Assembly (NCBI RefSeq): GCF_022378355.1
Contig: NZ_JAKMAJ010000015.1
Span: 1 to 64,000 of the forward strand
Direction: 5' to 3'
DNA: 64,000 bases
Source of the DNA: Brenneria bubanii
Lineage (GTDB): Bacteria; Pseudomonadota; Gammaproteobacteria; Enterobacterales; Enterobacteriaceae
Below the pieces are notes generated by a model. It did not search any database. It was not told where the DNA came from and saw nothing but the letters and a program-made list of their open reading frames with translations. The translations under genes and the position numbers were made by a program. Numbering within the stretch: position 1 is the stretch's first letter; each line of letters begins with the position of its first letter. Of the stretch, positions 1 through 64,000 are shown piece after piece.

Positions 1-423
1 GGCTTTTATGGGGGCCTGCCGCGGGGGGTGCGGCGCGGAATTGGCGCCGAAAGCCAGCGACAAGGGCCAGGAAAGCCCGGCCAACCAATGCGCGGTCAGA
101 GTGACGCCTGCCACCGTCAGCAGCATGCCGGGAAACGCAAGCCGCAGGCCGATGCGCCACCCCTGGCTTTTTAACGGCAGCCTCAGCTTGAGGCCGGTAA
201 TAAACAGCGACGCGGCAATGGCGATTTCAGTCATGTTTTTTGCCAGTTCGGCATGGGCCGCGATATCTACCTGCAGCACATCCAATACCCAGGGCCCGCA
301 TAACACCCCAGCCGCCAGATAGAGGGCGAATACGGTTATCGGGCCGCGCTTGATCCAGCCCGACGCCAACGACATCAACAGTAATAAGCCGCCGGTGACG
401 GCGGTCCAGCCAAGAAAACCCAT
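1..423 (-). CDS. Cation/proton antiporter (CPA1-like), N-terminal part, runs off the left edge
   Basis: The minus-strand reading frame opens at an ATG whose complement is at 421-423, preceded by AGGAG, and stays open to base 1 (141 codons). The protein is very hydrophobic, with several membrane helices and the pattern of a sodium/proton exchanger of the CPA1/CPA2 type: an early GPITVFALYLAAG segment, then ITGLKLRLPLK, then LSLAFGA. In the family the last block continues as a conserved alanine-proline-rich segment (GAILAPTDPVLA-like). Here, in the last ~40 bases of the window, it reads GANSAPHPPRQAPIK, similar in spacing but damaged. That could be decay, sequence error near an assembly edge, or a divergent homologue. 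The remaining two thirds of the protein are outside the window. Confidence 0.6.
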   Translation of the reverse strand, partial: MGFLGWTAVTGGLLLLMSLASGWIKRGPITVFALYLAAGVLCGPWVLDVLQVDIAAHAELAKNMTEIAIAASLFITGLKLRLPLKSQGWRIGLRLAFPGMLLTVAGVTLTAHWLAGLSWPLSLAFGANSAPHPPRQAPIKA

Positions 424-822
424 CTTTACTCCTCTGTTAACGTTAAACCTTGCCTACAGTCATAAGTATGATCGCTAATAGAGAAGAAGGCGGAATACAT
501 TTAGCATTGGCCCGGCGGCGCAGAGGATGCCGCATGGCGGACCTTGATAAGGCTGGCGATTACATCGCCATCGCCGCGGAAAGCGAGATTGCGGGATCTG
601 CGGTCGCCGTTTTTTCGTAAGGCCGCGCCTGTCCACCAGCGCGTGCCGTCTCATCCCGCTAATCACGCTTCAGCGCATGCCGAGGGAATAGATGATCAAT
701 ATGATCGGATGAGTGAATTTCCTGGTGAATTAACCCTCTATACTCAAGAGTATTGTCGCGGGTTCGCCCCCTTGCCTTGCCACGCGCCAAACGCCGCTTT
801 TCTGAGCCATGAGGAGTTATCA
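424..822. other. Intergenic region between divergent genes
   Basis: About 400 bases between the antiporter (minus) and the PEBP gene (plus). Short open frames here have no recognisable protein pattern or start signal. The only signal I can support is a stationary-phase-type -10 element at 737-747. Confidence 0.5.
737..747 (+). promoter_or_regulatory. Candidate sigma-S-type -10 element upstream of the PEBP gene
   Basis: TCTATACTCAA matches the RpoS extended -10 consensus KCTAYRCTTAA at 10 of 11 positions. No TTGACA-like hexamer lies 16-18 bases upstream, which is usual for sigma-S promoters. It lies about 75 bases before the PEBP start at 823. Assignment is by pattern only. Confidence 0.4.
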
Positions 823-1449
823 ATGAAATTAACCAGCCACAGTTTTAAATCAGGTTCGCCTATTCCCGGGGCGTTTGCTTTCGCTGTGCCGGATCCGCAA
901 CAACATGTGGCGTTATCCGGCAATAAAAACCCGCACCTGGCCTGGCGCGATGAGCCGGCCCAAACACAATCGTTGGTATTAATATGCCGGGATCCGCATG
1001 CGCCAGGCAGCCTTGATGACGTCAATCAGGCAGGAAAAACGGTCGCGGCGACCGTGCCTCGCGTGGATTTTTTCCACTGGGTGCTGGTGGATATTCCCGC
1101 ACAGGTTCACGAGATTGCCGACGGCAGCCACAGCGGCGGCATTACTCCGCGCGGAAAACCGCCGTTGCCTGCAAAAGCGGGCATGCGGCATGGCATTAAT
1201 GACTATACGACCTGGTTTAAAAGCGATGCGCAGATGAGCGGCGATTACTACGGTTACGACGGCCCCTGTCCGCCGTGGAATGACGCCATCGCGCATGACT
1301 ACATTTTTACGCTCTACGCGCTTGATATTCCGCGGTTGAATCTGCAAGGAAAATTCGATGGGCCGGCCGTGTTATCGGCGATCGCCGGCCACATTCTGGC
1401 TGAAGCGAGCCTGACCGGCACTTACAGCCTCAATCCCGACGTACGCTAA
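823..1449 (+). CDS. YbhB/YbcL-family (PEBP, Raf kinase inhibitor-like) protein
   Basis: A 208-residue soluble protein of the phosphatidylethanolamine-binding-protein fold. Visible family marks are the VDFFHWVLVDIP block around residue 85 and the GPCPPWNDAIAHDYIFTLYALD region near residue 145, which together form the anion/ligand pocket. The open frame extends upstream to 544, but the ATG at 823 has a good ribosome site (GAGGAG, 7 bases before) and gives the family's normal length. No signal peptide is visible, so it is probably cytoplasmic like YbhB. The ligand and role of bacterial family members are poorly known. It stands alone, with a sigma-S-like -10 in front. Confidence 0.85.
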   Translation: MKLTSHSFKSGSPIPGAFAFAVPDPQQHVALSGNKNPHLAWRDEPAQTQSLVLICRDPHAPGSLDDVNQAGKTVAATVPRVDFFHWVLVDIPAQVHEIADGSHSGGITPRGKPPLPAKAGMRHGINDYTTWFKSDAQMSGDYYGYDGPCPPWNDAIAHDYIFTLYALDIPRLNLQGKFDGPAVLSAIAGHILAEASLTGTYSLNPDVR

Positions 1450-1716
1450 CCACATTTACAGGCGAAGTGATGCGTGAGACAGAATCGGACGCACGGCGGT
1501 TGAACAGCGCTGGCGCGAGTCTGAAGCTGAGTCGGCCCCTGGGCGAACCGTTTATTTAAATCGCCGTTAACGCGCGGTTTGCCATGGTGCGATGATGTTA
1601 TTAACCGTTTTCAACTGGCCGCCAGCTGCGCGTCCCTGCTCATCACACGAAGTCAGTGACTGGCGGGGGGGATTTGTTAGAATGAACGCCACTTAAAACA
1701 GCAGATATGTATCATC

Positions 1717-2124
1717 ATGAATTCACCCTTGGCCAAAGTATTACTCATTAGCTTATCAAGCCTGGTTCTGGCGGGTTGCCAACAGTCTGCGCCAACGGCG
1801 CCAAAGCCGGTCAGCAGTCTGGCGCCGGTGCCGGAAAGCGCCCAGATGAACCAGTTAGCGTCGTTGATCGCGGCGAGCCGCTATCTGAGGCAACAGTGCA
1901 ATCGCGGCGATCTGCCCGATGACGCCACCATTAACCAGACGGCATTAACGTTGGCTAAGCAGAAAGGATGGAATATCAATAATAACCAGGCGCTGGCCCA
2001 ACTGAGCCATACGCTGTATCAGGGGCTGCTGGAAGACACTACGCCGAAAGAGACGCAGTGCATGACGTTTAACCGTTCGCTGGTGCCGTTTATCGACGCC
2101 ATGCGTTCACAACAAAACGGTTAA
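1717..2124 (+). CDS. outS: Type II secretion pilotin lipoprotein OutS (GspS)
   Basis: A 135-residue lipoprotein: positively charged start, hydrophobic stretch, lipobox LAGC with the lipidated cysteine at residue 21, and Gln at +2 (outer-membrane sorting). The mature part is a short helical domain with two cysteines (QQCNRGDLPDD and KETQCMTF) that fits the disulfide-tied GspS/OutS pilotin fold. Pilotins bind the C-terminus of the secretin OutD and carry it to the outer membrane. The gene is convergent with outB and their stop codons overlap (2121-2124). A TAGAAT hexamer at 1678-1683 may be its -10. It lies beyond the outO end of the operon, not near outD. Confidence 0.85.
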   Translation: MNSPLAKVLLISLSSLVLAGCQQSAPTAPKPVSSLAPVPESAQMNQLASLIAASRYLRQQCNRGDLPDDATINQTALTLAKQKGWNINNNQALAQLSHTLYQGLLEDTTPKETQCMTFNRSLVPFIDAMRSQQNG

Positions 2125-2627
2125 TCAAGAGGGAGTTGGCCGGGTAGATCCTGCTCTTCGCTATCAATTTTTCCACCCGGCCAGTCTTGCAACGCGTCAA
2201 GGATAAAGGGTTCTCCATTGACGCTGAACACCGTGACATCCTGCTGAATCTGCTCAATGATTACCCCTTCCACCGGACTGTCCCCTTCACGATAGCGCTT
2301 CCCGTTCAGGGTGATGCTGCGCTTACTGTCGTCGGTGGTATAAACATGCGCGCTGTAGTTCAGCATCGGCAGCTCGCCATCGCGCATCCGCGCGGCGGGC
2401 GCCGCCGCAGGTTCGCCGACGACAGGCGTAGGTTTTAGCCGCGTGTTTTCCGCAACGGGCACGTTAACGCGCTGCACGAGCGCCGGTTGCGGCGACGGCG
2501 TCAAAGGCGCAGTCCCCCAGCGTTGGCCGCTAAACCAACCCAGTGCCACCAGTAATAACGCATAAGCCGCCAATAAATAACCGGGCATACGATAGCCCAT
2601 TGAATTTTCCCGCGCCGATTCGGCCAC
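2121..2627 (-). CDS. outB: Type II secretion protein OutB (GspB)
   Basis: A 168-residue bitopic inner-membrane protein: short cytoplasmic N-terminus, one helix (YLLAAYALLLVALGWFSG, residues 18-35), a proline/alanine-rich periplasmic linker, then the GspB C-terminal domain starting at about residue 90 (LNYSAHVYTTDDSKRSITLNG). In Dickeya OutB contacts and stabilises the secretin OutD. The start is a GTG with an AGAGGGGA ribosome site. The gene faces outS tail to tail and is divergent from the phosphatase lipoprotein gene at 2873, so it has its own promoter and is not part of the outC-O transcript. Confidence 0.85.
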   Translation of the reverse strand: MAESARENSMGYRMPGYLLAAYALLLVALGWFSGQRWGTAPLTPSPQPALVQRVNVPVAENTRLKPTPVVGEPAAAPAARMRDGELPMLNYSAHVYTTDDSKRSITLNGKRYREGDSPVEGVIIEQIQQDVTVFSVNGEPFILDALQDWPGGKIDSEEQDLPGQLPLD

Positions 2628-2872
2628 ATTCCCCTCTCAGTCTCTGCCATGATGACGTGCGGCGCAGCGGCCACCACGATGTTGATAGAGGGGTCTATAG
2701 CACAGCAAAATGACAGTTATGCCATTCAATTGTCGGTTCGCCACGGCGTTAACGGCCGATTGCGCCTGCTCAGGTGGGTGAGTAACGCATTTTCATCATT
2801 GTGTAATAACCGACTGATAGTTTCCTCACGCCACTTAATTATTACACTAATCAATTATTCAGGAATTTTACC

Positions 2873-4846
2873 ATGGGATACAAAGACGACCGCCCCAAGT
2901 TACGTAAACGATTGCTCACGCTGGCGCTTGCCGGCGCAATGAGTCTGCTCTCAGCCTGTGATAACGGCAGCAACAGCGGCGCCACCGACAACCCGGTCGA
3001 AACGGCCAAACCGCCGGTGGGGCTGGGCCAGCTTGAAACCGCCCCCGTGCAGAATGAATCCAGCGTTCTTCCCTTCGTCGATTACGCTTATACCAACCAG
3101 CGCGGCGACGCACGTTATGCGACCCAAGAAACCAACGCCGGCGTGCGCGTGCTGGCCGGCTTTTTGACGGTATGGGAACCCAGCAGTCTGCTGGTCGACG
3201 CTGACGTCTCCGCCGAAGCGCGCGACGGCTTCCCGGCCGTCGTCAAATCCAGCTGGACAGGGATACCGGGCGATGCAACCGATGGCCGGGTATTGGATAC
3301 GGCGGTACATGATGAAAACATTGATTTCTCCATGCGCACCACAACCTCACGCACGGACGAACAGGAGCTGGCCGCTTATCTGGACGATCGGCGCGGCAAA
3401 GGTTATAGCGTCACGGATGGTTTAGGGCCGCTGACCGAGGCATGGCGCACCGCCGCACGCCAGTTCACTACCATCACCGACATTCCCGCTGATGCCAACA
3501 CCGTAAAATATGACGATGAAGGCAACAACACCGGCGTTAGCGGTGACGCCAACCCGGAATTCGGTAAAGCGATTACTTTCGTTCAAAAGATGGGAACCAA
3601 TGCTTCGACCGAACCCGCCAAACGCTTTTACAAATATGCCCGCCCCTGGCGATGGAGCGATCAGGTGGTGATCGCCCCATCGCTGGTTCCGGCCACCAGC
3701 AGCACGCCTAATAACGACGGCGGCTTTCCCAGCGGACACACGGCGGAAAGCGTGCGTAACGCCATCGCCATCGCCTACCTGGTGCCGGAGCGATTCCAGG
3801 AAATGGTGGCGCGCGGCGTGGAGTTGGGTGAAAACCGCATTATCGCCGGGATGCATTCGCCGATGGACGTCATCGGCGGGCGCATTTTAGGCCAGGCGTC
3901 GGCCTTGGGTAACATTTACGCGCAGGATGAAGCTACGCGCCAGGCAGCCTACGCTCAGGCGCACCAAACGCTGATAAGCGCGGTCAACGCGCAGGAGCCG
4001 GCGGACTTCCTCAATTTCGCGCACTCCGCGTCAACCACCGACGATCGCTTTGCCGACCATCAAGCCAATAAGGAAAAATACCGCGCGCGCCTGACCTTCG
4101 GTTTCCAGCAAACGGGGGACACCACGCGCGAAGCCGTGGTGCCGAAAGGTGCCGAAGTGCTGCTGGAAACGCGCTTGCCTTACCTGGATGCCGAACAACG
4201 CCGCGTGGTCCTGAAGACCACCGCGTTGCCGTCCGGCTATCCGATGCTGGACGATGCGGAAGGCTTCGGTCGCTTGAACCTGTTTGACGCGGCCGACGGC
4301 TATGGCGCGTTCAACGGCGACGTAACCGTAAACATGGATGGCAATCTCGGCGGCTTTAACGCGCAGGATAGCTGGCGCAACGACATCAGCGGCGCCGGGA
4401 AACTGACCAAAAAAGGCAGTGGAACCCTGATCCTGGCCGGCAATAACAGCTACACCGGCGGTACGATCCTGGAGGAAGGCACGCTACAGGCCGATGCGGA
4501 TAACGCATTTGGCACTGGCGATGTTTACGTTGAAGCGGGCCGACTGGCGGGCCATGCCGACAAGACGGTAAACCTTGTCGGCCGCTACACACAGTTGGCG
4601 GAGGCGACGCTGGCGCTCTCGCTGGGCCAGGATGGCGCCGGGCGGATAAATTCGACCAGTACGGTGGATATCGTCGGCGGCGGTCTCGAAATCAGTTTCC
4701 GCGACGGCTATCAACCGCAGGCGGGCGACGTGCTTGAAGTCATCAAAAGCGCCAGCTTCAGCGGCAAGTTCAGTAACATCACGGTCGACGGTTTTCAGGC
4801 CACGCCGGAACACTCAGCGACCGGGCTAAAACTCAAACTGGAGTAA
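2873..4846 (+). CDS. PAP2-type acid phosphatase lipoprotein with autotransporter-type repeat, PulA-like N-terminus
   Basis: A 657-residue predicted lipoprotein: basic N-terminus, hydrophobic core, lipobox LSAC with Cys29 followed by Asp30-Asn31. The phosphatase site has all three PAP2 blocks: K250-x6-R257P, PSGH at 286-289, and R322-x5-H328-x3-D332, with Asn instead of Ser before the arginine. This resembles bacterial class A nonspecific acid phosphatases. The C-terminal ~230 residues include one autotransporter-associated repeat (SGTLILAGNNSYTGGT) and beta-rich sequence, but no outer-membrane barrel. Asp at +2 is the Lol-avoidance residue of Klebsiella pullulanase PulA, a lipoprotein secreted by T2SS. 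With its place between outB and outO, this suggests a T2SS-secreted surface enzyme (inference). AGGA precedes the ATG. Confidence 0.75.
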   Translation: MGYKDDRPKLRKRLLTLALAGAMSLLSACDNGSNSGATDNPVETAKPPVGLGQLETAPVQNESSVLPFVDYAYTNQRGDARYATQETNAGVRVLAGFLTVWEPSSLLVDADVSAEARDGFPAVVKSSWTGIPGDATDGRVLDTAVHDENIDFSMRTTTSRTDEQELAAYLDDRRGKGYSVTDGLGPLTEAWRTAARQFTTITDIPADANTVKYDDEGNNTGVSGDANPEFGKAITFVQKMGTNASTEPAKRFYKYARPWRWSDQVVIAPSLVPATSSTPNNDGGFPSGHTAESVRNAIAIAYLVPERFQEMVARGVELGENRIIAGMHSPMDVIGGRILGQASALGNIYAQDEATRQAAYAQAHQTLISAVNAQEPADFLNFAHSASTTDDRFADHQANKEKYRARLTFGFQQTGDTTREAVVPKGAEVLLETRLPYLDAEQRRVVLKTTALPSGYPMLDDAEGFGRLNLFDAADGYGAFNGDVTVNMDGNLGGFNAQDSWRNDISGAGKLTKKGSGTLILAGNNSYTGGTILEEGTLQADADNAFGTGDVYVEAGRLAGHADKTVNLVGRYTQLAEATLALSLGQDGAGRINSTSTVDIVGGGLEISFRDGYQPQAGDVLEVIKSASFSGKFSNITVDGFQATPEHSATGLKLKLE

Positions 4847-4858
4847 AGATCGTTGAGC

Positions 4859-4889
4859 ACAACGGCGCTGAATGACTCGGCGCCGTTGT
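4859..4889. terminator. Hairpin between convergent phosphatase and outO genes
   Basis: A perfect 10-base stem (ACAACGGCGC / GCGCCGTTGT) around an 11-base loop lies just after the phosphatase stop and 24 bases beyond the outO stop on the other strand. There is no long T tract on either side, so termination may be weak or the hairpin may only protect 3' ends. It sits where a bidirectional terminator is expected. Confidence 0.55.
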
Positions 4890-4912
4890 CCCCGTTGAAC
4901 AATAAACACACC

Positions 4913-5764
4913 TCATCCCGTCATCCCCGTCACCTGCAACAACAGGCAAACCGCGCCGCCCAACGCCAGCCAGGGGCCGAAGGCCAGCGGCTGCGTGACG
5001 GACCGCCCCGTTATGCCGCGCTGTATCAACGTCGCCAACACGCCGCCGCCCGCGGCAATCAGCAGCAGATGCGGCAACGCCTGCCAGCCCAACCATGCGC
5101 CCAGCGCAGCCAGCAGTTTCAGGTCGCCGTAGCCCAGGCCCTCCATACCGCGCAGCAGCTTAAAGCCCCACAGCAAGCACCAGAGAAGCAGGTAACCGGC
5201 CATCGCGCCGACCACTGCCTGCGCCAGAGGTACAAAGGTATCGCACAGGTTGAAGCCAAGCCCCAGCCACAGCAGCGGCAAAGTGAGCACATCCGGCAGC
5301 AGCCACGTGCGGGCATCAATCGCCGCCAATGCCAGCAACCACGGCAGCAACAGCAAAGCGCCGGCCAGTTCCCACCCCACGGGTATCAGCCAGCCGGCCA
5401 GTAAAAACAGCAGCATACCGGCCAGCTCAAGCAAGGGATAACGCCAGGGAATGCGCCATCCGCAGCAACGGGCGCGGCCGCGCAGCAACAACCAACTGAG
5501 CAGCGGAATATTATCTTTGGCCGCAATCGGCCGCCGGCATCCGGGACAGGAGGAAGGCGGCAGCAATAAATCGTAGCGCGGCGCCGCTTCGTCCAGAGAG
5601 AGAGACAGTTGCCGCCGCGCGTCGTCACGCCAGCGGCGCTCCAACATTTGCGGCAGCCGATAGATAACCACATTCAGGAAACTGCCCACAATGAGTCCCA
5701 GCAACGCCAACGATACCAGCCAGCCTACGGGATAGGCCTCACTCAACGTCGTTAACCGATCCAC
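4913..5764 (-). CDS. outO: Prepilin peptidase / N-methyltransferase OutO
   Basis: A 283-residue polytopic inner-membrane aspartic protease (GspO/PilD family) that cleaves and N-methylates the pseudopilins OutG-K. Catalytic aspartates are visible in AAIDARTWLLPD and in the GYGDLKLL motif (GxGD type). The cytoplasmic loop has one clean CPGC pair, but the second pair is a Cys-Cys doublet (ARCCGWRIPWRYPLLE) rather than the usual CxxC, so the zinc site is non-standard. The start is GTG at 5764, chosen because AGAGGAG lies 6-7 bases before it. A nearby ATG is out of frame. Last gene of the outC-O operon, 109 bases after outN. Confidence 0.93.
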   Translation of the reverse strand: MDRLTTLSEAYPVGWLVSLALLGLIVGSFLNVVIYRLPQMLERRWRDDARRQLSLSLDEAAPRYDLLLPPSSCPGCRRPIAAKDNIPLLSWLLLRGRARCCGWRIPWRYPLLELAGMLLFLLAGWLIPVGWELAGALLLLPWLLALAAIDARTWLLPDVLTLPLLWLGLGFNLCDTFVPLAQAVVGAMAGYLLLWCLLWGFKLLRGMEGLGYGDLKLLAALGAWLGWQALPHLLLIAAGGGVLATLIQRGITGRSVTQPLAFGPWLALGGAVCLLLQVTGMTG

Positions 5765-5873
5765 GTCATGCTCCTCTGAAAATCATGGGGCGCCATCCTT
5801 GCACAGCCGCAAAACGCGGGCAATTTCGGCCTGATGGCCGCCGTCAATGCTGCGCAACGCCGCGCAATTTTGC

Positions 5874-6620
5874 TTAAAAGGCGGGCGTTAACCGCCCTTC
5901 ATACTGAAACTCTATTTCTCCGCGCGCGTTAACATTACGCTGGGCGGCCAACAGCTGTTTTAAGCCCGTCGGCAACCCATCCCCGCGCATTAACCGGCCG
6001 GCGAAACGGTACTGTCCCGAAGGCATCAACGCCCCCTGCCCCGACAGTTGCAGGTGCGCGGATTTCTGCCGCACTTGCGCATCAATATTTCCCTGGCGGC
6101 AACTTAGCGTCGCCAGCGGATTGGCCAACTCAACGCCGCCCAGCGGGCTTATCAACACCGCATCGCGCCAGCTCAGCGTTGCCGTCAGCGCATCGCAGCG
6201 CCGCTGCGCAAAGGTGGCGCGCTGAACCTGGAGCTGCAGCCTGCCGGTCGCGCGCAGGGGAACCGAAAGGGGCAGATGGCTCAACGCATAATCCGCCGGC
6301 GCCGACAGTTGCCATTGTTCAAACTGCAGGCGGCCCCAGCCGCGAACGTTGCCCTGCCCGCTGATGCCTTCAGGGTTTTGCAGCCGCAGATGCAACACCG
6401 GCGTCAGCGCGGACAGACCGAGACGCCAGGAGATATTCCCCACGGCGTGCGTTCGCCAGCGCACCTGCTGCAGTTCGCCATGCCACAGCGTGCCCGCCGC
6501 CTGCGCGGCGGAGATGCCGGCGGGCATCCGGCTTATCAATACGCCGGCCGGTAGCTGAACAATCAGAAACAGCAGGTAAAGCAGCATAAACACGGCAGCC
6601 AGCCGTACGTTAGCCCGCAT
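5874..6620 (-). CDS. outN: Type II secretion protein OutN (GspN)
   Basis: A 248-residue bitopic protein: N-terminal membrane anchor (residues 7-27), then a periplasmic beta-rich domain that fits GspN, with WRLGLSALTPVLHLRL and ISGQGNVRGWGRLQFEQW blocks. GspN is present in out systems but dispensable in many T2SS, and its job is not settled. It overlaps the end of outM by 11 bases, which argues for translational coupling. Length is normal for the family. Confidence 0.85.
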   Translation of the reverse strand: MRANVRLAAVFMLLYLLFLIVQLPAGVLISRMPAGISAAQAAGTLWHGELQQVRWRTHAVGNISWRLGLSALTPVLHLRLQNPEGISGQGNVRGWGRLQFEQWQLSAPADYALSHLPLSVPLRATGRLQLQVQRATFAQRRCDALTATLSWRDAVLISPLGGVELANPLATLSCRQGNIDAQVRQKSAHLQLSGQGALMPSGQYRFAGRLMRGDGLPTGLKQLLAAQRNVNARGEIEFQYEGRLTPAF

Positions 6621-7101
6621 CGGTGCGTTCCAGCAGCAGCTTGCCGACCGTCACCCTGCCCGTTTCGGCAGGCACGGCGCTGACCTCCAGGATCTGCGTT
6701 TTCACCGCGTCGCCTTCCAGCTCGCTCAACCAGCGTATCAACGTATTGAAATCGCTCGGTGTCAGCGTCACCGTCACTTGCCGCCCCTGCGGTTGCAGTC
6801 GAATGATATTCAACCCGTGACGGCTGGCGCTGCGCGCCACCTGGGCGGAAAGCCCAAGTTGTGATTCACCCTGCGCCGCAGGGGCCCCGGCAGCCTGTTT
6901 AATACGCGGCGCCTGCTGCCGTAGCCAGATCGCCGTCTGCCGTTCGCGTTCGGCAATCAACCGCCATTGGCCCTCGCGTTGCTGCCATGGCTGCCAGATC
7001 AGGTAATAGCCAAGCCATAACGCGATCGACAGGGCGCAAATCGTCAACAGCACGCGTTCACGCGCGCTAATCGACAACCAGCGGCGGCGTAGTGCATTCA
7101 T
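6610..7101 (-). CDS. outM: Type II secretion inner-membrane platform protein OutM (GspM)
   Basis: A 163-residue bitopic protein: cytoplasmic WLSISARERVLLTI start, one membrane helix (LLTICALSIALWLGYYLIW), coiled-coil-like linker (WRLIAERERQTAIWLRQQ) and a ferredoxin-like periplasmic domain (LQPQGRQVTVTL, FNTLIRWLSELE). GspM partners GspL and GspC and contacts the pseudopilus base. It overlaps outL by 4 bases and outN by 11. Confidence 0.9.
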   Translation of the reverse strand: MNALRRRWLSISARERVLLTICALSIALWLGYYLIWQPWQQREGQWRLIAERERQTAIWLRQQAPRIKQAAGAPAAQGESQLGLSAQVARSASRHGLNIIRLQPQGRQVTVTLTPSDFNTLIRWLSELEGDAVKTQILEVSAVPAETGRVTVGKLLLERTDAG

Positions 7102-8303
7102 TGCTTGATCCTCAACACCAGGCGGCCTTCAACACCGCCACTGCTTTGCCTCATTTCGCCGGGCGTTACCTGATAGGCCGCGGCAGCCTGCCGCTGAAGT
7201 TGCTCCAGCTCTTGGTAGCCGGCGGCGCGTAAATCCAGACGCCATTCGCCGCGCGAGCCGTCATAGGCCAGCATTTGCAACGCCACGCCGGCGTTGCGCG
7301 ACATCAACCGCTGTAATTGCGCCAACTGCTGCGCCAACGGCGAGGCGTGACCATCGTCCGTCAGGCGCTGAAGATGCTGCTGCATTTGTACGCGTGGATT
7401 CACCACGTTGTTCTCTGCCGGAAAGAGTTGCCGATAAACGCGCACGCTTTCCTGACGCCAGTAATTCGCCTGCTGATAATGCTGATAGTGCGTCCAGGCG
7501 GCGTCTGTCGCCAGCAGCCCCAGATAGCATACCGATGCCAGCGCGATGCGCCGCCAGGTTGCCCGCCCCTGACGCCACGGCGTTGATGCGGCGAATTCGC
7601 CCTGGCGTAGATCTACCGCAGGTAGATTGCCGCCCATCGCCGCCAGCGTCAGCACATCGGCGACCGGCTGCTGCCGCCACTCTAGGCCACAGTCCGGCAG
7701 ATCGCCGTAGCAGCATACCGGCGGCAGCGGCGCACAGGCGTTCAACAGCGCCGGCAGCCATGACGTTTCCGCGGCCATGCCGCGACAGCGCGACTGACGA
7801 AATAGCCAGACATCCTGCTCCCGCAACGCGCTCCATCCCTCGTCATGCAACGGTAGCGCCAAAACGTCCGGCACTAGACGCGCAACGCCGATCCCCAGTT
7901 CGGCGCACTGCGCCGTCCACTGGCGCATCAGCGCTTTCGCCGCCACCGCCACCGCGGCTTGCTCACCGCGCCATTCCAGTACGGCGAAGTGCAGCTGTTC
8001 AATATCCGCGGCGAGCTGATCCTCCAACATAAAAGGAATCACCTGCTCCTGCTGACGCCGTGCCCGGCGTGATAAACTCACCTGATGGAACGCGATGCCG
8101 GTAGCGGGCACCAGCACCTGCGCCGGGTTCACCGCGTCATAAGGCGCCAGCGCCGCACGCACGGACGCAAGCGAACCTTGCCCCCGGGCCACGGCCCGCG
8201 CCGCGGCATCCGACCACAGCAACCAGCCGATCTCGCCTTGTTCATCGTGCGCCAGACGCACAACCAGGCGCAGCTTCCCATCCGCCTTGTTCTGTTTAAT
8301 CAC
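7098..8303 (-). CDS. outL: Type II secretion platform protein OutL (GspL)
   Basis: A 401-residue protein: cytoplasmic actin-like domain (residues ~10-245) that recruits the ATPase OutE, one membrane helix (IALASVCYLGLLATDAAW, about 250-267), and a periplasmic ferredoxin-like domain that pairs with OutM (WRLDLRAAGYQELEQLQRQ near the C-terminus). Length is typical of GspL. It overlaps both neighbours by 4 bases (ATGA type). Confidence 0.92.
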   Translation of the reverse strand: MIKQNKADGKLRLVVRLAHDEQGEIGWLLWSDAAARAVARGQGSLASVRAALAPYDAVNPAQVLVPATGIAFHQVSLSRRARRQQEQVIPFMLEDQLAADIEQLHFAVLEWRGEQAAVAVAAKALMRQWTAQCAELGIGVARLVPDVLALPLHDEGWSALREQDVWLFRQSRCRGMAAETSWLPALLNACAPLPPVCCYGDLPDCGLEWRQQPVADVLTLAAMGGNLPAVDLRQGEFAASTPWRQGRATWRRIALASVCYLGLLATDAAWTHYQHYQQANYWRQESVRVYRQLFPAENNVVNPRVQMQQHLQRLTDDGHASPLAQQLAQLQRLMSRNAGVALQMLAYDGSRGEWRLDLRAAGYQELEQLQRQAAAAYQVTPGEMRQSSGGVEGRLVLRIKQ

Positions 8304-9286
8304 GGCTCCTCCGCCCTGTCCCAGCCATATTTCCTTTGCAATACGGTGATTTTTCTATCGTTAAGGCGCAACAAACTGCGCTGATGGATATCGCTGTCGC
8401 CCACCCGCACGTGAAGATCAACAACAAACACATCGCTTTTTACCGTCAGGAACTGCCGGGCGGTGGCGTTATCGATGTCGCGCAGCAGATCCGCCCGCCA
8501 CAGCTCGTCCAGGCTTTCCCAGCCGGTACGCGGCCGCAGGCTCAGCAATGCCGCGGCCTGTCCGCTGTCCAGTTGATTAAGCAACAGCGCCGCCAGCAAA
8601 GGCGCCTGCTCCTCGCTCAGGGTATTAATATTGATCGCCAACGTTTCCTGCGGTAATACGCAAACGTAAGGCAGCAGGCGCTGATAGAGGTCGGCGTCGA
8701 CGCCGTATACCGTGCGTAGCTCGCTGATATCGCTCATCGGCTGGTTGGCGGGACGATAAGGCGGCGAAAGCGAGGCGTAAGACGCATCCTCCGCGCCGTT
8801 GGCCGCCGGATAGCCGTCGGCGTCGATCCAGTCGCGTACCGCCCCCGTCACCTGCTGCGCCCGCACATCCTCCTCGCCCAGATTGATCAGCAGATAGTGC
8901 AATACTTGCGCAGGATAAGGCGTGGTCAACGCGGTGCCGTTATTATCAGCCGATTGGTTGATGGCATTGAGATTAAGGCAGGCGCGGCCGTCGCGTATCC
9001 GGCCCTGAATCTCTCCGCCATCCACCGGAAACTGGCGCCCCTGCTGCGCCCAGAATTGCGCCAGATGGGTACGCTGCGGCGAATCCAGCGCGTCACGCAG
9101 CAGGATATTGCCCGCCAGCGATTCCGCGCCCAGCGCATACCATTTGGTCTGCTGGCGGCCAAGTTGCCCTTCGGCGCGCAGCAAACTGCGTCCGCTGCGT
9201 TCGGCCATCGCAGCGGCCAATGCCGCCATCAGCGCCAGCATCAGCAACACCACCAGGAGCGCGACGCCGCGCTGCCTGCGCATCAT
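8300..9286 (-). CDS. outK: Minor pseudopilin OutK (GspK)
   Basis: A 328-residue large minor pseudopilin that caps the pseudopilus tip with OutI and OutJ. The prepilin signal is MMRRQRG followed by the helix [20 protein letters not shown]. It lacks Glu at +5, as is characteristic of GspK. Most of the protein is the GspK-specific alpha domain inserted in the pilin fold. The open frame extends further upstream, but the ATG at 9286, overlapping the outJ stop (ATGA), gives a correct prepilin leader, so the extra 39 residues are not used. Confidence 0.92.
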
Positions 9287-9882
9287 GCCTCTTCGCCCGT
9301 CGTCACGATAAATAGCCGCGATAGCTCGCCGTAATCGGCCAGTATCAATACCACTTCGATACCCTGCGGCAGGCGCGTGCTGCTGTCCCAGCGCTCCCGC
9401 CATGTGCCGTTAGCGAAAAAGCGCAGGCGAAACCCCTCCACGCCGCTCAGCAACGGCGTCACTATCGGCTCCTCGCCCGGCAACGGGTCAGGGTGACGGT
9501 AGTGCAACCGCTGGAGCTGCCGGTTTTGCAAACGATAGCTGACCAGCTGTAACTCCGAACGGCGCAGCAACCCGAAGGGATTGGGCCAGCCATTACGGGT
9601 AAATGTCACCGCCCAATCGTCGCTTTTCATCTGATAGCGGGCGGCATAAAACAGCTGCTCGTTCGCACGGCTGCGGCGCGCAATCAGATGGGAAAAATCG
9701 CCGTCCAACTGACCGAAGGCGCGCTGCAACTGCGCCAGGCGTTCGGCTTTATGCTGTGCGAGCTCGTCGTTGCGCAGCACTGCCTGCAAAACCTGCATGG
9801 CGCCGACGCTCAGCGCGGCGAAAATAGCCAGCGCCAACAGCATCTCCAGCAACGTGAAGCCTTGATTACGCCCGCGCTTCAC
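9283..9882 (-). CDS. outJ: Minor pseudopilin OutJ (GspJ)
   Basis: A 199-residue type II pseudopilin. I chose the GTG at 9882 as start: it overlaps the outI stop as GTGA and gives the leader VKRGRNQG before [16 protein letters not shown], with the conserved Glu at +5. The reading frame runs 130 codons further upstream through outI, but that part is low-complexity out-of-frame sequence. The globular part has the GspJ block [10 protein letters not shown] followed by the [19 protein letters not shown] strand. Forms the tip with OutI and OutK. Confidence 0.92.
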
Positions 9883-10262
9883 CCGCCGCTCCCCGCGCCC
9901 TGACGCACCACGTAAGTGCGTAAGTACCCCTCGGCCGATACCGCGTTTTTCTGCCGTCGGACTTCCACGTCCAACGCCCGCAGTTGGCTGTCGCCGGTCG
10001 CTACCCCCTGCCAGCGCCAATACCAGCGCTCGCCGGCAAACTGGGTTTCGCCGCTTACCCAGCGGGTTTCCGGCCAGGTTTGCTCCAACCGCAGCCTCAC
10101 CTGCTGATTTTCCGCAATCCAGGCGGCAAAAGTTTTCTCTTCCAGACGGCCGATGCCGGCGGCCTGCTGCGTCGTGGCTTTCAATAACGCCAGACCGGCG
10201 AGTGCGAAAACGCTGACCGCGACCAGCACCTCCAGTAACGTCATCCCCTGCTGCCGTCTCAT
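9879..10262 (-). CDS. outI: Minor pseudopilin OutI (GspI)
   Basis: A 127-residue pseudopilin: leader MRRQQG, cleavage before [21 protein letters not shown] with Glu at +5, then the short GspI globular domain ([26 protein letters not shown]). It nucleates the tip complex with OutJ and OutK. Overlaps outH and outJ by 4 bases each. Confidence 0.92.
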
Positions 10263-10807
10263 GGCGCCGCCTCACCGTTATCGCTCAGCGAAGTGCTTAT
10301 CCGTCCGCTGTCGTCCACCTGTAGCCAGGATGAAATGCCCTGTTGCGCATGATGAAAAACCAACGTGAAGGGGGTTATCTCCCCGCCCGGCAGAATCAAA
10401 ATGGCCGGTTGCTTATCGCCTTCCCCGGCGTCGCGCAGATGCAGTTCAAGACGCACGGCGGCCGGCAGTTGCGCCGACGCCGCCAGACGCCGGGGTTGCC
10501 ATGGCTGCCAGCGATAGCCGCGCCACACATCATCGCCATCGCCGCTATCCGGTTGATCGGTTTGCCGGCGCTGCAGCACGTTAAACTGCCAGCGGTCGGG
10601 ATAAATGCTGATACCCAGCAACTGCTCATGCAACTGGCTGTTATCCACCGCGAAATCCAACTGCGCCTGGAAACGCGCCAACTGATATGCGGCGTCCACC
10701 CGCCGGTCGGCGGGAAATGACATCATTACCAGGCTGGCGGCGCTGCCGATCAGCAACACCACCAGCATCATTTCCAGCAGCGTGAAGCCGCGCACATCAC
10801 CGGCCAT
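10259..10807 (-). CDS. outH: Minor pseudopilin OutH (GspH)
   Basis: A 182-residue pseudopilin: leader MAGDVRG, cleavage before [20 protein letters not shown] with Glu at +5, and a GspH-type globular domain of normal length ([15 protein letters not shown]). It links the OutI/J/K tip to the OutG shaft. Three bases separate it from outG. Confidence 0.92.
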
Positions 10808-10810
10808 CGG

Positions 10811-11236
10811 CTATTTCCCGCCGAGGTTCCAGTTGCCGAGATCGTCATCGGTATCCGGCATACCGTCCGGGCCGAACGAAAAGACGTCCAACTGGCCGTG
10901 TTGGCCGGGGTTCAGGAGCTGATAATCATTGCCCCACGGATCCTTCGGCAGACGGCGGATATAGCCATCCTGCGGATAGTTGCGCGGCTCCGGCGCCAGG
11001 TTGCTTTTCGTCACCAGCGCCACTAATCCCTGCTCGGTGCTGGGATAACGGTGGTTATCCAGCTTGTACATATCCAGTGCGCTTTCCAGCGCCACCAGAT
11101 CGCTGGTCGCCTTCTGCCGATCGGCCTTCTCTTTATTACCCATCAAATTAGGCACCACCAGACTGGCCAACACGCCCAGAATAACGATAACCACCATGAT
11201 CTCTAACAGGGTGAAACCACGCTGACGCTGCTGCAT
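10811..11236 (-). CDS. outG: Major pseudopilin OutG (GspG)
   Basis: A 141-residue major pseudopilin that makes the shaft of the pseudopilus. Leader MQQRQRG, cleavage before FTLLEIMVVIVILGVLASLV (Glu at +5), then the classic GspG sequence (YKLDNHRYPSTEQGL, LPKDPWGNDYQ, and the calcium-binding DVFSFGPDGMPDTDDDLGNW near the C-terminus). It is the most conserved protein of the locus and the best anchor for the family call. Confidence 0.97.
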   Translation of the reverse strand: MQQRQRGFTLLEIMVVIVILGVLASLVVPNLMGNKEKADRQKATSDLVALESALDMYKLDNHRYPSTEQGLVALVTKSNLAPEPRNYPQDGYIRRLPKDPWGNDYQLLNPGQHGQLDVFSFGPDGMPDTDDDLGNWNLGGK

Positions 11237-11269
11237 CCGTTTTCTCCATCGCTAAAATTTTCGCTAACT

Positions 11270-12493
11270 TCATGAACTCATTAATGTATTCAATTGCAGA
11301 ATCGGCTGTAGTATCGCCATAACGATAAACAGCACGATGGCCGCCATAGTGACGACCAGCAACGGCTCAAACAGCCCCAGCGCCAGCGTTATCTGGGCGC
11401 TGAACTCGCGGTCCTGATTATCCGCCGCCCGCGCCAGCATGCTGTCCAGTTCACCGCTGCGTTCGCCGCTGGCGATCATATGGCGCATCATCGGCGGAAA
11501 TAGCCGGGTCTGCTCCAGCGCCTTATGCAAACTCACCCCTTCGCGTACCGCCTCGGTGGCCTGCGCCAGCCGGTAACGCGCGTAATCGTTGTTCATCACA
11601 TCGCCGCTGATGCGCATCGCCTGTAGCAACGGCACCGAACTGGCGTTGAGAATACTCAGCGTGCGGGCGTAACGCGCCGTATTCAGGCCGCGCGCAATGC
11701 GCCCCAACAGTGGCAGCCACAGCAAACGGCGATGGAATGCGACGCGCCTTTTCTCCTGCCGCAATAGCGATTTGCCCAGCAACGCCCCCGCCAGCAACGC
11801 CAGCAGCAGCCAGGGGCCGATATGGCGCACTGCATCGCTAAGCCCCATCAGTAAGCGGGTGGAAAGCGGCAGCGCCTGCTTCATATGGATAAATTGCTCC
11901 ACCACTTTCGGCACTACCGCCGACAGTAAAATGCTCACTACCCCGATCGCCACCACGGTCAGCACACAGGGGTAGATCATCGCCTGCTGTATCCGGCCGC
12001 GCATTTGCTGACGCTGTTCGGTATAGTCCGCCAGCCGGTTGAGCACCGTATCCAGATGGCCGGACGTTTCCCCCGCCGCTACCATGGCGCAATACAGCCG
12101 GTCAAAGCTGGCGGGGAAGCCGCTTAGCGCTTCCGCCAACGCATGCCCCTCCAGAACTTTGGCCCGCACGCCGGCCATCAGCGCGCTCAACCGCGGTTTT
12201 TCACTCTGGCGCGCCACCGCGTCCAGCGCTTCTTCCAACGGCAGCCCGGCGGCCACCAGCGTGGCCAATTGGCGAGTCAGTAAGGCCAGATCGGCGGCGC
12301 CGATGTTGCGCCGCCGCAACAGACGCATGCCTGCCGGCGCGGCCTGGCGTTCGTCTCGGCCCTCTTCCAGCGCCAGCGGCACCAGTCCCTGCTCACGTAG
12401 CAGTTGGCGCGCCTGGCGCGTGGAATCCGCCTCCTGCATGCCGCGACACTTTTTGCCCTGCGCGTTCAACGCCTGATAGTGGAATAGCGCCAT
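11270..12493 (-). CDS. outF: Type II secretion inner-membrane protein OutF (GspF)
   Basis: A 407-residue polytopic platform protein with two tandem GspF domains (about residues 70-195 and 270-400), each with the SGE/SGH turn ([11 protein letters not shown] and [11 protein letters not shown]), and three membrane helices around 170-190, 220-240 and 375-395. Works with OutE and OutL to assemble pseudopilin. Gap to outE is 1 base and to outG 33 bases. Confidence 0.95.
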
Positions 12494-12494
12494 G

Positions 12495-13985
12495 TCACTC
12501 CTCCGTGGTCATCCGCACCACCTCTTCCCAACTGGTGATGCCGGCCAGTACTTTTTCCAGCCCGTCCTGACGCATTGACGCGCGCTGGACGCCCGACATC
12601 CGCGCGATGGCCAGTTCGCCCTCGCCGCGCTGGATCGCCGCACGTACCCGCTCGTCGATCGTCAGCAACTCATGAATGCCGGTACGGCCGCGATAACCGG
12701 TGAAATTGCACAACGCGCAGCCGGTCGGCCGGTAGATCTGGCTGCCGGGCGCGATCCCCATCTGCACGGCCTGTTGCCCATCGACCGTCCAGGGGTGCCG
12801 ACAATCCGGGCACAGCGTTCGCACCAGGCGTTGCGCCAGCACCCCCAACAGCGAGGTAGCCAGTAAAAAGGATTCAATGCCCATGTCCTGCAGGCGCGGC
12901 AGCGCGCCGAGCGCGCTATTGGTATGCAGCGTGGACAGCACCAGATGGCCGGTCAGCGAAGCCTGCACCGCAATCTGCGCCGTTTCGCCGTCGCGGATTT
13001 CCCCCACCAGCACCACGTCCGGATCCTGACGCAAAATGGCGCGCAGCCCGCGGGCAAAGGTCATCTCCACCCGCGGGTTGACCTGGGTCTGGCCGATGCC
13101 GTCCAGCTCGTATTCGATGGGATCCTCCACCGTCATGATATTGCGCTCCGCCGCGTTCAGCTGTCTCAGCGCCGCATACAGCGTGGTGCTTTTGCCCGAA
13201 CCGGTCGGGCCGGTGACCAGGATGATGCCGTGAGGGCGGTGAATCAGGTCATTCATCTGTTGCTGCAGATGAGCGGACATACCGAGCAGCGCCAGATCCA
13301 GCGGCACGCTGTTTTTATCCAGCAGCCGCAACACCACGCGCTCGCCATGGTTTGAAGGCAGCGTGGATACCCGCACGTCGACCGCCCGACCGCCGATGCG
13401 CAGCGCCATGCGCCCATCCTGCGGCACGCGCTTTTCAGCGATATCCAGCCGCGCCATCACCTTGATGCGCGATACCAGCAGCGACGCCAGCTTGCGCCGG
13501 GGGCGCAAAATTTCACGCAGCACGCCGTCGATCCGAAAGCGGATCTGCAAGTGGCGCTCATAGGTTTCTATATGGATGTCCGAAGCCTTCTCTTTTATCG
13601 CTTCGGTCAGCATGGCGTTGATCAGGCGAATAATCGGCGCATCGTCGTCGGCATCCAGCAGATCGTCGCTGTCGGGCAACTCTTCCGCCAAGGTGTAGAA
13701 ATCGATGTCGTTGCCGATGTCCTCCATCATGCGTTTAGCTTCGTTGGAATCGCGCTGATAGCAAGCGACCAGTTGATGTTCGAATGCTTCTTCGCTCACC
13801 AGTTGCACGCTCAACGGGCCGCCGGCCACCCGCCGCGCTTCCAGCAGCGCCGGGGCCGCGGTCTGCGCCATGCAGATCGCCCGGTACGCCGCCTGCTCCT
13901 GTAACAGCAGGATTTGCTGCGCTCGCGCCCAGGCAAAGGGCAACAACGGGCGCTGCTCGCCGCCGCCTGACTCGCGATCGTTCAT
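12495..13985 (-). CDS. outE: Type II secretion ATPase OutE (GspE)
   Basis: A 496-residue hexameric AAA-type traffic ATPase that powers pseudopilus assembly. Visible: Walker [16 protein letters not shown] (about 260-274), Asp box EDPIEY, Walker [17 protein letters not shown], His box [18 protein letters not shown], and the zinc-binding tetracysteine CPDC ... CALC (about 393-428). The N-terminal GspE/EpsE N1-N2 domains bind OutL. Overlaps outD by 4 bases. Confidence 0.97.
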
Positions 13986-15958
13986 CGCTCCCCCGGCCGA
14001 TAGAACGCGGCTATCGCCGACTGCACCTGTCTGAAGGTGTAGGCATTGTTGCCTTCGCGCGGCAGTTTAAGCACGTCGTCGGTCAGGATACTTTCCCCCT
14101 GACGTTGCTGTTCGTGTTCCTGGGCGAATGCATGGTATTTATCCGCCGAGGCATGGCGGTACTGTTGGCTATCGCGGATAATCGACGGGCGAATAAACAG
14201 CATCAAATTGCGTTTCGACACCTGTTTGCTATCGGAGCGAAATAAACGGCCCAGCAGCGGAATATCCCCCAGAAACGGCACTTTACTCGCCGTTTCCTGG
14301 GTTCTTTTATCCAGCAGGCCGCCAACCACCACGGTTTCCCCGCTGCCGACCAGCACCGCGTTGTTCACCGTCCGGGTATTAAAGGTCGCCCCCAGCTCCG
14401 CACTGCTGCTGGAGGAGGAGTCGGCCACGCTGGAAACCTCCTGCTCTATTTCCAGCAGCACCGAATCCCCTTCGTTAATCTGTGGCTTGACCTTCAGCTT
14501 GATACCGACCGTTTTACGCTCGACGGTGTTAAAAATATTATCGCCGGAGGTGGTGCGCGAGCCGGACAGCACCGGCACCTCCTGACCGACGTTAAACGTC
14601 GCTTCTTTGTTGTCCAGCGTAACGATACTCGGCGTCGCCAGAATGTCGTTTTTACTGTCGCTGGAGAGCGCGGTCAGCAACATCGCCCAGTTGCCGGAAT
14701 AAAACCCGGCGGCGATGCCGCTGAAACTGTTGATGGTGCTCGCCAGCGTGCTATCCACCGTGCCATCCTGGCGGTATTGTTCCGCACCGGCCGCCACGCT
14801 GGCGATCGGCAGACCGGTATTGGTGAATTGCGTCATGCCGGCATGCTTATTGCCCCATTGAATGCCGAGATTCAGCCCGTCCGCGTCCTGAACCTCGGCA
14901 ATAATCGCTTCCACCAGCACCTGGGAACGGCGAATATCCAGCTTCTCGATCACCTGCTCCAGATCGCGCATCACGTCCGGCGCCGCGGTGACAATCAGCG
15001 AGTTGGTCTGATCGTGCGCCTTGATGGTGACATCCTTCAGCAGCGCCTGCGCCGGCTTGGCGTTTTTTTGTTCGCCCTGGATGCTGTCGCTGACCCCGTT
15101 CAGTACCTCAACCAGATCGCTGGCTTTGGCGTATTTCAGATAAATGACTTTGGTATTGCCCTGCACCGCCTGTTCATGATCGAGCTGCTTTATCATCCCG
15201 ATGGTCCGCTGCCGAGAATTCGGTTCGCCGCTGACCATTATCGAGTTGGTTCGTTCGTCCGCCACCAGCGTGGCCACCATGCTGCCGGGCAACGCCGATT
15301 TACCCTCGTTTTTATTCAGCTCCGTCACCATCCTGACCACTTCAACCGCGGAAGCATACGCCAGCGGCACGGTCACTACGTTGCGATCGCCGACCTTATC
15401 GACCTGTTCGACGATCGCCATCAGCCGTTTGACCACCGCCGCGCGGCCGGTCATCAGCAGGACGTTGGATGGCTCATAATGCACCACGCTACCCGCCCCG
15501 GCGTTGTCATTAAGCTGGCGCAGCAACGGCGCCAAATCGCGCGCGGCCACGTTATTGACCGGCACCACCCGGGTGACCACCTCATCGCCCAGTCCGGGCC
15601 GCGCATCACTGGCCACCGGCCCCGCCGCGGTTTTGGCGTCTTTGGCACGGATGATCTTCAACACGCCGTTATCCATCGGAATAGCGGCGAAGCCATAGAC
15701 ATCCAGCACGCTGAGGAAGAACTGGTAGTACTGCTCTTCGTTCATCATGTCATAGCTGCGTACCGTAATCGTGCCTTTCACCGCCGGATCGATAATCACC
15801 GTTTTGTTCAGATTTTTGCTCACCGTGTTAATGAATTCCTGAATATCCGTCCCTTTAAAACTGGCGGAAAATTCGGCGCCCCAGCCACAGGAAACCCACA
15901 TCAACAGCACGCCGGCTCCCAGCAAACGCCAGCGCGGCTTTATTTTTCTACTTAACAA
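13982..15958 (-). CDS. outD: Outer-membrane secretin OutD (GspD)
   Basis: A 658-residue secretin with a Sec signal peptide ([19 protein letters not shown]), the N0 domain ([20 protein letters not shown]), N1-N3 repeats, and the C-terminal secretin barrel with the gate region ([25 protein letters not shown] and [14 protein letters not shown]). The C-terminal ~60 residues form the S-domain bound by the pilotin OutS. Its stop overlaps the outE start, and it begins right after the outC stop with no gap. Confidence 0.97.
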
Positions 15959-16795
15959 TTAGTCATCTCCGGCTACCAGATAAATGTCCTGTCGTTGCCC
16001 CTCGCGTTCAATCGTGAGGGTTATTTCGCTCAGGCCGGGTAATTGCTCCATCGCCTGTTGCGCCTGCTGCGCATCGCGTAAATCCAGGCCATTAAGCGCC
16101 ACGGCCAGATCGTTTTCATGCAGACCGACCCGGTGAAAGAGCTCGCTCTGTTTGCCGGGATTGAGGCGATAACCGATCAGCGCGTTGCCGTTCATCACCG
16201 GAGAAATCGTGATGTAATCCATCACTTGCATCGGCTTGCTCTGTAGCCGCGCTTTTAATTGCGCTAGGGAGGGTTCGCCGCCAGAGGCCTGCGGCGGCGC
16301 GGCATCGTCGTATAAACGTAAGGCTTCATAACGCCCCTGGTATTCAAGCACCACCCGATCGGCGGAAATCGCCGTCACTTTGGCTGCATAGCCGGGAACC
16401 GCGTCGCCGACGCTGCGGCTGAACTGCTGATTGTCTTTGGCGATAATGGCAATCGAACGTTTTGGGTCAGGACTGGCGAGCACGCCGGTTAACCGCAGCT
16501 TAAGCGCAGTCAACGGAAGATCCGTCAGCAGAGCGGGATTGACGGCTGCGGATGGCATCCGCCCGTCGGAAGGAAGGCCAAATAAGGTCAGCGTCGTCGC
16601 CGTGGCGCGCGCTGCCACCGGCGGCATAGCCGGCGCGGACACGGCGGGCGCGATACCGGCAGGCACGAGTTCGGGTAGCCACAGGCGCCAGCTTAACGCC
16701 GCCAGTTGCTGAGCGATCAGCAACAGTAATCCCCAGAATAGAAAACGTTGCCAAAGCACCATCGACAATGCCGGCCGCAGAGACAAAAGAGTCAT
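15959..16795 (-). CDS. outC: Type II secretion protein OutC (GspC)
   Basis: A 278-residue bitopic protein and first gene of the operon. Membrane helix at about 17-35, proline/alanine linker, then the homology region (LKLRLTGVLASPDPKRSIAIIA ... QFSRSVGDAVPGY) that binds OutD N0, and a C-terminal PDZ domain (MNGNALIGYRLNPGK, HENDLAVALNGLDLRDA) implicated in substrate choice. The only in-frame ATG giving normal length is at 16795. It has no Shine-Dalgarno sequence, and a strong hairpin (16798-16828) ends two bases before it. Confidence 0.92.
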   Translation of the reverse strand: MTLLSLRPALSMVLWQRFLFWGLLLLIAQQLAALSWRLWLPELVPAGIAPAVSAPAMPPVAARATATTLTLFGLPSDGRMPSAAVNPALLTDLPLTALKLRLTGVLASPDPKRSIAIIAKDNQQFSRSVGDAVPGYAAKVTAISADRVVLEYQGRYEALRLYDDAAPPQASGGEPSLAQLKARLQSKPMQVMDYITISPVMNGNALIGYRLNPGKQSELFHRVGLHENDLAVALNGLDLRDAQQAQQAMEQLPGLSEITLTIEREGQRQDIYLVAGDD

Positions 16796-16797
16796 TC

Positions 16798-16828
16798 GTC
16801 GGGCGCCGCAACGGTGCCCGGCGCCGAC
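16798..16828 (-). promoter_or_regulatory. Strong hairpin directly before the outC start codon
   Basis: GTCGGCGCCG and its complement, with one bulged base, pair around a 10-base loop and end two bases before the outC ATG. No ribosome site is recognisable between hairpin and start. The structure could limit outC translation or shift the true start; this is inferred from pairing only. Confidence 0.45.
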
Positions 16829-17499
16829 TGGATAGCAAACCAGAAAAAAATCATAACCCCGTACTCACTATTATTATTTAACGAGCCTTAGCTTTCCCCG
16901 GCGCAATATCCCTTGCAGTCAAATAGCGTGCATAAAGCTAGCAATGCTTTATTGCACTTTTATGAAGGCGTCGGGGCAATGGCGCGGCTGCGCGACGCGA
17001 TAGGCGTTAGCGATGATACGCGGGATTCGTGCGTGCGAGGGCGGCCCTTAACGCCATGGATTCGTAGCCGAATTCGCCATCTGCCCAGTGATGGATCGCT
17101 CGATGTCTCCAGAGAGCAGGTCGCCGAATAAGCCAATATGTCGCTGGCGCCTCTGGATCCTCGCTATCGCCATCATCAACTCAGCCCTTGTCTGACAGCG
17201 CCATTCGCGGCGTCTGGACAATACATCAACGCAGCTCATACCTCTCTATCTGGCGCACAGGTGAACCTGCCCGGCGCCTTGCGGTTTATAAATTTAAATT
17301 ATGAAACATTTTATTGACAACCTAATGATGGCGATGCAAAACTAGCCCGTACAGTTATAAACAACCTTCAACATGTTCGCCATGCGCTTGCCTGGCGAGT
17401 ATTCAGGGAATCAAGACGCCATATTCCCTCTGCTGATCGCAGCGTTGAAAGTCGGCATCAATTCGTAATCAGTCCATTAATTATTACAGGATATTTCAA
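16829..17499. other. Intergenic region between divergent outC and the DUF3313 lipoprotein gene
   Basis: About 670 bases. Short frames on both strands (for example 16913-17131 plus and 17048-17239 minus) show no recognisable family and may be relics. An outT gene, found next to outC in Dickeya, is not seen. An AT-rich stretch at 17287-17320 contains TTGACA (17314-17319) and a TGAAACATTTTATT sequence resembling half of a KdgR site. This is probably the promoter area of the gene at 17500. Confidence 0.4.
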
Positions 17500-18162
17500 A
17501 TGACCATGTCATCTCGGGTTACCTACCCGGCCTTGCTGGGCCTTGCCATGCTGATTACCGGTTGTGCTGGTAATCAGCCCGTACGCTATACCGGTATCGA
17601 TTCCGCTTCACAGTTGACGGCCAATACCGGCGATGAGTCTGATCGTATTCCCTACCGCTACGCCACGCAGGTGGACTGGGCAAAATACCAAAGCATCATC
17701 ATCGATCCGGTAACGCTATATCAGGGAGCGGATGGTCAATTCGGCGATATGGAACTGTCCGACCGTCAGGCGCTTGCCGCCTATATGCAGAAGACATTTG
17801 CGGAAACGTTGCGTCCGCACTTCCGGCAAGCCACGGCCCCCGCGCCGGATACTCTGCGTCTGAAACTGACGCTGACCGGCGCGGATACCACGCCTCAGGT
17901 CGTCGGCACCGTCACCAAATTCGATCTGGCCGGAGGCCCTTACAACATCGTCCAGTCGATTCGTGGCGGTCAGGGCATCTTCAGCGGTTCTGTGAATTAC
18001 GCCGTTGAAATTTTCGATGCCGCCACCAATCGTTTGCTGTATGCCTACGTCGCCAAACAGTATCCGAACGCCATGAATGTCTCCGCCAGCGTCGGTTCGC
18101 TTAGCGCCGCAGAGGTGGGCATTGACAAAGGGGCCGAAGAGTTGGCCGAGATGTTGAAGTAA
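17500..18162 (+). CDS. DUF3313-family lipoprotein
   Basis: A 220-residue lipoprotein: lipobox LITGC with Cys22 and Ala at +2 (outer-membrane sorting). The mature protein fits DUF3313: a SGIDSASQLTANTGDE-like start, WAKYQSIIIDPVTLYQG, then the LRLKLTLTGADTTPQVVGTV core and an Asn/Ser-rich end. Function is unknown; family members are small outer-membrane-associated proteins often found near porin or transport genes. It lies 45 bases before a MipA/OmpV gene and probably shares its transcript. AGGA precedes the start. Confidence 0.8.
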   Translation: MTMSSRVTYPALLGLAMLITGCAGNQPVRYTGIDSASQLTANTGDESDRIPYRYATQVDWAKYQSIIIDPVTLYQGADGQFGDMELSDRQALAAYMQKTFAETLRPHFRQATAPAPDTLRLKLTLTGADTTPQVVGTVTKFDLAGGPYNIVQSIRGGQGIFSGSVNYAVEIFDAATNRLLYAYVAKQYPNAMNVSASVGSLSAAEVGIDKGAEELAEMLK

Positions 18163-18207
18163 TCACCGGTCATTACGCGCCCATTGATTCAAACCTAAAG
18201 AGATAAC

Positions 18208-18963
18208 ATGATGAGAATCCTTTCTGTTCGCAAATATCACCGGTTGCTTTTACTGCCATTATTGTGTTCGGCGCCCGCCCTGGCTGGGGACTGGTCTTTG
18301 GGCCTGTCCGCCGGAGCGGCCCAAAGCCCTTATCGTGATACGGATCCCACTATCTTTCCATTCCCGTTGGTTGGTTATGAAAGCGATTATCTGTTTTTCC
18401 ATGGGGTAAAAGGCGGGCTCCATCTGTGGAAGGACGAGGTAAATCAGCTGGATGTTTTTGCCGCCTATGATGGCCGCCAGTTCAAACCCAAAGACAGCGA
18501 CGACCGGCGGATGAAACGCCTGGACAAGCGTGATTCAACCGCGGTTGCGGGTTTGGAATATACCCTGCGTACTGATTTCGGTCATTTCAACGCTTCCGTC
18601 GCCGGTGATGTATTGGATAACAGCGACGGACTTTCCGCCAATGCCGCGTATCTGTATCCAATCAAACTGGATGACTGGGAGATTTTGCCCAAAGTCGGCG
18701 TGCGCTGGGACAGCAAGGATCTGAATAAATATTACTTTGGCGTCAGCCAGAGCGAATCGCTGCGCAGCGGACTGGCCGCTTATACGCCGGAAGACAGCTT
18801 CACGCCTTATGCCGAGCTGGCGGTACGCTACCGCATCACTCCGGCCTGGGTTACCTTCGCCTCCGCGCGCTATGAAGCGCTGCCGGATGCAGTGAAGAAC
18901 AGTCCGATGGTGGACAAAGAAGGCATCGGCATGGTTTCCGCCGGCGTCAGCTACAGCTTCTGA
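18208..18963 (+). CDS. MipA/OmpV-family outer-membrane protein
   Basis: A 251-residue outer-membrane beta-barrel with signal peptide (LLLPLLCSAPALAG, cleavage before DWSLGL). Alternating beta strands and a C-terminal YSF ending fit MipA/OmpV. Family marks are SPYRDTDPTIFPFPLVGYESDYLFF near the N-terminus and GIGMVSAGVSYSF at the end. MipA scaffolds murein enzymes in E. coli; other members are small-molecule porins or stress-induced. Role here cannot be told from sequence. Probably cotranscribed with the DUF3313 lipoprotein. Confidence 0.85.
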   Translation: MMRILSVRKYHRLLLLPLLCSAPALAGDWSLGLSAGAAQSPYRDTDPTIFPFPLVGYESDYLFFHGVKGGLHLWKDEVNQLDVFAAYDGRQFKPKDSDDRRMKRLDKRDSTAVAGLEYTLRTDFGHFNASVAGDVLDNSDGLSANAAYLYPIKLDDWEILPKVGVRWDSKDLNKYYFGVSQSESLRSGLAAYTPEDSFTPYAELAVRYRITPAWVTFASARYEALPDAVKNSPMVDKEGIGMVSAGVSYSF

Positions 18964-19000
18964 CAACCGATATACCGCGGGCGGCTATCCCCTACGCCGG

Positions 19001-19243
19001 TATGAGAATACCTCCGGCCAAACGGCGCTGTGCAACCACTGTCGATCGGTGCTTTGGCATGGCGACGGCATAATGACGCCGCGTATGCTGCCGCTCGCTC
19101 TCACCTCCGTCGTCATTTTCGCTCTTGCCTGCCTCTTTCCGATCATGACGGTCAGTCTGCATGGCATACATAATGAAGTGACGCTGTATGCGCATATTGT
19201 CAAGCCCGGAATGATGACGTTGAGAAGTTCAGCGCTGAAATAA
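19001..19243 (+). pseudogene. Remnant of a paraquat-inducible protein A (PqiA)-like gene
   Basis: The frame reads LCNHCRSVLWHGDG, then a membrane helix RMLPLALTSVVIFALACLFPIM and TVSLHGIHNEVTL, which is the PqiA pattern: a CxxC zinc ribbon, then a helix ending in FPxM, then a GxxxEVTL turn. It covers only about 60 of the ~200 residues of one PqiA unit. After EVTL it diverges and stops, and there is no normal start upstream. I call it a decayed fragment. Confidence 0.5.
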
Positions 19244-19352
19244 AACGATCGGGAAAGCGATAAAGAAAACGCGCCGATTCAGGCAATCACCAGCTGACCG
19301 GCGTCAACGTGCTAAGCCGACGCCGGACAACAGAACCCGCCGATGATTATTT

Positions 19353-19979
19353 TTACGCTTTTGCCGCCGGGACCGCCCCGTTGAGAAACAGCCGGACACC
19401 GTCGCCGACCATTTGCTGAATTTTCTCACGCGTGAAGCACGGCAACTCGCGCTGAAAGAGCAGCGCATCGGTTTCAGCCTTAACCAGCGCGGCGAACTGC
19501 GTCGCCAGCAGCATCGGTTCGGCGTCGATCAGCTCCCCTTTCTGTACCGCATCGGCCATCACCCGGGCAAGCTTTTCCATACTGTCGCGAATTCCGGACT
19601 CGCGAAACAGATTACCGATATCGGAATGTCCGGCTTCCCCCACCACCACGCGATAAATTTGCAACGCCTGATTATCGCCGGTGAGCGCCTCAAGCATACG
19701 CTCGCCGAACCGGGTCAGTTTGGACTCCAGGGACAGATCTTCGCTTCCCGCCGCCTTCAGTTCAGCGGCGGCGTCCGTCAAAAAGCGGGCGCTATAGGTA
19801 CGAACTACCGTTTCAAATAATTCTTCTTTCGACGTGAAATAGTTATAAAGCGTCGCTTTGGAGCCGCCAACCCGCTTGGCAACTTCATTCATTGATGTCC
19901 GCTCATAGCCTATTTCCTGAAAAAGCTGCGAGGCAGCGGTAATAATGGCCTGTCGCCGTTCTTCTGTTAATGTTCTCAT
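19353..19979 (-). CDS. TetR/AcrR-family transcriptional regulator
   Basis: A 208-residue regulator with an intact N-terminal helix-turn-helix (ERRQAIITAASQLFQEIGYERTS, NEVAKRVGGSKATLYNYFTSKEELF, residues ~7-52) and an AefR-like C-terminal ligand domain (LTGDNQALQIYRVVVGEAG). It is divergent from an RND-pump fragment starting near 20084, the arrangement of a repressor that controls an efflux pump. Since the pump is broken, the regulator may be an orphan or now control other genes. A perfect inverted repeat upstream (20029-20049) is a likely operator. Confidence 0.85.
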   Translation of the reverse strand: MRTLTEERRQAIITAASQLFQEIGYERTSMNEVAKRVGGSKATLYNYFTSKEELFETVVRTYSARFLTDAAAELKAAGSEDLSLESKLTRFGERMLEALTGDNQALQIYRVVVGEAGHSDIGNLFRESGIRDSMEKLARVMADAVQKGELIDAEPMLLATQFAALVKAETDALLFQRELPCFTREKIQQMVGDGVRLFLNGAVPAAKA

Positions 19980-20028
19980 ACGGTCTCTTTGGGCTTGGCA
20001 GAATATCGATACATAAAAAGGAATATCA

Positions 20029-20049
20029 ATAACTAAACAGAGTAGTTAT
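20029..20049. promoter_or_regulatory. Inverted repeat, probable operator of the TetR regulator
   Basis: ATAACTA-AACAGAG-TAGTTAT is a perfect 7+7 palindrome with a 7-base centre, 50 bases upstream of the TetR start in the divergent region. TetR repressors usually bind such sites next to their own gene. No binding data; assigned by position and symmetry. Confidence 0.5.
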
Positions 20050-20083
20050 CGGCTAAGTATGCCATATTTGTCTTTCCAAGGCT

Positions 20084-20634
20084 AAGCGCTCGCCTTGACG
20101 CCGGCGCTGTGCGGTATCTTGCTTAAGCATAATCCTCCTCCGAGCAAAGTTCTTTTCGCGAAATTCAACCGCTTTTATGACAATACCGAGCGTTCCTATC
20201 AACACAAGGTTGTGCGCGTACTTCGCCGACTACTGGGTATGATGCTGCTGTACGGCGTCCTGGGGCTGCTGATGTGGCGCTCGCCGGACAGTTTCCTGCC
20301 CAATGAGGATCAGGGCGAAATCATACTTCAGGCTTCGCAGCCTACCGGCGCGGCGGCAAGCCGTACCGATGCGGTCAACAAACAAATCACCGATTGGTTC
20401 CTGACGCAGGGAAAAGACAATACGGGGGTTATCTTTACCATCAGCGGATTTAAGCGCAGAACGCCGGTCTGGCGCTCGTCAAGCAGAAAGGCTGGGAACA
20501 GTGGGAAGATAGAGACAATATCGCTGAAGCGATATCGGCAAGAGCAACGCGGCAACTGGCGACATATCGCCCAGTCACGGAGTCAACGGATAAACTCGCC
20601 GCGGCATTTGCAACGGCAGGAACATTCTTAATTA
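20084..20634 (+). pseudogene. Fragment of an RND (AcrB/MexB-type) multidrug efflux transporter
   Basis: The frame starts abruptly at ALTPALCGILLK, a mid-protein AcrB block, and continues through FNRFYDNTERSY, a membrane helix, and the conserved SFLPNEDQGEIILQASQPTGA to FTISGF. There the frame breaks: the next family block (AQNAGLALVKQKGWEQW) is in another frame, and a few residues are missing between. The N-terminal ~470 and C-terminal ~430 residues of a normal RND pump are absent, as is an AcrA-type adaptor. This is the dead target of the neighbouring TetR gene. Confidence 0.75.
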
Positions 20635-20772
20635 TTTATTTCTCATACGGTGCATGTTGATTTTTATTCATAACCCGATAAGTTATACCGAACGGTTCAG
20701 TTTTTAACGAATAAGATTAACCTTGCATCCGTTGTTCAGCCGATAACAGGCCCGACAAAAAAGGAAATGATG

Positions 20773-20922
20773 ATGAAAAAACCAGTTGCCGTCCTCTGCC
20801 TGATTTCCGTGTTTTTGCTCAGTGGCTGTATTGTCGTGGGCAAGCATCATAACCCGGACCGCCATCACCAGGATGATAGACGCGGACATGAAACCCACCG
20901 GTCAAATGACCGCTGGCATTAA
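20773..20922 (+). CDS. Small lipoprotein, 49 residues
   Basis: A short gene: MKKPVAVLCLISVFLLSGCIVVG, with a lipobox LSGC (Cys19), then a very polar tail rich in His, Arg and Asp (KHHNPDRHHQDDRRGH). Three ATGs stand in a row (20767-20775); the third is best placed 7 bases after AAGGA. A clean intrinsic terminator follows at 20969, which supports a real transcript. The histidine-rich tail could bind metal, but no family function is known to me. Confidence 0.7.
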   Translation: MKKPVAVLCLISVFLLSGCIVVGKHHNPDRHHQDDRRGHETHRSNDRWH

Positions 20923-20968
20923 CGTTCAGGGCGCATGACCTCATCGCGGGCATTTCACCTCCCCCTCC

Positions 20969-20997
20969 AATCCGGCGCTGACAGCGCCGGATTTTTT
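20969..20997 (+). terminator. Intrinsic terminator after the small lipoprotein
   Basis: Perfect 11-base stem AATCCGGCGCT / AGCGCCGGATT with loop GAC, followed by a T run. The strongest Rho-independent terminator I see in the window. Confidence 0.85.
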
Positions 20998-21091
20998 AAC
21001 CCTCGCCTGCCCTGACTCGCCTGCGCCGACGTGATGAAATGAACAATGTCCGCCAACATAACATTGGCGGTCATAAAATGACCGAATTGTA

Positions 21092-21119
21092 TAGACAAAT
21101 AGTCATTAGCGTCTACACT
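21092..21119 (+). promoter_or_regulatory. Candidate promoter of otsBA-treF, sigma-S-like
   Basis: TAGACA (21092-21097), 16-base spacer, TACACT (21114-21119). The surrounding TCTACACTAAG matches the RpoS -10 consensus at 9 of 11 positions. otsBA is RpoS-dependent in E. coli, so this fits. It would give a leader of about 280 bases before the otsB start, in which I see no recognised riboswitch. Confidence 0.45.
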
Positions 21120-21407
21120 AAGGATATTGATGTTTACAGTCAGGTGGTCGTTAGCGGGTTATCGTTACTGGCTTGAAGCACGGATGCCTTAACGAACTGG
21201 TCTCAAATAGCCGTTCCCCCCCGTTCGCCGCTTAAGTTATTTCAGCTACGGCGAACGTTTTCCTCACCGTGGCATCAGATACTCCTCGCGCGATTGCGAT
21301 TCAAGGACTTCACTTGACGCGCCCGCATCGGCTTCGCGACCACCTGTCGCGCAACGCCATGCAGCGTACACAGTGCGGTGCGAACACGAGCACACAGGAG
21401 ACACAGT

Positions 21408-22205
21408 TTGACCATCACCATAGCGGCCAACACCACAGATACTCCGCCTATTCCTCTAACCAACGATCGGCAATACGCGTTCTTTTTCGATGTAGACGGC
21501 ACGCTGGCGGAAATTCAGCCTCATCCGGACGCGGTTACCATCCCTTCCGCTGTGCGCGCTGATTTACAGGCGCTATCGGCATTATGCCGCGGCGCGCTGG
21601 CGCTGGTATCGGGTCGCCCCATCGAACAACTCGATAAACTGACCGCGCCGCTCAAACTGCCGCTGGCAGGGATACATGGCGCGGAACGGCGCGACGGCGA
21701 AGGTAACCTGCATCGGATCGCGCTGGCGGCCAACGTGGCGACTCCCTTACGCCGGATGCTGGAATCTGGCATCGTCGACATGCCCGGCGCCCGCCTGGAA
21801 GCCAAAGGCATGGCCTTCGCCCTGCACTACCGTCAGGCGATGTCCTATCGATATCAAATATTGGCGCTGGCGGAATCCGCCGTGGCGCGGTTTCCCCAAC
21901 TGACGCTTCAGCCCGGCAAGTGCGTGGTGGAGATAAAGCCGCAAGGCGCTGATAAAGGCGCGGCGATCGGCGCTTTTATGCGCGAGGCCCCTTTCATCGG
22001 TCGGACGCCGGTTTTTATTGGCGACGACCTGACGGATGAGCAGGGATTTCTGGTCGTGAACGCTATGCAAGGTATTTCCGTGAAGGTTGGAGACGATTCA
22101 GGCCATGCCTGTTACCGCCTCAGGCAGGTCGCGGATGTTTACCGCTGGCTTGAGCAAATACGCTTACGGCAAGATCAAGATAAATTCGGCAAGGAGTTAA
22201 GATGA
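21408..22205 (+). CDS. otsB: Trehalose-6-phosphate phosphatase OtsB
   Basis: A 265-residue HAD-superfamily phosphatase that removes phosphate from trehalose-6-phosphate, the second step of osmoprotective trehalose synthesis. HAD motifs: FFFDVDGTLAEI (catalytic Asp pair), SGRP, and GDDLTDEQGF (Mg binding). The start is a TTG at 21408, 7 bases after AGGAG; the frame opens earlier but without a ribosome site. First gene of otsB-otsA-treF; overlaps otsA by 4 bases (ATGA). Confidence 0.93.
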   Translation: MTITIAANTTDTPPIPLTNDRQYAFFFDVDGTLAEIQPHPDAVTIPSAVRADLQALSALCRGALALVSGRPIEQLDKLTAPLKLPLAGIHGAERRDGEGNLHRIALAANVATPLRRMLESGIVDMPGARLEAKGMAFALHYRQAMSYRYQILALAESAVARFPQLTLQPGKCVVEIKPQGADKGAAIGAFMREAPFIGRTPVFIGDDLTDEQGFLVVNAMQGISVKVGDDSGHACYRLRQVADVYRWLEQIRLRQDQDKFGKELR

Positions 22206-23629
22206 TGAGCCGCCTGGTTGTGGTATCTAACCGTATCGCCATTCCCGATAACACCAAGTCTGGCGCCGGCGGATTAGCGGTAGGTCTTCTCGACGCGCTG
22301 AAAACCACCGGGGGATTATGGTTCGGCTGGAGCGGAGAGATAAGTGAAATATCCGGTGAAGAAAAGGATGACCTGAATCTGCTGGAAAAGGACGGCATCA
22401 CTTATGCTTCGGTTCCGCTAAATCAAAATGACTATGATCTGTATTACTGCCAATTTGCCAACGCCGTCATCTGGCCCGCATTCCATTACCGTATCGATCT
22501 GGTGCAGTTTCAGCGCGAAGCCTGGGAAGGCTACCAGCGAGTGAATCAACTGCTGGCGAAACGCCTGCAGCCATTGATTAAACCGAACGATATTTTGTGG
22601 ATCCATGACTATCACCTGCTGCCGTTTGCCGCCGCGTTGCGCAAAGCAGGCGTCACTAACCGTATTGGATTCTTCCTGCATATTCCCTTTCCTACGCCGG
22701 AAACATTCAATGCATTACCCACCAGTGAAGCGCTGCTGCAAATGTTGTGCGAATTCGACCTGCTCGGATTCCAGACGGAAAACGATCGGATGGCGTTTCT
22801 CGACAACCTCGGACAGTTGACCGCGCTACAGCCGATCGGCGCGAAAACCCATCGCGCCTTCGGCAATACGTTTATGACGGCGGTTTATCCAATTGGCATC
22901 GCGCCGGACAGCATTCAGGAAATGGCGGAAGGCGCATTGCCGCCCAAAATGGCCGCCATGAAACGCGAGCTGGGCGATGCGCAGAATATCATTTCCTGCG
23001 AACGACTGGATTATACCAAAGGCCTGCCGGAACGTTTCCTGGCATATGAAGCGCTGCTGGAGAACTACCCGCAGCACCGGGGCAACGTTCGCTATTCGCA
23101 GATTGCCCCGACCTCACGCGGGGACGTTCAGGCTTATCAGGATATTCGTCATCAGTTGGAGATGGAAGTGGGCCGGATCAACGGTAAATTCGGCACCCTC
23201 AATAGCACGCCCCTCTACTATTTGAATCAACACTTCGACCGCCGGCTGCTGATGAAGATATTTCGACTGACCGATGTCGGCCTGGTTACGCCGCTGCGCG
23301 ACGGCATGAATCTGGTGGCGAAGGAGTATGTGGCCGCACAGGACCCCGACAATCCCGGCGTGCTGGTGCTATCGCGATTCGCCGGCGCAGCCAATGAGCT
23401 GACCGCCGCGCTGATCGTCAATCCATACGACCGGGACGACGTGGCGGCGGCGCTGGATAAAGCGCTGACCATGCCGCGAGCCGAACGGCTGGCCCGCTAC
23501 AATGACTTGATGGCGGTGCTGCGTAAAAACGATATCGCACACTGGTGCGATGGTTATCTGAAAGATCTGCGGGCGATTCAGCCGTATAGCGTCGAACAAC
23601 ACGCTATCGCCAAGGTGGCGACACTATAG
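22202..23629 (+). CDS. otsA: Trehalose-6-phosphate synthase OtsA
   Basis: A 475-residue GT20 glycosyltransferase that joins UDP-glucose and glucose-6-phosphate. Visible active-site blocks: [10 protein letters not shown] at the N-terminus, [42 protein letters not shown] (Arg and Lys that bind phosphate) and [12 protein letters not shown]. Length equals E. coli OtsA. Two ATGs in a row; the first overlaps the otsB stop. Confidence 0.96.
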
Positions 23630-23682
23630 GGCGCCGTAGCTTGAGGCGCGTTATTGATAATCCATGCTGAGGTTAGTCGTAC

Positions 23683-25338
23683 ATGTTCAACTCGAAACCA
23701 CAGGCCGCCGAAGCGGCGGAATCCGGCGGCGAAAAGCATCGCCACGACCAATTTGAACCCATTGAGTTAACGTTGGATAGCCTGCTCGAGGCCGAGCCGG
23801 AGCCGGAAATGATCGCAGGGCTGCCGCCCTCCGATGCGTTAACGCCCTCCGATCGTTACCTGGAGCTGTTCGAACGCGTTCAGTCTTCACGAATTTTCGA
23901 CGACAGCAAAACCTTCCCCGACTGCGCGCCCAAAATGGATCCGTTGGACATCCTCATTCATTATCGCCGAATGAAAAATCACCCCGACTTTGATCTAAAA
24001 CGGTTCGTCACAACCCATTTCTGGCTCCCGGAGCGCCAGAACAATGATTATGTCTCCAATCCGCAGCACTCCCTCAAAGATCATATCGATAATCTATGGA
24101 GCGTGTTGACCCGGGAGCCCGAGGATCACATTCCGTGGTCGTCGCTGCTGCCGCTGCCGCAGGCTTATATTGTGCCCGGCGGTCGTTTTAACGAAACCTA
24201 TTACTGGGACTCCTACTTCACAATGTTGGGATTGGCGGAGAGCGGACGCAACGACCTGCTGCGCTGTATGGCGGATAATTTCGCCTGGATGATCGAAACC
24301 TATGGGCACATTCCCAACGGCAACCGCACTTACTACCTGAGTCGTTCGCAACCGCCGGTATTCGCGCTGATGGTGGAATTGTTCGAAGAAGACGGCGTGC
24401 GCGGCACTCGCCGCTATCTGCAACACCTGCTGCTGGAGTATGCATTCTGGATGGACGGCGGTGAATCGCTGACGCCTAATCAGGCCTATCGTCATGTGGT
24501 GCGGATGCCGGACGGCGCGCTGCTGAACCGTTACTGGGACGACAGAGACACGCCGCGCGACGAATCCTGGCGCGAAGATGTGGAAACCGCAAAACGCTCA
24601 GGCCGCCCGGCGAATCTGGTTTACCGCGATCTGCGGGCTGGCGCCGCTTCGGGCTGGGACTACTCTTCGCGCTGGCTGCGCGATCCGCATCGCCTCGCCA
24701 GTATCCGCACAACACAGATTATCCCGGTGGACCTCAACGCGTTTCTTTACAAGCTGGAAAGCGTCATCGCCAATATGTCCATGTTGAAGGGGGATGGCGA
24801 CACGGAAACGCTATTTCGCCACAAGGCGGAAACTCGACGAGCCGCCATGACCCGCTATCTATGGGATGAAGCGGATGGCTGTTTTCGCGATTATGACTGG
24901 TATCGCCAGCAGTTGGCGCGCTTCAGCGCCGCCGGCATCGTGCCCCTTTATGTCGGACTCGCCACTCACGAACAGGCCGACCGGCTGGCGGAAGCGGTGC
25001 GCTCGCGCCTGCTTACCCCCGGAGGCCTGATGACCAGCGAGAATGAAAGCGGAGAACAATGGGATAAGCCCAACGGCTGGGCGCCGCTGCAATGGATGGC
25101 GATCCAGGGTTTCAAAATGTACGGTCATGATGTGCTTGGCGATGAGATTGCCCGTAACTGGTTGACAACGGTGGATCTTTTCTATCGGCGACACCATAAG
25201 CTGATTGAAAAATATCATATCGCCGATGGCGCGCCGCGCGCGGGTCGAGGGGGGGAATATCCGCTTCAGGATGGATTCGGCTGGACTAATGGCGTAGTTC
25301 GCCGGCTAATCGGCCTTTACGGCGAAAATAGCGGATGA
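23683..25338 (+). CDS. treF: Cytoplasmic trehalase TreF
   Basis: A 551-residue GH37 trehalase that splits trehalose into two glucoses. Both family signatures are present: [14 protein letters not shown] (about residues 165-178) and [14 protein letters not shown] (about 462-475). There is no signal peptide, so it is the cytoplasmic TreF type, not periplasmic TreA; the length matches TreF. It lies 53 bases after otsA on the same strand, so synthesis and degradation of trehalose are probably cotranscribed. E. coli treF is unlinked to otsBA. Confidence 0.93.
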
Positions 25339-25838
25339 TGTGTTGCACCACAATGGCACAACGCCAAATGGTGTATCGGCCAGGCCGGGAAGACAATGCG
25401 GCAGGCATTGGCGTCAATGCTGAAGCCGTTCCCCTATTTGCCCATCGAAAGCGCCGCGTTTTTTACGCTCCCCCCTCTCTCGACCTATCGCGCGCGCCAC
25501 GCCGGCCTTGATCTTAACGCTAAGGTGATCCATGATTGGCGCAAGGTGATGGCGTTCCACCTTCCCCAACCGCCCCAACCCACGGGGCTGATGACGCCTG
25601 ATATGACTCTTTTTCATTAACAAGAGGCGTGTCAGGCTGGTCAATAGTCCACTTCCAGTCCTGCATGCTTCCCCAAACAGACGTATTTCATGATAGAGAT
25701 TTTCAGACGGCGCAGCCTCAACGCCAAGCAACGCGCATGGCGTGACCCGCATAAAACCGGCTGGCCGGATGCTGCGCTAACGGAAAGAATCGTCATGGTG
25801 CGAAACGTATTTGAGGTAAAAAACAGAATGAGGGAAAC
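25339..25838. other. Intergenic region, no gene recognised
   Basis: Five hundred bases between treF and crcB. Open frames on both strands (for example 25396-25620 plus, 25414-25752 minus) show no family pattern or ribosome site. The crcB leader does not contain the conserved fluoride-riboswitch core as I know it. Confidence 0.4.
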
Positions 25839-26213
25839 ATGGTAAAATCGCTTTTCGCCGTTATTATCGGCGGTTCCGCAGGGTGCGTTATTCGCTGGCT
25901 ATTGTCCGTTCGTTTGAACAGCCTGTTCCCGAATCTTCCGCCGGGGACGCTGCTGGTCAATCTTCTGGGCGGTTTGATTATCGGCGCCGCATTGGCCTAT
26001 TTTCTACGCCAGCCGCAGCTCGATCCGGCATGGAAACTGCTCATCACCACCGGGCTGTGCGGAGGAATGACGACGTTTTCAACCTTCTCCGCCGAGATAT
26101 TTTCACTGCTGCAATCGGGCAACTATGTGTGGGCGGTGACGTCGGTGCTGATCCATGTGCTGGGTTCACTGTTGATGACGGCCGTCGGTTTCTTTCTGGT
26201 CACGCTGCTTTAG
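25839..26213 (+). CDS. crcB: Fluoride ion channel CrcB (Fluc)
   Basis: A 124-residue, four-helix inner-membrane protein that works as a dual-topology dimer to expel fluoride. Marks: GGSAGCVIRWLLS (GxxxR) at the N-terminus, PPGTLLVNLLGGLIIG, and the central GGMTTFSTFSAE with the Phe and Thr/Ser residues that line the pore. Standard length. ATG after GAGGGAAAC. Confidence 0.95.
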   Translation: MVKSLFAVIIGGSAGCVIRWLLSVRLNSLFPNLPPGTLLVNLLGGLIIGAALAYFLRQPQLDPAWKLLITTGLCGGMTTFSTFSAEIFSLLQSGNYVWAVTSVLIHVLGSLLMTAVGFFLVTLL

Positions 26214-26275
26214 CGATCCGCGCCGCGTCATTCTCCGACAACAGAAGGCGGCGAATGACGAGGGCGCTATTTCGG

Positions 26276-26974
26276 CTATATGCTGCGCCGGCGCAGCAGC
26301 AAACAGATCTGGCGCAGCGCCGCATACAGGGTGATGGTGCGAAAAATATCGCGCATCATTAAAGCATCGGCGCGCAAACCGCGCAGCCAGCCCATTTTAG
26401 CGGCCTTATAGGGGCTGGATACCCGCGGCCACTTCACCACCTTCAGTCGTAATTTATTGTCGATCCAAATATTATTAAGCCAGACCTCAAGCCCGAAATG
26501 CGGCAAATGGCGTAATTCATGCAGACGAGACTCAAGCAGCTTGCGGGCGAAAACACGCTCTCCCGAAATGTAATCCAGACCGATGGCGCGCCACACAAGC
26601 GGGCTATTTCGTCTCAGGCTGAGGCTGGCATCGACCTGCTGAAGTTTAACCGGTTGAATCAGGGACGTAATGTCATTCGCCGTCAATCCCACAAGGTCGG
26701 CATCAAGCAACAGCAGATGGCTGCCGGCCGCCGCCGCGACGCCTTCGGCCACGGCCCAGCTTTTGCCGCGGTTTTGACTGAGCCTGATAACGGTCACACC
26801 TCGCCCCTGCGCCACGCCGGCCGTATCGTCGTTGGATTTATCGTCGACGACGATAATTTCCGACAACAGCGGGTGATCGGCAACCGCGTCAAGCACGGCG
26901 CCGATGCGCGCAGCTTCATTATAAGCGGGGATGACGCAGCTGAAGGTAGCCGCTATTTCCCCCATTTCAGCCAC
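26276..26974 (-). CDS. Glycosyltransferase family 2 protein
   Basis: A 232-residue GT-A-fold transferase: CVIPAYNEAARIGAVLDA at the N-terminus, IIVVDDKSNDDT, NRGKSWAVAEG and LLLLDADLVGL (DxD metal and nucleotide-sugar site). It lacks long membrane segments apart from a possible amphipathic C-terminal end, and resembles polyprenyl-phosphate sugar transferases. The GTG/ATG start region overlaps the DedA gene by 22 bases; an internal ATG three residues later is also possible. Last gene of the GT21-DedA-GT2 operon. Substrate unknown; a lipid carrier or LPS sugar is likely from context. Confidence 0.8.
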   Translation of the reverse strand: MAEMGEIAATFSCVIPAYNEAARIGAVLDAVADHPLLSEIIVVDDKSNDDTAGVAQGRGVTVIRLSQNRGKSWAVAEGVAAAAGSHLLLLDADLVGLTANDITSLIQPVKLQQVDASLSLRRNSPLVWRAIGLDYISGERVFARKLLESRLHELRHLPHFGLEVWLNNIWIDNKLRLKVVKWPRVSSPYKAAKMGWLRGLRADALMMRDIFRTITLYAALRQICLLLRRRSI

Positions 26975-27522
26975 GCCATGCCTCCGACGAACAACAGAAC
27001 CAGCAGCACTAAAGATCCCCAGGCTATCCAGCCATCCACCTGCGCGGCGAAGTGGCCGAAAGCGTAGCCGATAGCCACAAAGAAAAGGCTTTTCGGCACG
27101 GTGGCCAGGGTGTTGTAAAACAAAAACGGGCGTATTCGCATTCGCGCCATTCCGGCCGCCAGCAGGATGGCCGCTCCGGCGGAATGAGTGAGCTTGCCAA
27201 ACGCCAATATTTTGCCGCCCCGGTGTTCAAAATTATTCACCAATCGCTGCAACCTGGCGTGACTGAGACCAAAACGCGTCAACCAGCGCGGCGGCTCACC
27301 ATCAGACTTGATCACCCAGCGCCCCATGGCATAGAAGCCGATGTCGCCCACCAGATCGGCCAAAATCACCACCACGCACACCGTGGTCAGATTAAAATAG
27401 TTAAGCTTCGCCAGGTAGGCGGCTATCACGGTAACGATCGGTCCTTCGATCACCGCCAGCGGGGTGAGCAACAGCAGGCCATGTTCTTCTATCAACCCTT
27501 CGATAGTTTGCAGCTCAAACAT
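26953..27522 (-). CDS. DedA-family membrane protein
   Basis: A 189-residue inner-membrane protein of the DedA/SNARE-associated family: IEGPIVTVIAAYLAKLNYFNL (acidic residue and re-entrant loop), ILADLVGDIGFYAMGRW, and an arginine-containing block MRIRPFLFYNTLA before the last helices. DedA members are reported as undecaprenyl-phosphate flippases (UptA/PopT work) and affect polymyxin resistance in several bacteria. Here it sits between two glycosyltransferases, 15 bases after the GT21 gene, so a role in recycling or presenting a lipid carrier is plausible. Confidence 0.85.
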   Translation of the reverse strand: MFELQTIEGLIEEHGLLLLTPLAVIEGPIVTVIAAYLAKLNYFNLTTVCVVVILADLVGDIGFYAMGRWVIKSDGEPPRWLTRFGLSHARLQRLVNNFEHRGGKILAFGKLTHSAGAAILLAAGMARMRIRPFLFYNTLATVPKSLFFVAIGYAFGHFAAQVDGWIAWGSLVLLVLLFVGGMAWLKWGK

Positions 27523-27537
27523 CAGATTATCGTCTCT

Positions 27538-28677
27538 TTACTCGTCACGCCGTTGATGATCAACCAGCGGTTGCTCGGAACTCACAACATTGCCTCGCCA
27601 GACGATACTGCGTCCGGACCAGCACCATAACCATAGCGCGGGCAGCAGGACGTCGCGAATCAACATCGCCAGCACATCCCGCAGCCGGTGCGGCCACCCC
27701 AGCACGCGAGCCATGCCCCACTCCGCGCCGAACCACAACACTAGCAGAACAGGAGGCCAAATCCACGACAATATCCCCTCGCCGGCCAGCCAGATGGCGC
27801 AGCCCAATGGCGGCAAAACGCCCAACACTATTTCCGGGATAAACAATCCCAGAAAGCCGAAACGCCGGATCCGAGCCCAGCGTAGCTGCCTGCTCCAGAC
27901 GGCCGCAAAGCTACGCCGACCAATCGGCTGAGGATAAGGACGCGGCGGCAAACGAACCTTTAAGCCTGCACGGCGCACCAGTTTGGTTGAGGCCACATCT
28001 TCCGCCATTTCCCCTCCCAGCGCCACCAGACCGCCGCCTTTTTCCAGCACATCGCGTCGCCAAAACAATGTCTTGCCCTGCGCGAACCCCTGCCCGGCGA
28101 TGTCCGACAAAAACTGCCAGCGCGCCTGATGGGTATTCAGCATCGCCGCCTCAACCGCGCCCCATAAATTTTCAGGCCGGATGCCGACCGCAGGTGAACT
28201 GACGAGCCCGGTTCGATCGTCGGCAGAGGAAATAAGGGAACGCAGATAATCGACAGGCAGCAACAGATTACTGTCCGCCATCGCCACCCAACCGGCGCGG
28301 CTGCGCTGCCAGGCCTTGAACAGATTGTTAATCTTGGGGTTACCGGTCACTTTGTCATCGCCGATCAGCAATCGCGCCGAGCGCCCGGGGTATTCCGTAA
28401 TCAGCTTTTCCACCAGGGGGATAACCGGATCCTGCCGGGACGCGACGCAAAAAAGGATTTCGTAATGGGGATAGTCTTGCATAAAACAGGAGCGCAGCGT
28501 CTCTTCCTCAAAACGGTCCACCCCGCACAACGGACGGGCCAGGGAGATGAAGGGATAGTCGCGAGAAGATGTTTTCACCGGGCGCCGCAATCGCCACAAC
28601 GCCAGACCAAGAGAGGAAAACTGAATAACCGTCAGGATAACGAGAATTACGATAATAATTTGATTTATCAATGTCAT
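27538..28677 (-). CDS. GT21-like glycosyltransferase (ceramide glucosyltransferase / HpnI type)
   Basis: A 379-residue membrane glycosyltransferase: N-terminal helix, then the GT-A domain with DYPHYEILFCVA, MADSNLLLP (D2), GEMAEDVASTKL (D3) and the QLRWARIRR motif (QxxRW), followed by two or three C-terminal membrane segments. This set is that of ceramide glucosyltransferase and hopanoid HpnI. No sphingolipid or hopanoid gene is in the window, so the acceptor is probably another membrane lipid or lipid A part. First gene of a three-gene operon; a PmrA-box-like repeat lies about 170 bases upstream. Confidence 0.8.
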   Translation of the reverse strand: MTLINQIIIVILVILTVIQFSSLGLALWRLRRPVKTSSRDYPFISLARPLCGVDRFEEETLRSCFMQDYPHYEILFCVASRQDPVIPLVEKLITEYPGRSARLLIGDDKVTGNPKINNLFKAWQRSRAGWVAMADSNLLLPVDYLRSLISSADDRTGLVSSPAVGIRPENLWGAVEAAMLNTHQARWQFLSDIAGQGFAQGKTLFWRRDVLEKGGGLVALGGEMAEDVASTKLVRRAGLKVRLPPRPYPQPIGRRSFAAVWSRQLRWARIRRFGFLGLFIPEIVLGVLPPLGCAIWLAGEGILSWIWPPVLLVLWFGAEWGMARVLGWPHRLRDVLAMLIRDVLLPALWLWCWSGRSIVWRGNVVSSEQPLVDHQRRDE

Positions 28678-28844
28678 GCCATTCTGTTCCTGCTCAATAT
28701 TAGGCCGAAAAGCCGGCGGATTCGTCTGCCTTTAATCTTAGCTGCTATCTGGCCTTTACACTTTTTATCCCGCTCATCTTTCAAATCGTCAGGGATAACG
28801 GCGACTGACCACAATCCTTTGCCGGCCTATCCTGGGGCGCATTT

Positions 28845-28861
28845 CTTAAGAAAATCTTAAA
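28845..28861 (-). promoter_or_regulatory. PmrA (BasR)-box-like direct repeat ahead of the GT21-DedA-GT2 operon
   Basis: On the minus strand TTTAAG-ATTTT-CTTAAG fits the PmrA consensus YTTAAK-N5-YTTAAK at every defined position. It lies 168 bases before the GT21 start, and the only gene it can serve is that operon, since kdpD reads towards it and ends at 28936. No clear -10 hexamer is visible at the expected distance, so the call is motif only. PmrAB responds to iron, low pH and antimicrobial peptides and controls LPS modification genes. Confidence 0.55.
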
Positions 28862-28935
28862 AGACACGACTCTACGCGCTCGATGTGACAATAATTTTTC
28901 CTGTGACGACCCATGCCGGATATTGGAGCGCGACT

Positions 28936-31626
28936 TCATCGCGCCTCCGCCGGATTCTCCTCCAGCAATGGCTCCGGCGGCAAGGGAAGAATCAGGGTGA
29001 AACAGGCGCCGCCTTGCTCACGGTTGGTTGCCGTGATTTCCCCATGATGCATATCCACAATCGCACGGCAAATAGCCAGCCCCATGCCGACCCCGGGAAT
29101 AGCCGACTCTTCGCGCCCGCGGGTAAATTTCTCAAAAATCAGCTGTTCTTTACCGGCAGGCAAACCCGGCCCATTATCCCAGACATCGATGCTGACCTTG
29201 TGCGCCAGTTTTCGTGCTTTGATGCCAATTTTCCCGTTTTTACCGGCATATTTCAGCGCATTCTCCAGCAGATTGACGAAAACGCGCTCCAACAGCGGTC
29301 CGTCGGCCTGAAGTAGCACCATGTCCTGCGGCAAATTCAGCTGAACGTCATCGGCAGGCAAAATTGCCTCCAGCGATTTAAGGGTACTGCCAATCACCTC
29401 TTCAAGCGCGACCCAATCGGTTTTCAGCCGAAACCCATCCGCTTCGATACGCGCCATATCCAACATATTATTCACCAGACGAATGGTGCTGAGCGTTTGC
29501 AGCCGGATATCACTGGCCTGCTGCGCATGCTTAGACCCGGCGGACGACAGATCGAGCGTCAGAATTTCCGTCATGCCGAACAGTACGGTCAGCGGGGTGC
29601 GAAGATCGTGAGACAATGCCGCCAGCAGCGAATTTCTCAGCTCTTCGCGCTCCGCCGCCAGTCGCGCCTGCTGTTCGCGTCGGGTAAGCTCCAGGCGCTC
29701 AAGCGCGCCGGAGATTAACATCATGAAGGTATCCAGCAGGCGATTCTGTTCCGGTATCATGAGATGACGCAGGTTACTGGGCTCGATAATCAGCAGTCCC
29801 AAGGTGCGTTCGGAAGATAGAATCGGCAGAATCTTGTAAGGCACGCCGGGCAGCGTGTCGGTGCCGGCGCCGGCGGCCTGCCCTTTATCGAAACTCCACT
29901 TGATAATCGCCGCGTCCGGCAGCGCATCCAGCATGCGCTCCGGCGGCGCGATCAGCGCGCCCTGTTGATCGGGAAGCCAGATTTCGCATCTGGCGAGCAA
30001 CGCGGCGCCGACCACCCGCTGGCAGATTTGCGCGATTTCACTCTGCCTGCGCGCCCGGCTTAATCCGTCCGCCATTTCATACAGATAGCGCGCGCGTTGC
30101 TCCCGGTGTCTGGCGACCCGGGCCTGATAGCGAACGCCGGCAGTGAGGTTGCCGGTGATCACGCCTACCGCCAGCATTACCGAAAAGGTCACCAGGTACT
30201 GGGCGTCGATAACCGCAAAGGTGCCCTCTGGCGCGACAAAAAACAGATCAAACGCCACGATGTTCAGCAATGCCGCCGCCACGGACGGAAGACGACCGAA
30301 ACCAATCGCGATCAGCACCACCCCCAGCAGGTAAATCATCACCAGATTGATGGGGGAGAAACCGGGCAACAACCATTTGCTCAATAGCGTAATCAGGGCG
30401 CACAGCGCCGCGGCCGCCAGACAACCGCGTAACTGCTGCCCCCATTTATCCGTAGCGCCGCGGGCGTCGGCGGCGCGGCCGGCATTGATGTCGGGCGTAT
30501 CGTCCAGGGCAATGACGATCAAATCCAGATCAGGGCCAAGGCGGCTCAGACGTCCGGCGAAACGATGAGCAAAGCGCCACCTGCGCTGCGGCGGTCGGCC
30601 GACGATGATCTTACCCAGATTGTGTTCGCGCGCATATCGCAGCGCCGCTTTCGCCTCATCCGCATCGGATAAGGTTGCGGTAACCGCCCCCATGTTTTGC
30701 GCCAGTTGCAACGTCCGTAGAATATTCCGCCGCCGCGTTTCGCCCTGACGGCGCAACGTCGGCGTTTCCACGGTAATCGCATGCCATTCGCTGCCCAGCC
30801 TGGCGGCGAGTCTGGCGGCAATACGCACCAGTTTTTCACTGCCGGTGCCGGCGCCGATGCATAATAGAATCGCATCGCGGGTATGCCAGACTTTTTCTTC
30901 GCGCCCGCGGGCATCGCGCCAGGCGCGCATCTGGTCGTCGACGCGATCAGCCGTGCGCCTCAACGCCAGTTCACGCAAGGCGAACAGATTACCTTTACGG
31001 AAAAAGTTTTCGATGGCGCGCTCAGCGCGGTCGCCGACGTAAACTTTGCCCTCTTTGATGCGCTGACGCAGGTCGTCCGGCGGCAAATCGACCAGCACCA
31101 CTTCGGCGGCGGAATCAAAAAACGGATCCGGCACGGTTTCCCGCACCCAGATGCCGGTAACGCCGCTAACCACGTCATTAAGGCTTTCAAGATGCTGGAC
31201 ATTGACCGTGGTCAATACATCAATCCCCGCATCCAGCAACTCGTCAATGTCCTGCCAACGCTTCGGATGCCGGGCGCCGCGCGCATTGGAATGCGCCAAC
31301 TCGTCCATCAATATCACTGCCGGACGCCGCGCCAGCGCCGCATCAAGATCGAACGCCTGATGGCGGTTCCGTCCGGTGACGCGGCGGGGCAGGATTTCCA
31401 GGCCCTCCAGCAGCGCCGCGGTTTCCTGTCGGCCGTGCGTTTCCACCACGCCGACAATCACATCCAGCCCCTGCGCCCGCAGACGGCGCGCTTCCTGCAG
31501 CATGGCCCAGGTTTTTCCTACCCCGGCGCAGGCGCCGAAATAAATTTTCAGCTTGCCTCGAACATCGCTATCGGCCTGAGCCAGCAGCACGTCCGGATCC
31601 GGGCGCAGGGGTTCTTCCGTCATCAT
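28936..31626 (-). CDS. kdpD: Potassium sensor histidine kinase KdpD
   Basis: An 896-residue KdpD of normal length. Order: N-terminal KdpD domain with Walker A GACAGVGKTWAML (31-43), a USP-like domain, four membrane helices (about 400-500), a GAF-like region, HisKA with LSHDLRTPLTV (His673) and an HATPase with NLLENALKYAG and DNGPGLP. It senses low potassium or turgor and phosphorylates KdpE. It follows kdpC by 6 bases. Unusually, no kdpE follows: the 258 bases downstream are non-coding and run into another operon's promoter. Confidence 0.95.
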   Translation of the reverse strand: MMTEEPLRPDPDVLLAQADSDVRGKLKIYFGACAGVGKTWAMLQEARRLRAQGLDVIVGVVETHGRQETAALLEGLEILPRRVTGRNRHQAFDLDAALARRPAVILMDELAHSNARGARHPKRWQDIDELLDAGIDVLTTVNVQHLESLNDVVSGVTGIWVRETVPDPFFDSAAEVVLVDLPPDDLRQRIKEGKVYVGDRAERAIENFFRKGNLFALRELALRRTADRVDDQMRAWRDARGREEKVWHTRDAILLCIGAGTGSEKLVRIAARLAARLGSEWHAITVETPTLRRQGETRRRNILRTLQLAQNMGAVTATLSDADEAKAALRYAREHNLGKIIVGRPPQRRWRFAHRFAGRLSRLGPDLDLIVIALDDTPDINAGRAADARGATDKWGQQLRGCLAAAALCALITLLSKWLLPGFSPINLVMIYLLGVVLIAIGFGRLPSVAAALLNIVAFDLFFVAPEGTFAVIDAQYLVTFSVMLAVGVITGNLTAGVRYQARVARHREQRARYLYEMADGLSRARRQSEIAQICQRVVGAALLARCEIWLPDQQGALIAPPERMLDALPDAAIIKWSFDKGQAAGAGTDTLPGVPYKILPILSSERTLGLLIIEPSNLRHLMIPEQNRLLDTFMMLISGALERLELTRREQQARLAAEREELRNSLLAALSHDLRTPLTVLFGMTEILTLDLSSAGSKHAQQASDIRLQTLSTIRLVNNMLDMARIEADGFRLKTDWVALEEVIGSTLKSLEAILPADDVQLNLPQDMVLLQADGPLLERVFVNLLENALKYAGKNGKIGIKARKLAHKVSIDVWDNGPGLPAGKEQLIFEKFTRGREESAIPGVGMGLAICRAIVDMHHGEITATNREQGGACFTLILPLPPEPLLEENPAEAR

Positions 31627-31632
31627 GATTCC

Positions 31633-32208
31633 TTAAGGTTTCTGCAACGCGTCCAGCGCCAGGTTCAATGCCAATACGTTGACCACCGGCTCGCCCATAA
31701 AGTACAACGCCGGACGCGCGGTATTCGCCGCCACCAGCCGACGGATATCCGCTTCAGGCAGACGGCGCGCTTGCGCCACGCGCGGCACCTGCCATTCGGC
31801 GGCGGTCGGCGAAATATGCGGATCCAGCCCGCTGCCCGAAGCCGTGACCAACTCGGTCGGCACCCGCGGAGCAGCCTGTGGGTTAGCCGCTCTCAGCTCA
31901 ACTATACGCTGTTTTATCGCTTCGTCCTGCGCCGGATTGCTGACGGCCAGATTGCTGCCCGAAGACGCCAGCGGATTATAAGGCGCCTGCGCCGTCGCGG
32001 AAGGCCGCCCCTGGAAATAGTCCGGCCGGGTGAAGTGCTGACCAAGCAGCGCGGCGCCGCGTAGCTGACCATTCCGCACCACCAATGCGCCGTTCGCCGT
32101 CGCAGGGAACCACCACTGGGCAAGCGCCGTGGTCAACAGGGGATAGGCCGCGCCGCCAATCAGCGTCAGCAGGATAAAAAGCGAAAGAGCGGGACGTAAC
32201 ATATTCAT
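31633..32208 (-). CDS. kdpC: Potassium-transporting ATPase KdpC subunit
   Basis: A 191-residue bitopic protein with one N-terminal helix and the KdpC periplasmic domain: [36 protein letters not shown], and VARARRLP-like VAQARRLPE near residue 150, ending with [13 protein letters not shown]. It stabilises the KdpA-KdpB complex. It lies 11 bases after kdpB with a GGAGG ribosome site. Confidence 0.96.
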
Positions 32209-32219
32209 CGGCGGCCTCC

Positions 32220-34268
32220 TCAGACCAGGCCTGATACAGTCAGAATGATGTCGATCAGCTTGATGCCGATAAACGGAACCACCAATCCTCCGGCGCCATA
32301 AACCCAGAGGTTACGGCGTAACAATGATGCCGCGGACATCGGCCGATAACCGACCCCCTTCAATGCCAGCGGGATCAGCAATACGATAATCAGGGCGTTG
32401 AAAATCACCGCCGACAGGATGGCCGACGCCGGCGAGTGCAGCCCCATGATATTGAGCATATTGAGCTGCGGATAGGTCGCTGCGAAAGCCGCCGGGATGA
32501 TGGCGAAATATTTCGCCACATCGTTGGCGATGCTGAATGTGGTTAGCGAACCGCGGGTCATCAACATCTGCTTACCAATGTGCACCACCTCCAGCAGCTT
32601 GGTGGGATTGGAGTCCAAGTCCACCATGTTGCCGGCTTCCTTGGCCGCCTGCGTCCCCGAGTTCATGGCCACCGCCACATCGGCCTGCGCCAGCGCCGGC
32701 GCATCGTTGGTTCCGTCGCCCGTCATGGCGACCATGCGCCCTTCCGCCTGATATTGACGGATCAGCGCCAGCTTGGCCTCCGGCGTGGCTTCGGACAGGA
32801 AATCGTCTACGCCGGCCTCGGCGGCGATGGCCGCGGCCGTCAACGGGTTATCGCCGGTGACCATCACGGTTTTGATCCCCATCTTGCGCAGCTCGACAAA
32901 ACGCTCTTTGATACCGCCCTTGACGATATCTTTCAGCGCCACCACGCCCATCACGGTATTGTCTTCGGCCACCACCAGCGGCGTGCCGCCCTTGCGCGCG
33001 ACGGAGGCGACCAGCTCCTCCACCTCGGCGGGGAAACGGCCGCCATTGCTCTCGACATGGCGACGAATCGCATCGGTGGCGCCCTTGCGCAACATTTTCT
33101 GGCCGATGTTCACGCCGCTCATCCGCGTTTGGGCGGAGAAAGGAATAAAGGTCGCATTCAGGCTTTGCAGATCGCGCTCGCGCAGATTGAATTTCTGTTT
33201 CGCCAGCACCACGATACTGCGTCCCTCCGGCGTTTCATCCGCCAGCGATGCAAGCTGCGCGGCATTCGCCAGCGCCTCTTCCTTAACGCCCCTGGCTGGC
33301 AGAAACTGGCTGGCCTGACGGTTGCCCAAAGTAATGGTGCCGGTTTTATCCATCAGCAAGACATCCACGTCGCCGGCGGCTTCCACGGCCCGTCCGCTGG
33401 TGGCGATCACATTCGCCCCCAGCATTCGGCTCATACCGGCGATGCCGATGGCGGACAATAACGCCCCGATCGTCGTCGGGATCAGGCACACCAGCAGCGC
33501 CACCAGCACCGTCACGCTGACCGGCGCGCCGCCCCAGGCGGAGAAGGGATAGAGCGTGGCGGTAGCCAGCAGAAACACGATGGTCAGCGAGACCAGCAGG
33601 ATGGTCAGCGCCACCTCATTCGGCGTTTTACGCCGTTGCGCGCCTTCCACCATGGCGATCATCCGATCCAGAAAGGTTTCCCCCGGATTGACGCTGCACT
33701 GGATCACCAGCCAATCGGATAATATGCGCGTCCCGCCCGTCACCGAGGCAAAATCCCCCCCGGCTTCACGGATAACGGGCGCCGACTCGCCGGTGATGGC
33801 GCTTTCATCCACCGATGCGCCGCCGATGAGCACTTCGCCATCGCAAGGAATAATGTCGCCGGCCTCCACAAGCGCGAAATCGCCTTTACGCAGGCTGTCC
33901 GCGGCGACTTTTTGCCGCGGCGCATCCTGCGCCGCCGAAGCCAGCTTTTTAGCCCAACTGGTGCGTTTGATGCCCCGAAGGCTCTCCGCCTGCGCTTTAC
34001 TGCGTCCCTCCGCCAGCGCTTCCGCGAAGTTGGCGAACAGCACGGTAAACCAGAGCCACAAACTGATGGCGGCGGTAAACCCCAACTGACCGCCGCCGCT
34101 GCCCAGGATGATGGCGATCGCCAACAGCGTGGTCAGCATACTGCCCAGATAAACCACAAACATCACCGGATTGCGATATTGCACCCGGGGATCGAGCTTC
34201 CTGAACGACTCGATAAAGGCGGCGCGCCACAGGGTGCCGCGCTGCTGCAAAGCAATTTGATGTCCCAT
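32220..34268 (-). CDS. kdpB: Potassium-transporting P-type ATPase KdpB
   Basis: A 682-residue P-type ATPase, same length as E. coli KdpB. Visible: actuator motif [12 protein letters not shown], phosphorylation motif [11 protein letters not shown] (Asp near residue 307), nucleotide-domain KGAT ([11 protein letters not shown]) and the hinge [18 protein letters not shown]. It drives K+ uptake with KdpA. Gap to kdpA is 18 bases; GGAGA precedes the ATG. Confidence 0.98.
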
Positions 34269-34286
34269 AGAAGAATTCTCCGGCGA

Positions 34287-35972
34287 TTAACGCGCCAGTA
34301 GCTGCAAATGTTCGGTAATTGGCCCCAGGGCCAGTGAAGGAATAAAGGTCAGCGCCCCCACCAGCAATACCGTGCCGATAAGCAGCGCGACGAACAGCGG
34401 GCCGTGCGTCGGCAGCGTTCCCGAGCTGGTCGGCTGGATAGTGCGCGCGGCCAGTGAACCGGCGATCGCCATTAGCGGAATAAACGGCGCGAAGCGCCCC
34501 AGCAGCATGGCGGCGCCCAGCAACAGGTTATAAAAAGGCGTATTGGCAGACAGGCCGGCAAAGGCGCTGCCGTTGTTGTTGGCTGCCGAAGAAACCGCAT
34601 ACAGCACTTCACTGAAGCCGTGCGCGCCCGGATTGAGCATCCCGTTCCGGCCCGCGTCGGTCATCATCGCCAACGCCGTCCCGATCAGCACCAGCGAGGG
34701 CGTAATCAGGATATAAACCGCCGCCATTTTCATTTCCGGCACGCCGATTTTCTTGCCCAGATATTCAGGCGTACGGCCAATCATCAGCCCGGCGATAAAA
34801 ACGGCCAGCAATACGTTCATCAGCATGCCGTAAAGCCCGGAGCCGGCGCCGCCGAACACCACTTCGCCGAGCTGTATCAACCACAGCGGGATCATCCCGC
34901 CCAGCGCGGTAAACGAGTCGTGCATGGCATTGACCGCGCCGCATGACGCCGCCGTGGTAATAACCGCAAACAGGCTGGAGCCGAGGATGCCGAAGCGGCT
35001 CTCCTTCCCTTCCCAGTTCATGGCGCTATCGGCGCCGAATGCCGTCAGATGCGGATTCCCCCTGACTTCAGCCGCCATCGCCAACGCGGCGGCGACCACA
35101 AATATCAGCGTCATCGCCCACAGCAGGGTACGCCCCTGAGCGCGATGGCGTACCGTCTCGCCGAAGGTGAAACAGAGCGCGGCCGGAATGATAAACATCG
35201 CCAGCATCTGCATGAAATTCGTCAGCGCGGTCGGGTTTTCGAACGGATGAGCCGAGTTGGCGTTAAACCAACCGCCGCCGTTGGTTCCCAGCATTTTTAT
35301 CGCTTCCTGGGAGGCGACCGGCCCCATCGGCAGCATTTGCCGCGCGCCCTCAAGCGTGGTAAACGTCAGGTAAGGACTGAAATTCTGTATCGTCCCCTGA
35401 CTGACCAGAAACAACGCCATGACCAGAGACAGGGGCAACAGCAGAAATAACGTCGTGCGCGTCAGATCCCGCCATGCATTCCCCAGTCTGTGCGTGCTGT
35501 GCCCGGCGAAGCCGCGCATCAGCGCAAACAGTACCGAAATACCGGTGGCCGCCGACAAAAAGTTCTGCACCGCCAGGCCGACCATCTGGCTGAAATAGCT
35601 CATGTTGGATTCGCCGGCATAAGACTGCCAGTTGGTGTTGCTCACGAAACTGATGGCCGTATTCAGCGCCAGATGCCAGGACAACCCCGGCAAGCCCTGC
35701 GGATTCAACGGCAACGCCCCCTGCATGATCAGCATCAGAAACAGAAAAACCAGGCCGAGCAGGTTAAACAGCAGGATGGCGCACAGATACTGGCGCCAGT
35801 TCATTTCCGTGGCCGAGATGCCGCACAGGCGCCAGAGGCCGCGTTCAATCGCCGCCGTTCCCGGTAAGGCCCTATCCAGCGCCATGTCGGCGATAAAGCG
35901 CCCCAACGGCTGCGCCAGCGCAAAGAGAACCAGCAGGAAACTGGCCAGCAATAAAAAACCTTCGGCCGCCAT
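34287..35972 (-). CDS. kdpA: Potassium-transporting ATPase KdpA (K+ channel-like subunit)
   Basis: A 561-residue, ten-helix K+-binding subunit. Four selectivity-filter-like loops are seen, including [51 protein letters not shown] and [13 protein letters not shown]. The frame extends 32 codons upstream, but GGAGGA 7 bases before the ATG at 35972 and the family length fix the start there. That ATG overlaps the kdpF stop codon by one base. Confidence 0.97.
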
Positions 35973-36061
35973 TAGAATTCCTCCGCCCTGAAAAGGGCAT
36001 AAAACAGATAGCCCAGTAATACAAACACCAGCGCCATGCCGGTAATCAATCCAATGCCCAC
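35972..36061 (-). CDS. kdpF: Small membrane subunit KdpF (29 residues)
   Basis: A tiny gene: [21 protein letters not shown] then YALFRAEEF, one membrane helix, clearly the KdpF pattern (GVLLVFLLLGYLVYAL in E. coli). The start is a GTG at 36061 with GGGAG upstream. It stabilises the Kdp complex. First gene of kdpFABC. Confidence 0.9.
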
Positions 36062-36142
36062 GCTTCATCTCCCGGGTTCATGTGATAACGGCTCAAGCGT
36101 AGGTAAACGGAAATAAAAATGTCGTTAATATGGACGGGCGGC

Positions 36143-36160
36143 GTATAAAAAAAATATAAA
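36143..36160 (-). promoter_or_regulatory. KdpE-operator-like site upstream of kdpFABC
   Basis: On the minus strand the region reads TTTATATTTTTTTTATAC followed by a GC stretch CGCCGCCCG, closely resembling the E. coli kdpF operator (TTTATACTTTTTTTACAC followed by a CCCGCCCG stretch). It lies about 80 bases before kdpF. This predicts that a KdpE exists elsewhere in the genome. Confidence 0.65.
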
Positions 36161-36296
36161 AATGCAGGCTGAAATCACTGAGTGGGCGACAGATGGCATC
36201 GCGCGACGCGAGGGCGATCAGAGATAAAAGGTAAAACAGGCCCGCGGATTAACGGCTCGTTTCCGGGCCGCGCGGGCAACGTTGTCAGACGGTGAG

Positions 36297-36842
36297 TTAT
36301 GTCTGAATGGCGCGCTTTAAACTGAGATCATGGGCTTTGGCCCATGTTCTTAATCTTCCGCAGGCATTGGCGTAAGGATAAGGAGAAGAGGTATTAAATG
36401 AAATCATTCTGCCCAGCGTCCACTTGCCGTACCAGGATTCGCCATAAAGCGCGGCATCGGTACGCGACTCAATCAGCGTCACGATCCTGTGCTTTTGCGA
36501 CGTTAGCGCGTCGATACGCTCAGCGTAGGTTAATCCGTTGAAATCCTGATAAAACCTTTGCGCCAACAGGCCGAGTTGGTTCCATTTGTAGCCGGTGTCA
36601 GGGAAATCAACCTCCTGCCCTTTTTCATCGCGAGTGATCCATTTTACTACCAGGGTATTCCATCCCAATAGATATGAAACCAGGTCGCAAACGCTCATCA
36701 TCGTGTCTTTGGCGTGCCCCTCCATGGTGGGTTCAGACGTCATGCCTTGCGGAATAACTTCAAGATAACCCATTAACTTATCGAAATTTTTATCAATCTC
36801 CATCAGCAATTCAGCCTTGGTTTGCGGTACGCCCATCGGCAC
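36297..36842 (-). CDS. ClbS/DfsB-family four-helix protein
   Basis: A 181-residue DinB-like four-helix protein of the ClbS/DfsB family: VPQTKAELLMEIDKNFDKL, PTMEGHAKDTMMSVCDLVSYLLGWN, LYGESWYGKWTLGRMISFNTSSPY. ClbS of colibactin producers is a cyclopropane hydrolase that disarms colibactin and also binds DNA. Stand-alone homologues are common and their substrate unknown. No colibactin-type genes lie nearby. It stands alone between the kdp operator and the FAD oxidoreductase operon. Confidence 0.85.
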   Translation of the reverse strand: MPMGVPQTKAELLMEIDKNFDKLMGYLEVIPQGMTSEPTMEGHAKDTMMSVCDLVSYLLGWNTLVVKWITRDEKGQEVDFPDTGYKWNQLGLLAQRFYQDFNGLTYAERIDALTSQKHRIVTLIESRTDAALYGESWYGKWTLGRMISFNTSSPYPYANACGRLRTWAKAHDLSLKRAIQT

Positions 36843-36997
36843 ATCCTCTCTGTTATCCTAAACCGCGACGGCGAAAAAACAGACTTATCCCTTATGATTT
36901 TCAGCCTGCGGACAGGTTGCGCAAAACGGCTGCGGTTTAACCGCCACTCGCAAACGGTAGAACTGCGTCGGCATTTATCTCGTCGTCGGTAAAATAA

Positions 36998-37012
36998 AGA
37001 TAAATATCATCT
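36998..37012 (+). promoter_or_regulatory. Weak Fur-box-like site ahead of the FAD oxidoreductase operon
   Basis: AGATAAATATCATCT matches the 7-1-7 Fur consensus TGATAATNATTATCA at 10 of 14 defined positions. It lies about 225 bases before the gene at 37236. The stretch 36843-37235 otherwise has no gene I can support. A weak call on its own, but two further Fur-like sites are in this region. Confidence 0.3.
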
Positions 37013-37235
37013 GAATGAGCGAAAATTATATATTCTCGCCGCGCGTTATTATAGGGAAATAGACCCTGCCGACGTAATGGATATCGATTGCCGCGTCAAA
37101 GGAGCGAAAATCCAGCCGCGGTTGTTATATCGGGAACACTATAAAGTAGCGAAAAATGTTATTAGCATGCCCGCCATCGCGATGTTATTAATCAGAAAGA
37201 GGAGATTGCCCCACCGATACAGGAACAGAAACACC

Positions 37236-38693
37236 ATGTCGCAAGCATATGACGGCGCTATTGGGCTGCCCGCGCTAGAGGCCCGACTGAAACAAGATCT
37301 TGAATGGCTGGCGCAGCCGGCAAAACGCTGGCTGCCGGTCACCGAACATGCCGGCGCGCCGGTAAAAGATGTCGTCATTATCGGCGCCGGAATGGCGGGA
37401 CTGGCCGCAGCGTTCGCATTGCGTCTGCAAGGCATTGATGCGGTGCTGTACGATAAGGCGCCAGAAGATGGCGAAGGGCCGTGGGCGACTACCGCCCGTA
37501 TGGAAACCTTGCGTTCGCCCAAGCATTTAACCGGACCGGCGCTGGATCTGCCCTCGCTGACGTTTCACGCCTGGTATGAAGCGCAGTTCGGCCTGCGCGC
37601 CTGGGATGAACTGGATAAAATCCCCCGACTGCAATGGGCGGACTATCTGCGCTGGTATCGCCGCGTGCTGGCGCTGGATGTGCGCAACGAATTTACCCTG
37701 ACCGGTCTGAATCTGCGCAACCATCGCTTTATCGAGCTGTCCTTCCGCCACCGCGAACGGCTGGAGACGGTCAACGCGCGCAAAGTTATTCTGGCTACCG
37801 GCATGGATGCATTCGGCGGGCCGTCAATTCCGAACTTTGTCGCCGGCTTACCCAAACGCTTTTGGGCGCACTCCGAAGAAACGATCGATTTCGCCGCCTT
37901 GGCCGGGCGGCGGATTGCCGTCGTGGGCGGCAGCGCGACGGCGATGGACGTCTCCGCCACCGCACTGGAGGCAGGGGCGGCGGGAGTGGAAATCTTGATC
38001 CGTCGTCCCGACTTCCCGCGCGTCAACCGCTCGAAAGCGGTGGCCAACCCGGGCGCTGATGCCGGATACCCGGCGTTACCGGATGCCTGGAAGTGGCGAC
38101 TGGCGCATCACATCGCCGGCGAACAGATCCCGCCGCCGCACGGCAGCACGCTGCGGGTATCCCGCCATAAAAACGCCTGGTTCAACTTCAATTCACCGGT
38201 ACAACGCGTCGAACCGCGGGGCGACGGCCTTGCTATCCATACGCCGCAGGGCGAGGTCCCGGCGGATTTTCTTATTCTGGCGACCGGCTATCGTCTGGAC
38301 TGGGGCGCGCGTCCCGAATTTCAATCATTGGTCGGTCAGGTAAAAACCTGGGGAGATGCCTGGCAACCGCCGGCCGATCGGCAAAATGCGCAGTTGGCCA
38401 GCTATCCTTATTTAAATGCCGATTTCGCCTTACAGCCTAAACATGACGACGCCCCGCCCGCGTTGACGCGGCTGCACTGCTTCAGCTATCCGGCGCACTT
38501 GAGCAACGGACACGTGGTCGGGCTGATCCCCGGCATCAGTCACGGCGCGCGGACATTAGCGCAGGCGATCGCCGGACAGCTGTATGTTGAAGATAGCGAG
38601 CAGCATTATCAGGCGATCCTCGAGTACGACGAACCCGAACTGCTGGGTGATGAATGGCAACCTGCCATACCCTACGCCTGGCGCCAACGTTGA
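37236..38693 (+). CDS. FAD/NAD(P)-binding flavoprotein oxidoreductase
   Basis: A 485-residue flavoprotein: FAD-binding VVIIGAGMAGLAAAFALR (GxGxxG, residues 48-65), a second dinucleotide site RIAVVGGSATAMDVSATAL (about 222-240), and LILATGYRLDWG near the C-terminus (ATG motif). This two-Rossmann layout is like flavin monooxygenases (FMO/YUC/CzcO) and lysine/ornithine hydroxylases; the substrate is not readable. The frame opens at 37077, but the ATG at 37236 with AGGAA upstream gives a natural start. It leads a unit with an SDR 11 bases downstream. Confidence 0.75.
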   Translation: MSQAYDGAIGLPALEARLKQDLEWLAQPAKRWLPVTEHAGAPVKDVVIIGAGMAGLAAAFALRLQGIDAVLYDKAPEDGEGPWATTARMETLRSPKHLTGPALDLPSLTFHAWYEAQFGLRAWDELDKIPRLQWADYLRWYRRVLALDVRNEFTLTGLNLRNHRFIELSFRHRERLETVNARKVILATGMDAFGGPSIPNFVAGLPKRFWAHSEETIDFAALAGRRIAVVGGSATAMDVSATALEAGAAGVEILIRRPDFPRVNRSKAVANPGADAGYPALPDAWKWRLAHHIAGEQIPPPHGSTLRVSRHKNAWFNFNSPVQRVEPRGDGLAIHTPQGEVPADFLILATGYRLDWGARPEFQSLVGQVKTWGDAWQPPADRQNAQLASYPYLNADFALQPKHDDAPPALTRLHCFSYPAHLSNGHVVGLIPGISHGARTLAQAIAGQLYVEDSEQHYQAILEYDEPELLGDEWQPAIPYAWRQR

Positions 38694-38704
38694 CGGAATA
38701 ATTT

Positions 38705-39391
38705 ATGTCAGAGGGGAAAAGCCGCCGTCCGGTCGCGTTGGTCACCGGCGGCGGCAGCGGCATCGGTCTGGCCATTGCGGATAGCCTGGCCCGGGATCAT
38801 CAGGTTTACGTTCTCAGCCGTCGCCGGGGGCAAGCGGCCGGCAATCCGAACATTATCCCGGTCAGCCTGGACTTGCGCGATAGCGACGCGCTGGCCGCTT
38901 GGGTCGCTACCCTGCCCGGCCTGGATGTGCTGGTGCATTGCGCCGCCGTCTCACAACCGGTTTCACTGGCGGCGGCGACCCCGGATATCTGGCGCCATCA
39001 TTTCGATATCAATGTATTCGCGCCTGCGGAACTGACGCGCCTGACGCTGCCGGCTTTACGCGCCAGCCGTGGGATCATCGTCTTCATCAACTCCGGTTCC
39101 GGCACCCGCCCTCAGGCGGGCAATACCGTCTATTGCGCCAGCAAGTTCGCGCTGCATGCGCTGGCGGAATCGCTGCGTAATGAAGAGCGCGAGTACGGAG
39201 TAAAAGTGTCAACCGTCTATCCCGGCCCAACGAATACGCCGATGAACCCGCCTGAAGTGGACGACGATCCGCTGGCGCGCAGCTCGCCGCATTCGGTCGC
39301 CAAAGCGGTACGTCTGGTTATCGATACCGATGAAGATTCACAAATCACCGAAGTTGTCGTACGTCCGCGTCATGATCCGGCCCGTCGTTAA
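38705..39391 (+). CDS. Short-chain dehydrogenase/reductase (SDR)
   Basis: A 228-residue classical SDR: cofactor motif TGGGSGIGLAIA (15-26), NVFAPAELTRL, INSGSG and the catalytic YCASK (Tyr-x-x-x-Lys near residue 142), then STVYPGPTNTPMN. Arg and Ser after the first strand suggest NADP(H). Cotranscribed with the flavoprotein upstream; a two-step oxidation/reduction of a shared substrate is plausible but unproven. Confidence 0.85.
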   Translation: MSEGKSRRPVALVTGGGSGIGLAIADSLARDHQVYVLSRRRGQAAGNPNIIPVSLDLRDSDALAAWVATLPGLDVLVHCAAVSQPVSLAAATPDIWRHHFDINVFAPAELTRLTLPALRASRGIIVFINSGSGTRPQAGNTVYCASKFALHALAESLRNEEREYGVKVSTVYPGPTNTPMNPPEVDDDPLARSSPHSVAKAVRLVIDTDEDSQITEVVVRPRHDPARR

Positions 39392-39598
39392 GTCAACAAC
39401 CAAAAAACCGCTGGTCGACACGCGGCATTCCGGCGAATAAAACAGCGGCGCGCCCCTTCTAACGTCACGCCAACATTCTGTTATCTCGTTGATTAAAATC
39501 GCATAAGGTAACCTGTATTTATTATTTGCCGTCACCTGAACGGTAGGCCAAAAATAGCAGTCATCCCTGAACGACCTTGAATGGAAAGGAATCAAAAG

Positions 39599-40666
39599 AT
39601 GACCGCCACATCAAGAATACAAGCCCTGCTGGCGGGAGAACGTCTGGCGCGCCCCGCCATCTCCGGCTGGCAACATTTACCGTTGATCGATCGCGATCCG
39701 GGCTCATTCATCCGGAAAACCATTGCCCTTACCGACCAAAACCGCTGGGATTTCATCAAGATCATGTCGAATGGTCATTATCTGGCCGAGGCCTACGGCG
39801 CCGATATCGCGTTTTCGCGCGATGCGACGCTGTGGTCCGGCGTATTTCGCCGTTACCCGATAGCGCAGGCCGCCGATCTCTCGACGCTGCCGGCGCTGGA
39901 TCGGCATAACCCGGTGCTGACGCGGGAAATTGAAATAGTCCGCGGACTGGCGCGGCACTATCGAGGCGGCATCCCGCTTTTGGCTACCCTGTTCACGCCG
40001 CTGACCTGGATACAGGAAATGACGCAATCCACCCAGCCAGGCCCGACGTTGTCGTTTATTCGCCACCACCCGACGGCTTTGCTCCGCGGGCTGGACGCGG
40101 TGCTGCAAACCAGCCTGAACTTCATCGATGCGCTATTGCAAGCCGGTATCGACGGCATCTTTCTCGCCACCCAGTACGCGCGTCGCGATCTGCTGTCAAA
40201 TGAGGAATATCAGACCTTTTGCCACCCTTACGACGAAGCGATTCTCCGTCATATCAAAGGTAAAACCTGGTTCAACATCCTGCATATACACGGCGAAAGC
40301 CATCTGCTGTTCGAACCCTGCCTCGACTACGATGTTCAGGCATTCAACTGGGAGAACGCGCCGGAATCCATCGCGCCGTCCCAGCGTACCGGCGTCGCGG
40401 ACATCCGCGCCCTGAGCAATAAGATTCTGATCGCCGGCATCGACCAAACACGGGATTTCCATTACCGCGGCGGAGAACGTCAGGCCGTCAAGACGCGCTT
40501 GCAACAGCGCTTACGTCAGCTACGGCAAGAGAGCGGCGATCGGGGTTTTATTTTCGCGCCCGGCTGCGCGCTGCCGCTTGACGTGGACAGCCGTCTGTTC
40601 AGCCTGCTGGCTGAAATCAGCCGGGATGAGGCCGACGATCGGGAAAGTCGGCGCCCGCTCCCATAG
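39599..40666 (+). CDS. Uroporphyrinogen decarboxylase-family (URO-D/MtaA-like) protein
   Basis: A 355-residue TIM-barrel protein of the URO-D superfamily: RPAISGWQHLPLID near the N-terminus, FIKIMSNGHYLAEAYGADI, LLQAGIDGIFLATQYAR, FCHPYDEAILRHIKGKTWFNILHIHGE, then a C-terminal APGCALPLDVD (the Gly-Cys zinc-like site of MtaA/MtbA-type methyltransferases). The true heme enzyme HemE has a different N-terminus, so this is more like the methyltransferase or uncharacterised branch. The ATG at 39599 is chosen for AAAGGA 8 bases before; 39581 has none. It lies 207 bases after the SDR. Confidence 0.7.
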   Translation: MTATSRIQALLAGERLARPAISGWQHLPLIDRDPGSFIRKTIALTDQNRWDFIKIMSNGHYLAEAYGADIAFSRDATLWSGVFRRYPIAQAADLSTLPALDRHNPVLTREIEIVRGLARHYRGGIPLLATLFTPLTWIQEMTQSTQPGPTLSFIRHHPTALLRGLDAVLQTSLNFIDALLQAGIDGIFLATQYARRDLLSNEEYQTFCHPYDEAILRHIKGKTWFNILHIHGESHLLFEPCLDYDVQAFNWENAPESIAPSQRTGVADIRALSNKILIAGIDQTRDFHYRGGERQAVKTRLQQRLRQLRQESGDRGFIFAPGCALPLDVDSRLFSLLAEISRDEADDRESRRPLP

Positions 40667-40818
40667 CCCGCCTTTAGCCGCCGCCGGTTATGCAAGATGC
40701 GTGACCGCTTCATTCCCCAGCAATGTCATGCAGTCTGGCCACCGTCGTCCAATTCGAGCGCTCAAACGCCGACGTAAATTGCCATGCCAACTGACATTAT
40801 TTTTCTAACAATATTTCG

Positions 40819-40837
40819 CATAATCAATATCATTATT
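40819..40837 (+). promoter_or_regulatory. Fur-box-like site ahead of the ABC importer operon
   Basis: CATAATCAATATCATTATT matches the 19-base Fur consensus GATAATGATAATCATTATC at 14 positions. It lies 124 bases before the binding-protein start at 40961, in a region with no gene (40667-40960). It implies repression by iron-loaded Fur. Confidence 0.55.
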
Positions 40838-40885
40838 GTTCTTTGCTGTTTACATTCTCCTGTGAAAATATCACCTGTAGGTTTC

Positions 40886-40921
40886 GGACGGCTAGCCGTC
40901 CACGTTGCGATCCCGGATCGC
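40886..40921 (+). repeat. Two adjacent perfect palindromes in the ABC operon leader
   Basis: GGACGG-CTAG-CCGTCC at 40886-40901, then GCGATCC-C-GGATCGC at 40907-40921, five bases apart. They lie between the Fur-like site and the binding-protein gene and could be transcript hairpins or operator sites for a second regulator. Confidence 0.5.
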
Positions 40922-40960
40922 GACCGCATGATTCGCAAACGATAACTACAGGAAAATACG

Positions 40961-42595
40961 ATGTTGATTTCTTATCCCGGGCAGAAGATTCGTACGCTGG
41001 TCTCACTGGCATTACTGGGGATCGGCGGCGGCGCGCTGGCCGCCGAGGGGACGCCCAAAACGGGCGGCACCCTGGTTTATCTTGAACAACAGACTCACAC
41101 CAACCTCTATCCGCCCGCCGGCGGATTCTACCCCAACGGGGGAATCCTCAATCAGATCACCGACAAGCTGACGTGGCAGAATCCCGAAACGCTAGCGATT
41201 GCCCCCTGGATTGCGGAGTCCTGGAGCGTCAACGCGGATAGCACCGAGTACACCTTTAAAATTCGCCCCGGCGTCACCTTCTCTGACGGTACGCCATTGG
41301 ACGCCAATGCGGTGGCGAAAAATTTTGATACCTACGGCCTTGGCAATAAGGCACTGAACCTGCCGGTGTCGGAAGTCATCAATAACTACTTGAAAAGCGA
41401 AGTGATCGATCCGCTAACCGTCAAATTTTACTTTAGCAAGCCATCCCCCGGCTTTTTGCAAGGCACATCGGCCATCGGCTCCGGTTTGGTATCGCTCAGC
41501 ACGCTGGCGCGCAACTTCAACCAGCTCGGCAACGGACGCAGCATTATCGGTTCCGGCCCGTTCGTGGTGATCAGCGACCGACCGGGACGCGAAGTCAAAC
41601 TGGCGGCGCGCAAAGACTATAACTGGGCGCCGGCCGGCTTCGTCCATCAGGGACGCCCTTATCTGGACGGCATCACCATATTGGTGACGCCGGAAGACGG
41701 CGTTCGCATCGGCGCGTTGCTTGCCGGTCAGGCCGACGCCATTCGTCAAATACAGGCTTACGATGAAAAGCGCGTGCAGGATCAGGGGTTTTCTGTTTAT
41801 GCGCCCGCCACGCGCGGCGTCAACAATAGCCTCTCCTTCCGCCCGGATAATCCGCTAATCGCCGACCTGCGCGTTCGACAGGCGCTATTGCACGCCACCA
41901 ACGCCAAAGAGATCGTTCAGACGCTGTTCTCGGACAACTATCCGCAAGCCACATCCATTCTGGCGAAAACGGCCGCCGGCTATGTGGATTTATCCGACAA
42001 GCTGATCTTTGACGCGCAAAAATCCGCGCGGCTGCTGGATGAGGCCGGCTGGAAAACCGGCGCGCAGGGAGTCCGGCAAAAAGACGGGCAGTCGCTGACG
42101 CTCACCGCTTATGAATCGCCGCCGCAGCCGCAGAACAAGGAAACACTGCAACTGGTGGCGCAGCAGTGGGCGAAAATCGGGGTGAAGCTGAATATTCTGG
42201 CTGGCGATGCGGGCAGTAAAACCGTGGATAACCTCGACCCGCTGAAAACCGCGCTCTACCCTTCGATGGTGGGACGCGCCGACCCGGATGTGTTGAAAAG
42301 TCAGTTTTATCCGACGATCCGTAACGTCCTGCTGCAAAAAGGCGGCACCAGCGACAAAGTGAAAAACTTTGAAGACGCGCGCCTGAATACCCTGCTGGAC
42401 GATATCGCTGCCGAAACGAACCACGAAAAACGTCTGGCGCTGGTCGGCGACGTGCAGCGCTATCTCATCGATCAGGCTTATGTGATCCCCATCTTTGAAG
42501 AACCGCAGGTCTTTGCCGGCGCGCCAACGACAAAAGGAATCGGTTTTGAAGCCGTCGGTCGCCCCAGCTTTTACAACACCTGGTTAGATAAGTAG
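40961..42595 (+). CDS. ABC importer substrate-binding protein (family 5, KPN_01854-like)
   Basis: A 544-residue periplasmic binding protein of the oligopeptide/nickel (SBP_bac_5) family. Sec signal peptide to about residue 27 (LALLGIGGGALAA), then the family signature WIAESWSVNADSTEYTFKIRPGVTFSDGTPLDA and RVRQALLHATNAKEIV. Family members bind peptides, opines, nickel-chelates or sugars; this subfamily, as I recall the TIGR04028 group, occurs with CMD-domain proteins and a luciferase-like monooxygenase. First gene of the importer operon, after a Fur-like site and with AGGAAAA upstream of ATG. A 12-base hairpin follows its stop. Confidence 0.9.
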   Translation: MLISYPGQKIRTLVSLALLGIGGGALAAEGTPKTGGTLVYLEQQTHTNLYPPAGGFYPNGGILNQITDKLTWQNPETLAIAPWIAESWSVNADSTEYTFKIRPGVTFSDGTPLDANAVAKNFDTYGLGNKALNLPVSEVINNYLKSEVIDPLTVKFYFSKPSPGFLQGTSAIGSGLVSLSTLARNFNQLGNGRSIIGSGPFVVISDRPGREVKLAARKDYNWAPAGFVHQGRPYLDGITILVTPEDGVRIGALLAGQADAIRQIQAYDEKRVQDQGFSVYAPATRGVNNSLSFRPDNPLIADLRVRQALLHATNAKEIVQTLFSDNYPQATSILAKTAAGYVDLSDKLIFDAQKSARLLDEAGWKTGAQGVRQKDGQSLTLTAYESPPQPQNKETLQLVAQQWAKIGVKLNILAGDAGSKTVDNLDPLKTALYPSMVGRADPDVLKSQFYPTIRNVLLQKGGTSDKVKNFEDARLNTLLDDIAAETNHEKRLALVGDVQRYLIDQAYVIPIFEEPQVFAGAPTTKGIGFEAVGRPSFYNTWLDK

Positions 42596-42598
42596 CCG

Positions 42599-42629
42599 TA
42601 TTCCCTTGCCCGACATCGGCAAGGGAATA
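42599..42629 (+). promoter_or_regulatory. Intercistronic hairpin after the binding-protein gene
   Basis: Perfect 12-base stem TATTCCCTTGCC / GGCAAGGGAATA with a 7-base loop, right after the stop, without a T run. Such hairpins stabilise the upstream message so that more binding protein than permease is made; likely the same here. Confidence 0.65.
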
Positions 42630-42645
42630 GCAGAGAGGATCGATC

Positions 42646-43590
42646 ATGAGCAGATACCTGATAACGCGTTTGGCGCAGGCGTTGATTGTGCTATGGGCGG
42701 CATTTACGTTGTCGTTCGTTCTATTGCAGGCATTGCCGGGCGACGCGGTGCTGATCAAATTCCAGAACCCGGAATTGGGTCTGAGCACAGACCAGATCGC
42801 GCAGCTGCGTCTGGCCTACGGCGCCGATATTCCGGTGACGGCGCAGTATATTCACGCTATCGGCAGCCTGCTTCAGGGGAATTTCGGCATTTCGCTACAG
42901 TCCGGCACGCCAGTAGCTGAACTATTGACGGAAAATGTGCCGCCGACGCTGCTGCTGGCGTTATTGGGATTGATCACCTCGGTCATGCTGGCATTGGTGA
43001 TTGCAGGCCTCAGTTTTCTAACGCCGTTTCAACGCCTGAGGGAAACGTTGCAAGCGATGCCGTCGCTGTTTATTTCCATTCCCACCTTTTGGCTCGGCAT
43101 CGTGCTAATTCAGATCTTTTCTTTCCAGTTGGGGTTGATTCCGGTGATCAACCCCGGTGAATGGCAAGGGTTGATTCTACCGACGCTCACGCTGGCGCTG
43201 CCGATTTCCGCGCCGCTGGCGCAAATTCTGATGCGCAGCATCGATCAGGTGCAAACTCAACCCTTTGTCGCCGTTGCGCGCGCCAAAGGCGCCAGCCGTC
43301 TCGGCGTATTATGGCGTCATGTGCTGCGCAACGCCCTGCTGCCGACCGTGACCGTGGCGGGCCTGTTATTGGGAGAGCTGATCGCCGGCGCGCTGGTCAC
43401 GGAGACGGTATTCGGGCGCAGCGGTCTGGGACAATTGACCCGAGAGGCGGTCAATACCCAGGATAGCAGCGTGTTACAGGCGGTAGTGGTGATTTCCGCT
43501 GCCGCCTTCGTCATCATCAATCTGGCTATTGATCTGTTGTATCCGCTGCTCGATCCCCGGCTGAAAAACACCACAGGAGCCGCCTCATGA
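42646..43590 (+). CDS. ABC importer permease, DppB/OppB type
   Basis: A 314-residue inner-membrane permease: YLITRLAQALIVLWAAFTLSFVLLQALPGDAV at the N-terminus (DppB family), six helices in all, and the EAA loop VARAKGASRLGVLWRHVLRNALLPTVTV that docks the ATPase. Cotranscribed; its stop overlaps the next permease by 4 bases. Confidence 0.93.
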   Translation: MSRYLITRLAQALIVLWAAFTLSFVLLQALPGDAVLIKFQNPELGLSTDQIAQLRLAYGADIPVTAQYIHAIGSLLQGNFGISLQSGTPVAELLTENVPPTLLLALLGLITSVMLALVIAGLSFLTPFQRLRETLQAMPSLFISIPTFWLGIVLIQIFSFQLGLIPVINPGEWQGLILPTLTLALPISAPLAQILMRSIDQVQTQPFVAVARAKGASRLGVLWRHVLRNALLPTVTVAGLLLGELIAGALVTETVFGRSGLGQLTREAVNTQDSSVLQAVVVISAAAFVIINLAIDLLYPLLDPRLKNTTGAAS

Positions 43591-44441
43591 CCATGGTTCA
43601 TCAGGGCAAAATCACGCTACGGCAAAAACAGGCCGCGCATTTCCATTATCGCCTGCAGCCGGGACTGATCGCCGCCTGTCTGGTGTTGCTCACCGCGGTG
43701 CTCTGGGCGATAGTGCCGGGCTGGTTTACCGCCTATAGTCCGACCGACGGCATTGCCGGCGCGCAGCGTCTGGCGCCTGGCGGAGACTACAGTTTGGGAA
43801 CCGACCAACTGGGACGCGATCTCTATGCCCGCATCGTGTATGGTTCCGTGCACACGCTTTCCGGCGCCGCGATCGCCGTCGGACTTGGACTGGTGCTGGG
43901 CAGCCTGCTCGGGCTGCTGGCCGGCGCGGTGGGCGGCTGGCTCGATAGTCTGATAATGCGCTTCATCGATATCCTGCTCGCCATCCCCAGCCTGCTGTTG
44001 GCGCTGAGCATCATCATTCTGCTGGGATTCGGCACGGTCAACGCCGCCATTGCCGTCGGCATCACCTCTGTCGCCAGCTTCACTCGCCTGGTAAGAGCCG
44101 AAGCGCTGCGCGTGCGGCGCAGCGACTATGTGGAAGCCGCTTACGGCAGCGGCGGCTCGTTCTTTAGCGTGCTGTGGCGCCATATCTTGCCGAATACATT
44201 AAGCACCGTGCTCGCCTTCGCCGCTTTACAGTTCGGCAGCGCCATTTTGGCGATTTCCACCCTGAGTTTTCTTGGTTACGGCGCGCCGCCGCCAACCCCG
44301 GAATGGGGATTACTGATCGCCGAAGGACGCAACTACCTTTCGACCGCCTGGTGGTTGACCACCTTCCCCGGTTTGGTCGTGGTACTGGTGGTGTTATCCG
44401 CCAACCGAATCAGCCAATCACTGCGGAGAGATCGGTCATGA
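43587..44441 (+). CDS. ABC importer permease, DppC/OppC type
   Basis: A 284-residue permease with N-terminal OppC-type domain and six helices: LGTDQLGRDLYARIVYGSVHTL, RFIDILLAIPSLLLALSII, and EAA loop YVEAAYGSGGSFFSVLWRHILPNTLSTVLAF. Partner of the preceding permease. Overlaps both neighbours by 4 bases. Confidence 0.93.
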   Translation: MTMVHQGKITLRQKQAAHFHYRLQPGLIAACLVLLTAVLWAIVPGWFTAYSPTDGIAGAQRLAPGGDYSLGTDQLGRDLYARIVYGSVHTLSGAAIAVGLGLVLGSLLGLLAGAVGGWLDSLIMRFIDILLAIPSLLLALSIIILLGFGTVNAAIAVGITSVASFTRLVRAEALRVRRSDYVEAAYGSGGSFFSVLWRHILPNTLSTVLAFAALQFGSAILAISTLSFLGYGAPPPTPEWGLLIAEGRNYLSTAWWLTTFPGLVVVLVVLSANRISQSLRRDRS

Positions 44442-46099
44442 GTCTGCAAATCAGTCTGCAACAGGCCGGCGCCATTCAGCCGGTGCTGGAACTGGAGGAT
44501 GTCGCCATCAGCTACCGCGCTCGAGGCGCTGAGAGGACGGTGGTGGACGGCGTTTCGTTTCACATCAATCCCGGCGAGGTAGTGGCGCTGGTGGGGGAAT
44601 CCGGCTCGGGGAAAACCACCACCGCGCAGGCGGTGATTGGGCTTCTGGCAGAGAACGGTCGCCTGATACGCGGCGCTATCCGGCTTAACGGCGTCGACAT
44701 CGGCCACTGGCCGCAAAAACGGCTGGACGGCATTCGCGGCGCGCGCATCAGTTTGATTCCGCAAGATCCGACCAGCTCGCTCAATCCGGTGAAAACCATC
44801 GGCGAACAGGTGGATGAAATCCTGCATTTGCATCTGCATCTGTCGAAATACGCCATTCGGCAAAAAACGTTGTCTCTTCTGACGCGCGTGGGGCTGACGC
44901 AGCCGGCGCTGCGGGTAAAACAGTTTCCGCATGAACTGTCCGGCGGCATGAAGCAGCGGGTACTCATCGCGATCGCCATCGCCCTGAAACCCGCGCTGAT
45001 TATCGCCGACGAACCAACCAGCGCGCTGGATGTTACGGTACAGAAACGCGTGCTCGATCTGCTGGATGAACTGCGGCGGGAAAACGGTACGGCGGTACTG
45101 TTCGTCACTCATGATTTGGGCGTCGCGGCGGAGCGCGCCGATCGTCTGCTGGTTTTTCAGAAGGGCTACATTCAGGAACAAGGTCCGACGCATGTACTGC
45201 TTAATGCGCCGCGCAGTCAATACGCACGCGCGCTGCTGGCCGATGTCCCGTCGCTCAATGCGCCGCGGCGTACTCCGCGCCGGGCAACGGGCGATGTAGC
45301 GGTCAGCGTGGAAAACCTAGTGCAGGAATACCGGCTGGCGGGTCGACAAGGCGCGACGTTCAGAGCCGTTGACCAGGTTTCATTCAAGGTTGAACGCGGC
45401 ACCACGCACGCTATCGTCGGCGAATCCGGCTCCGGAAAGACCACGACCGCGCGCAGCCTGCTGGGCTTCCACCATCCGACCTCCGGCCGCATTCTGATTG
45501 ACGACACGGACATTACCCGGCTGAAAGGCAAGGCGCTGCGCCAGTTCAGGCAAAAAATTCAGTTGGTTTACCAGAATCCCTATAGCTCGCTCGACCCGTC
45601 GCAGAGCCTGTTCGCCATCGTCGAAGAGCCGTTACGCAATTTTGGCCGCGATACCCGGGCGCAGCGCAGAGACAAAGTACAAGGCATATTCGAACGGGTC
45701 GCGCTGCCGTATGCGTTACTGACCAGAAAACCGCACGAACTCTCCGGCGGACAGCGCCAGCGGGTCGCCATTGCGCGGGCATTGGTGCTGGAGCCGCAGG
45801 TGTTGGTGCTCGATGAAGCCGTCTCGGCGCTGGACGTCACCGTGCAGGCTCAAATACTGCGGCTGCTGGAGGAACTTCAGCAATCGCTCGGACTCACCTA
45901 CGTTTTCATTTCTCACGATCTGGCGGTGGTACGCCAAATCGCCGATACCGTTACCGTTTTGCACCGCGGAAAACAGGTGGAATCGGGGCCGGTGGAACAT
46001 ATTTTCACTCATGCGGCCCACCGCTATACGCAAGAGCTGATTGAAGCAATCCCCGGCCCGTTGCCGCCTTCAACATTTATGCGACAGGAGACTGTATGA
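44438..46099 (+). CDS. ABC importer ATPase with two nucleotide-binding domains
   Basis: A 553-residue fused DppD/DppF-type ATPase. Domain 1: Walker A GESGSGKTTTAQA (about 51-63), signature LSGGMKQRV, Walker B LIIADEPTSALD. Domain 2: Walker A GESGSGKTTTARS, signature LSGGQRQRV, Walker B VLVLDEAVSALD. The frame runs further upstream, but the ATG at 44438 overlaps the permease stop (ATGA), so translation starts there. Belongs to the metal-chelate/peptide importer class. Confidence 0.94.
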   Translation: MSLQISLQQAGAIQPVLELEDVAISYRARGAERTVVDGVSFHINPGEVVALVGESGSGKTTTAQAVIGLLAENGRLIRGAIRLNGVDIGHWPQKRLDGIRGARISLIPQDPTSSLNPVKTIGEQVDEILHLHLHLSKYAIRQKTLSLLTRVGLTQPALRVKQFPHELSGGMKQRVLIAIAIALKPALIIADEPTSALDVTVQKRVLDLLDELRRENGTAVLFVTHDLGVAAERADRLLVFQKGYIQEQGPTHVLLNAPRSQYARALLADVPSLNAPRRTPRRATGDVAVSVENLVQEYRLAGRQGATFRAVDQVSFKVERGTTHAIVGESGSGKTTTARSLLGFHHPTSGRILIDDTDITRLKGKALRQFRQKIQLVYQNPYSSLDPSQSLFAIVEEPLRNFGRDTRAQRRDKVQGIFERVALPYALLTRKPHELSGGQRQRVAIARALVLEPQVLVLDEAVSALDVTVQAQILRLLEELQQSLGLTYVFISHDLAVVRQIADTVTVLHRGKQVESGPVEHIFTHAAHRYTQELIEAIPGPLPPSTFMRQETV

Positions 46100-47211
46100 C
46101 CTGGTATGACCATGACATTCTGACTACGCTGGCGGAAATTAGCCCGGACAGCGAACTGGCGCAGGCGCGCCATACGCGCAACGCCGCCACCCAACATACG
46201 GAAGGCAGCTATCGGGCATTATTTACCGACATCGACGAAAACAATCCGCTGCCGCGGTCGATACGCTGGTGGCTGGCCGAGAACATCAGCGCCTGGCACC
46301 AGGACCTCCAGCTGCAACTATTTTACGCTGGGCGCAGGAAAAACCTCCCGACGCCGCAAACGCCGGCAGCCGCAGCGGCGCTAAGACACGCGGAGCGTTT
46401 GACGTTCGAGCCAGTCGCCGGCGACCCCGCTGATTTACAGGCGCTGCTTGAGGCCGGGTGGACGGCGGACGATATCGTGACATTGTCACAACTTACCGCG
46501 TTTATCAGTTTTCAGAGCCGCTTGCTGCGCGGCTACCGTCTGCTGGCGGGACATGGCATCGATAATCCGCCGCCGCAGGATGCCAAGGCGGGCCGCTGGC
46601 ATACCCAGTCCCATACTCGCGGCGGCCAGCGCGCGCCGCAGGCGTTTACTCAGGAAGAACTCGACTGGGAACCCTGGATAGACGCCAAAGCGTTAAGCGA
46701 ATTTAACGCCGAGCAGCAACTCGTCCTCAAGCGCTTCGGTCACGCCGAATCTGACTATTTTCGCCTGTTGGGGCGTAATCTGCCGGTGCTGGAACAGCGA
46801 ACGCTGACGGATAAGGGAATTTTTTACACCTCAGGCGGTCTGCCGCGCGCGGAACGCGAATTAGCGGCGGCAGTCGCCAGCAAGGTTAACGGCTGTATTT
46901 ACTGCGCCTCGGTTCACGCACGCAAGGCTGGCCAGCTATCCAAGCAGCCTGATGCGCTGCAATACCTGCTGGACGTGCCGCCGGGCGGCGATCTTGCGCA
47001 ACAGCAGCCCGCGCGCTGGCAGGCTATCATCACTTTCGCCGCCAGGCTCTCCACTACCCCGGCGCAGGTTAACCAGCAGGATTTGAAACGTCTGCGCGAC
47101 CATGGGCTGAATACGCTGGAAATTCTGGATTTGACGCAATCAGCGGCGTTTTTCGCCTGGGCCAACCGACTGATGCTGACGTTGGGCGAACCCTTCTGGC
47201 CGACACGTTAA
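46096..47211 (+). CDS. Two-domain CMD/alkylhydroperoxidase-like protein
   Basis: A 371-residue protein made of two carboxymuconolactone-decarboxylase/AhpD-type domains. The N-terminal one (about 1-160, VTLSQLTAFISFQSRLLRGY) has no CxxC. The C-terminal one (about 190-371) has the redox motif CIYCASVHARKA (C-x-x-C-x3-H). In related genomes these occur as two separate genes (as I recall, the Avi_7170 and Avi_7169 families) beside this ABC importer type, so this is a fusion. The ATG overlaps the ATPase stop. Possibly detoxifies or processes the imported compound; substrate unknown. Confidence 0.8.
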   Translation: MTWYDHDILTTLAEISPDSELAQARHTRNAATQHTEGSYRALFTDIDENNPLPRSIRWWLAENISAWHQDLQLQLFYAGRRKNLPTPQTPAAAAALRHAERLTFEPVAGDPADLQALLEAGWTADDIVTLSQLTAFISFQSRLLRGYRLLAGHGIDNPPPQDAKAGRWHTQSHTRGGQRAPQAFTQEELDWEPWIDAKALSEFNAEQQLVLKRFGHAESDYFRLLGRNLPVLEQRTLTDKGIFYTSGGLPRAERELAAAVASKVNGCIYCASVHARKAGQLSKQPDALQYLLDVPPGGDLAQQQPARWQAIITFAARLSTTPAQVNQQDLKRLRDHGLNTLEILDLTQSAAFFAWANRLMLTLGEPFWPTR

Positions 47212-47259
47212 GGGAAGCGGTTTTCCTACTGACCTGCTCTATTTCGGTTTTCGTCGTGA

Positions 47260-47285
47260 TGCGGCGCGCAAAATCATGCGCCGCA
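47260..47285. repeat. Inverted repeat between convergent genes
   Basis: TGCGGCGC / GCGCCGCA, loop of 10, between the CMD gene and the minus-strand aminotransferase. No T run. Possible bidirectional 3' hairpin. Confidence 0.4.
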
Positions 47286-47410
47286 AGCGGGAAGGCGGAT
47301 GAACGAGCCGCAGGGATGCGGCGTCGGTCCAACCGAGTCTCTGGGATGAGCGGCTCATGCCGCTTCGCAAGCGGTGCGTGCAGCCAATACCATGCGCTCA
47401 TCCCGCGTTA

Positions 47411-48595
47411 TCAGCGAAAACAGCGCTGTAAGCGGCGAATAACCTCAGCCAGCTGCGTGCGCGGCAAGGCAAAATTCAAACGCATAAAGCCGACGCCCGC
47501 CGCGCCGAAATGAAGGCCGCTTTCAAGCAATAAGCCCGCATCTTTGCGCAACTTCCGCTCCAGCGCCGGCTGAGATAGCCCGGTTTTTCTGAAATCAAGC
47601 CAGGCAAGGTGGCTGCCTTGAGTCTCGACCGCCTCAATGCCGGGAATGCGGCTTAGCCCTTCCTGCAGCAGCGCATAATTACTTTTTAGATAAGCGATCA
47701 GCGCATCCAGCCAATCGGCGGCGTTGCGGTAAGCCGCGTCCGCGGCGTAGAGCGCAAACAGATTAGGTTTATGAAGGCTGAGTTGGCGCAAGCCCGTGCC
47801 GATTTTTTTCCTGATCGCCTCGTTGCGAATAATCAGGTTGGCGATCTGTATTCCTTCAATGTTAAACGTCTTGCCTGGCGACGTAAAGGTCACGGTCAAA
47901 TCAGCGAAGGCTTCGCCGAGGCTGGCTAACGGCGTATAGGGAACCTCGCCGATGATCAGATCCTGATGCACGTCATCCGACAGCAGCAGTAAATTATGTC
48001 GCCGACAGAAGCCGCCTATCTCACGCAGTTCATCCGCTCGCCAGACTTTGCCGAGCGGATTATGCGGATTACACAAAATCATCAGTCGGCACCTCTCGGT
48101 CAGCTGGCGCTCGATTTGACGGATATTCAGCGTATAGCCGCCATCGCCTTCCTCCAATACCACTTCAATGATATTGCGCCCGGTCTGCTCGATAACGCGG
48201 GCGAAAGCGCCAAACCCCGGCGATAGGATAATGATATCCTCTTGCGGTTCGGTCAGCGTTTGAATAACCACATCCATTGCGCTTTCCACCGAATTGACCG
48301 GCACCACCCACTCCGGCTGAATATGCCAGCCGTGTCTCGATGACAGCCAGTTTCGCAGCGGTTCGATGACCAGCCCCGAATATTCGGTGTAGCCGAAAAC
48401 GCCGTGTTCAATCACATCGAGCAATGCCTGCGCCACCGCCGGCGGCGATTTGAAATCCATATCGGCAATCCACAGCGGAATCACCGGCTCACCGGCCGCG
48501 TTGACCTGATTCGCCACCGCCAGCCATTTGCTGGCGTTTCTATGCTGTCTGTCAATGATGCCATCAAAATCAACATGCATAATTTTTCCCATCAA
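47411..48595 (-). CDS. MalY/PatB-family PLP-dependent aminotransferase / C-S lyase
   Basis: A 394-residue fold-type I PLP enzyme: IPLWIADMDFKSPPAV at the N-terminus, LCNPHNPLGKVW, LLLSDDVHQDLI (Asp near residue 215) and the PLP lysine in FTSPGKTFNIEG (usually SxSKxFN in MalY/PatB). Ends with GVGFMRLNFALPR that binds the substrate carboxylate. Known relatives are cystathionine beta-lyases. Two ATGs near the start; MMGKIM then HVDFDG. Its role beside the importer could be cleavage of a sulfur-containing or opine-like substrate (inference). Confidence 0.85.
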   Translation of the reverse strand: MMGKIMHVDFDGIIDRQHRNASKWLAVANQVNAAGEPVIPLWIADMDFKSPPAVAQALLDVIEHGVFGYTEYSGLVIEPLRNWLSSRHGWHIQPEWVVPVNSVESAMDVVIQTLTEPQEDIIILSPGFGAFARVIEQTGRNIIEVVLEEGDGGYTLNIRQIERQLTERCRLMILCNPHNPLGKVWRADELREIGGFCRRHNLLLLSDDVHQDLIIGEVPYTPLASLGEAFADLTVTFTSPGKTFNIEGIQIANLIIRNEAIRKKIGTGLRQLSLHKPNLFALYAADAAYRNAADWLDALIAYLKSNYALLQEGLSRIPGIEAVETQGSHLAWLDFRKTGLSQPALERKLRKDAGLLLESGLHFGAAGVGFMRLNFALPRTQLAEVIRRLQRCFR

Positions 48596-48962
48596 TCATC
48601 AGATCGTACGACGAGCACTCCGGACGCCGATATTGCCGGCATATTGAATTAAATACTTTAGCCAATATTTTTCATCAAAATATCAATCAGGCTAATATAC
48701 GGCGGTCATGTTTATATTGCTACCAAAGGGCGCGTTCGGTTATTTGCGAATTTCAAATATTAATAGTCATAAATAATATTTCTTTGCTTGTTCGTCTGGT
48801 AATCAGCAATTAGCGAATACTGAATAAATAATTCAGGCAGCCGCAAATACAACGACAAATATATCGGAAACGGGTTTAGTCCAGCGAGGGGAAGCGAGCA
48901 GGCCAATGCGCATGCGCTCTATTTTGGGACAATAGACGCTGGATATTATTTCAGAAGGCAGA
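48596..48962. other. AT-rich intergenic region
   Basis: About 370 bases that are markedly more AT-rich than the genes, upstream of the MalY/PatB gene (minus) and the dead FMN reductase (plus). Presumably promoters; no protein or clear operator found. Confidence 0.5.
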
Positions 48963-49180
48963 ATGAACGTTATTAGCCTGGCCGGCAGCCCGCGATTTCC
49001 GTCTCGAACCGCAGCATTTTCATCTTGGCCCAGCGTTGGCTTGAACAAAAAGGAATTAACGCCGGTATTCACCCTATCACTTAAAGCACCTGACGACCTC
49101 AGCCGAGGGTTTTGCCCGCGCGCTGATACGACGGAACACGCTCTGCGCGCTGCCTCTAAGGAGAGCGCCGGGAGAGCATG
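48963..49180 (+). pseudogene. Remnant of an SsuE-type NADPH-dependent FMN reductase
   Basis: The frame begins with MNVISLAGSPRFPSRT, the diagnostic SsuE start that binds FMN. After about 20 residues the match moves to the next frame, which reads LAQRWLEQKGINAGIHPIT and then stops. Further pieces (AEGFARALIRRNTLCALP) are in that frame. The remaining ~100 residues of SsuE are missing. A one-base frameshift and loss of the 3' part make it a pseudogene. SsuE supplies reduced FMN to luciferase-like monooxygenases. Confidence 0.6.
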
Positions 49181-49188
49181 CCGCCGGG

Positions 49189-50481
49189 TTATTCCTGCGC
49201 CAACAGCCAGCACACGCCGTCAATCAGTCCGCCGCGCCAGCACACCGCGTCATGTCCGCCGGCATAGATACGAAAATGAACCCGATGTCCGGCACGGGTC
49301 AACGCCTGAAACATTTGCCGATTCACATATTCAATATCGCGTTCACGATCGCCGGCTTCCTGAAAGATAACCATCGGCGCGGGCGTTTTCTGCTGCCCCG
49401 CCTGCCCCACCAGCCAGCCGGGCTCATGTTGCTCTTTGCCGTCGAAATCAGCGATCCATTGCAAATTCGGCCACCAGAATGAGCCGGATTGGGTAAGCAC
49501 CCGCCCGAAACGTTGCGGCCAGAATAGCCCGGCATACATCGCCGCCAGCCCGCCATAGCTCTGACCCGCCACCACGGTGCGGGCGGCCTCGGTAGTAAAA
49601 GCGGCATGGCTCGCCGCCAGCGGCAGTAATTCCTGCTGAACCGCCTGCCAAAAACGGGCGTTGCACGGCAGTTCTTCGCCCCGCGCGCGCGGATCGATGG
49701 CGTCGATCAACAGCCAGACCGCCGGCGGCAGCGCACCGTCGGCGGTCTGCATATCCACGGCGGAAAACAGCGGTAACTGTTCCGCCCAACGTTGGCCGTC
49801 CAGTACGATAATCAGCGGCCGCTGCGCCGGATGGCGAGTGTCGCCAGCGGCATATAGCCAGATGCGGCGTTCATTGCCCAGCAGGCTGCTGCGCCAGCAA
49901 AGCGGGTGCAGACGATCGTGGCCCGGCGGCGGCGCCACGCCGGTATCGAATGCCCGCCACGCCGACTGGGACGGCGCATCCGGCATATGCGCCGCCGATT
50001 GCGATCCGCCGTCCCATGCGGTGTGCGCGGTAGCCGGATTAAGCGGGTCGGCAATGGCGCCGGCTAAAAGGGAGCACCACCATTCGCGCTGCTGCCGGCT
50101 ACCTTCGGCCGCCTCGTCGCTGAAGCGCGGCGGAAGCTGTTCCGCGGTAATAGGCAGCAGGCAATAGCTGCCGCGCCAGCGACGTTCAACATCCGTGGAC
50201 CAGTGCCAGACATCGGTACCGGCCAGTCGCCGCAAGCTCTGAGGGGAATAGCTATGGTGGTCGGTGATGCCGTTGACGTCCACATACACGCGTCGTATCG
50301 GGGAACATCCTTCATCCCCGGCCGGATCGCGCCAGAAAAACGTCACCCGCACGCGCTCGGCGTTCAACGCCTCTATCAGCGGCGCGCCGAACCGCGCCAC
50401 CTGCCGCCACCAGGCATCAGTGCCCGCGTCTGAGGCAGACAGTAACGAAGCCGCCGTACCGGCCTGTCGTGGTGAAGACAT
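49189..50481 (-). CDS. Enterochelin esterase-type siderophore hydrolase (Fes family)
   Basis: A 430-residue Fes-type protein: N-terminal Fes domain (VTFFWRDPAGDEG, GTDVWHWSTDVERRWRGSYCLLP) and alpha/beta hydrolase domain with nucleophile VAGQSYGGLAAMYAGL (Ser near 318), and the catalytic His in YAGGHDAVCWRGG. Fes cleaves ferric tricatecholate siderophores in the cytoplasm to free iron. It is divergent from a TonB-dependent receptor, and a Fur-like site lies between. GGGAGG precedes the ATG. No siderophore synthesis genes are in the window. Confidence 0.88.
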   Translation of the reverse strand: MSSPRQAGTAASLLSASDAGTDAWWRQVARFGAPLIEALNAERVRVTFFWRDPAGDEGCSPIRRVYVDVNGITDHHSYSPQSLRRLAGTDVWHWSTDVERRWRGSYCLLPITAEQLPPRFSDEAAEGSRQQREWWCSLLAGAIADPLNPATAHTAWDGGSQSAAHMPDAPSQSAWRAFDTGVAPPPGHDRLHPLCWRSSLLGNERRIWLYAAGDTRHPAQRPLIIVLDGQRWAEQLPLFSAVDMQTADGALPPAVWLLIDAIDPRARGEELPCNARFWQAVQQELLPLAASHAAFTTEAARTVVAGQSYGGLAAMYAGLFWPQRFGRVLTQSGSFWWPNLQWIADFDGKEQHEPGWLVGQAGQQKTPAPMVIFQEAGDRERDIEYVNRQMFQALTRAGHRVHFRIYAGGHDAVCWRGGLIDGVCWLLAQE

Positions 50482-50580
50482 ACAACCTCCCAGGTCGCCT
50501 ATTTTTACAATAATTTAATAAAAATTACCAAAATCAAACATTACCAAGATTACAGCACAAAACAATACAATAAAACGAAT

Positions 50581-50599
50581 GGTATTGATAATAACTTAC
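50581..50599. promoter_or_regulatory. Fur-box-like site in the fes-like / receptor divergent promoter
   Basis: GGTATTGATAATAACTTAC matches the 19-base Fur consensus at 13 positions, and the nested TGATAATAACTTACA matches the 7-1-7 form at 11 of 14. It is centred in the 303-base gap between the two divergent iron genes and can serve both. Confidence 0.65.
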
Positions 50600-50784
50600 A
50601 TTTGCAATAACGTATGGCCGACGCTGGCGCAAGCGTCGGGAAAGATTGGCAAAACCTGAGACTAACAAGCAGTTAACGCCAATCTTACAACACCATTTGA
50701 TAACCAATGATATGACGCTCTGACAAAAAACTGACAAAGCCCAGCATATCCGCTGTAGATGACAGCCTTTCAAAGGGATGGCAC

Positions 50785-53016
50785 ATGTTTAAAACGACGC
50801 AAACAAAATTAACAAAATCAATACATTCATATCTAATCCGCGGCACCGCTTCCGCAATTCTGGCTTCCACGCCGCTGCTCTCGCCAGTGACGCAGGCGGC
50901 GGAAACGCCCCGCGACGACGCGACGAATGACACGATCCTGGTGACCGCCTCCGACCGAGGGGAAAGCGTCACCGCGCCCCTGGCGGGTATCGTCGCCAAA
51001 TCCAGCGCTTCCGGCACCAAGACGGAAACGCCGTTGATTAAAACGCCCCAGTCTATCAGCGTGATTACCCGTGACCAAATGGACGCGCAATCCGTCAGTT
51101 CGGTAGCCGATGCCCTCAACTACTCCAGCGGCGTCGTCACCAACTATCGCGGCTCCTCCAACCGCCACGACGAGGTGATCGTCCGCGGTTTCCGCTATGC
51201 GCCGAAATTTCTGGATGGCCTCAGCTTCGGCCTGAGCGGTCAGGGCGCCGCCCTGGGGAAAATCGATCCCTGGCTGCTGGAACGCGTGGAGCTGGTGCAC
51301 GGACCGGCATCCGTGCTCTATGGTCAGGTCAGCCCCGGCGGATTGATCAGCATGACCAGCAAAAGGCCCACCGCTGAAAATATCCGCAAGATCCAATTCA
51401 GCACCGGTAATCAGCATTTGGGCGAGGCGGCATTCGACTTCGGCGGGGCGCTCAACGACGATCAGAGCCTGCTCTATCGCCTGAACGGGATTGCCGGCAC
51501 CCGGCATGAATCCATCAAGGACTCCAAACAGGAACGCATCGCGGTAGCGCCGGCGCTCACCTGGTTGCCGAATCCCGATACCAGCTTTACCCTGCTGACC
51601 CTCTATCAAAACGATCCCGAAGCCGGATTCCGCAACTTTTTGCCGGCCTATGGCACGGCACTCAAAACCACGTCGGGCTACATCCCCTACGATCTGAACA
51701 TCAGCGACACCAACTACCATCAGTCAAAACGCGAGCTGGGCTCGCTCGGCTATATTTTCGACCACTCGTTCAACGACGTTATCTCTTTTCAGCAGAACCT
51801 ACGTTATTCCCAGTTGAGCGAAAAATACAAATATCTGGTATACACCACCGGCGGGTCGCCTACCGATAGTACCATCTCGCTCCGCCAGCAGCGGGAAGAG
51901 ATCAAAACCGACGAGCTGGGTCTGGATAACCAGCTCAAGGCAAAATTCGCCACCGGCGATCTGGATCATACGCTTATCGGCGGTCTTGATTACAAATGGC
52001 AAAAACGCGATAACAAACTGTGGGCGAATCGCAATGCTCAGTACAGCTATGACTGGTCATCGCCCTCTCACAGCAGCGATTATCTGATTAGCGACGATAG
52101 GCTGACGTTGGCGACCGACGAGCTGAAAACGCTTAATCAACTGGGGCTCTATCTGCAAGACCAGATGGAGTGGGATCGCTGGAATCTGCTGCTTTCCGGT
52201 CGTCATGACTGGAGCGAAATCACTACCCGAGATCGCACCGCCAATACCACCAGCGAGCAGAGCGACGGCAAGTTTACCGGCCGGGCCGCGCTGCTGTATG
52301 CCTTCGATAATGGCATATCGCCCTATATCAGCTACAGCACATCTTTCGAGCCCAATCTGGATAGCGGCGCGCCGGGCAGCGCGCCATTCAAGCCCACCAC
52401 CGGCGAACAGACCGAAGTCGGGATGAAATTCCAGCCTCAGGGCAGCAATACTCTGCTGACGGTGTCGCTGTTCGATATCTCGCAAAAGAACGTCTCGTCA
52501 TCCCGTTACTATCCGGAATACGAGCGCAGTTATAACGAACAGATCGGCAAGGTGGACTCCAAAGGGGTGGAAACCGAAGCGCATACGCAGTTGACGCCGG
52601 AAATCAGCCTGATGGCCTCCTACACCTATACCGATGCCGAAACCAAACAAAGCAATACCGCCAGCCAGATCGGCAAAACGCCGTCGTCGATTCCGCATCA
52701 TAGCGCATCCGCCTGGGGCAGCTATAGCTTCATGGGCGGCGTACTGAAAGGTCTGACGCTGGGCTCCGGCGTACGCTATGTCGGCAGCAGCTATGGCGAC
52801 AACGAGGAAGGCTTCAAGGTGCCGCATTACACCCTGTATGACGCCATGGCGCGCTATGAGTTGGGCGAAGCCGCTCCGGCGCTTAAAGGCGCGACCGTGC
52901 AGCTAAACGTCAACAATTTGACCGACAAGCACTATGTCGCCTCTTGCAGCAACACCAGCGCCTGCTTCTACGGCAGCGGAAGAACCATCGCCGCGACCGT
53001 CAGCTACAGTTGGTAA
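50785..53016 (+). CDS. TonB-dependent siderophore receptor
   Basis: A 743-residue outer-membrane receptor with signal peptide (ending near VTQAAE), a TonB-box-like NDTILVTAS, plug domain ([72 protein letters not shown]) and 22-strand barrel ending [15 protein letters not shown] (terminal Trp). It belongs to the FhuA/FoxA/Fct-like class (ferrichrome or chrysobactin type); the siderophore is not readable. The Fes partner suggests a catecholate ligand. Confidence 0.92.
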
Positions 53017-53036
53017 CTCGGTAGTTTTGACCCTCA

Positions 53037-53060
53037 TGAGCGGACGCCCCTGTCCGCTCA
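53037..53060. terminator. Hairpin after the receptor gene
   Basis: TGAGCGGAC / GTCCGCTCA, 9-base perfect stem with a 6-base loop, 21 bases after the stop, between convergent genes. No T run on the plus strand. Confidence 0.5.
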
Positions 53061-53123
53061 GCCCGCTTCGCATCACCCCACGCTTTGATCGACAGTCTCA
53101 AACCTCCCGCCGTCGTCATAGCA

Positions 53124-54260
53124 TCACTTATCGGCAGCCGTTCCTGAAGCGTTGGTGTTATCAGACGGCAGAATATGCTGACGGGTCGCCAGCAAGGCCG
53201 CGGTCAAACGCGCCTCGTCGACAGCGAAAGGCAGGCGCGCCCTCGCCGCTGATTCGATTTTGACACCGGCAGCAATCCGCGTGAGTAGCGCCAGATTATC
53301 CCCGATGCCCAAATTCTCCGGCGTGAGCGGCATATCCATACGCGCCAGCCAGCGCAGCAGCGGCAGGCGCTCAGCGGCAACCTGGTGCTGCAATATCGCC
53401 TGTACGCCAAGCGCAAAGCCGACTTTTTCGCCATGCAGCCAGAAATCGAGTTCCGGATGATGCGTCATGCTATGGTGGATGGCATGCGCCACGCCGATGC
53501 GCTGGCTATCGTCGCGTACGCTATTGGCAAGCCCGGCCAGCGCGATTGCCGCATCGAGAGTACGGGCAAGCGCTGGCGTAACGCGTTTCCGCTGGTTATC
53601 CTCTATCGCCCGCGCGGCATCGCGCTCAAAAATGTCCAGCGCCATTCTCGCCGCCTGAATTTGCAGCGATAAACCCAGATCGTCGTTTGCCTGGTTAAGA
53701 TACGGGATAAACTCAAACCACTTGGCCAACGCGTCGACGATCCCCGCCTTAAGAAAACGTACCGGCGCCGAGGCGATCACCTCGGTATCAACCAGAATCC
53801 ACTGCGGATAGCGATGCAGCGCCAAATTGCCGCTATGGCCGCCCTCTGCATGGTATAACACGCTAAACGGCGACCAGGCGGCACAGGTCGCGGCCACGGT
53901 CGGAACCTGAATCACCGGCAACCGCCCGGCAAGCTCACCGACGCCCTGGGCGATATCCATCACTGTCCCCCCGCCAATACCGACAACGCCTTGCGCATTG
54001 TTCGCGACGGCCTGACGCGCCAGTTTCTCAATGGTCTCCAGCGTGCATTTGCCCTGCGGGCGCGCCACGTCGTAGGCGACGCCACGCAGATCAAGACTGT
54101 GCGCTATCGACGTCCCCGTCTCACCCCAGGCGGTATCACCGGCAATAATCAGAACCCGGCGCGCGCCGGGCGCGACATATTCGCCCAACTGACGCGCCAC
54201 GCCGGCCTGTTGTAAATAGTTTTCAGGGGTTTTAATCGTTATCACGGCGCTGTACTCCAT
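53124..54260 (-). CDS. Iron-containing alcohol/glycerol dehydrogenase-family protein (HcxA/YbdH-like)
   Basis: A 378-residue group III dehydrogenase: GGGTVMD NAD-binding motif (VVGIGGGTVMDIAQ, about 92-105), VPTVAATCAAWSPFSVLY, metal ligands Asp in KAGIVDALAKW and His in GVAHAIHHSMTHHPE and LHGEKVGF. The VPTxAATCAAWxPxSV block is shared with E. coli HcxA/YbdH (hydroxycarboxylate dehydrogenase). Start either the ATG at 54260 or a GTG at 54245 with GGAG upstream. Divergent from a second dehydrogenase. Confidence 0.82.
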   Translation of the reverse strand: MEYSAVITIKTPENYLQQAGVARQLGEYVAPGARRVLIIAGDTAWGETGTSIAHSLDLRGVAYDVARPQGKCTLETIEKLARQAVANNAQGVVGIGGGTVMDIAQGVGELAGRLPVIQVPTVAATCAAWSPFSVLYHAEGGHSGNLALHRYPQWILVDTEVIASAPVRFLKAGIVDALAKWFEFIPYLNQANDDLGLSLQIQAARMALDIFERDAARAIEDNQRKRVTPALARTLDAAIALAGLANSVRDDSQRIGVAHAIHHSMTHHPELDFWLHGEKVGFALGVQAILQHQVAAERLPLLRWLARMDMPLTPENLGIGDNLALLTRIAAGVKIESAARARLPFAVDEARLTAALLATRQHILPSDNTNASGTAADK

Positions 54261-54511
54261 GAATACCGTTCGGCACAGGATAAGCCATTTACTGGAAATA
54301 ACTTAACCGGCGCCATAAAGGATTTTCGAGTGTAAACAGCCCCGACAGCCTGACAAAAATCATTTTTACTTTTGCTTTGCCAATAATGTGATTAAGGCCA
54401 GCCATAGCAATTTATTGAATATGGAAAGTTAATTTATGTCGTTATATTAAAAAAAGGCCGGCGTTATAGTTTTCGGGCTTAATTTGTTATTTTTGGCCTG
54501 GAGAAAAGGGA

Positions 54512-55552
54512 ATGCCGGTATTCAGCCACACCTATTTACGCCGTTATTTGCGTCAACGCCTGACCGCCGTGGACGTGGACGAGTCCGTGGCCGGCGAAGT
54601 CGCGGATAATCTGGTGGAGTCATCGCTAAAGGGGCACGATTCGCACGGCGTGACATTGCTGCCGCGTTATGTGCAGGCTATCGCCGCCGGCGATCTCAAC
54701 CCGCGCGCCGAATTGCGGCAACTGCGCGATGCGGGCGCGATGCTGTCATTTCACGGCGGCAACGGCTTTGGTCAGCTAATGGGCCGGCTGGCGATGGAAC
54801 AGGCCATCGTTCGAGCGCAACATCATGGCGTAACGGTCATGGGGCTGGCGCACACCCATCATTTGGGCCGCATCGGCGCCTGGGCCGAACAGGCTGCGGC
54901 GGCCGGTATGGTATCGCTAAGCTTCGCCAATGTAGGCTCCCGCTCCAACGTCATGCCTTCCCAGGGACAGCGCCCGCGCTTCGGCACCAATCCATTCTGC
55001 GTCGGCATTCCGGTAGCCGGCGCTCCACCGCTGGTGCTGGACTTCGCCACCAGCACCATCGCCGGCAACAAGGCGCGAATAGCCTGGAACGAGGGGAAAG
55101 ATTTGCCGCCGGGCTGCGCCGTAGACAATCAGGGACAGCCTACTATCGATCCGCGCTGGCTGATGGAGGAGCCGTTCGGCGCGCTGTTGGCGTTCGGCGG
55201 GCACAAAGGCTCAGGACTGGCGTTGATATGCAGCCTGCTGGGCGCGGCGCTGACCGGAGGGGACACCGAAAGCGCGCCGCCGCCGGCTGGACCCGGCATC
55301 ATCAACAATATGCTGTCGGTAGTGTTCGACCCGGCCCGCCTCGGGGCGGGCGACGATTACGTGCGCGCCGTGGCGGAGATGTTGAACTGGACCCGCGCCT
55401 CACGCGACGATGGCAAACTGTTGCTGCCTGGCGATGCCGAGCAGCGCCACTACCAGACACGGCTGCGGCAAGGCATCGCCATCGATGACGTTAGCTGGCG
55501 TCAGTTCCAGGCGCTGGAGCATGCTTCCCAGCCAGCCACACTATTGACCTAA
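54512..55552 (+). CDS. Ldh_2-family (malate/L-lactate dehydrogenase-like) oxidoreductase
   Basis: A 346-residue NAD(P)-dependent enzyme of the Ldh_2 / MDG superfamily (YbiC/HcxB, YiaK, ComC): KGHDSHGVTLLPRYVQAI near residue 40 (catalytic His), MGLAHTHHLGRIGAWAEQAA, FGTNPFCVGIPV, LDFATSTIAGNK, GGHKGSGLALIC. It reduces 2-oxo acids or oxidises 2-hydroxy acids. GGAGAAAAGGG precedes the ATG. It heads an operon with a PLP enzyme and a racemase. Confidence 0.88.
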   Translation: MPVFSHTYLRRYLRQRLTAVDVDESVAGEVADNLVESSLKGHDSHGVTLLPRYVQAIAAGDLNPRAELRQLRDAGAMLSFHGGNGFGQLMGRLAMEQAIVRAQHHGVTVMGLAHTHHLGRIGAWAEQAAAAGMVSLSFANVGSRSNVMPSQGQRPRFGTNPFCVGIPVAGAPPLVLDFATSTIAGNKARIAWNEGKDLPPGCAVDNQGQPTIDPRWLMEEPFGALLAFGGHKGSGLALICSLLGAALTGGDTESAPPPAGPGIINNMLSVVFDPARLGAGDDYVRAVAEMLNWTRASRDDGKLLLPGDAEQRHYQTRLRQGIAIDDVSWRQFQALEHASQPATLLT

Positions 55553-55565
55553 AGAGGCGTTTGCT

Positions 55566-56576
55566 ATGCATTTATCCCGTTTCCCCCGATTACATTTCGG
55601 CCATTTCCCGACGCCGATCGAGCCGCTGGATAACCTGAGCCGCCATCTGGGCGGCCCGCGTCTGTGGATCAAACGCGACGACTGCACGGGGCTGGCGACC
55701 GGCGGCAACAAAACCCGTAAGCTGGAATTTCTGCTGGCCGACGCGCAGCGGCAACATGCGGACGTGATCATTACTCAGGGCGCGACGCAATCAAATCATG
55801 TGCGTCAGACCATCGCCGCGGCGGCCAAAATCGGTCTGCCCACGCGGGTGTTTCTTGAACGCCGCGTGACCGATTTCGGCGAAGATTATCAGCGCTCCGG
55901 CAACATATTGCTGGATGACCTGCTGGGCGGCGAGATTGACGCCCATCTGCCGGCCGGCGCCGATATGCAGGCGGCGATGGAGCAGTTGGCTGAGCGGCTG
56001 CGCGCCGACGGACGCCGGCCTTACGTCATCCCCGGCGGCGGATCAAATGCGCTAGGCGCGCTCGGCTATGTCGCCTGCGCCGAAGAGTTGCTATGGCAAT
56101 CCAGTCAGCAGCGGCTACGTATCGATCTGGTGGTTCATGCCACCGGCAGCGCCGGTACTCAGGCCGGTTTGCTGGCCGGATTGAATGCCGCCAACAGCGG
56201 AATTCCGGTGCTGGGCGTCAGCGTACGGGCGCCGCGCGAACGCCAGATAGAGAACGTCTATCAGTTGGCGAGCCGTACCTGGCAATTGCTGGAGGCGCGC
56301 GGCGAGCTGCCGCGCGACAGGGTGCAGGTCAATAGCGACTATGTCGGCGACGGCTACGGTCTCCCCACCGCCGGCACGCTGGAAGCGCTTCGCCTGCTGG
56401 CGCGCCTGGAGGGTATCCTGCTCGATCCGGTCTATTCCGGCAAAGGCATGGCGGGGCTGATCGATTTGATTCGTCAGGGACAATTTGCTGCCGACCAGAA
56501 TATCGTGTTTATCCATACCGGCGGCGCGGCCGGACTGTTCGGCTATCGTCAACTGCTGGAACAAGCCGATGAGTGA
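55566..56576 (+). CDS. D-cysteine desulfhydrase-family PLP enzyme (DcyD / L-cysteate sulfo-lyase / ACC deaminase type)
   Basis: A 336-residue fold-type II PLP enzyme: WIKRDDCTGLATGGNKTRKLEFLL (PLP lysine in GGNKTRK, about 48-54), ITQGATQSNHVRQT, HATGSAGTQAGLLAG (phosphate loop) and GDGYGLPT. The pattern is shared by D-cysteine desulfhydrase DcyD and cysteate sulfo-lyase CuyA, which cannot be separated by eye. 13 bases after the dehydrogenase gene, and its end overlaps the racemase by 8. Confidence 0.85.
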   Translation: MHLSRFPRLHFGHFPTPIEPLDNLSRHLGGPRLWIKRDDCTGLATGGNKTRKLEFLLADAQRQHADVIITQGATQSNHVRQTIAAAAKIGLPTRVFLERRVTDFGEDYQRSGNILLDDLLGGEIDAHLPAGADMQAAMEQLAERLRADGRRPYVIPGGGSNALGALGYVACAEELLWQSSQQRLRIDLVVHATGSAGTQAGLLAGLNAANSGIPVLGVSVRAPRERQIENVYQLASRTWQLLEARGELPRDRVQVNSDYVGDGYGLPTAGTLEALRLLARLEGILLDPVYSGKGMAGLIDLIRQGQFAADQNIVFIHTGGAAGLFGYRQLLEQADE

Positions 56577-57282
56577 TGCATGGCGGTTGGGCATACTGGG
56601 CGGTATGGGGCCGTTGGCGACCTTGGATCTTCAGCAGAAAATCCTGCGCGCCACGCCGGCTCAATCCGATCAGGATCATGTTCCCACCGTGATATGGAAC
56701 GTGCCGCAAATCGCCGATCGCCAACGCGCATTGGCGGGCGCCGGACCTTCTCCCCTGCCGCAGCTACTAAGCGCGGTGGCGGGTCTGAACCGGGCCGGCG
56801 TTAATCATATCGTCATTCCCTGCAATACGGCCCACCACTGGTATGACGCCTTGGCGGACGCCAGTCAGGCGCCGCTGCTTCATATCGCCGATATTACCGC
56901 GCAGGCGGTGGCCGAACTGCCGCTGCGACCGGCGACGATAGGCCTTATCGCTACGCGCGGCACGCTGGATGCGGGCTGGTTCCAGGCGCGTTTCGTCCGT
57001 CTGGGTATCGAGGTGGTGACGCCTGACGAGGACGAACTGCGACAATGGTTCGTACCCGGCTGTTATGCGGTCAAACGCGGCGAACTGCAGACCGGCGGCG
57101 CTCTGCTGCATCAGTTAGCCGAACGCCTGACGGCTCGCGGCGCCAACCGGCTGGTGCTGGCCTGCACCGAAGTGCCGCCGGCGCTGGTTGCTGTCGCGTC
57201 GACGCATTTATCCATCGCCATAGACCCAACGGAAGCGCTGGCTCAGGCCTGCGTCAGGCTATGGCAACGCGCCCGAGTCTGA
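56569..57282 (+). CDS. Aspartate/glutamate racemase-family protein (YgeA-like)
   Basis: A 237-residue cofactor-independent racemase: GILGGMGPLATLDLQQKIL, first catalytic Cys in VIPCNTAHHWYDAL (near residue 84) and second in LVLACTEVP (near 195). This two-thiol pattern is the Asp/Glu/hydantoin racemase superfamily. The ATG at 56569 overlaps the PLP enzyme gene, so they are coupled. Together with the PLP enzyme it could feed D-amino acids into keto acids (inference). Confidence 0.85.
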   Translation: MSDAWRLGILGGMGPLATLDLQQKILRATPAQSDQDHVPTVIWNVPQIADRQRALAGAGPSPLPQLLSAVAGLNRAGVNHIVIPCNTAHHWYDALADASQAPLLHIADITAQAVAELPLRPATIGLIATRGTLDAGWFQARFVRLGIEVVTPDEDELRQWFVPGCYAVKRGELQTGGALLHQLAERLTARGANRLVLACTEVPPALVAVASTHLSIAIDPTEALAQACVRLWQRARV

Positions 57283-57351
57283 GGCACCGGCTTGACGATG
57301 CGTTACCGCCCCCAATAAAGATTAACAAATATCGAAAAAATTTAACTTAGT

Positions 57352-57378
57352 TAAAGATTGGCTGACGATTTCCGATAG
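57352..57378 (+). promoter_or_regulatory. Sigma-28 (FliA) promoter of the chemoreceptor operon
   Basis: TAAAGATT, 11-base spacer, TCCGATAG, against the flagellar consensus TAAAGTTT-N11-GCCGATAA: 13 of 16 positions with exact spacing. The gene starts at 57417, about 30 bases after the expected start site. It places the three-gene operon in the flagellar class-3 regulon. Confidence 0.7.
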
Positions 57379-57416
57379 TTATTCATTATCTGCGGAAATA
57401 TCATTGAGCCTCAAGA

Positions 57417-59390
57417 ATGCGAAAAAACCTGCCTGTCAGTCAAAACCTTTATATTTTCCCAGGCGATCAAACGCTTATCTCCATTACCGACCTGCAGGGA
57501 AATATTACCTACTGTAATTCCAACTTCATTACCGTCAGCGGCTTTAGCAGTGAAGAATTACTGGGCCAACCGCACAATATCGTGCGCCATCCCGACATGC
57601 CGCGGGAAACCTTTCGCGATATGTGGGCCACCATCAAGTCAGGTCTCCCCTGGACGGCGCTGGTGAAGAACCGGCGCAAAAACGGCGATTATTATTGGGT
57701 GCGCGCCAACGTAACCCCGGTGCGCGACGGCGACCGCACCGTGGGATTTCTGTCCGTGCGGTCGCGGGCGCCGGATGCGGAGATAACCGCCGCTGAGCAA
57801 CTGTACGCCGCTATGCGACAGGAAGAGGATCGCGGGCGCAAACGCCATGCGCTGCATCGCGGGCAACTGGTGCGACGTACGCTAACCGGCGCAATTTCGC
57901 GCTGGCTCAATCCCGGCCTACGCGGTCGTATCCTGGTCATCAGCGCATTGGCGGCAGGCGGACCGCTGCTGGCTCAATTCGCCGGCGCGCCGCTATGGGA
58001 AACGGCAGCCGCGGCGGCAGGTTGTGCGGCGCTGGCCGCCTGGCTCCTGATGCGTCAGACCGTAACGCCGTTGCGTCAGGTGATCAACGTGGCCAATCTG
58101 ATGGCGGGCGGCGATTTGACCCGTTTCGTGCCGGTAAGCGGAAACGGCGAAATCGCTCAGATTCAGTTGGCGCTGGCGCAGCTTAATGTATCAGTGCGCA
58201 CCGTGGTGCGCGACGTACGTCATGAAGTCGCCAACCTGCTGGGCGGAACGCAAGAGATCGCCAACGGCAACAAAGATATGGCGGTCCGTACAGAAACCCA
58301 GGCCGGCAGCCTTGAGCAGACCGCCTCCGCCATGGAACAAATCTACAGCACCATTCAGCAAACCACCCAATTGGCCAACGACGGCGCCCAGCATGCGCGC
58401 CACACCGCCGAGGCGGTATTACGCAGTGATGACGCGGTGCAGAGCGTGGTGCGCACCATGCAGGCTATTGAGGAGTCGTCGCGGCGTATTCAGGACATTA
58501 TCCAGGTGATCGAAGGCGTCGCCTTTCAGACCAGCATCCTGGCGCTGAATGCCGCAGTGGAAGCGGCTCGCGCCGGTGAAAAAGGCAAAGGCTTCGCCGT
58601 GGTGGCGACGGAAATTCAGGCGCTGGCGCAGCGTACCACCGGCGCGGCCAAAGAAGTTCGCAGCCTGATCGAAGAGTCAGGATCGCGCGTGGATGAAGGC
58701 AGCCAGCGCGCCGCCGACGCCCTGAACCGCATGCGGGAAGTGACCGATGCCGTTGGTCAGGTCAGCGCCATGCTGGAACAGATTAATACCGCGGCGCGCG
58801 AGCAATCCATCGGCGTTGGCCAGGTGAATGACGAAATATCCGGTCTGGACGCCATTACTCAGCAAAACGCCAGCATGGTGGACGATCTGGCCTCATCGGC
58901 CAATGCCCTTAACCGCCAGGTGTCGCTGGTTCACAATACTATTCGGGTATTTCGCCTGACCGAACGCGATACCACGCTGGCGGAAGTGGACTCCGGAGCG
59001 TTGCGCCAGGCTCAGAAAGGCGATCTCATCGGTCAAGATGGACGCCTTGATATCGGCCAGGCCATCACCACCCATCGCCAGTGGCGCGTGACATTACGCA
59101 ACGCCATCAATCGCAAACTGGTGCTGGACCCCAAAGCCGGACGTGGCGATAGCTGCGCGCTGGGCGCCTGGCTCAACGGTGCGGGCAAAGCGCAACTGGG
59201 CGGTACGCCGGAATATGAAGCGCTGGTGAATGCGCACCAGGCGTTCCATGCCGAAGTGGGTTCGGTGGTCGAGTTGATCAACCGGAAAAATATGAGCGAG
59301 GCCGAGCATAAACTGGCCAACGGCCAGCCGCTGTATGATATCGGCCAGAAGCTGGTACGGTCCATCCGCGCGCTGCCGGGGGGTGCATGA
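57417..59390 (+). CDS. Methyl-accepting chemotaxis protein, PAS (Aer-like) plus CZB domain
   Basis: A 657-residue chemoreceptor without a periplasmic domain. Order: N-terminal Aer-type PAS (about 15-110, CNSNFITVSGFSSEELLGQPHNIVRHPDMP), a membrane hairpin (about 170-215), HAMP, MCP signalling domain with hairpin tip FQTSILALNAAVEAARAGEKGKGFAVVATEIQ, and a C-terminal CZB zinc-binding domain (HRQWRVTLRNAI, CALGAWLNG, HQAFHAEVG). CZB domains bind zinc and sense oxidants or metal. No C-terminal NWETF-type pentapeptide. First in an operon; overlaps the response regulator by 4 bases. Confidence 0.92.
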   Translation: MRKNLPVSQNLYIFPGDQTLISITDLQGNITYCNSNFITVSGFSSEELLGQPHNIVRHPDMPRETFRDMWATIKSGLPWTALVKNRRKNGDYYWVRANVTPVRDGDRTVGFLSVRSRAPDAEITAAEQLYAAMRQEEDRGRKRHALHRGQLVRRTLTGAISRWLNPGLRGRILVISALAAGGPLLAQFAGAPLWETAAAAAGCAALAAWLLMRQTVTPLRQVINVANLMAGGDLTRFVPVSGNGEIAQIQLALAQLNVSVRTVVRDVRHEVANLLGGTQEIANGNKDMAVRTETQAGSLEQTASAMEQIYSTIQQTTQLANDGAQHARHTAEAVLRSDDAVQSVVRTMQAIEESSRRIQDIIQVIEGVAFQTSILALNAAVEAARAGEKGKGFAVVATEIQALAQRTTGAAKEVRSLIEESGSRVDEGSQRAADALNRMREVTDAVGQVSAMLEQINTAAREQSIGVGQVNDEISGLDAITQQNASMVDDLASSANALNRQVSLVHNTIRVFRLTERDTTLAEVDSGALRQAQKGDLIGQDGRLDIGQAITTHRQWRVTLRNAINRKLVLDPKAGRGDSCALGAWLNGAGKAQLGGTPEYEALVNAHQAFHAEVGSVVELINRKNMSEAEHKLANGQPLYDIGQKLVRSIRALPGGA

Positions 59391-59767
59391 TGGCGTTGCG
59401 CGTACTGGTGGTGGATGACGATGTGCTGAACCTGCGTATCGCCGCCCGCTTGCTGCGCGATCTGGGACATTCCGGCGCCCTGGCGGGAGACGGAGAGAAA
59501 GCCTTGCAGCTGGCGCAGCAGCAGCCGTTCGATCTGATGCTGCTGGATATCAACATGCCGCAGCTGAGCGGCGAGGAGACGTTGCGTGCGCTGCGCAATC
59601 AGCAACAGCGCGCCGGGCAGCGCCCTATTCCGGTCCTGATGGTCTCCGGGCACAGCGGTGAAGAGACGCGGCGTCATTTTATTGATCTTGGCGCTAACGG
59701 CTTTCTGGAAAAACCGCTCCAGCTGGCGGAGTTGCAGGCAGAACTGGCGCAGCTGGACGGGAAATAA
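59387..59767 (+). CDS. Single-domain response regulator (REC only)
   Basis: A 126-residue stand-alone receiver: LVVDDDVLNLRIAARLL, phosphoacceptor in LMLLDINMPQLSGEETL (Asp near residue 52), LMVSGHSG, and FLEKPLQLAELQ. No output domain, so it is CheY- or Spo0F-like and may pass phosphate between the kinase and motors or an Hpt. Sits 6 bases before the hybrid kinase. Confidence 0.93.
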   Translation: MMALRVLVVDDDVLNLRIAARLLRDLGHSGALAGDGEKALQLAQQQPFDLMLLDINMPQLSGEETLRALRNQQQRAGQRPIPVLMVSGHSGEETRRHFIDLGANGFLEKPLQLAELQAELAQLDGK

Positions 59768-59773
59768 GCACAC

Positions 59774-63607
<3,834 letters not shown>

Positions 63608-64000
63608 CGGTGACGCGATTGCTGAGATGACACCGCGTCGGGGCCATCTCGCCAAGACGGTAATCTGCTTCCACTGACGTCCCAACACAAACTCAGGGGC
63701 TATGGCGGGGTTGGGCGTTATTCGGCGTAAAAAACTATGCTGAGGAGATAGCAGGCTTAGGGTAAACCGCACGGACGCGGCGAAAGCTTGCGCCACGGCG
63801 GGAACGTGTCGCAAGCGGTCCGTTAAGCCTGATACCGACGAAGGCACCGCGCAGCGGCATGATTTAGCCGGAAGCCAGGGTTCGTAGGGGGAGGCGTTTG
63901 AACCACCCTGCGTCGAGCGCGAGCTACGACGAAGCCGGGAAATGGCGGCTTTATCGCGTACGAAACTGTCTCTGAGTCCGCAGAAGAATGTGGCTAAGAG
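63608..64000. other. Non-coding tail, possibly structured RNA / retroelement edge, unassigned
   Basis: About 390 bases with no supported gene. A minus-strand frame at 63581-63847 has no start signal or family. From about 63750 the sequence has many short complementary GC blocks and GAAA/GAAG loops (for example AACCGCACGGACGCG with AAGCGGTCCGTT), and it resembles the 5' part of a group II intron in texture. I could not identify diagnostic intron ends, so this is speculation. Confidence 0.25.

Follow-up and report, generated by a model that had tools for sequence, protein, structure and literature searches.

A GT21–VTT–GT2 operon of Brenneria, very likely glycosylating a membrane lipid, behind a conserved CTTAAG-type box

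The window, by which we mean the whole 64-kb stretch of Brenneria DNA that was analysed, carries on its minus strand two glycosyltransferase genes and a membrane protein gene in close succession, preceded by a tandem CTTAAG-type box:

26276–26974, minus strand: GT2 (GT-A) glycosyltransferase, 232 aa (PF00535, 79.6 bits)
26953–27522, minus strand: divergent VTT-domain (DedA superfamily) membrane protein, 189 aa (PF09335, 53.2 bits)
27538–28677, minus strand: GT21 glycosyltransferase, ceramide/diacylglycerol glycosyltransferase-like, 379 aa (PF13506, 164 bits)
28678–28844, minus strand: leader of 167 nt running from the box to the start of GT21, where the other three carriers have a phosphoesterase gene
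28845–28861, minus strand: tandem CTTAAG-type box, TTTAAG and CTTAAG around ATTTT, a probable QseB/PmrA-type operator conserved in the carriers
28936–31626, minus strand: kdpD, 896 aa, the upstream neighbour outside the operon

The three operon genes lie where the first-pass annotation had placed them, and the ORF coordinates bear out the spacing that it described, with a 15-nt gap between the GT21 and VTT genes and a 22-nt overlap between the VTT and GT2 genes. The box lies behind kdpD, 74 nt from its stop, and kdpE is missing behind kdpD at this locus. Four of the ten sampled Brenneria genomes carry the operon: the window genome (G000), G002, G008 and G009. Measured against the other carriers, the three window genes have a dS of 1.1–2.0 across the operon (1.4–2.0 for GT21) and a dN/dS of 0.10–0.21 (0.10–0.14 for GT21); the operon genes are under purifying selection.

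Pfam searches found the Glyco_transf_21, VTT_dom and Glycos_transf_2 domains in the three products. The D2, D3 and QxxRW motifs claimed for the first enzyme, which we take to be the motif names of GT21 family enzymes, were traced to D135, D227 and QLRW at 264–267, kept in all seven aligned sequences including that of the window. Its nearest solved structure in the PDB is a ceramide glucosyltransferase (E 2e-34). Family and motifs are shared with HpnI and ceramide glucosyltransferase, but assignment as HpnI was rejected, the score of 198.8 bits lying below the NCBIfam equivalog cut-off of 310; HpnI also presumably has operon partners other than those in Brenneria. The second product had been called a DedA protein. 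Its VTT domain is present (above the PF09335 cut-off of 33.9 bits), but it falls far under the equivalog cut-offs of UptA (38.3 against 250 bits) and DedA (35 against 236 bits), and IEGPI and GKLTHSAGA stand in place of PGD and GRF..R, which from YqjA and DedA we take to be the canonical motifs. Given this divergence, known DedA functions are not simply transferable to it. For the GT2 enzyme no NCBIfam model exceeded its cut-off.

In G002, G008 and G009 the gene order is phosphoesterase–GT21–VTT–GT2, an order annotated likewise in Gemmobacter fulvus, and the first gene encodes a PlcP-like metallophosphoesterase. This protein scores 122.7 bits to a Pseudomonas aeruginosa PlcP against 29–34 to LpxH. 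The candidate assignment as LpxH was rejected, since the equivalog cut-offs are missed (39.4 against 190.35 bits and 43.2 against 134 bits) and the protein falls on the PlcP side of the tree, apart from LpxH, with support of 100/100. A PlcP-like gene is missing from the window genome, which therefore lacks the complete pathway. It is conceivable, if rather doubtful, that the glycosyltransferases act on another lipid, such as ceramide, a hopanoid or polyprenyl phosphate, for instance in surface decoration, and that the phosphoesterase acts on a sugar nucleotide or a non-phospholipid lipid phosphate. The similarity of GT21 to ceramide glucosyltransferase and HpnI is consistent with this, as are the window operon without PlcP and the weak match of the VTT protein to the UptA model, the VTT superfamily including carrier-lipid transporters; the missed HpnI cut-off and the PlcP-like first gene of the other three carriers argue against it.

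That the operon glycosylates a membrane lipid is very likely. In its full form, the PlcP-like phosphoesterase would free diacylglycerol from phospholipid, and the GT21 enzyme would transfer one or more sugars from UDP-sugar onto it. The VTT protein may take the lipid, or the glycolipid, across the bilayer, and adding a further sugar or loading a lipid carrier may be the task of the GT2 enzyme. The window copy would draw on other diacylglycerol. The lipid substrate, the product, the direction of transport and any effect of the operon on peptide resistance are what we infer from these likenesses.

With a PlcP-like phosphoesterase directly before a lipid glycosyltransferase, the three longer operons resemble PlcP–Agt of P. 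aeruginosa (PA3219–PA3218), SAR11 and Agrobacterium. A known response to phosphate starvation, lipid renovation through PlcP plus a glycosyltransferase yields glycolipids that protect P. aeruginosa against polymyxin B (PMC8528852). The Brenneria system differs in its GT21 enzyme, Agt being a GT4 enzyme (PMC8231724), in the addition of a VTT protein and a GT2 enzyme, and, in the window copy, in having no PlcP. By family and description, rather than sequence to sequence, it is also like the processive GT21 Pgt enzymes of Mesorhizobium loti and Agrobacterium, which are described as glycosylating diacylglycerol or ceramide (PMC3972451, PMC8231724); a further paper places plcP next to glycosyltransferases, one of them Pgt-like, in gene-arrangement types 3 and 5 (PMC4796936). 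A Pho box is predicted for Agrobacterium pgt, whereas in Brenneria a box of QseB/PmrA type would stand in place of the Pho box of the PlcP–Agt systems.

This box, TTTAAGATTTTCTTAAG on the minus strand, fits YTTAAK-N5-YTTAAK in full, as the first-pass annotation had it. No other exact match occurs in the window, where shuffles of the 64 kb held 0.07 exact matches on average and at least one in 7 of 100; within a 262-nt stretch (the 258-nt kdpD–GT21 gap and 4 nt of kdpD), an exact coding-strand match arose in 0.04% of 5000 dinucleotide shuffles. Homologous operons consistently without the box had been proposed as counting against control through it, and here the outcome is divided: the box stands ahead of the first operon gene in all four Brenneria carriers, three of them with an exact copy and G009 with one mismatch (where a match at least as good, on either strand, occurs in 6.5% of 200 shuffles of that region), whereas in relatives outside Brenneria all 13 upstream regions lack it. 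It is because the box precedes the operon in every Brenneria carrier that we place it above chance. Compared with the other carriers, the window has 82–88% identity in the box against 24–28% in the 25 nt upstream, and the upstream flanks are largely unrelated among the four carriers; G002 and G008 are closely related and share 64% identity in those 25 nt too. A chance match retained through common descent alone would accord with the closeness of this pair and with the window genome as a whole, in which the exact pattern is not enriched (9 sites, and equally 9 for the reversed pattern used as control), but it is hard to reconcile with the contrast between box and flank and with the operon dS, and we consider it highly improbable. 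Between box and GT21 no sigma-70-like promoter was found (the region scan gave 2 sites against 1.9 in shuffles), and promoter and terminator scans of the region gave nothing beyond chance.

The tandem box is of the kind found at PmrA-regulated genes such as arnB and eptA in Escherichia coli and Salmonella, and its exact consensus fit ahead of envelope genes would suit a PmrA-controlled operon glycosylating LPS or undecaprenyl lipid. However, at a threshold of E ≤ 1e-45 across ten Brenneria genomes, a BasR/PmrA ortholog appeared in one alone, G005 (63%), which is not an operon carrier. Unlike in E. coli and Salmonella, none was found at that threshold in the four carriers, where the best match is QseB (in the window genome, 44% to BasR and 69% to E. 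coli QseB). At the locus where G005 has pmrCAB, an eptA fragment is all that the window genome keeps. Nor does an exact box occur there at arn or eptA: the other eight exact boxes are spread over contigs C1, C5, C6, C8, C10 and C15, whereas arnA sits on C12 and the eptA fragment on C11, and the loci covering the region upstream of arnB (L104–L106) contain no box with up to one mismatch. The GT21 enzyme, moreover, resembles lipid glycosyltransferases. Since the carriers have no PmrA match, we reject PmrAB as the controller and regard a PmrA-controlled operon of this kind as very improbable. Of the original proposal, a sugar placed on a membrane lipid under PmrAB control, we thus retain a very likely lipid glycosylation and a conserved operator-like box, and drop the regulator.

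With no PmrA found in the carriers, the most likely reader of the box is the paralog QseB, which all four encode. A near-identical tandem box, CTTAAC-N5-CTTAAG, which departs from the PmrA pattern at one position, precedes qseB in E. coli and in five Brenneria, the promoter having been examined in five of the nine with a match; this recalls the QseB (PreA) regulon (qseBC, ygiW), although its targets named in the available excerpts include no lipid-remodelling operon. Among the PmrA base-contact residues, Brenneria QseB keeps N188, H193 and H195, with K153R and T187S, and PmrA R210 is H in QseB. Two other candidate readers were rejected: KdpE has none of N188, H193 and H195, and of the five base-contact residues the arn-linked response regulator retains H193 alone, while G009 has the box yet no ArnA match. 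In Salmonella, QseB (PreA) overexpression raises known PmrA-regulated genes but raises pmrAB too, so that the effect may run through PmrA, and PmrAB-mediated peptide resistance is unaffected by PreA/PreB (PMC2653508). The QseB consensus presented in a paper on EPEC is unlike the operon box (PMC10729948). Vibrio cholerae VC1638–39, considered as a QseBC-like precedent, was set aside, the paper on it giving 20% identity and reporting no peptide-sensitivity phenotype (PMC5636140).

The operon might instead serve glycolipid remodelling under PhoB, with the CTTAAG box incidental or a mere promoter part, which we think unlikely. The predicted Pho box or phosphate-limitation response of the PlcP–Agt and Pgt relatives, as given in the excerpts, speaks for such control, but in all four Brenneria upstream regions the best Pho box match was no better than in shuffles (8–9 of 14, p 0.70–0.98), in a weak scan whose positive control, P. 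aeruginosa plcP, itself scored only 10 of 14 (p 0.12). No PhoP box was consistent across the four carriers; G008 has a PhoP-like match (10 of 12, p 0.035) not common to the others. Outside Brenneria, PhoP-like matches at low p were seen at L008 (0.000), L011 (0.005), L124 (0.015) and L125 (0.040). A search for the ArnT-domain model PF18583 gave no match in any genome, control genomes included, and is therefore uninformative.

Taken together, we give an even chance to the reading in which this is a horizontally acquired lipid glycosylation operon, related to PlcP/GT21 remodelling, behind a CTTAAG-N5-type box most likely read by QseB. A plant-associated enterobacterium would then have a relative of the lipid-renovation cassette behind a conserved box of PmrA/QseB type, in genomes where no PmrA was found, and this would tie envelope glycolipids to antimicrobial-peptide or quorum-type signalling rather than to phosphate. 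It would also offer a natural case of QseB working without PmrA, bearing on QseB's own recognition. More speculatively, and with much less confidence, it may be that Brenneria lost its PmrAB/EptA lipid A system and imported a glycolipid cassette, phosphate-controlled elsewhere, that came to stand behind a PmrA-type box which QseB now serves. This would be regulatory inheritance by a paralog, a membrane glycolipid replacing lipid A modification against antimicrobial peptides.

In the open-licence PMC literature we found no paper in which PmrA, diacylglycerol and glycolipid occur together with lipid remodelling, none joining ceramide glucosyltransferase with DedA in a bacterial glycolipid operon, and no mention of Brenneria among the 12 matches listed of 246. 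The operon was probably acquired horizontally in Brenneria. E. coli genomes gave no DNA match to positions 24000–32000 of the window, and in the plasmid collection 37 records matched GT21, all below 60% identity and, by name, mostly from Sinorhizobium, Mycetohabitans and Paraburkholderia.

Re-reading the DNA confirmed the PmrA-type box and all three open reading frames reported in the first-pass annotation, as well as their spacing (a gap of 15 nt, then an overlap of 22 nt). Pfam returned GT21, VTT (DedA superfamily) and GT2.

28845-28861, minus strand: PmrA-type box, YTTAAK-N5-YTTAAK, ahead of the GT21 gene
28677-27538, minus strand: GT21
27522-26953, minus strand: VTT
26974-26276, minus strand: GT2

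Ceramide glucosyltransferase is the closest solved structure to the GT21 enzyme (E 2e-34), and HpnI was rejected as its identity because the score fell under the HpnI cut-off. The label 'DedA protein' held only in part: the Pfam VTT cut-off is reached, but the equivalog scores are 38.3 for UptA (cut-off 250) and 35 for DedA (cut-off 236). In alignment the protein departs from E. coli YqjA and DedA at canonical motif positions and, by sequence, is a divergent family member. For GT2 no NCBIfam model reached its cut-off, the best PDB match by sequence being glucosyl-3-phosphoglycerate synthase (E 1e-6).

The other three Brenneria genomes with the operon (G002, G008 and G009) carry a phosphoesterase gene as its first gene, overlapping GT21. 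It was not found in the window genome, where the sole match at E 0.001 was LpxH, a result with which a second search agreed. A phosphoesterase lies directly ahead of GT21 in 6 of 7 named-relative loci (Acinetobacter MB5 being the exception), and the Gemmobacter fulvus annotation gives the order phosphoesterase-GT21-VTT-GT2; the Pannonibacter gene table contains no VTT. Within a flank of about 1.5 kb, phosphoesterase and VTT each occur in 5 of 29 phylum-level loci (L124-L152), counts that leave out 8 further phylum-level matches and are not independent, as L124 and L125 look identical upstream to the named loci L008 and L009; neither gene occurs within the same flank in any of 16 class-level loci (L108-L123). 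On a Thioclava plasmid (L060), phosphoesterase and GT21 look fragmented and transposase genes adjoin them.

A P. aeruginosa plasmid segment holds a phosphoesterase and glycosyltransferase pair adjoining a cyclase gene. We take this pair to be PlcP and Agt1 (PA3219-PA3218), partly from the PAO1 gene order. The other ground is a passage of PMC8528852 placing Agt1 immediately 3' of PA3219. The G002 phosphoesterase scored 122.7 bits against that PlcP vs 28.6-34.4 against ten Brenneria LpxH proteins. In a 20-row tree LpxH was set apart at 100/100, with PlcP on the side of the operon proteins, which did not form one clade apart from it (one long branch is unsure). An LpxH identity was rejected on the 100/100 split and on scores below the LpxH equivalog cut-offs, and the operon phosphoesterase is, as far as sequence goes, PlcP-like.

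GT21 Pgt enzymes are described, in parts of PMC3972451 and PMC8231724, as moving galactose and glucose onto diacylglycerol (DAG) or ceramide, and the gene arrangements numbered 3 and 5 in a section of PMC4796936 have plcP beside an enzyme of this kind. By analogy with the PlcP and Pgt systems, the operon product would be a glycosyl-diacylglycerol, for which the window genome would need a different supply of DAG. The genes thus read as an operon that likely serves lipid glycosylation, with an operator-like, conserved box at its head. As reported in part of PMC8528852, P. aeruginosa mutants without glycolipid survived polymyxin B poorly, and both of its glycosyltransferases increased survival in E. 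coli.

Counting the window genome each time, GT21 matches came from 4 of 10 Brenneria genomes and, at E 1e-40, from 15 of 369 genomes across the class and 34 of 398 across the phylum. At order level (E 1e-20) the window genome was the single match among 394 sampled; G002, G008 and G009 would have matched and were evidently missing from that sample. The top phylum-level match, outside the class, scored 668 bits vs 667 for the window enzyme, with a profile that includes Rhodobacterales sequences. The named relatives comprise Acinetobacter sp. MB5, Rhodobacterales and, on plasmids, Sinorhizobium and others. Because this spread is patchy, we infer that the operon was imported into Brenneria. Its neighbourhoods differ: crcB downstream on the opposite strand and kdpD upstream in the window, and a tRNA-Val gene in G009; G002 and G008, whose downstream side is common to both, have other neighbours. 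The tRNA-Val gene (L020:8770-8846), directly upstream of the G009 operon, is a possible integration site.

Window and G002 operons share 67-74% amino-acid identity (dS 1.1-2.0), vs 83-96% (dS 0.47-0.96) for nine comparison genes; against G009 the excess divergence is small (GT21 72%, dS 1.45; three comparison genes 75-94%, dS 0.97-1.35). As dS is near saturation, this does no more than hint at a separate history. With dN/dS at 0.10-0.21, all three genes of the window copy show purifying selection; the operon, though shortened, therefore probably remains in use.

The best box matches are TTTAAGATTTTCTTAAG in the window, CTTAATATTTCCTTAAG in G002 and G008, and GTTAAGATTTCCTTAAG, with one mismatch, in G009. 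An equally good coding-strand match had a shuffle chance of 0.0004 in the window, 0.0016 and 0.0010 in the other two exact carriers, and 0.043 in G009 (0.065 on both strands). Since the pattern is no commoner genome-wide than its control (9 vs 9), a match by itself says little, and it is conservation that carries the argument. Between the window and the other carriers the 17 nt are 82-88% identical, the preceding 25 nt 24-28% and the following 25 nt 40-56%; for G002 vs G008 the values are 100%, 64% and 80%. Outside Brenneria, the 13 upstream regions match at most 10 of 12 box positions (Acinetobacter), so none gets to 11, and scanning 45 whole loci (L108-L152) gave no exact box and one-mismatch matches in 4. 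A short TTGAAAGATGA-like stretch, perhaps an intergenic repeat, occurs in the window leader (28678-28844) and upstream of the L019 phosphoesterase.

The proposed control by PmrAB was not upheld. A BasR search (E 1e-45) yielded a true PmrA (63%) only in G005, another genome of the genus, in which the locus is intact; there its gene sits with a kinase gene and one for an EptA-domain protein between flanks resembling, by eye, fkpA and yheO. The corresponding interval of the window genome (L097, G000:C11) contains no regulator or pmrAB, only an eptA fragment. The carriers' best BasR match is the PmrA paralog QseB (PreA): in G000, G002 and G009 it is 67-69% identical to E. coli QseB, in G008 it was assigned by alignment, and 3 of 3 carriers examined have a QseC-like kinase gene beside it. 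CTTAAC-N5-CTTAAG lies upstream of qseB in E. coli and in the five Brenneria genomes inspected (the four carriers and G007) of nine that have a regulator of this type. Set against the PmrA recognition residues named in part of PMC3973317, Brenneria QseB keeps N188, H193 and H195, carries K153R and T187S, and has H in place of R210. Two other candidate readers were rejected: KdpE is unlike BasR at 5 of 5 recognition positions, and an arn-linked regulator keeps only H193 of the five. ArnA, the arn operon marker, was found in 3 of 10 genomes, all operon carriers, and upstream of arnB (L104-L106) there is no CTTAAG-type box at up to one mismatch. These arn operons have a two-component system and a MipA-like gene as neighbours, and efflux-like genes lie close by (by eye).

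In Salmonella, PreA/QseB overexpression raises yibD, pmrAB, cptA and ygiW, an effect that may be indirect because pmrAB is among the raised genes; PmrAB-mediated peptide resistance was unaffected (both from parts of PMC2653508). Glaesserella QseB binds a promoter fragment containing CTTAAN4CTTAG (PMC10714720, in part); the QseB consensus quoted in a passage of an EPEC paper (PMC10729948) differs and counts against QseB as reader. QseB is more likely than PmrAB to be the regulator.

The window kdpD (28936-31626) has no kdpE after it, and the only close KdpE of the genome is an orphan on another contig (G000:C1:148350-149015). This KdpE is 88% identical to that of G002 and 65% to that of G006, a further Brenneria genome, and the window KdpD is closer to that of G006 (85%) than to that of G002 (64%); the two are possibly a mixed kinase-regulator pair.
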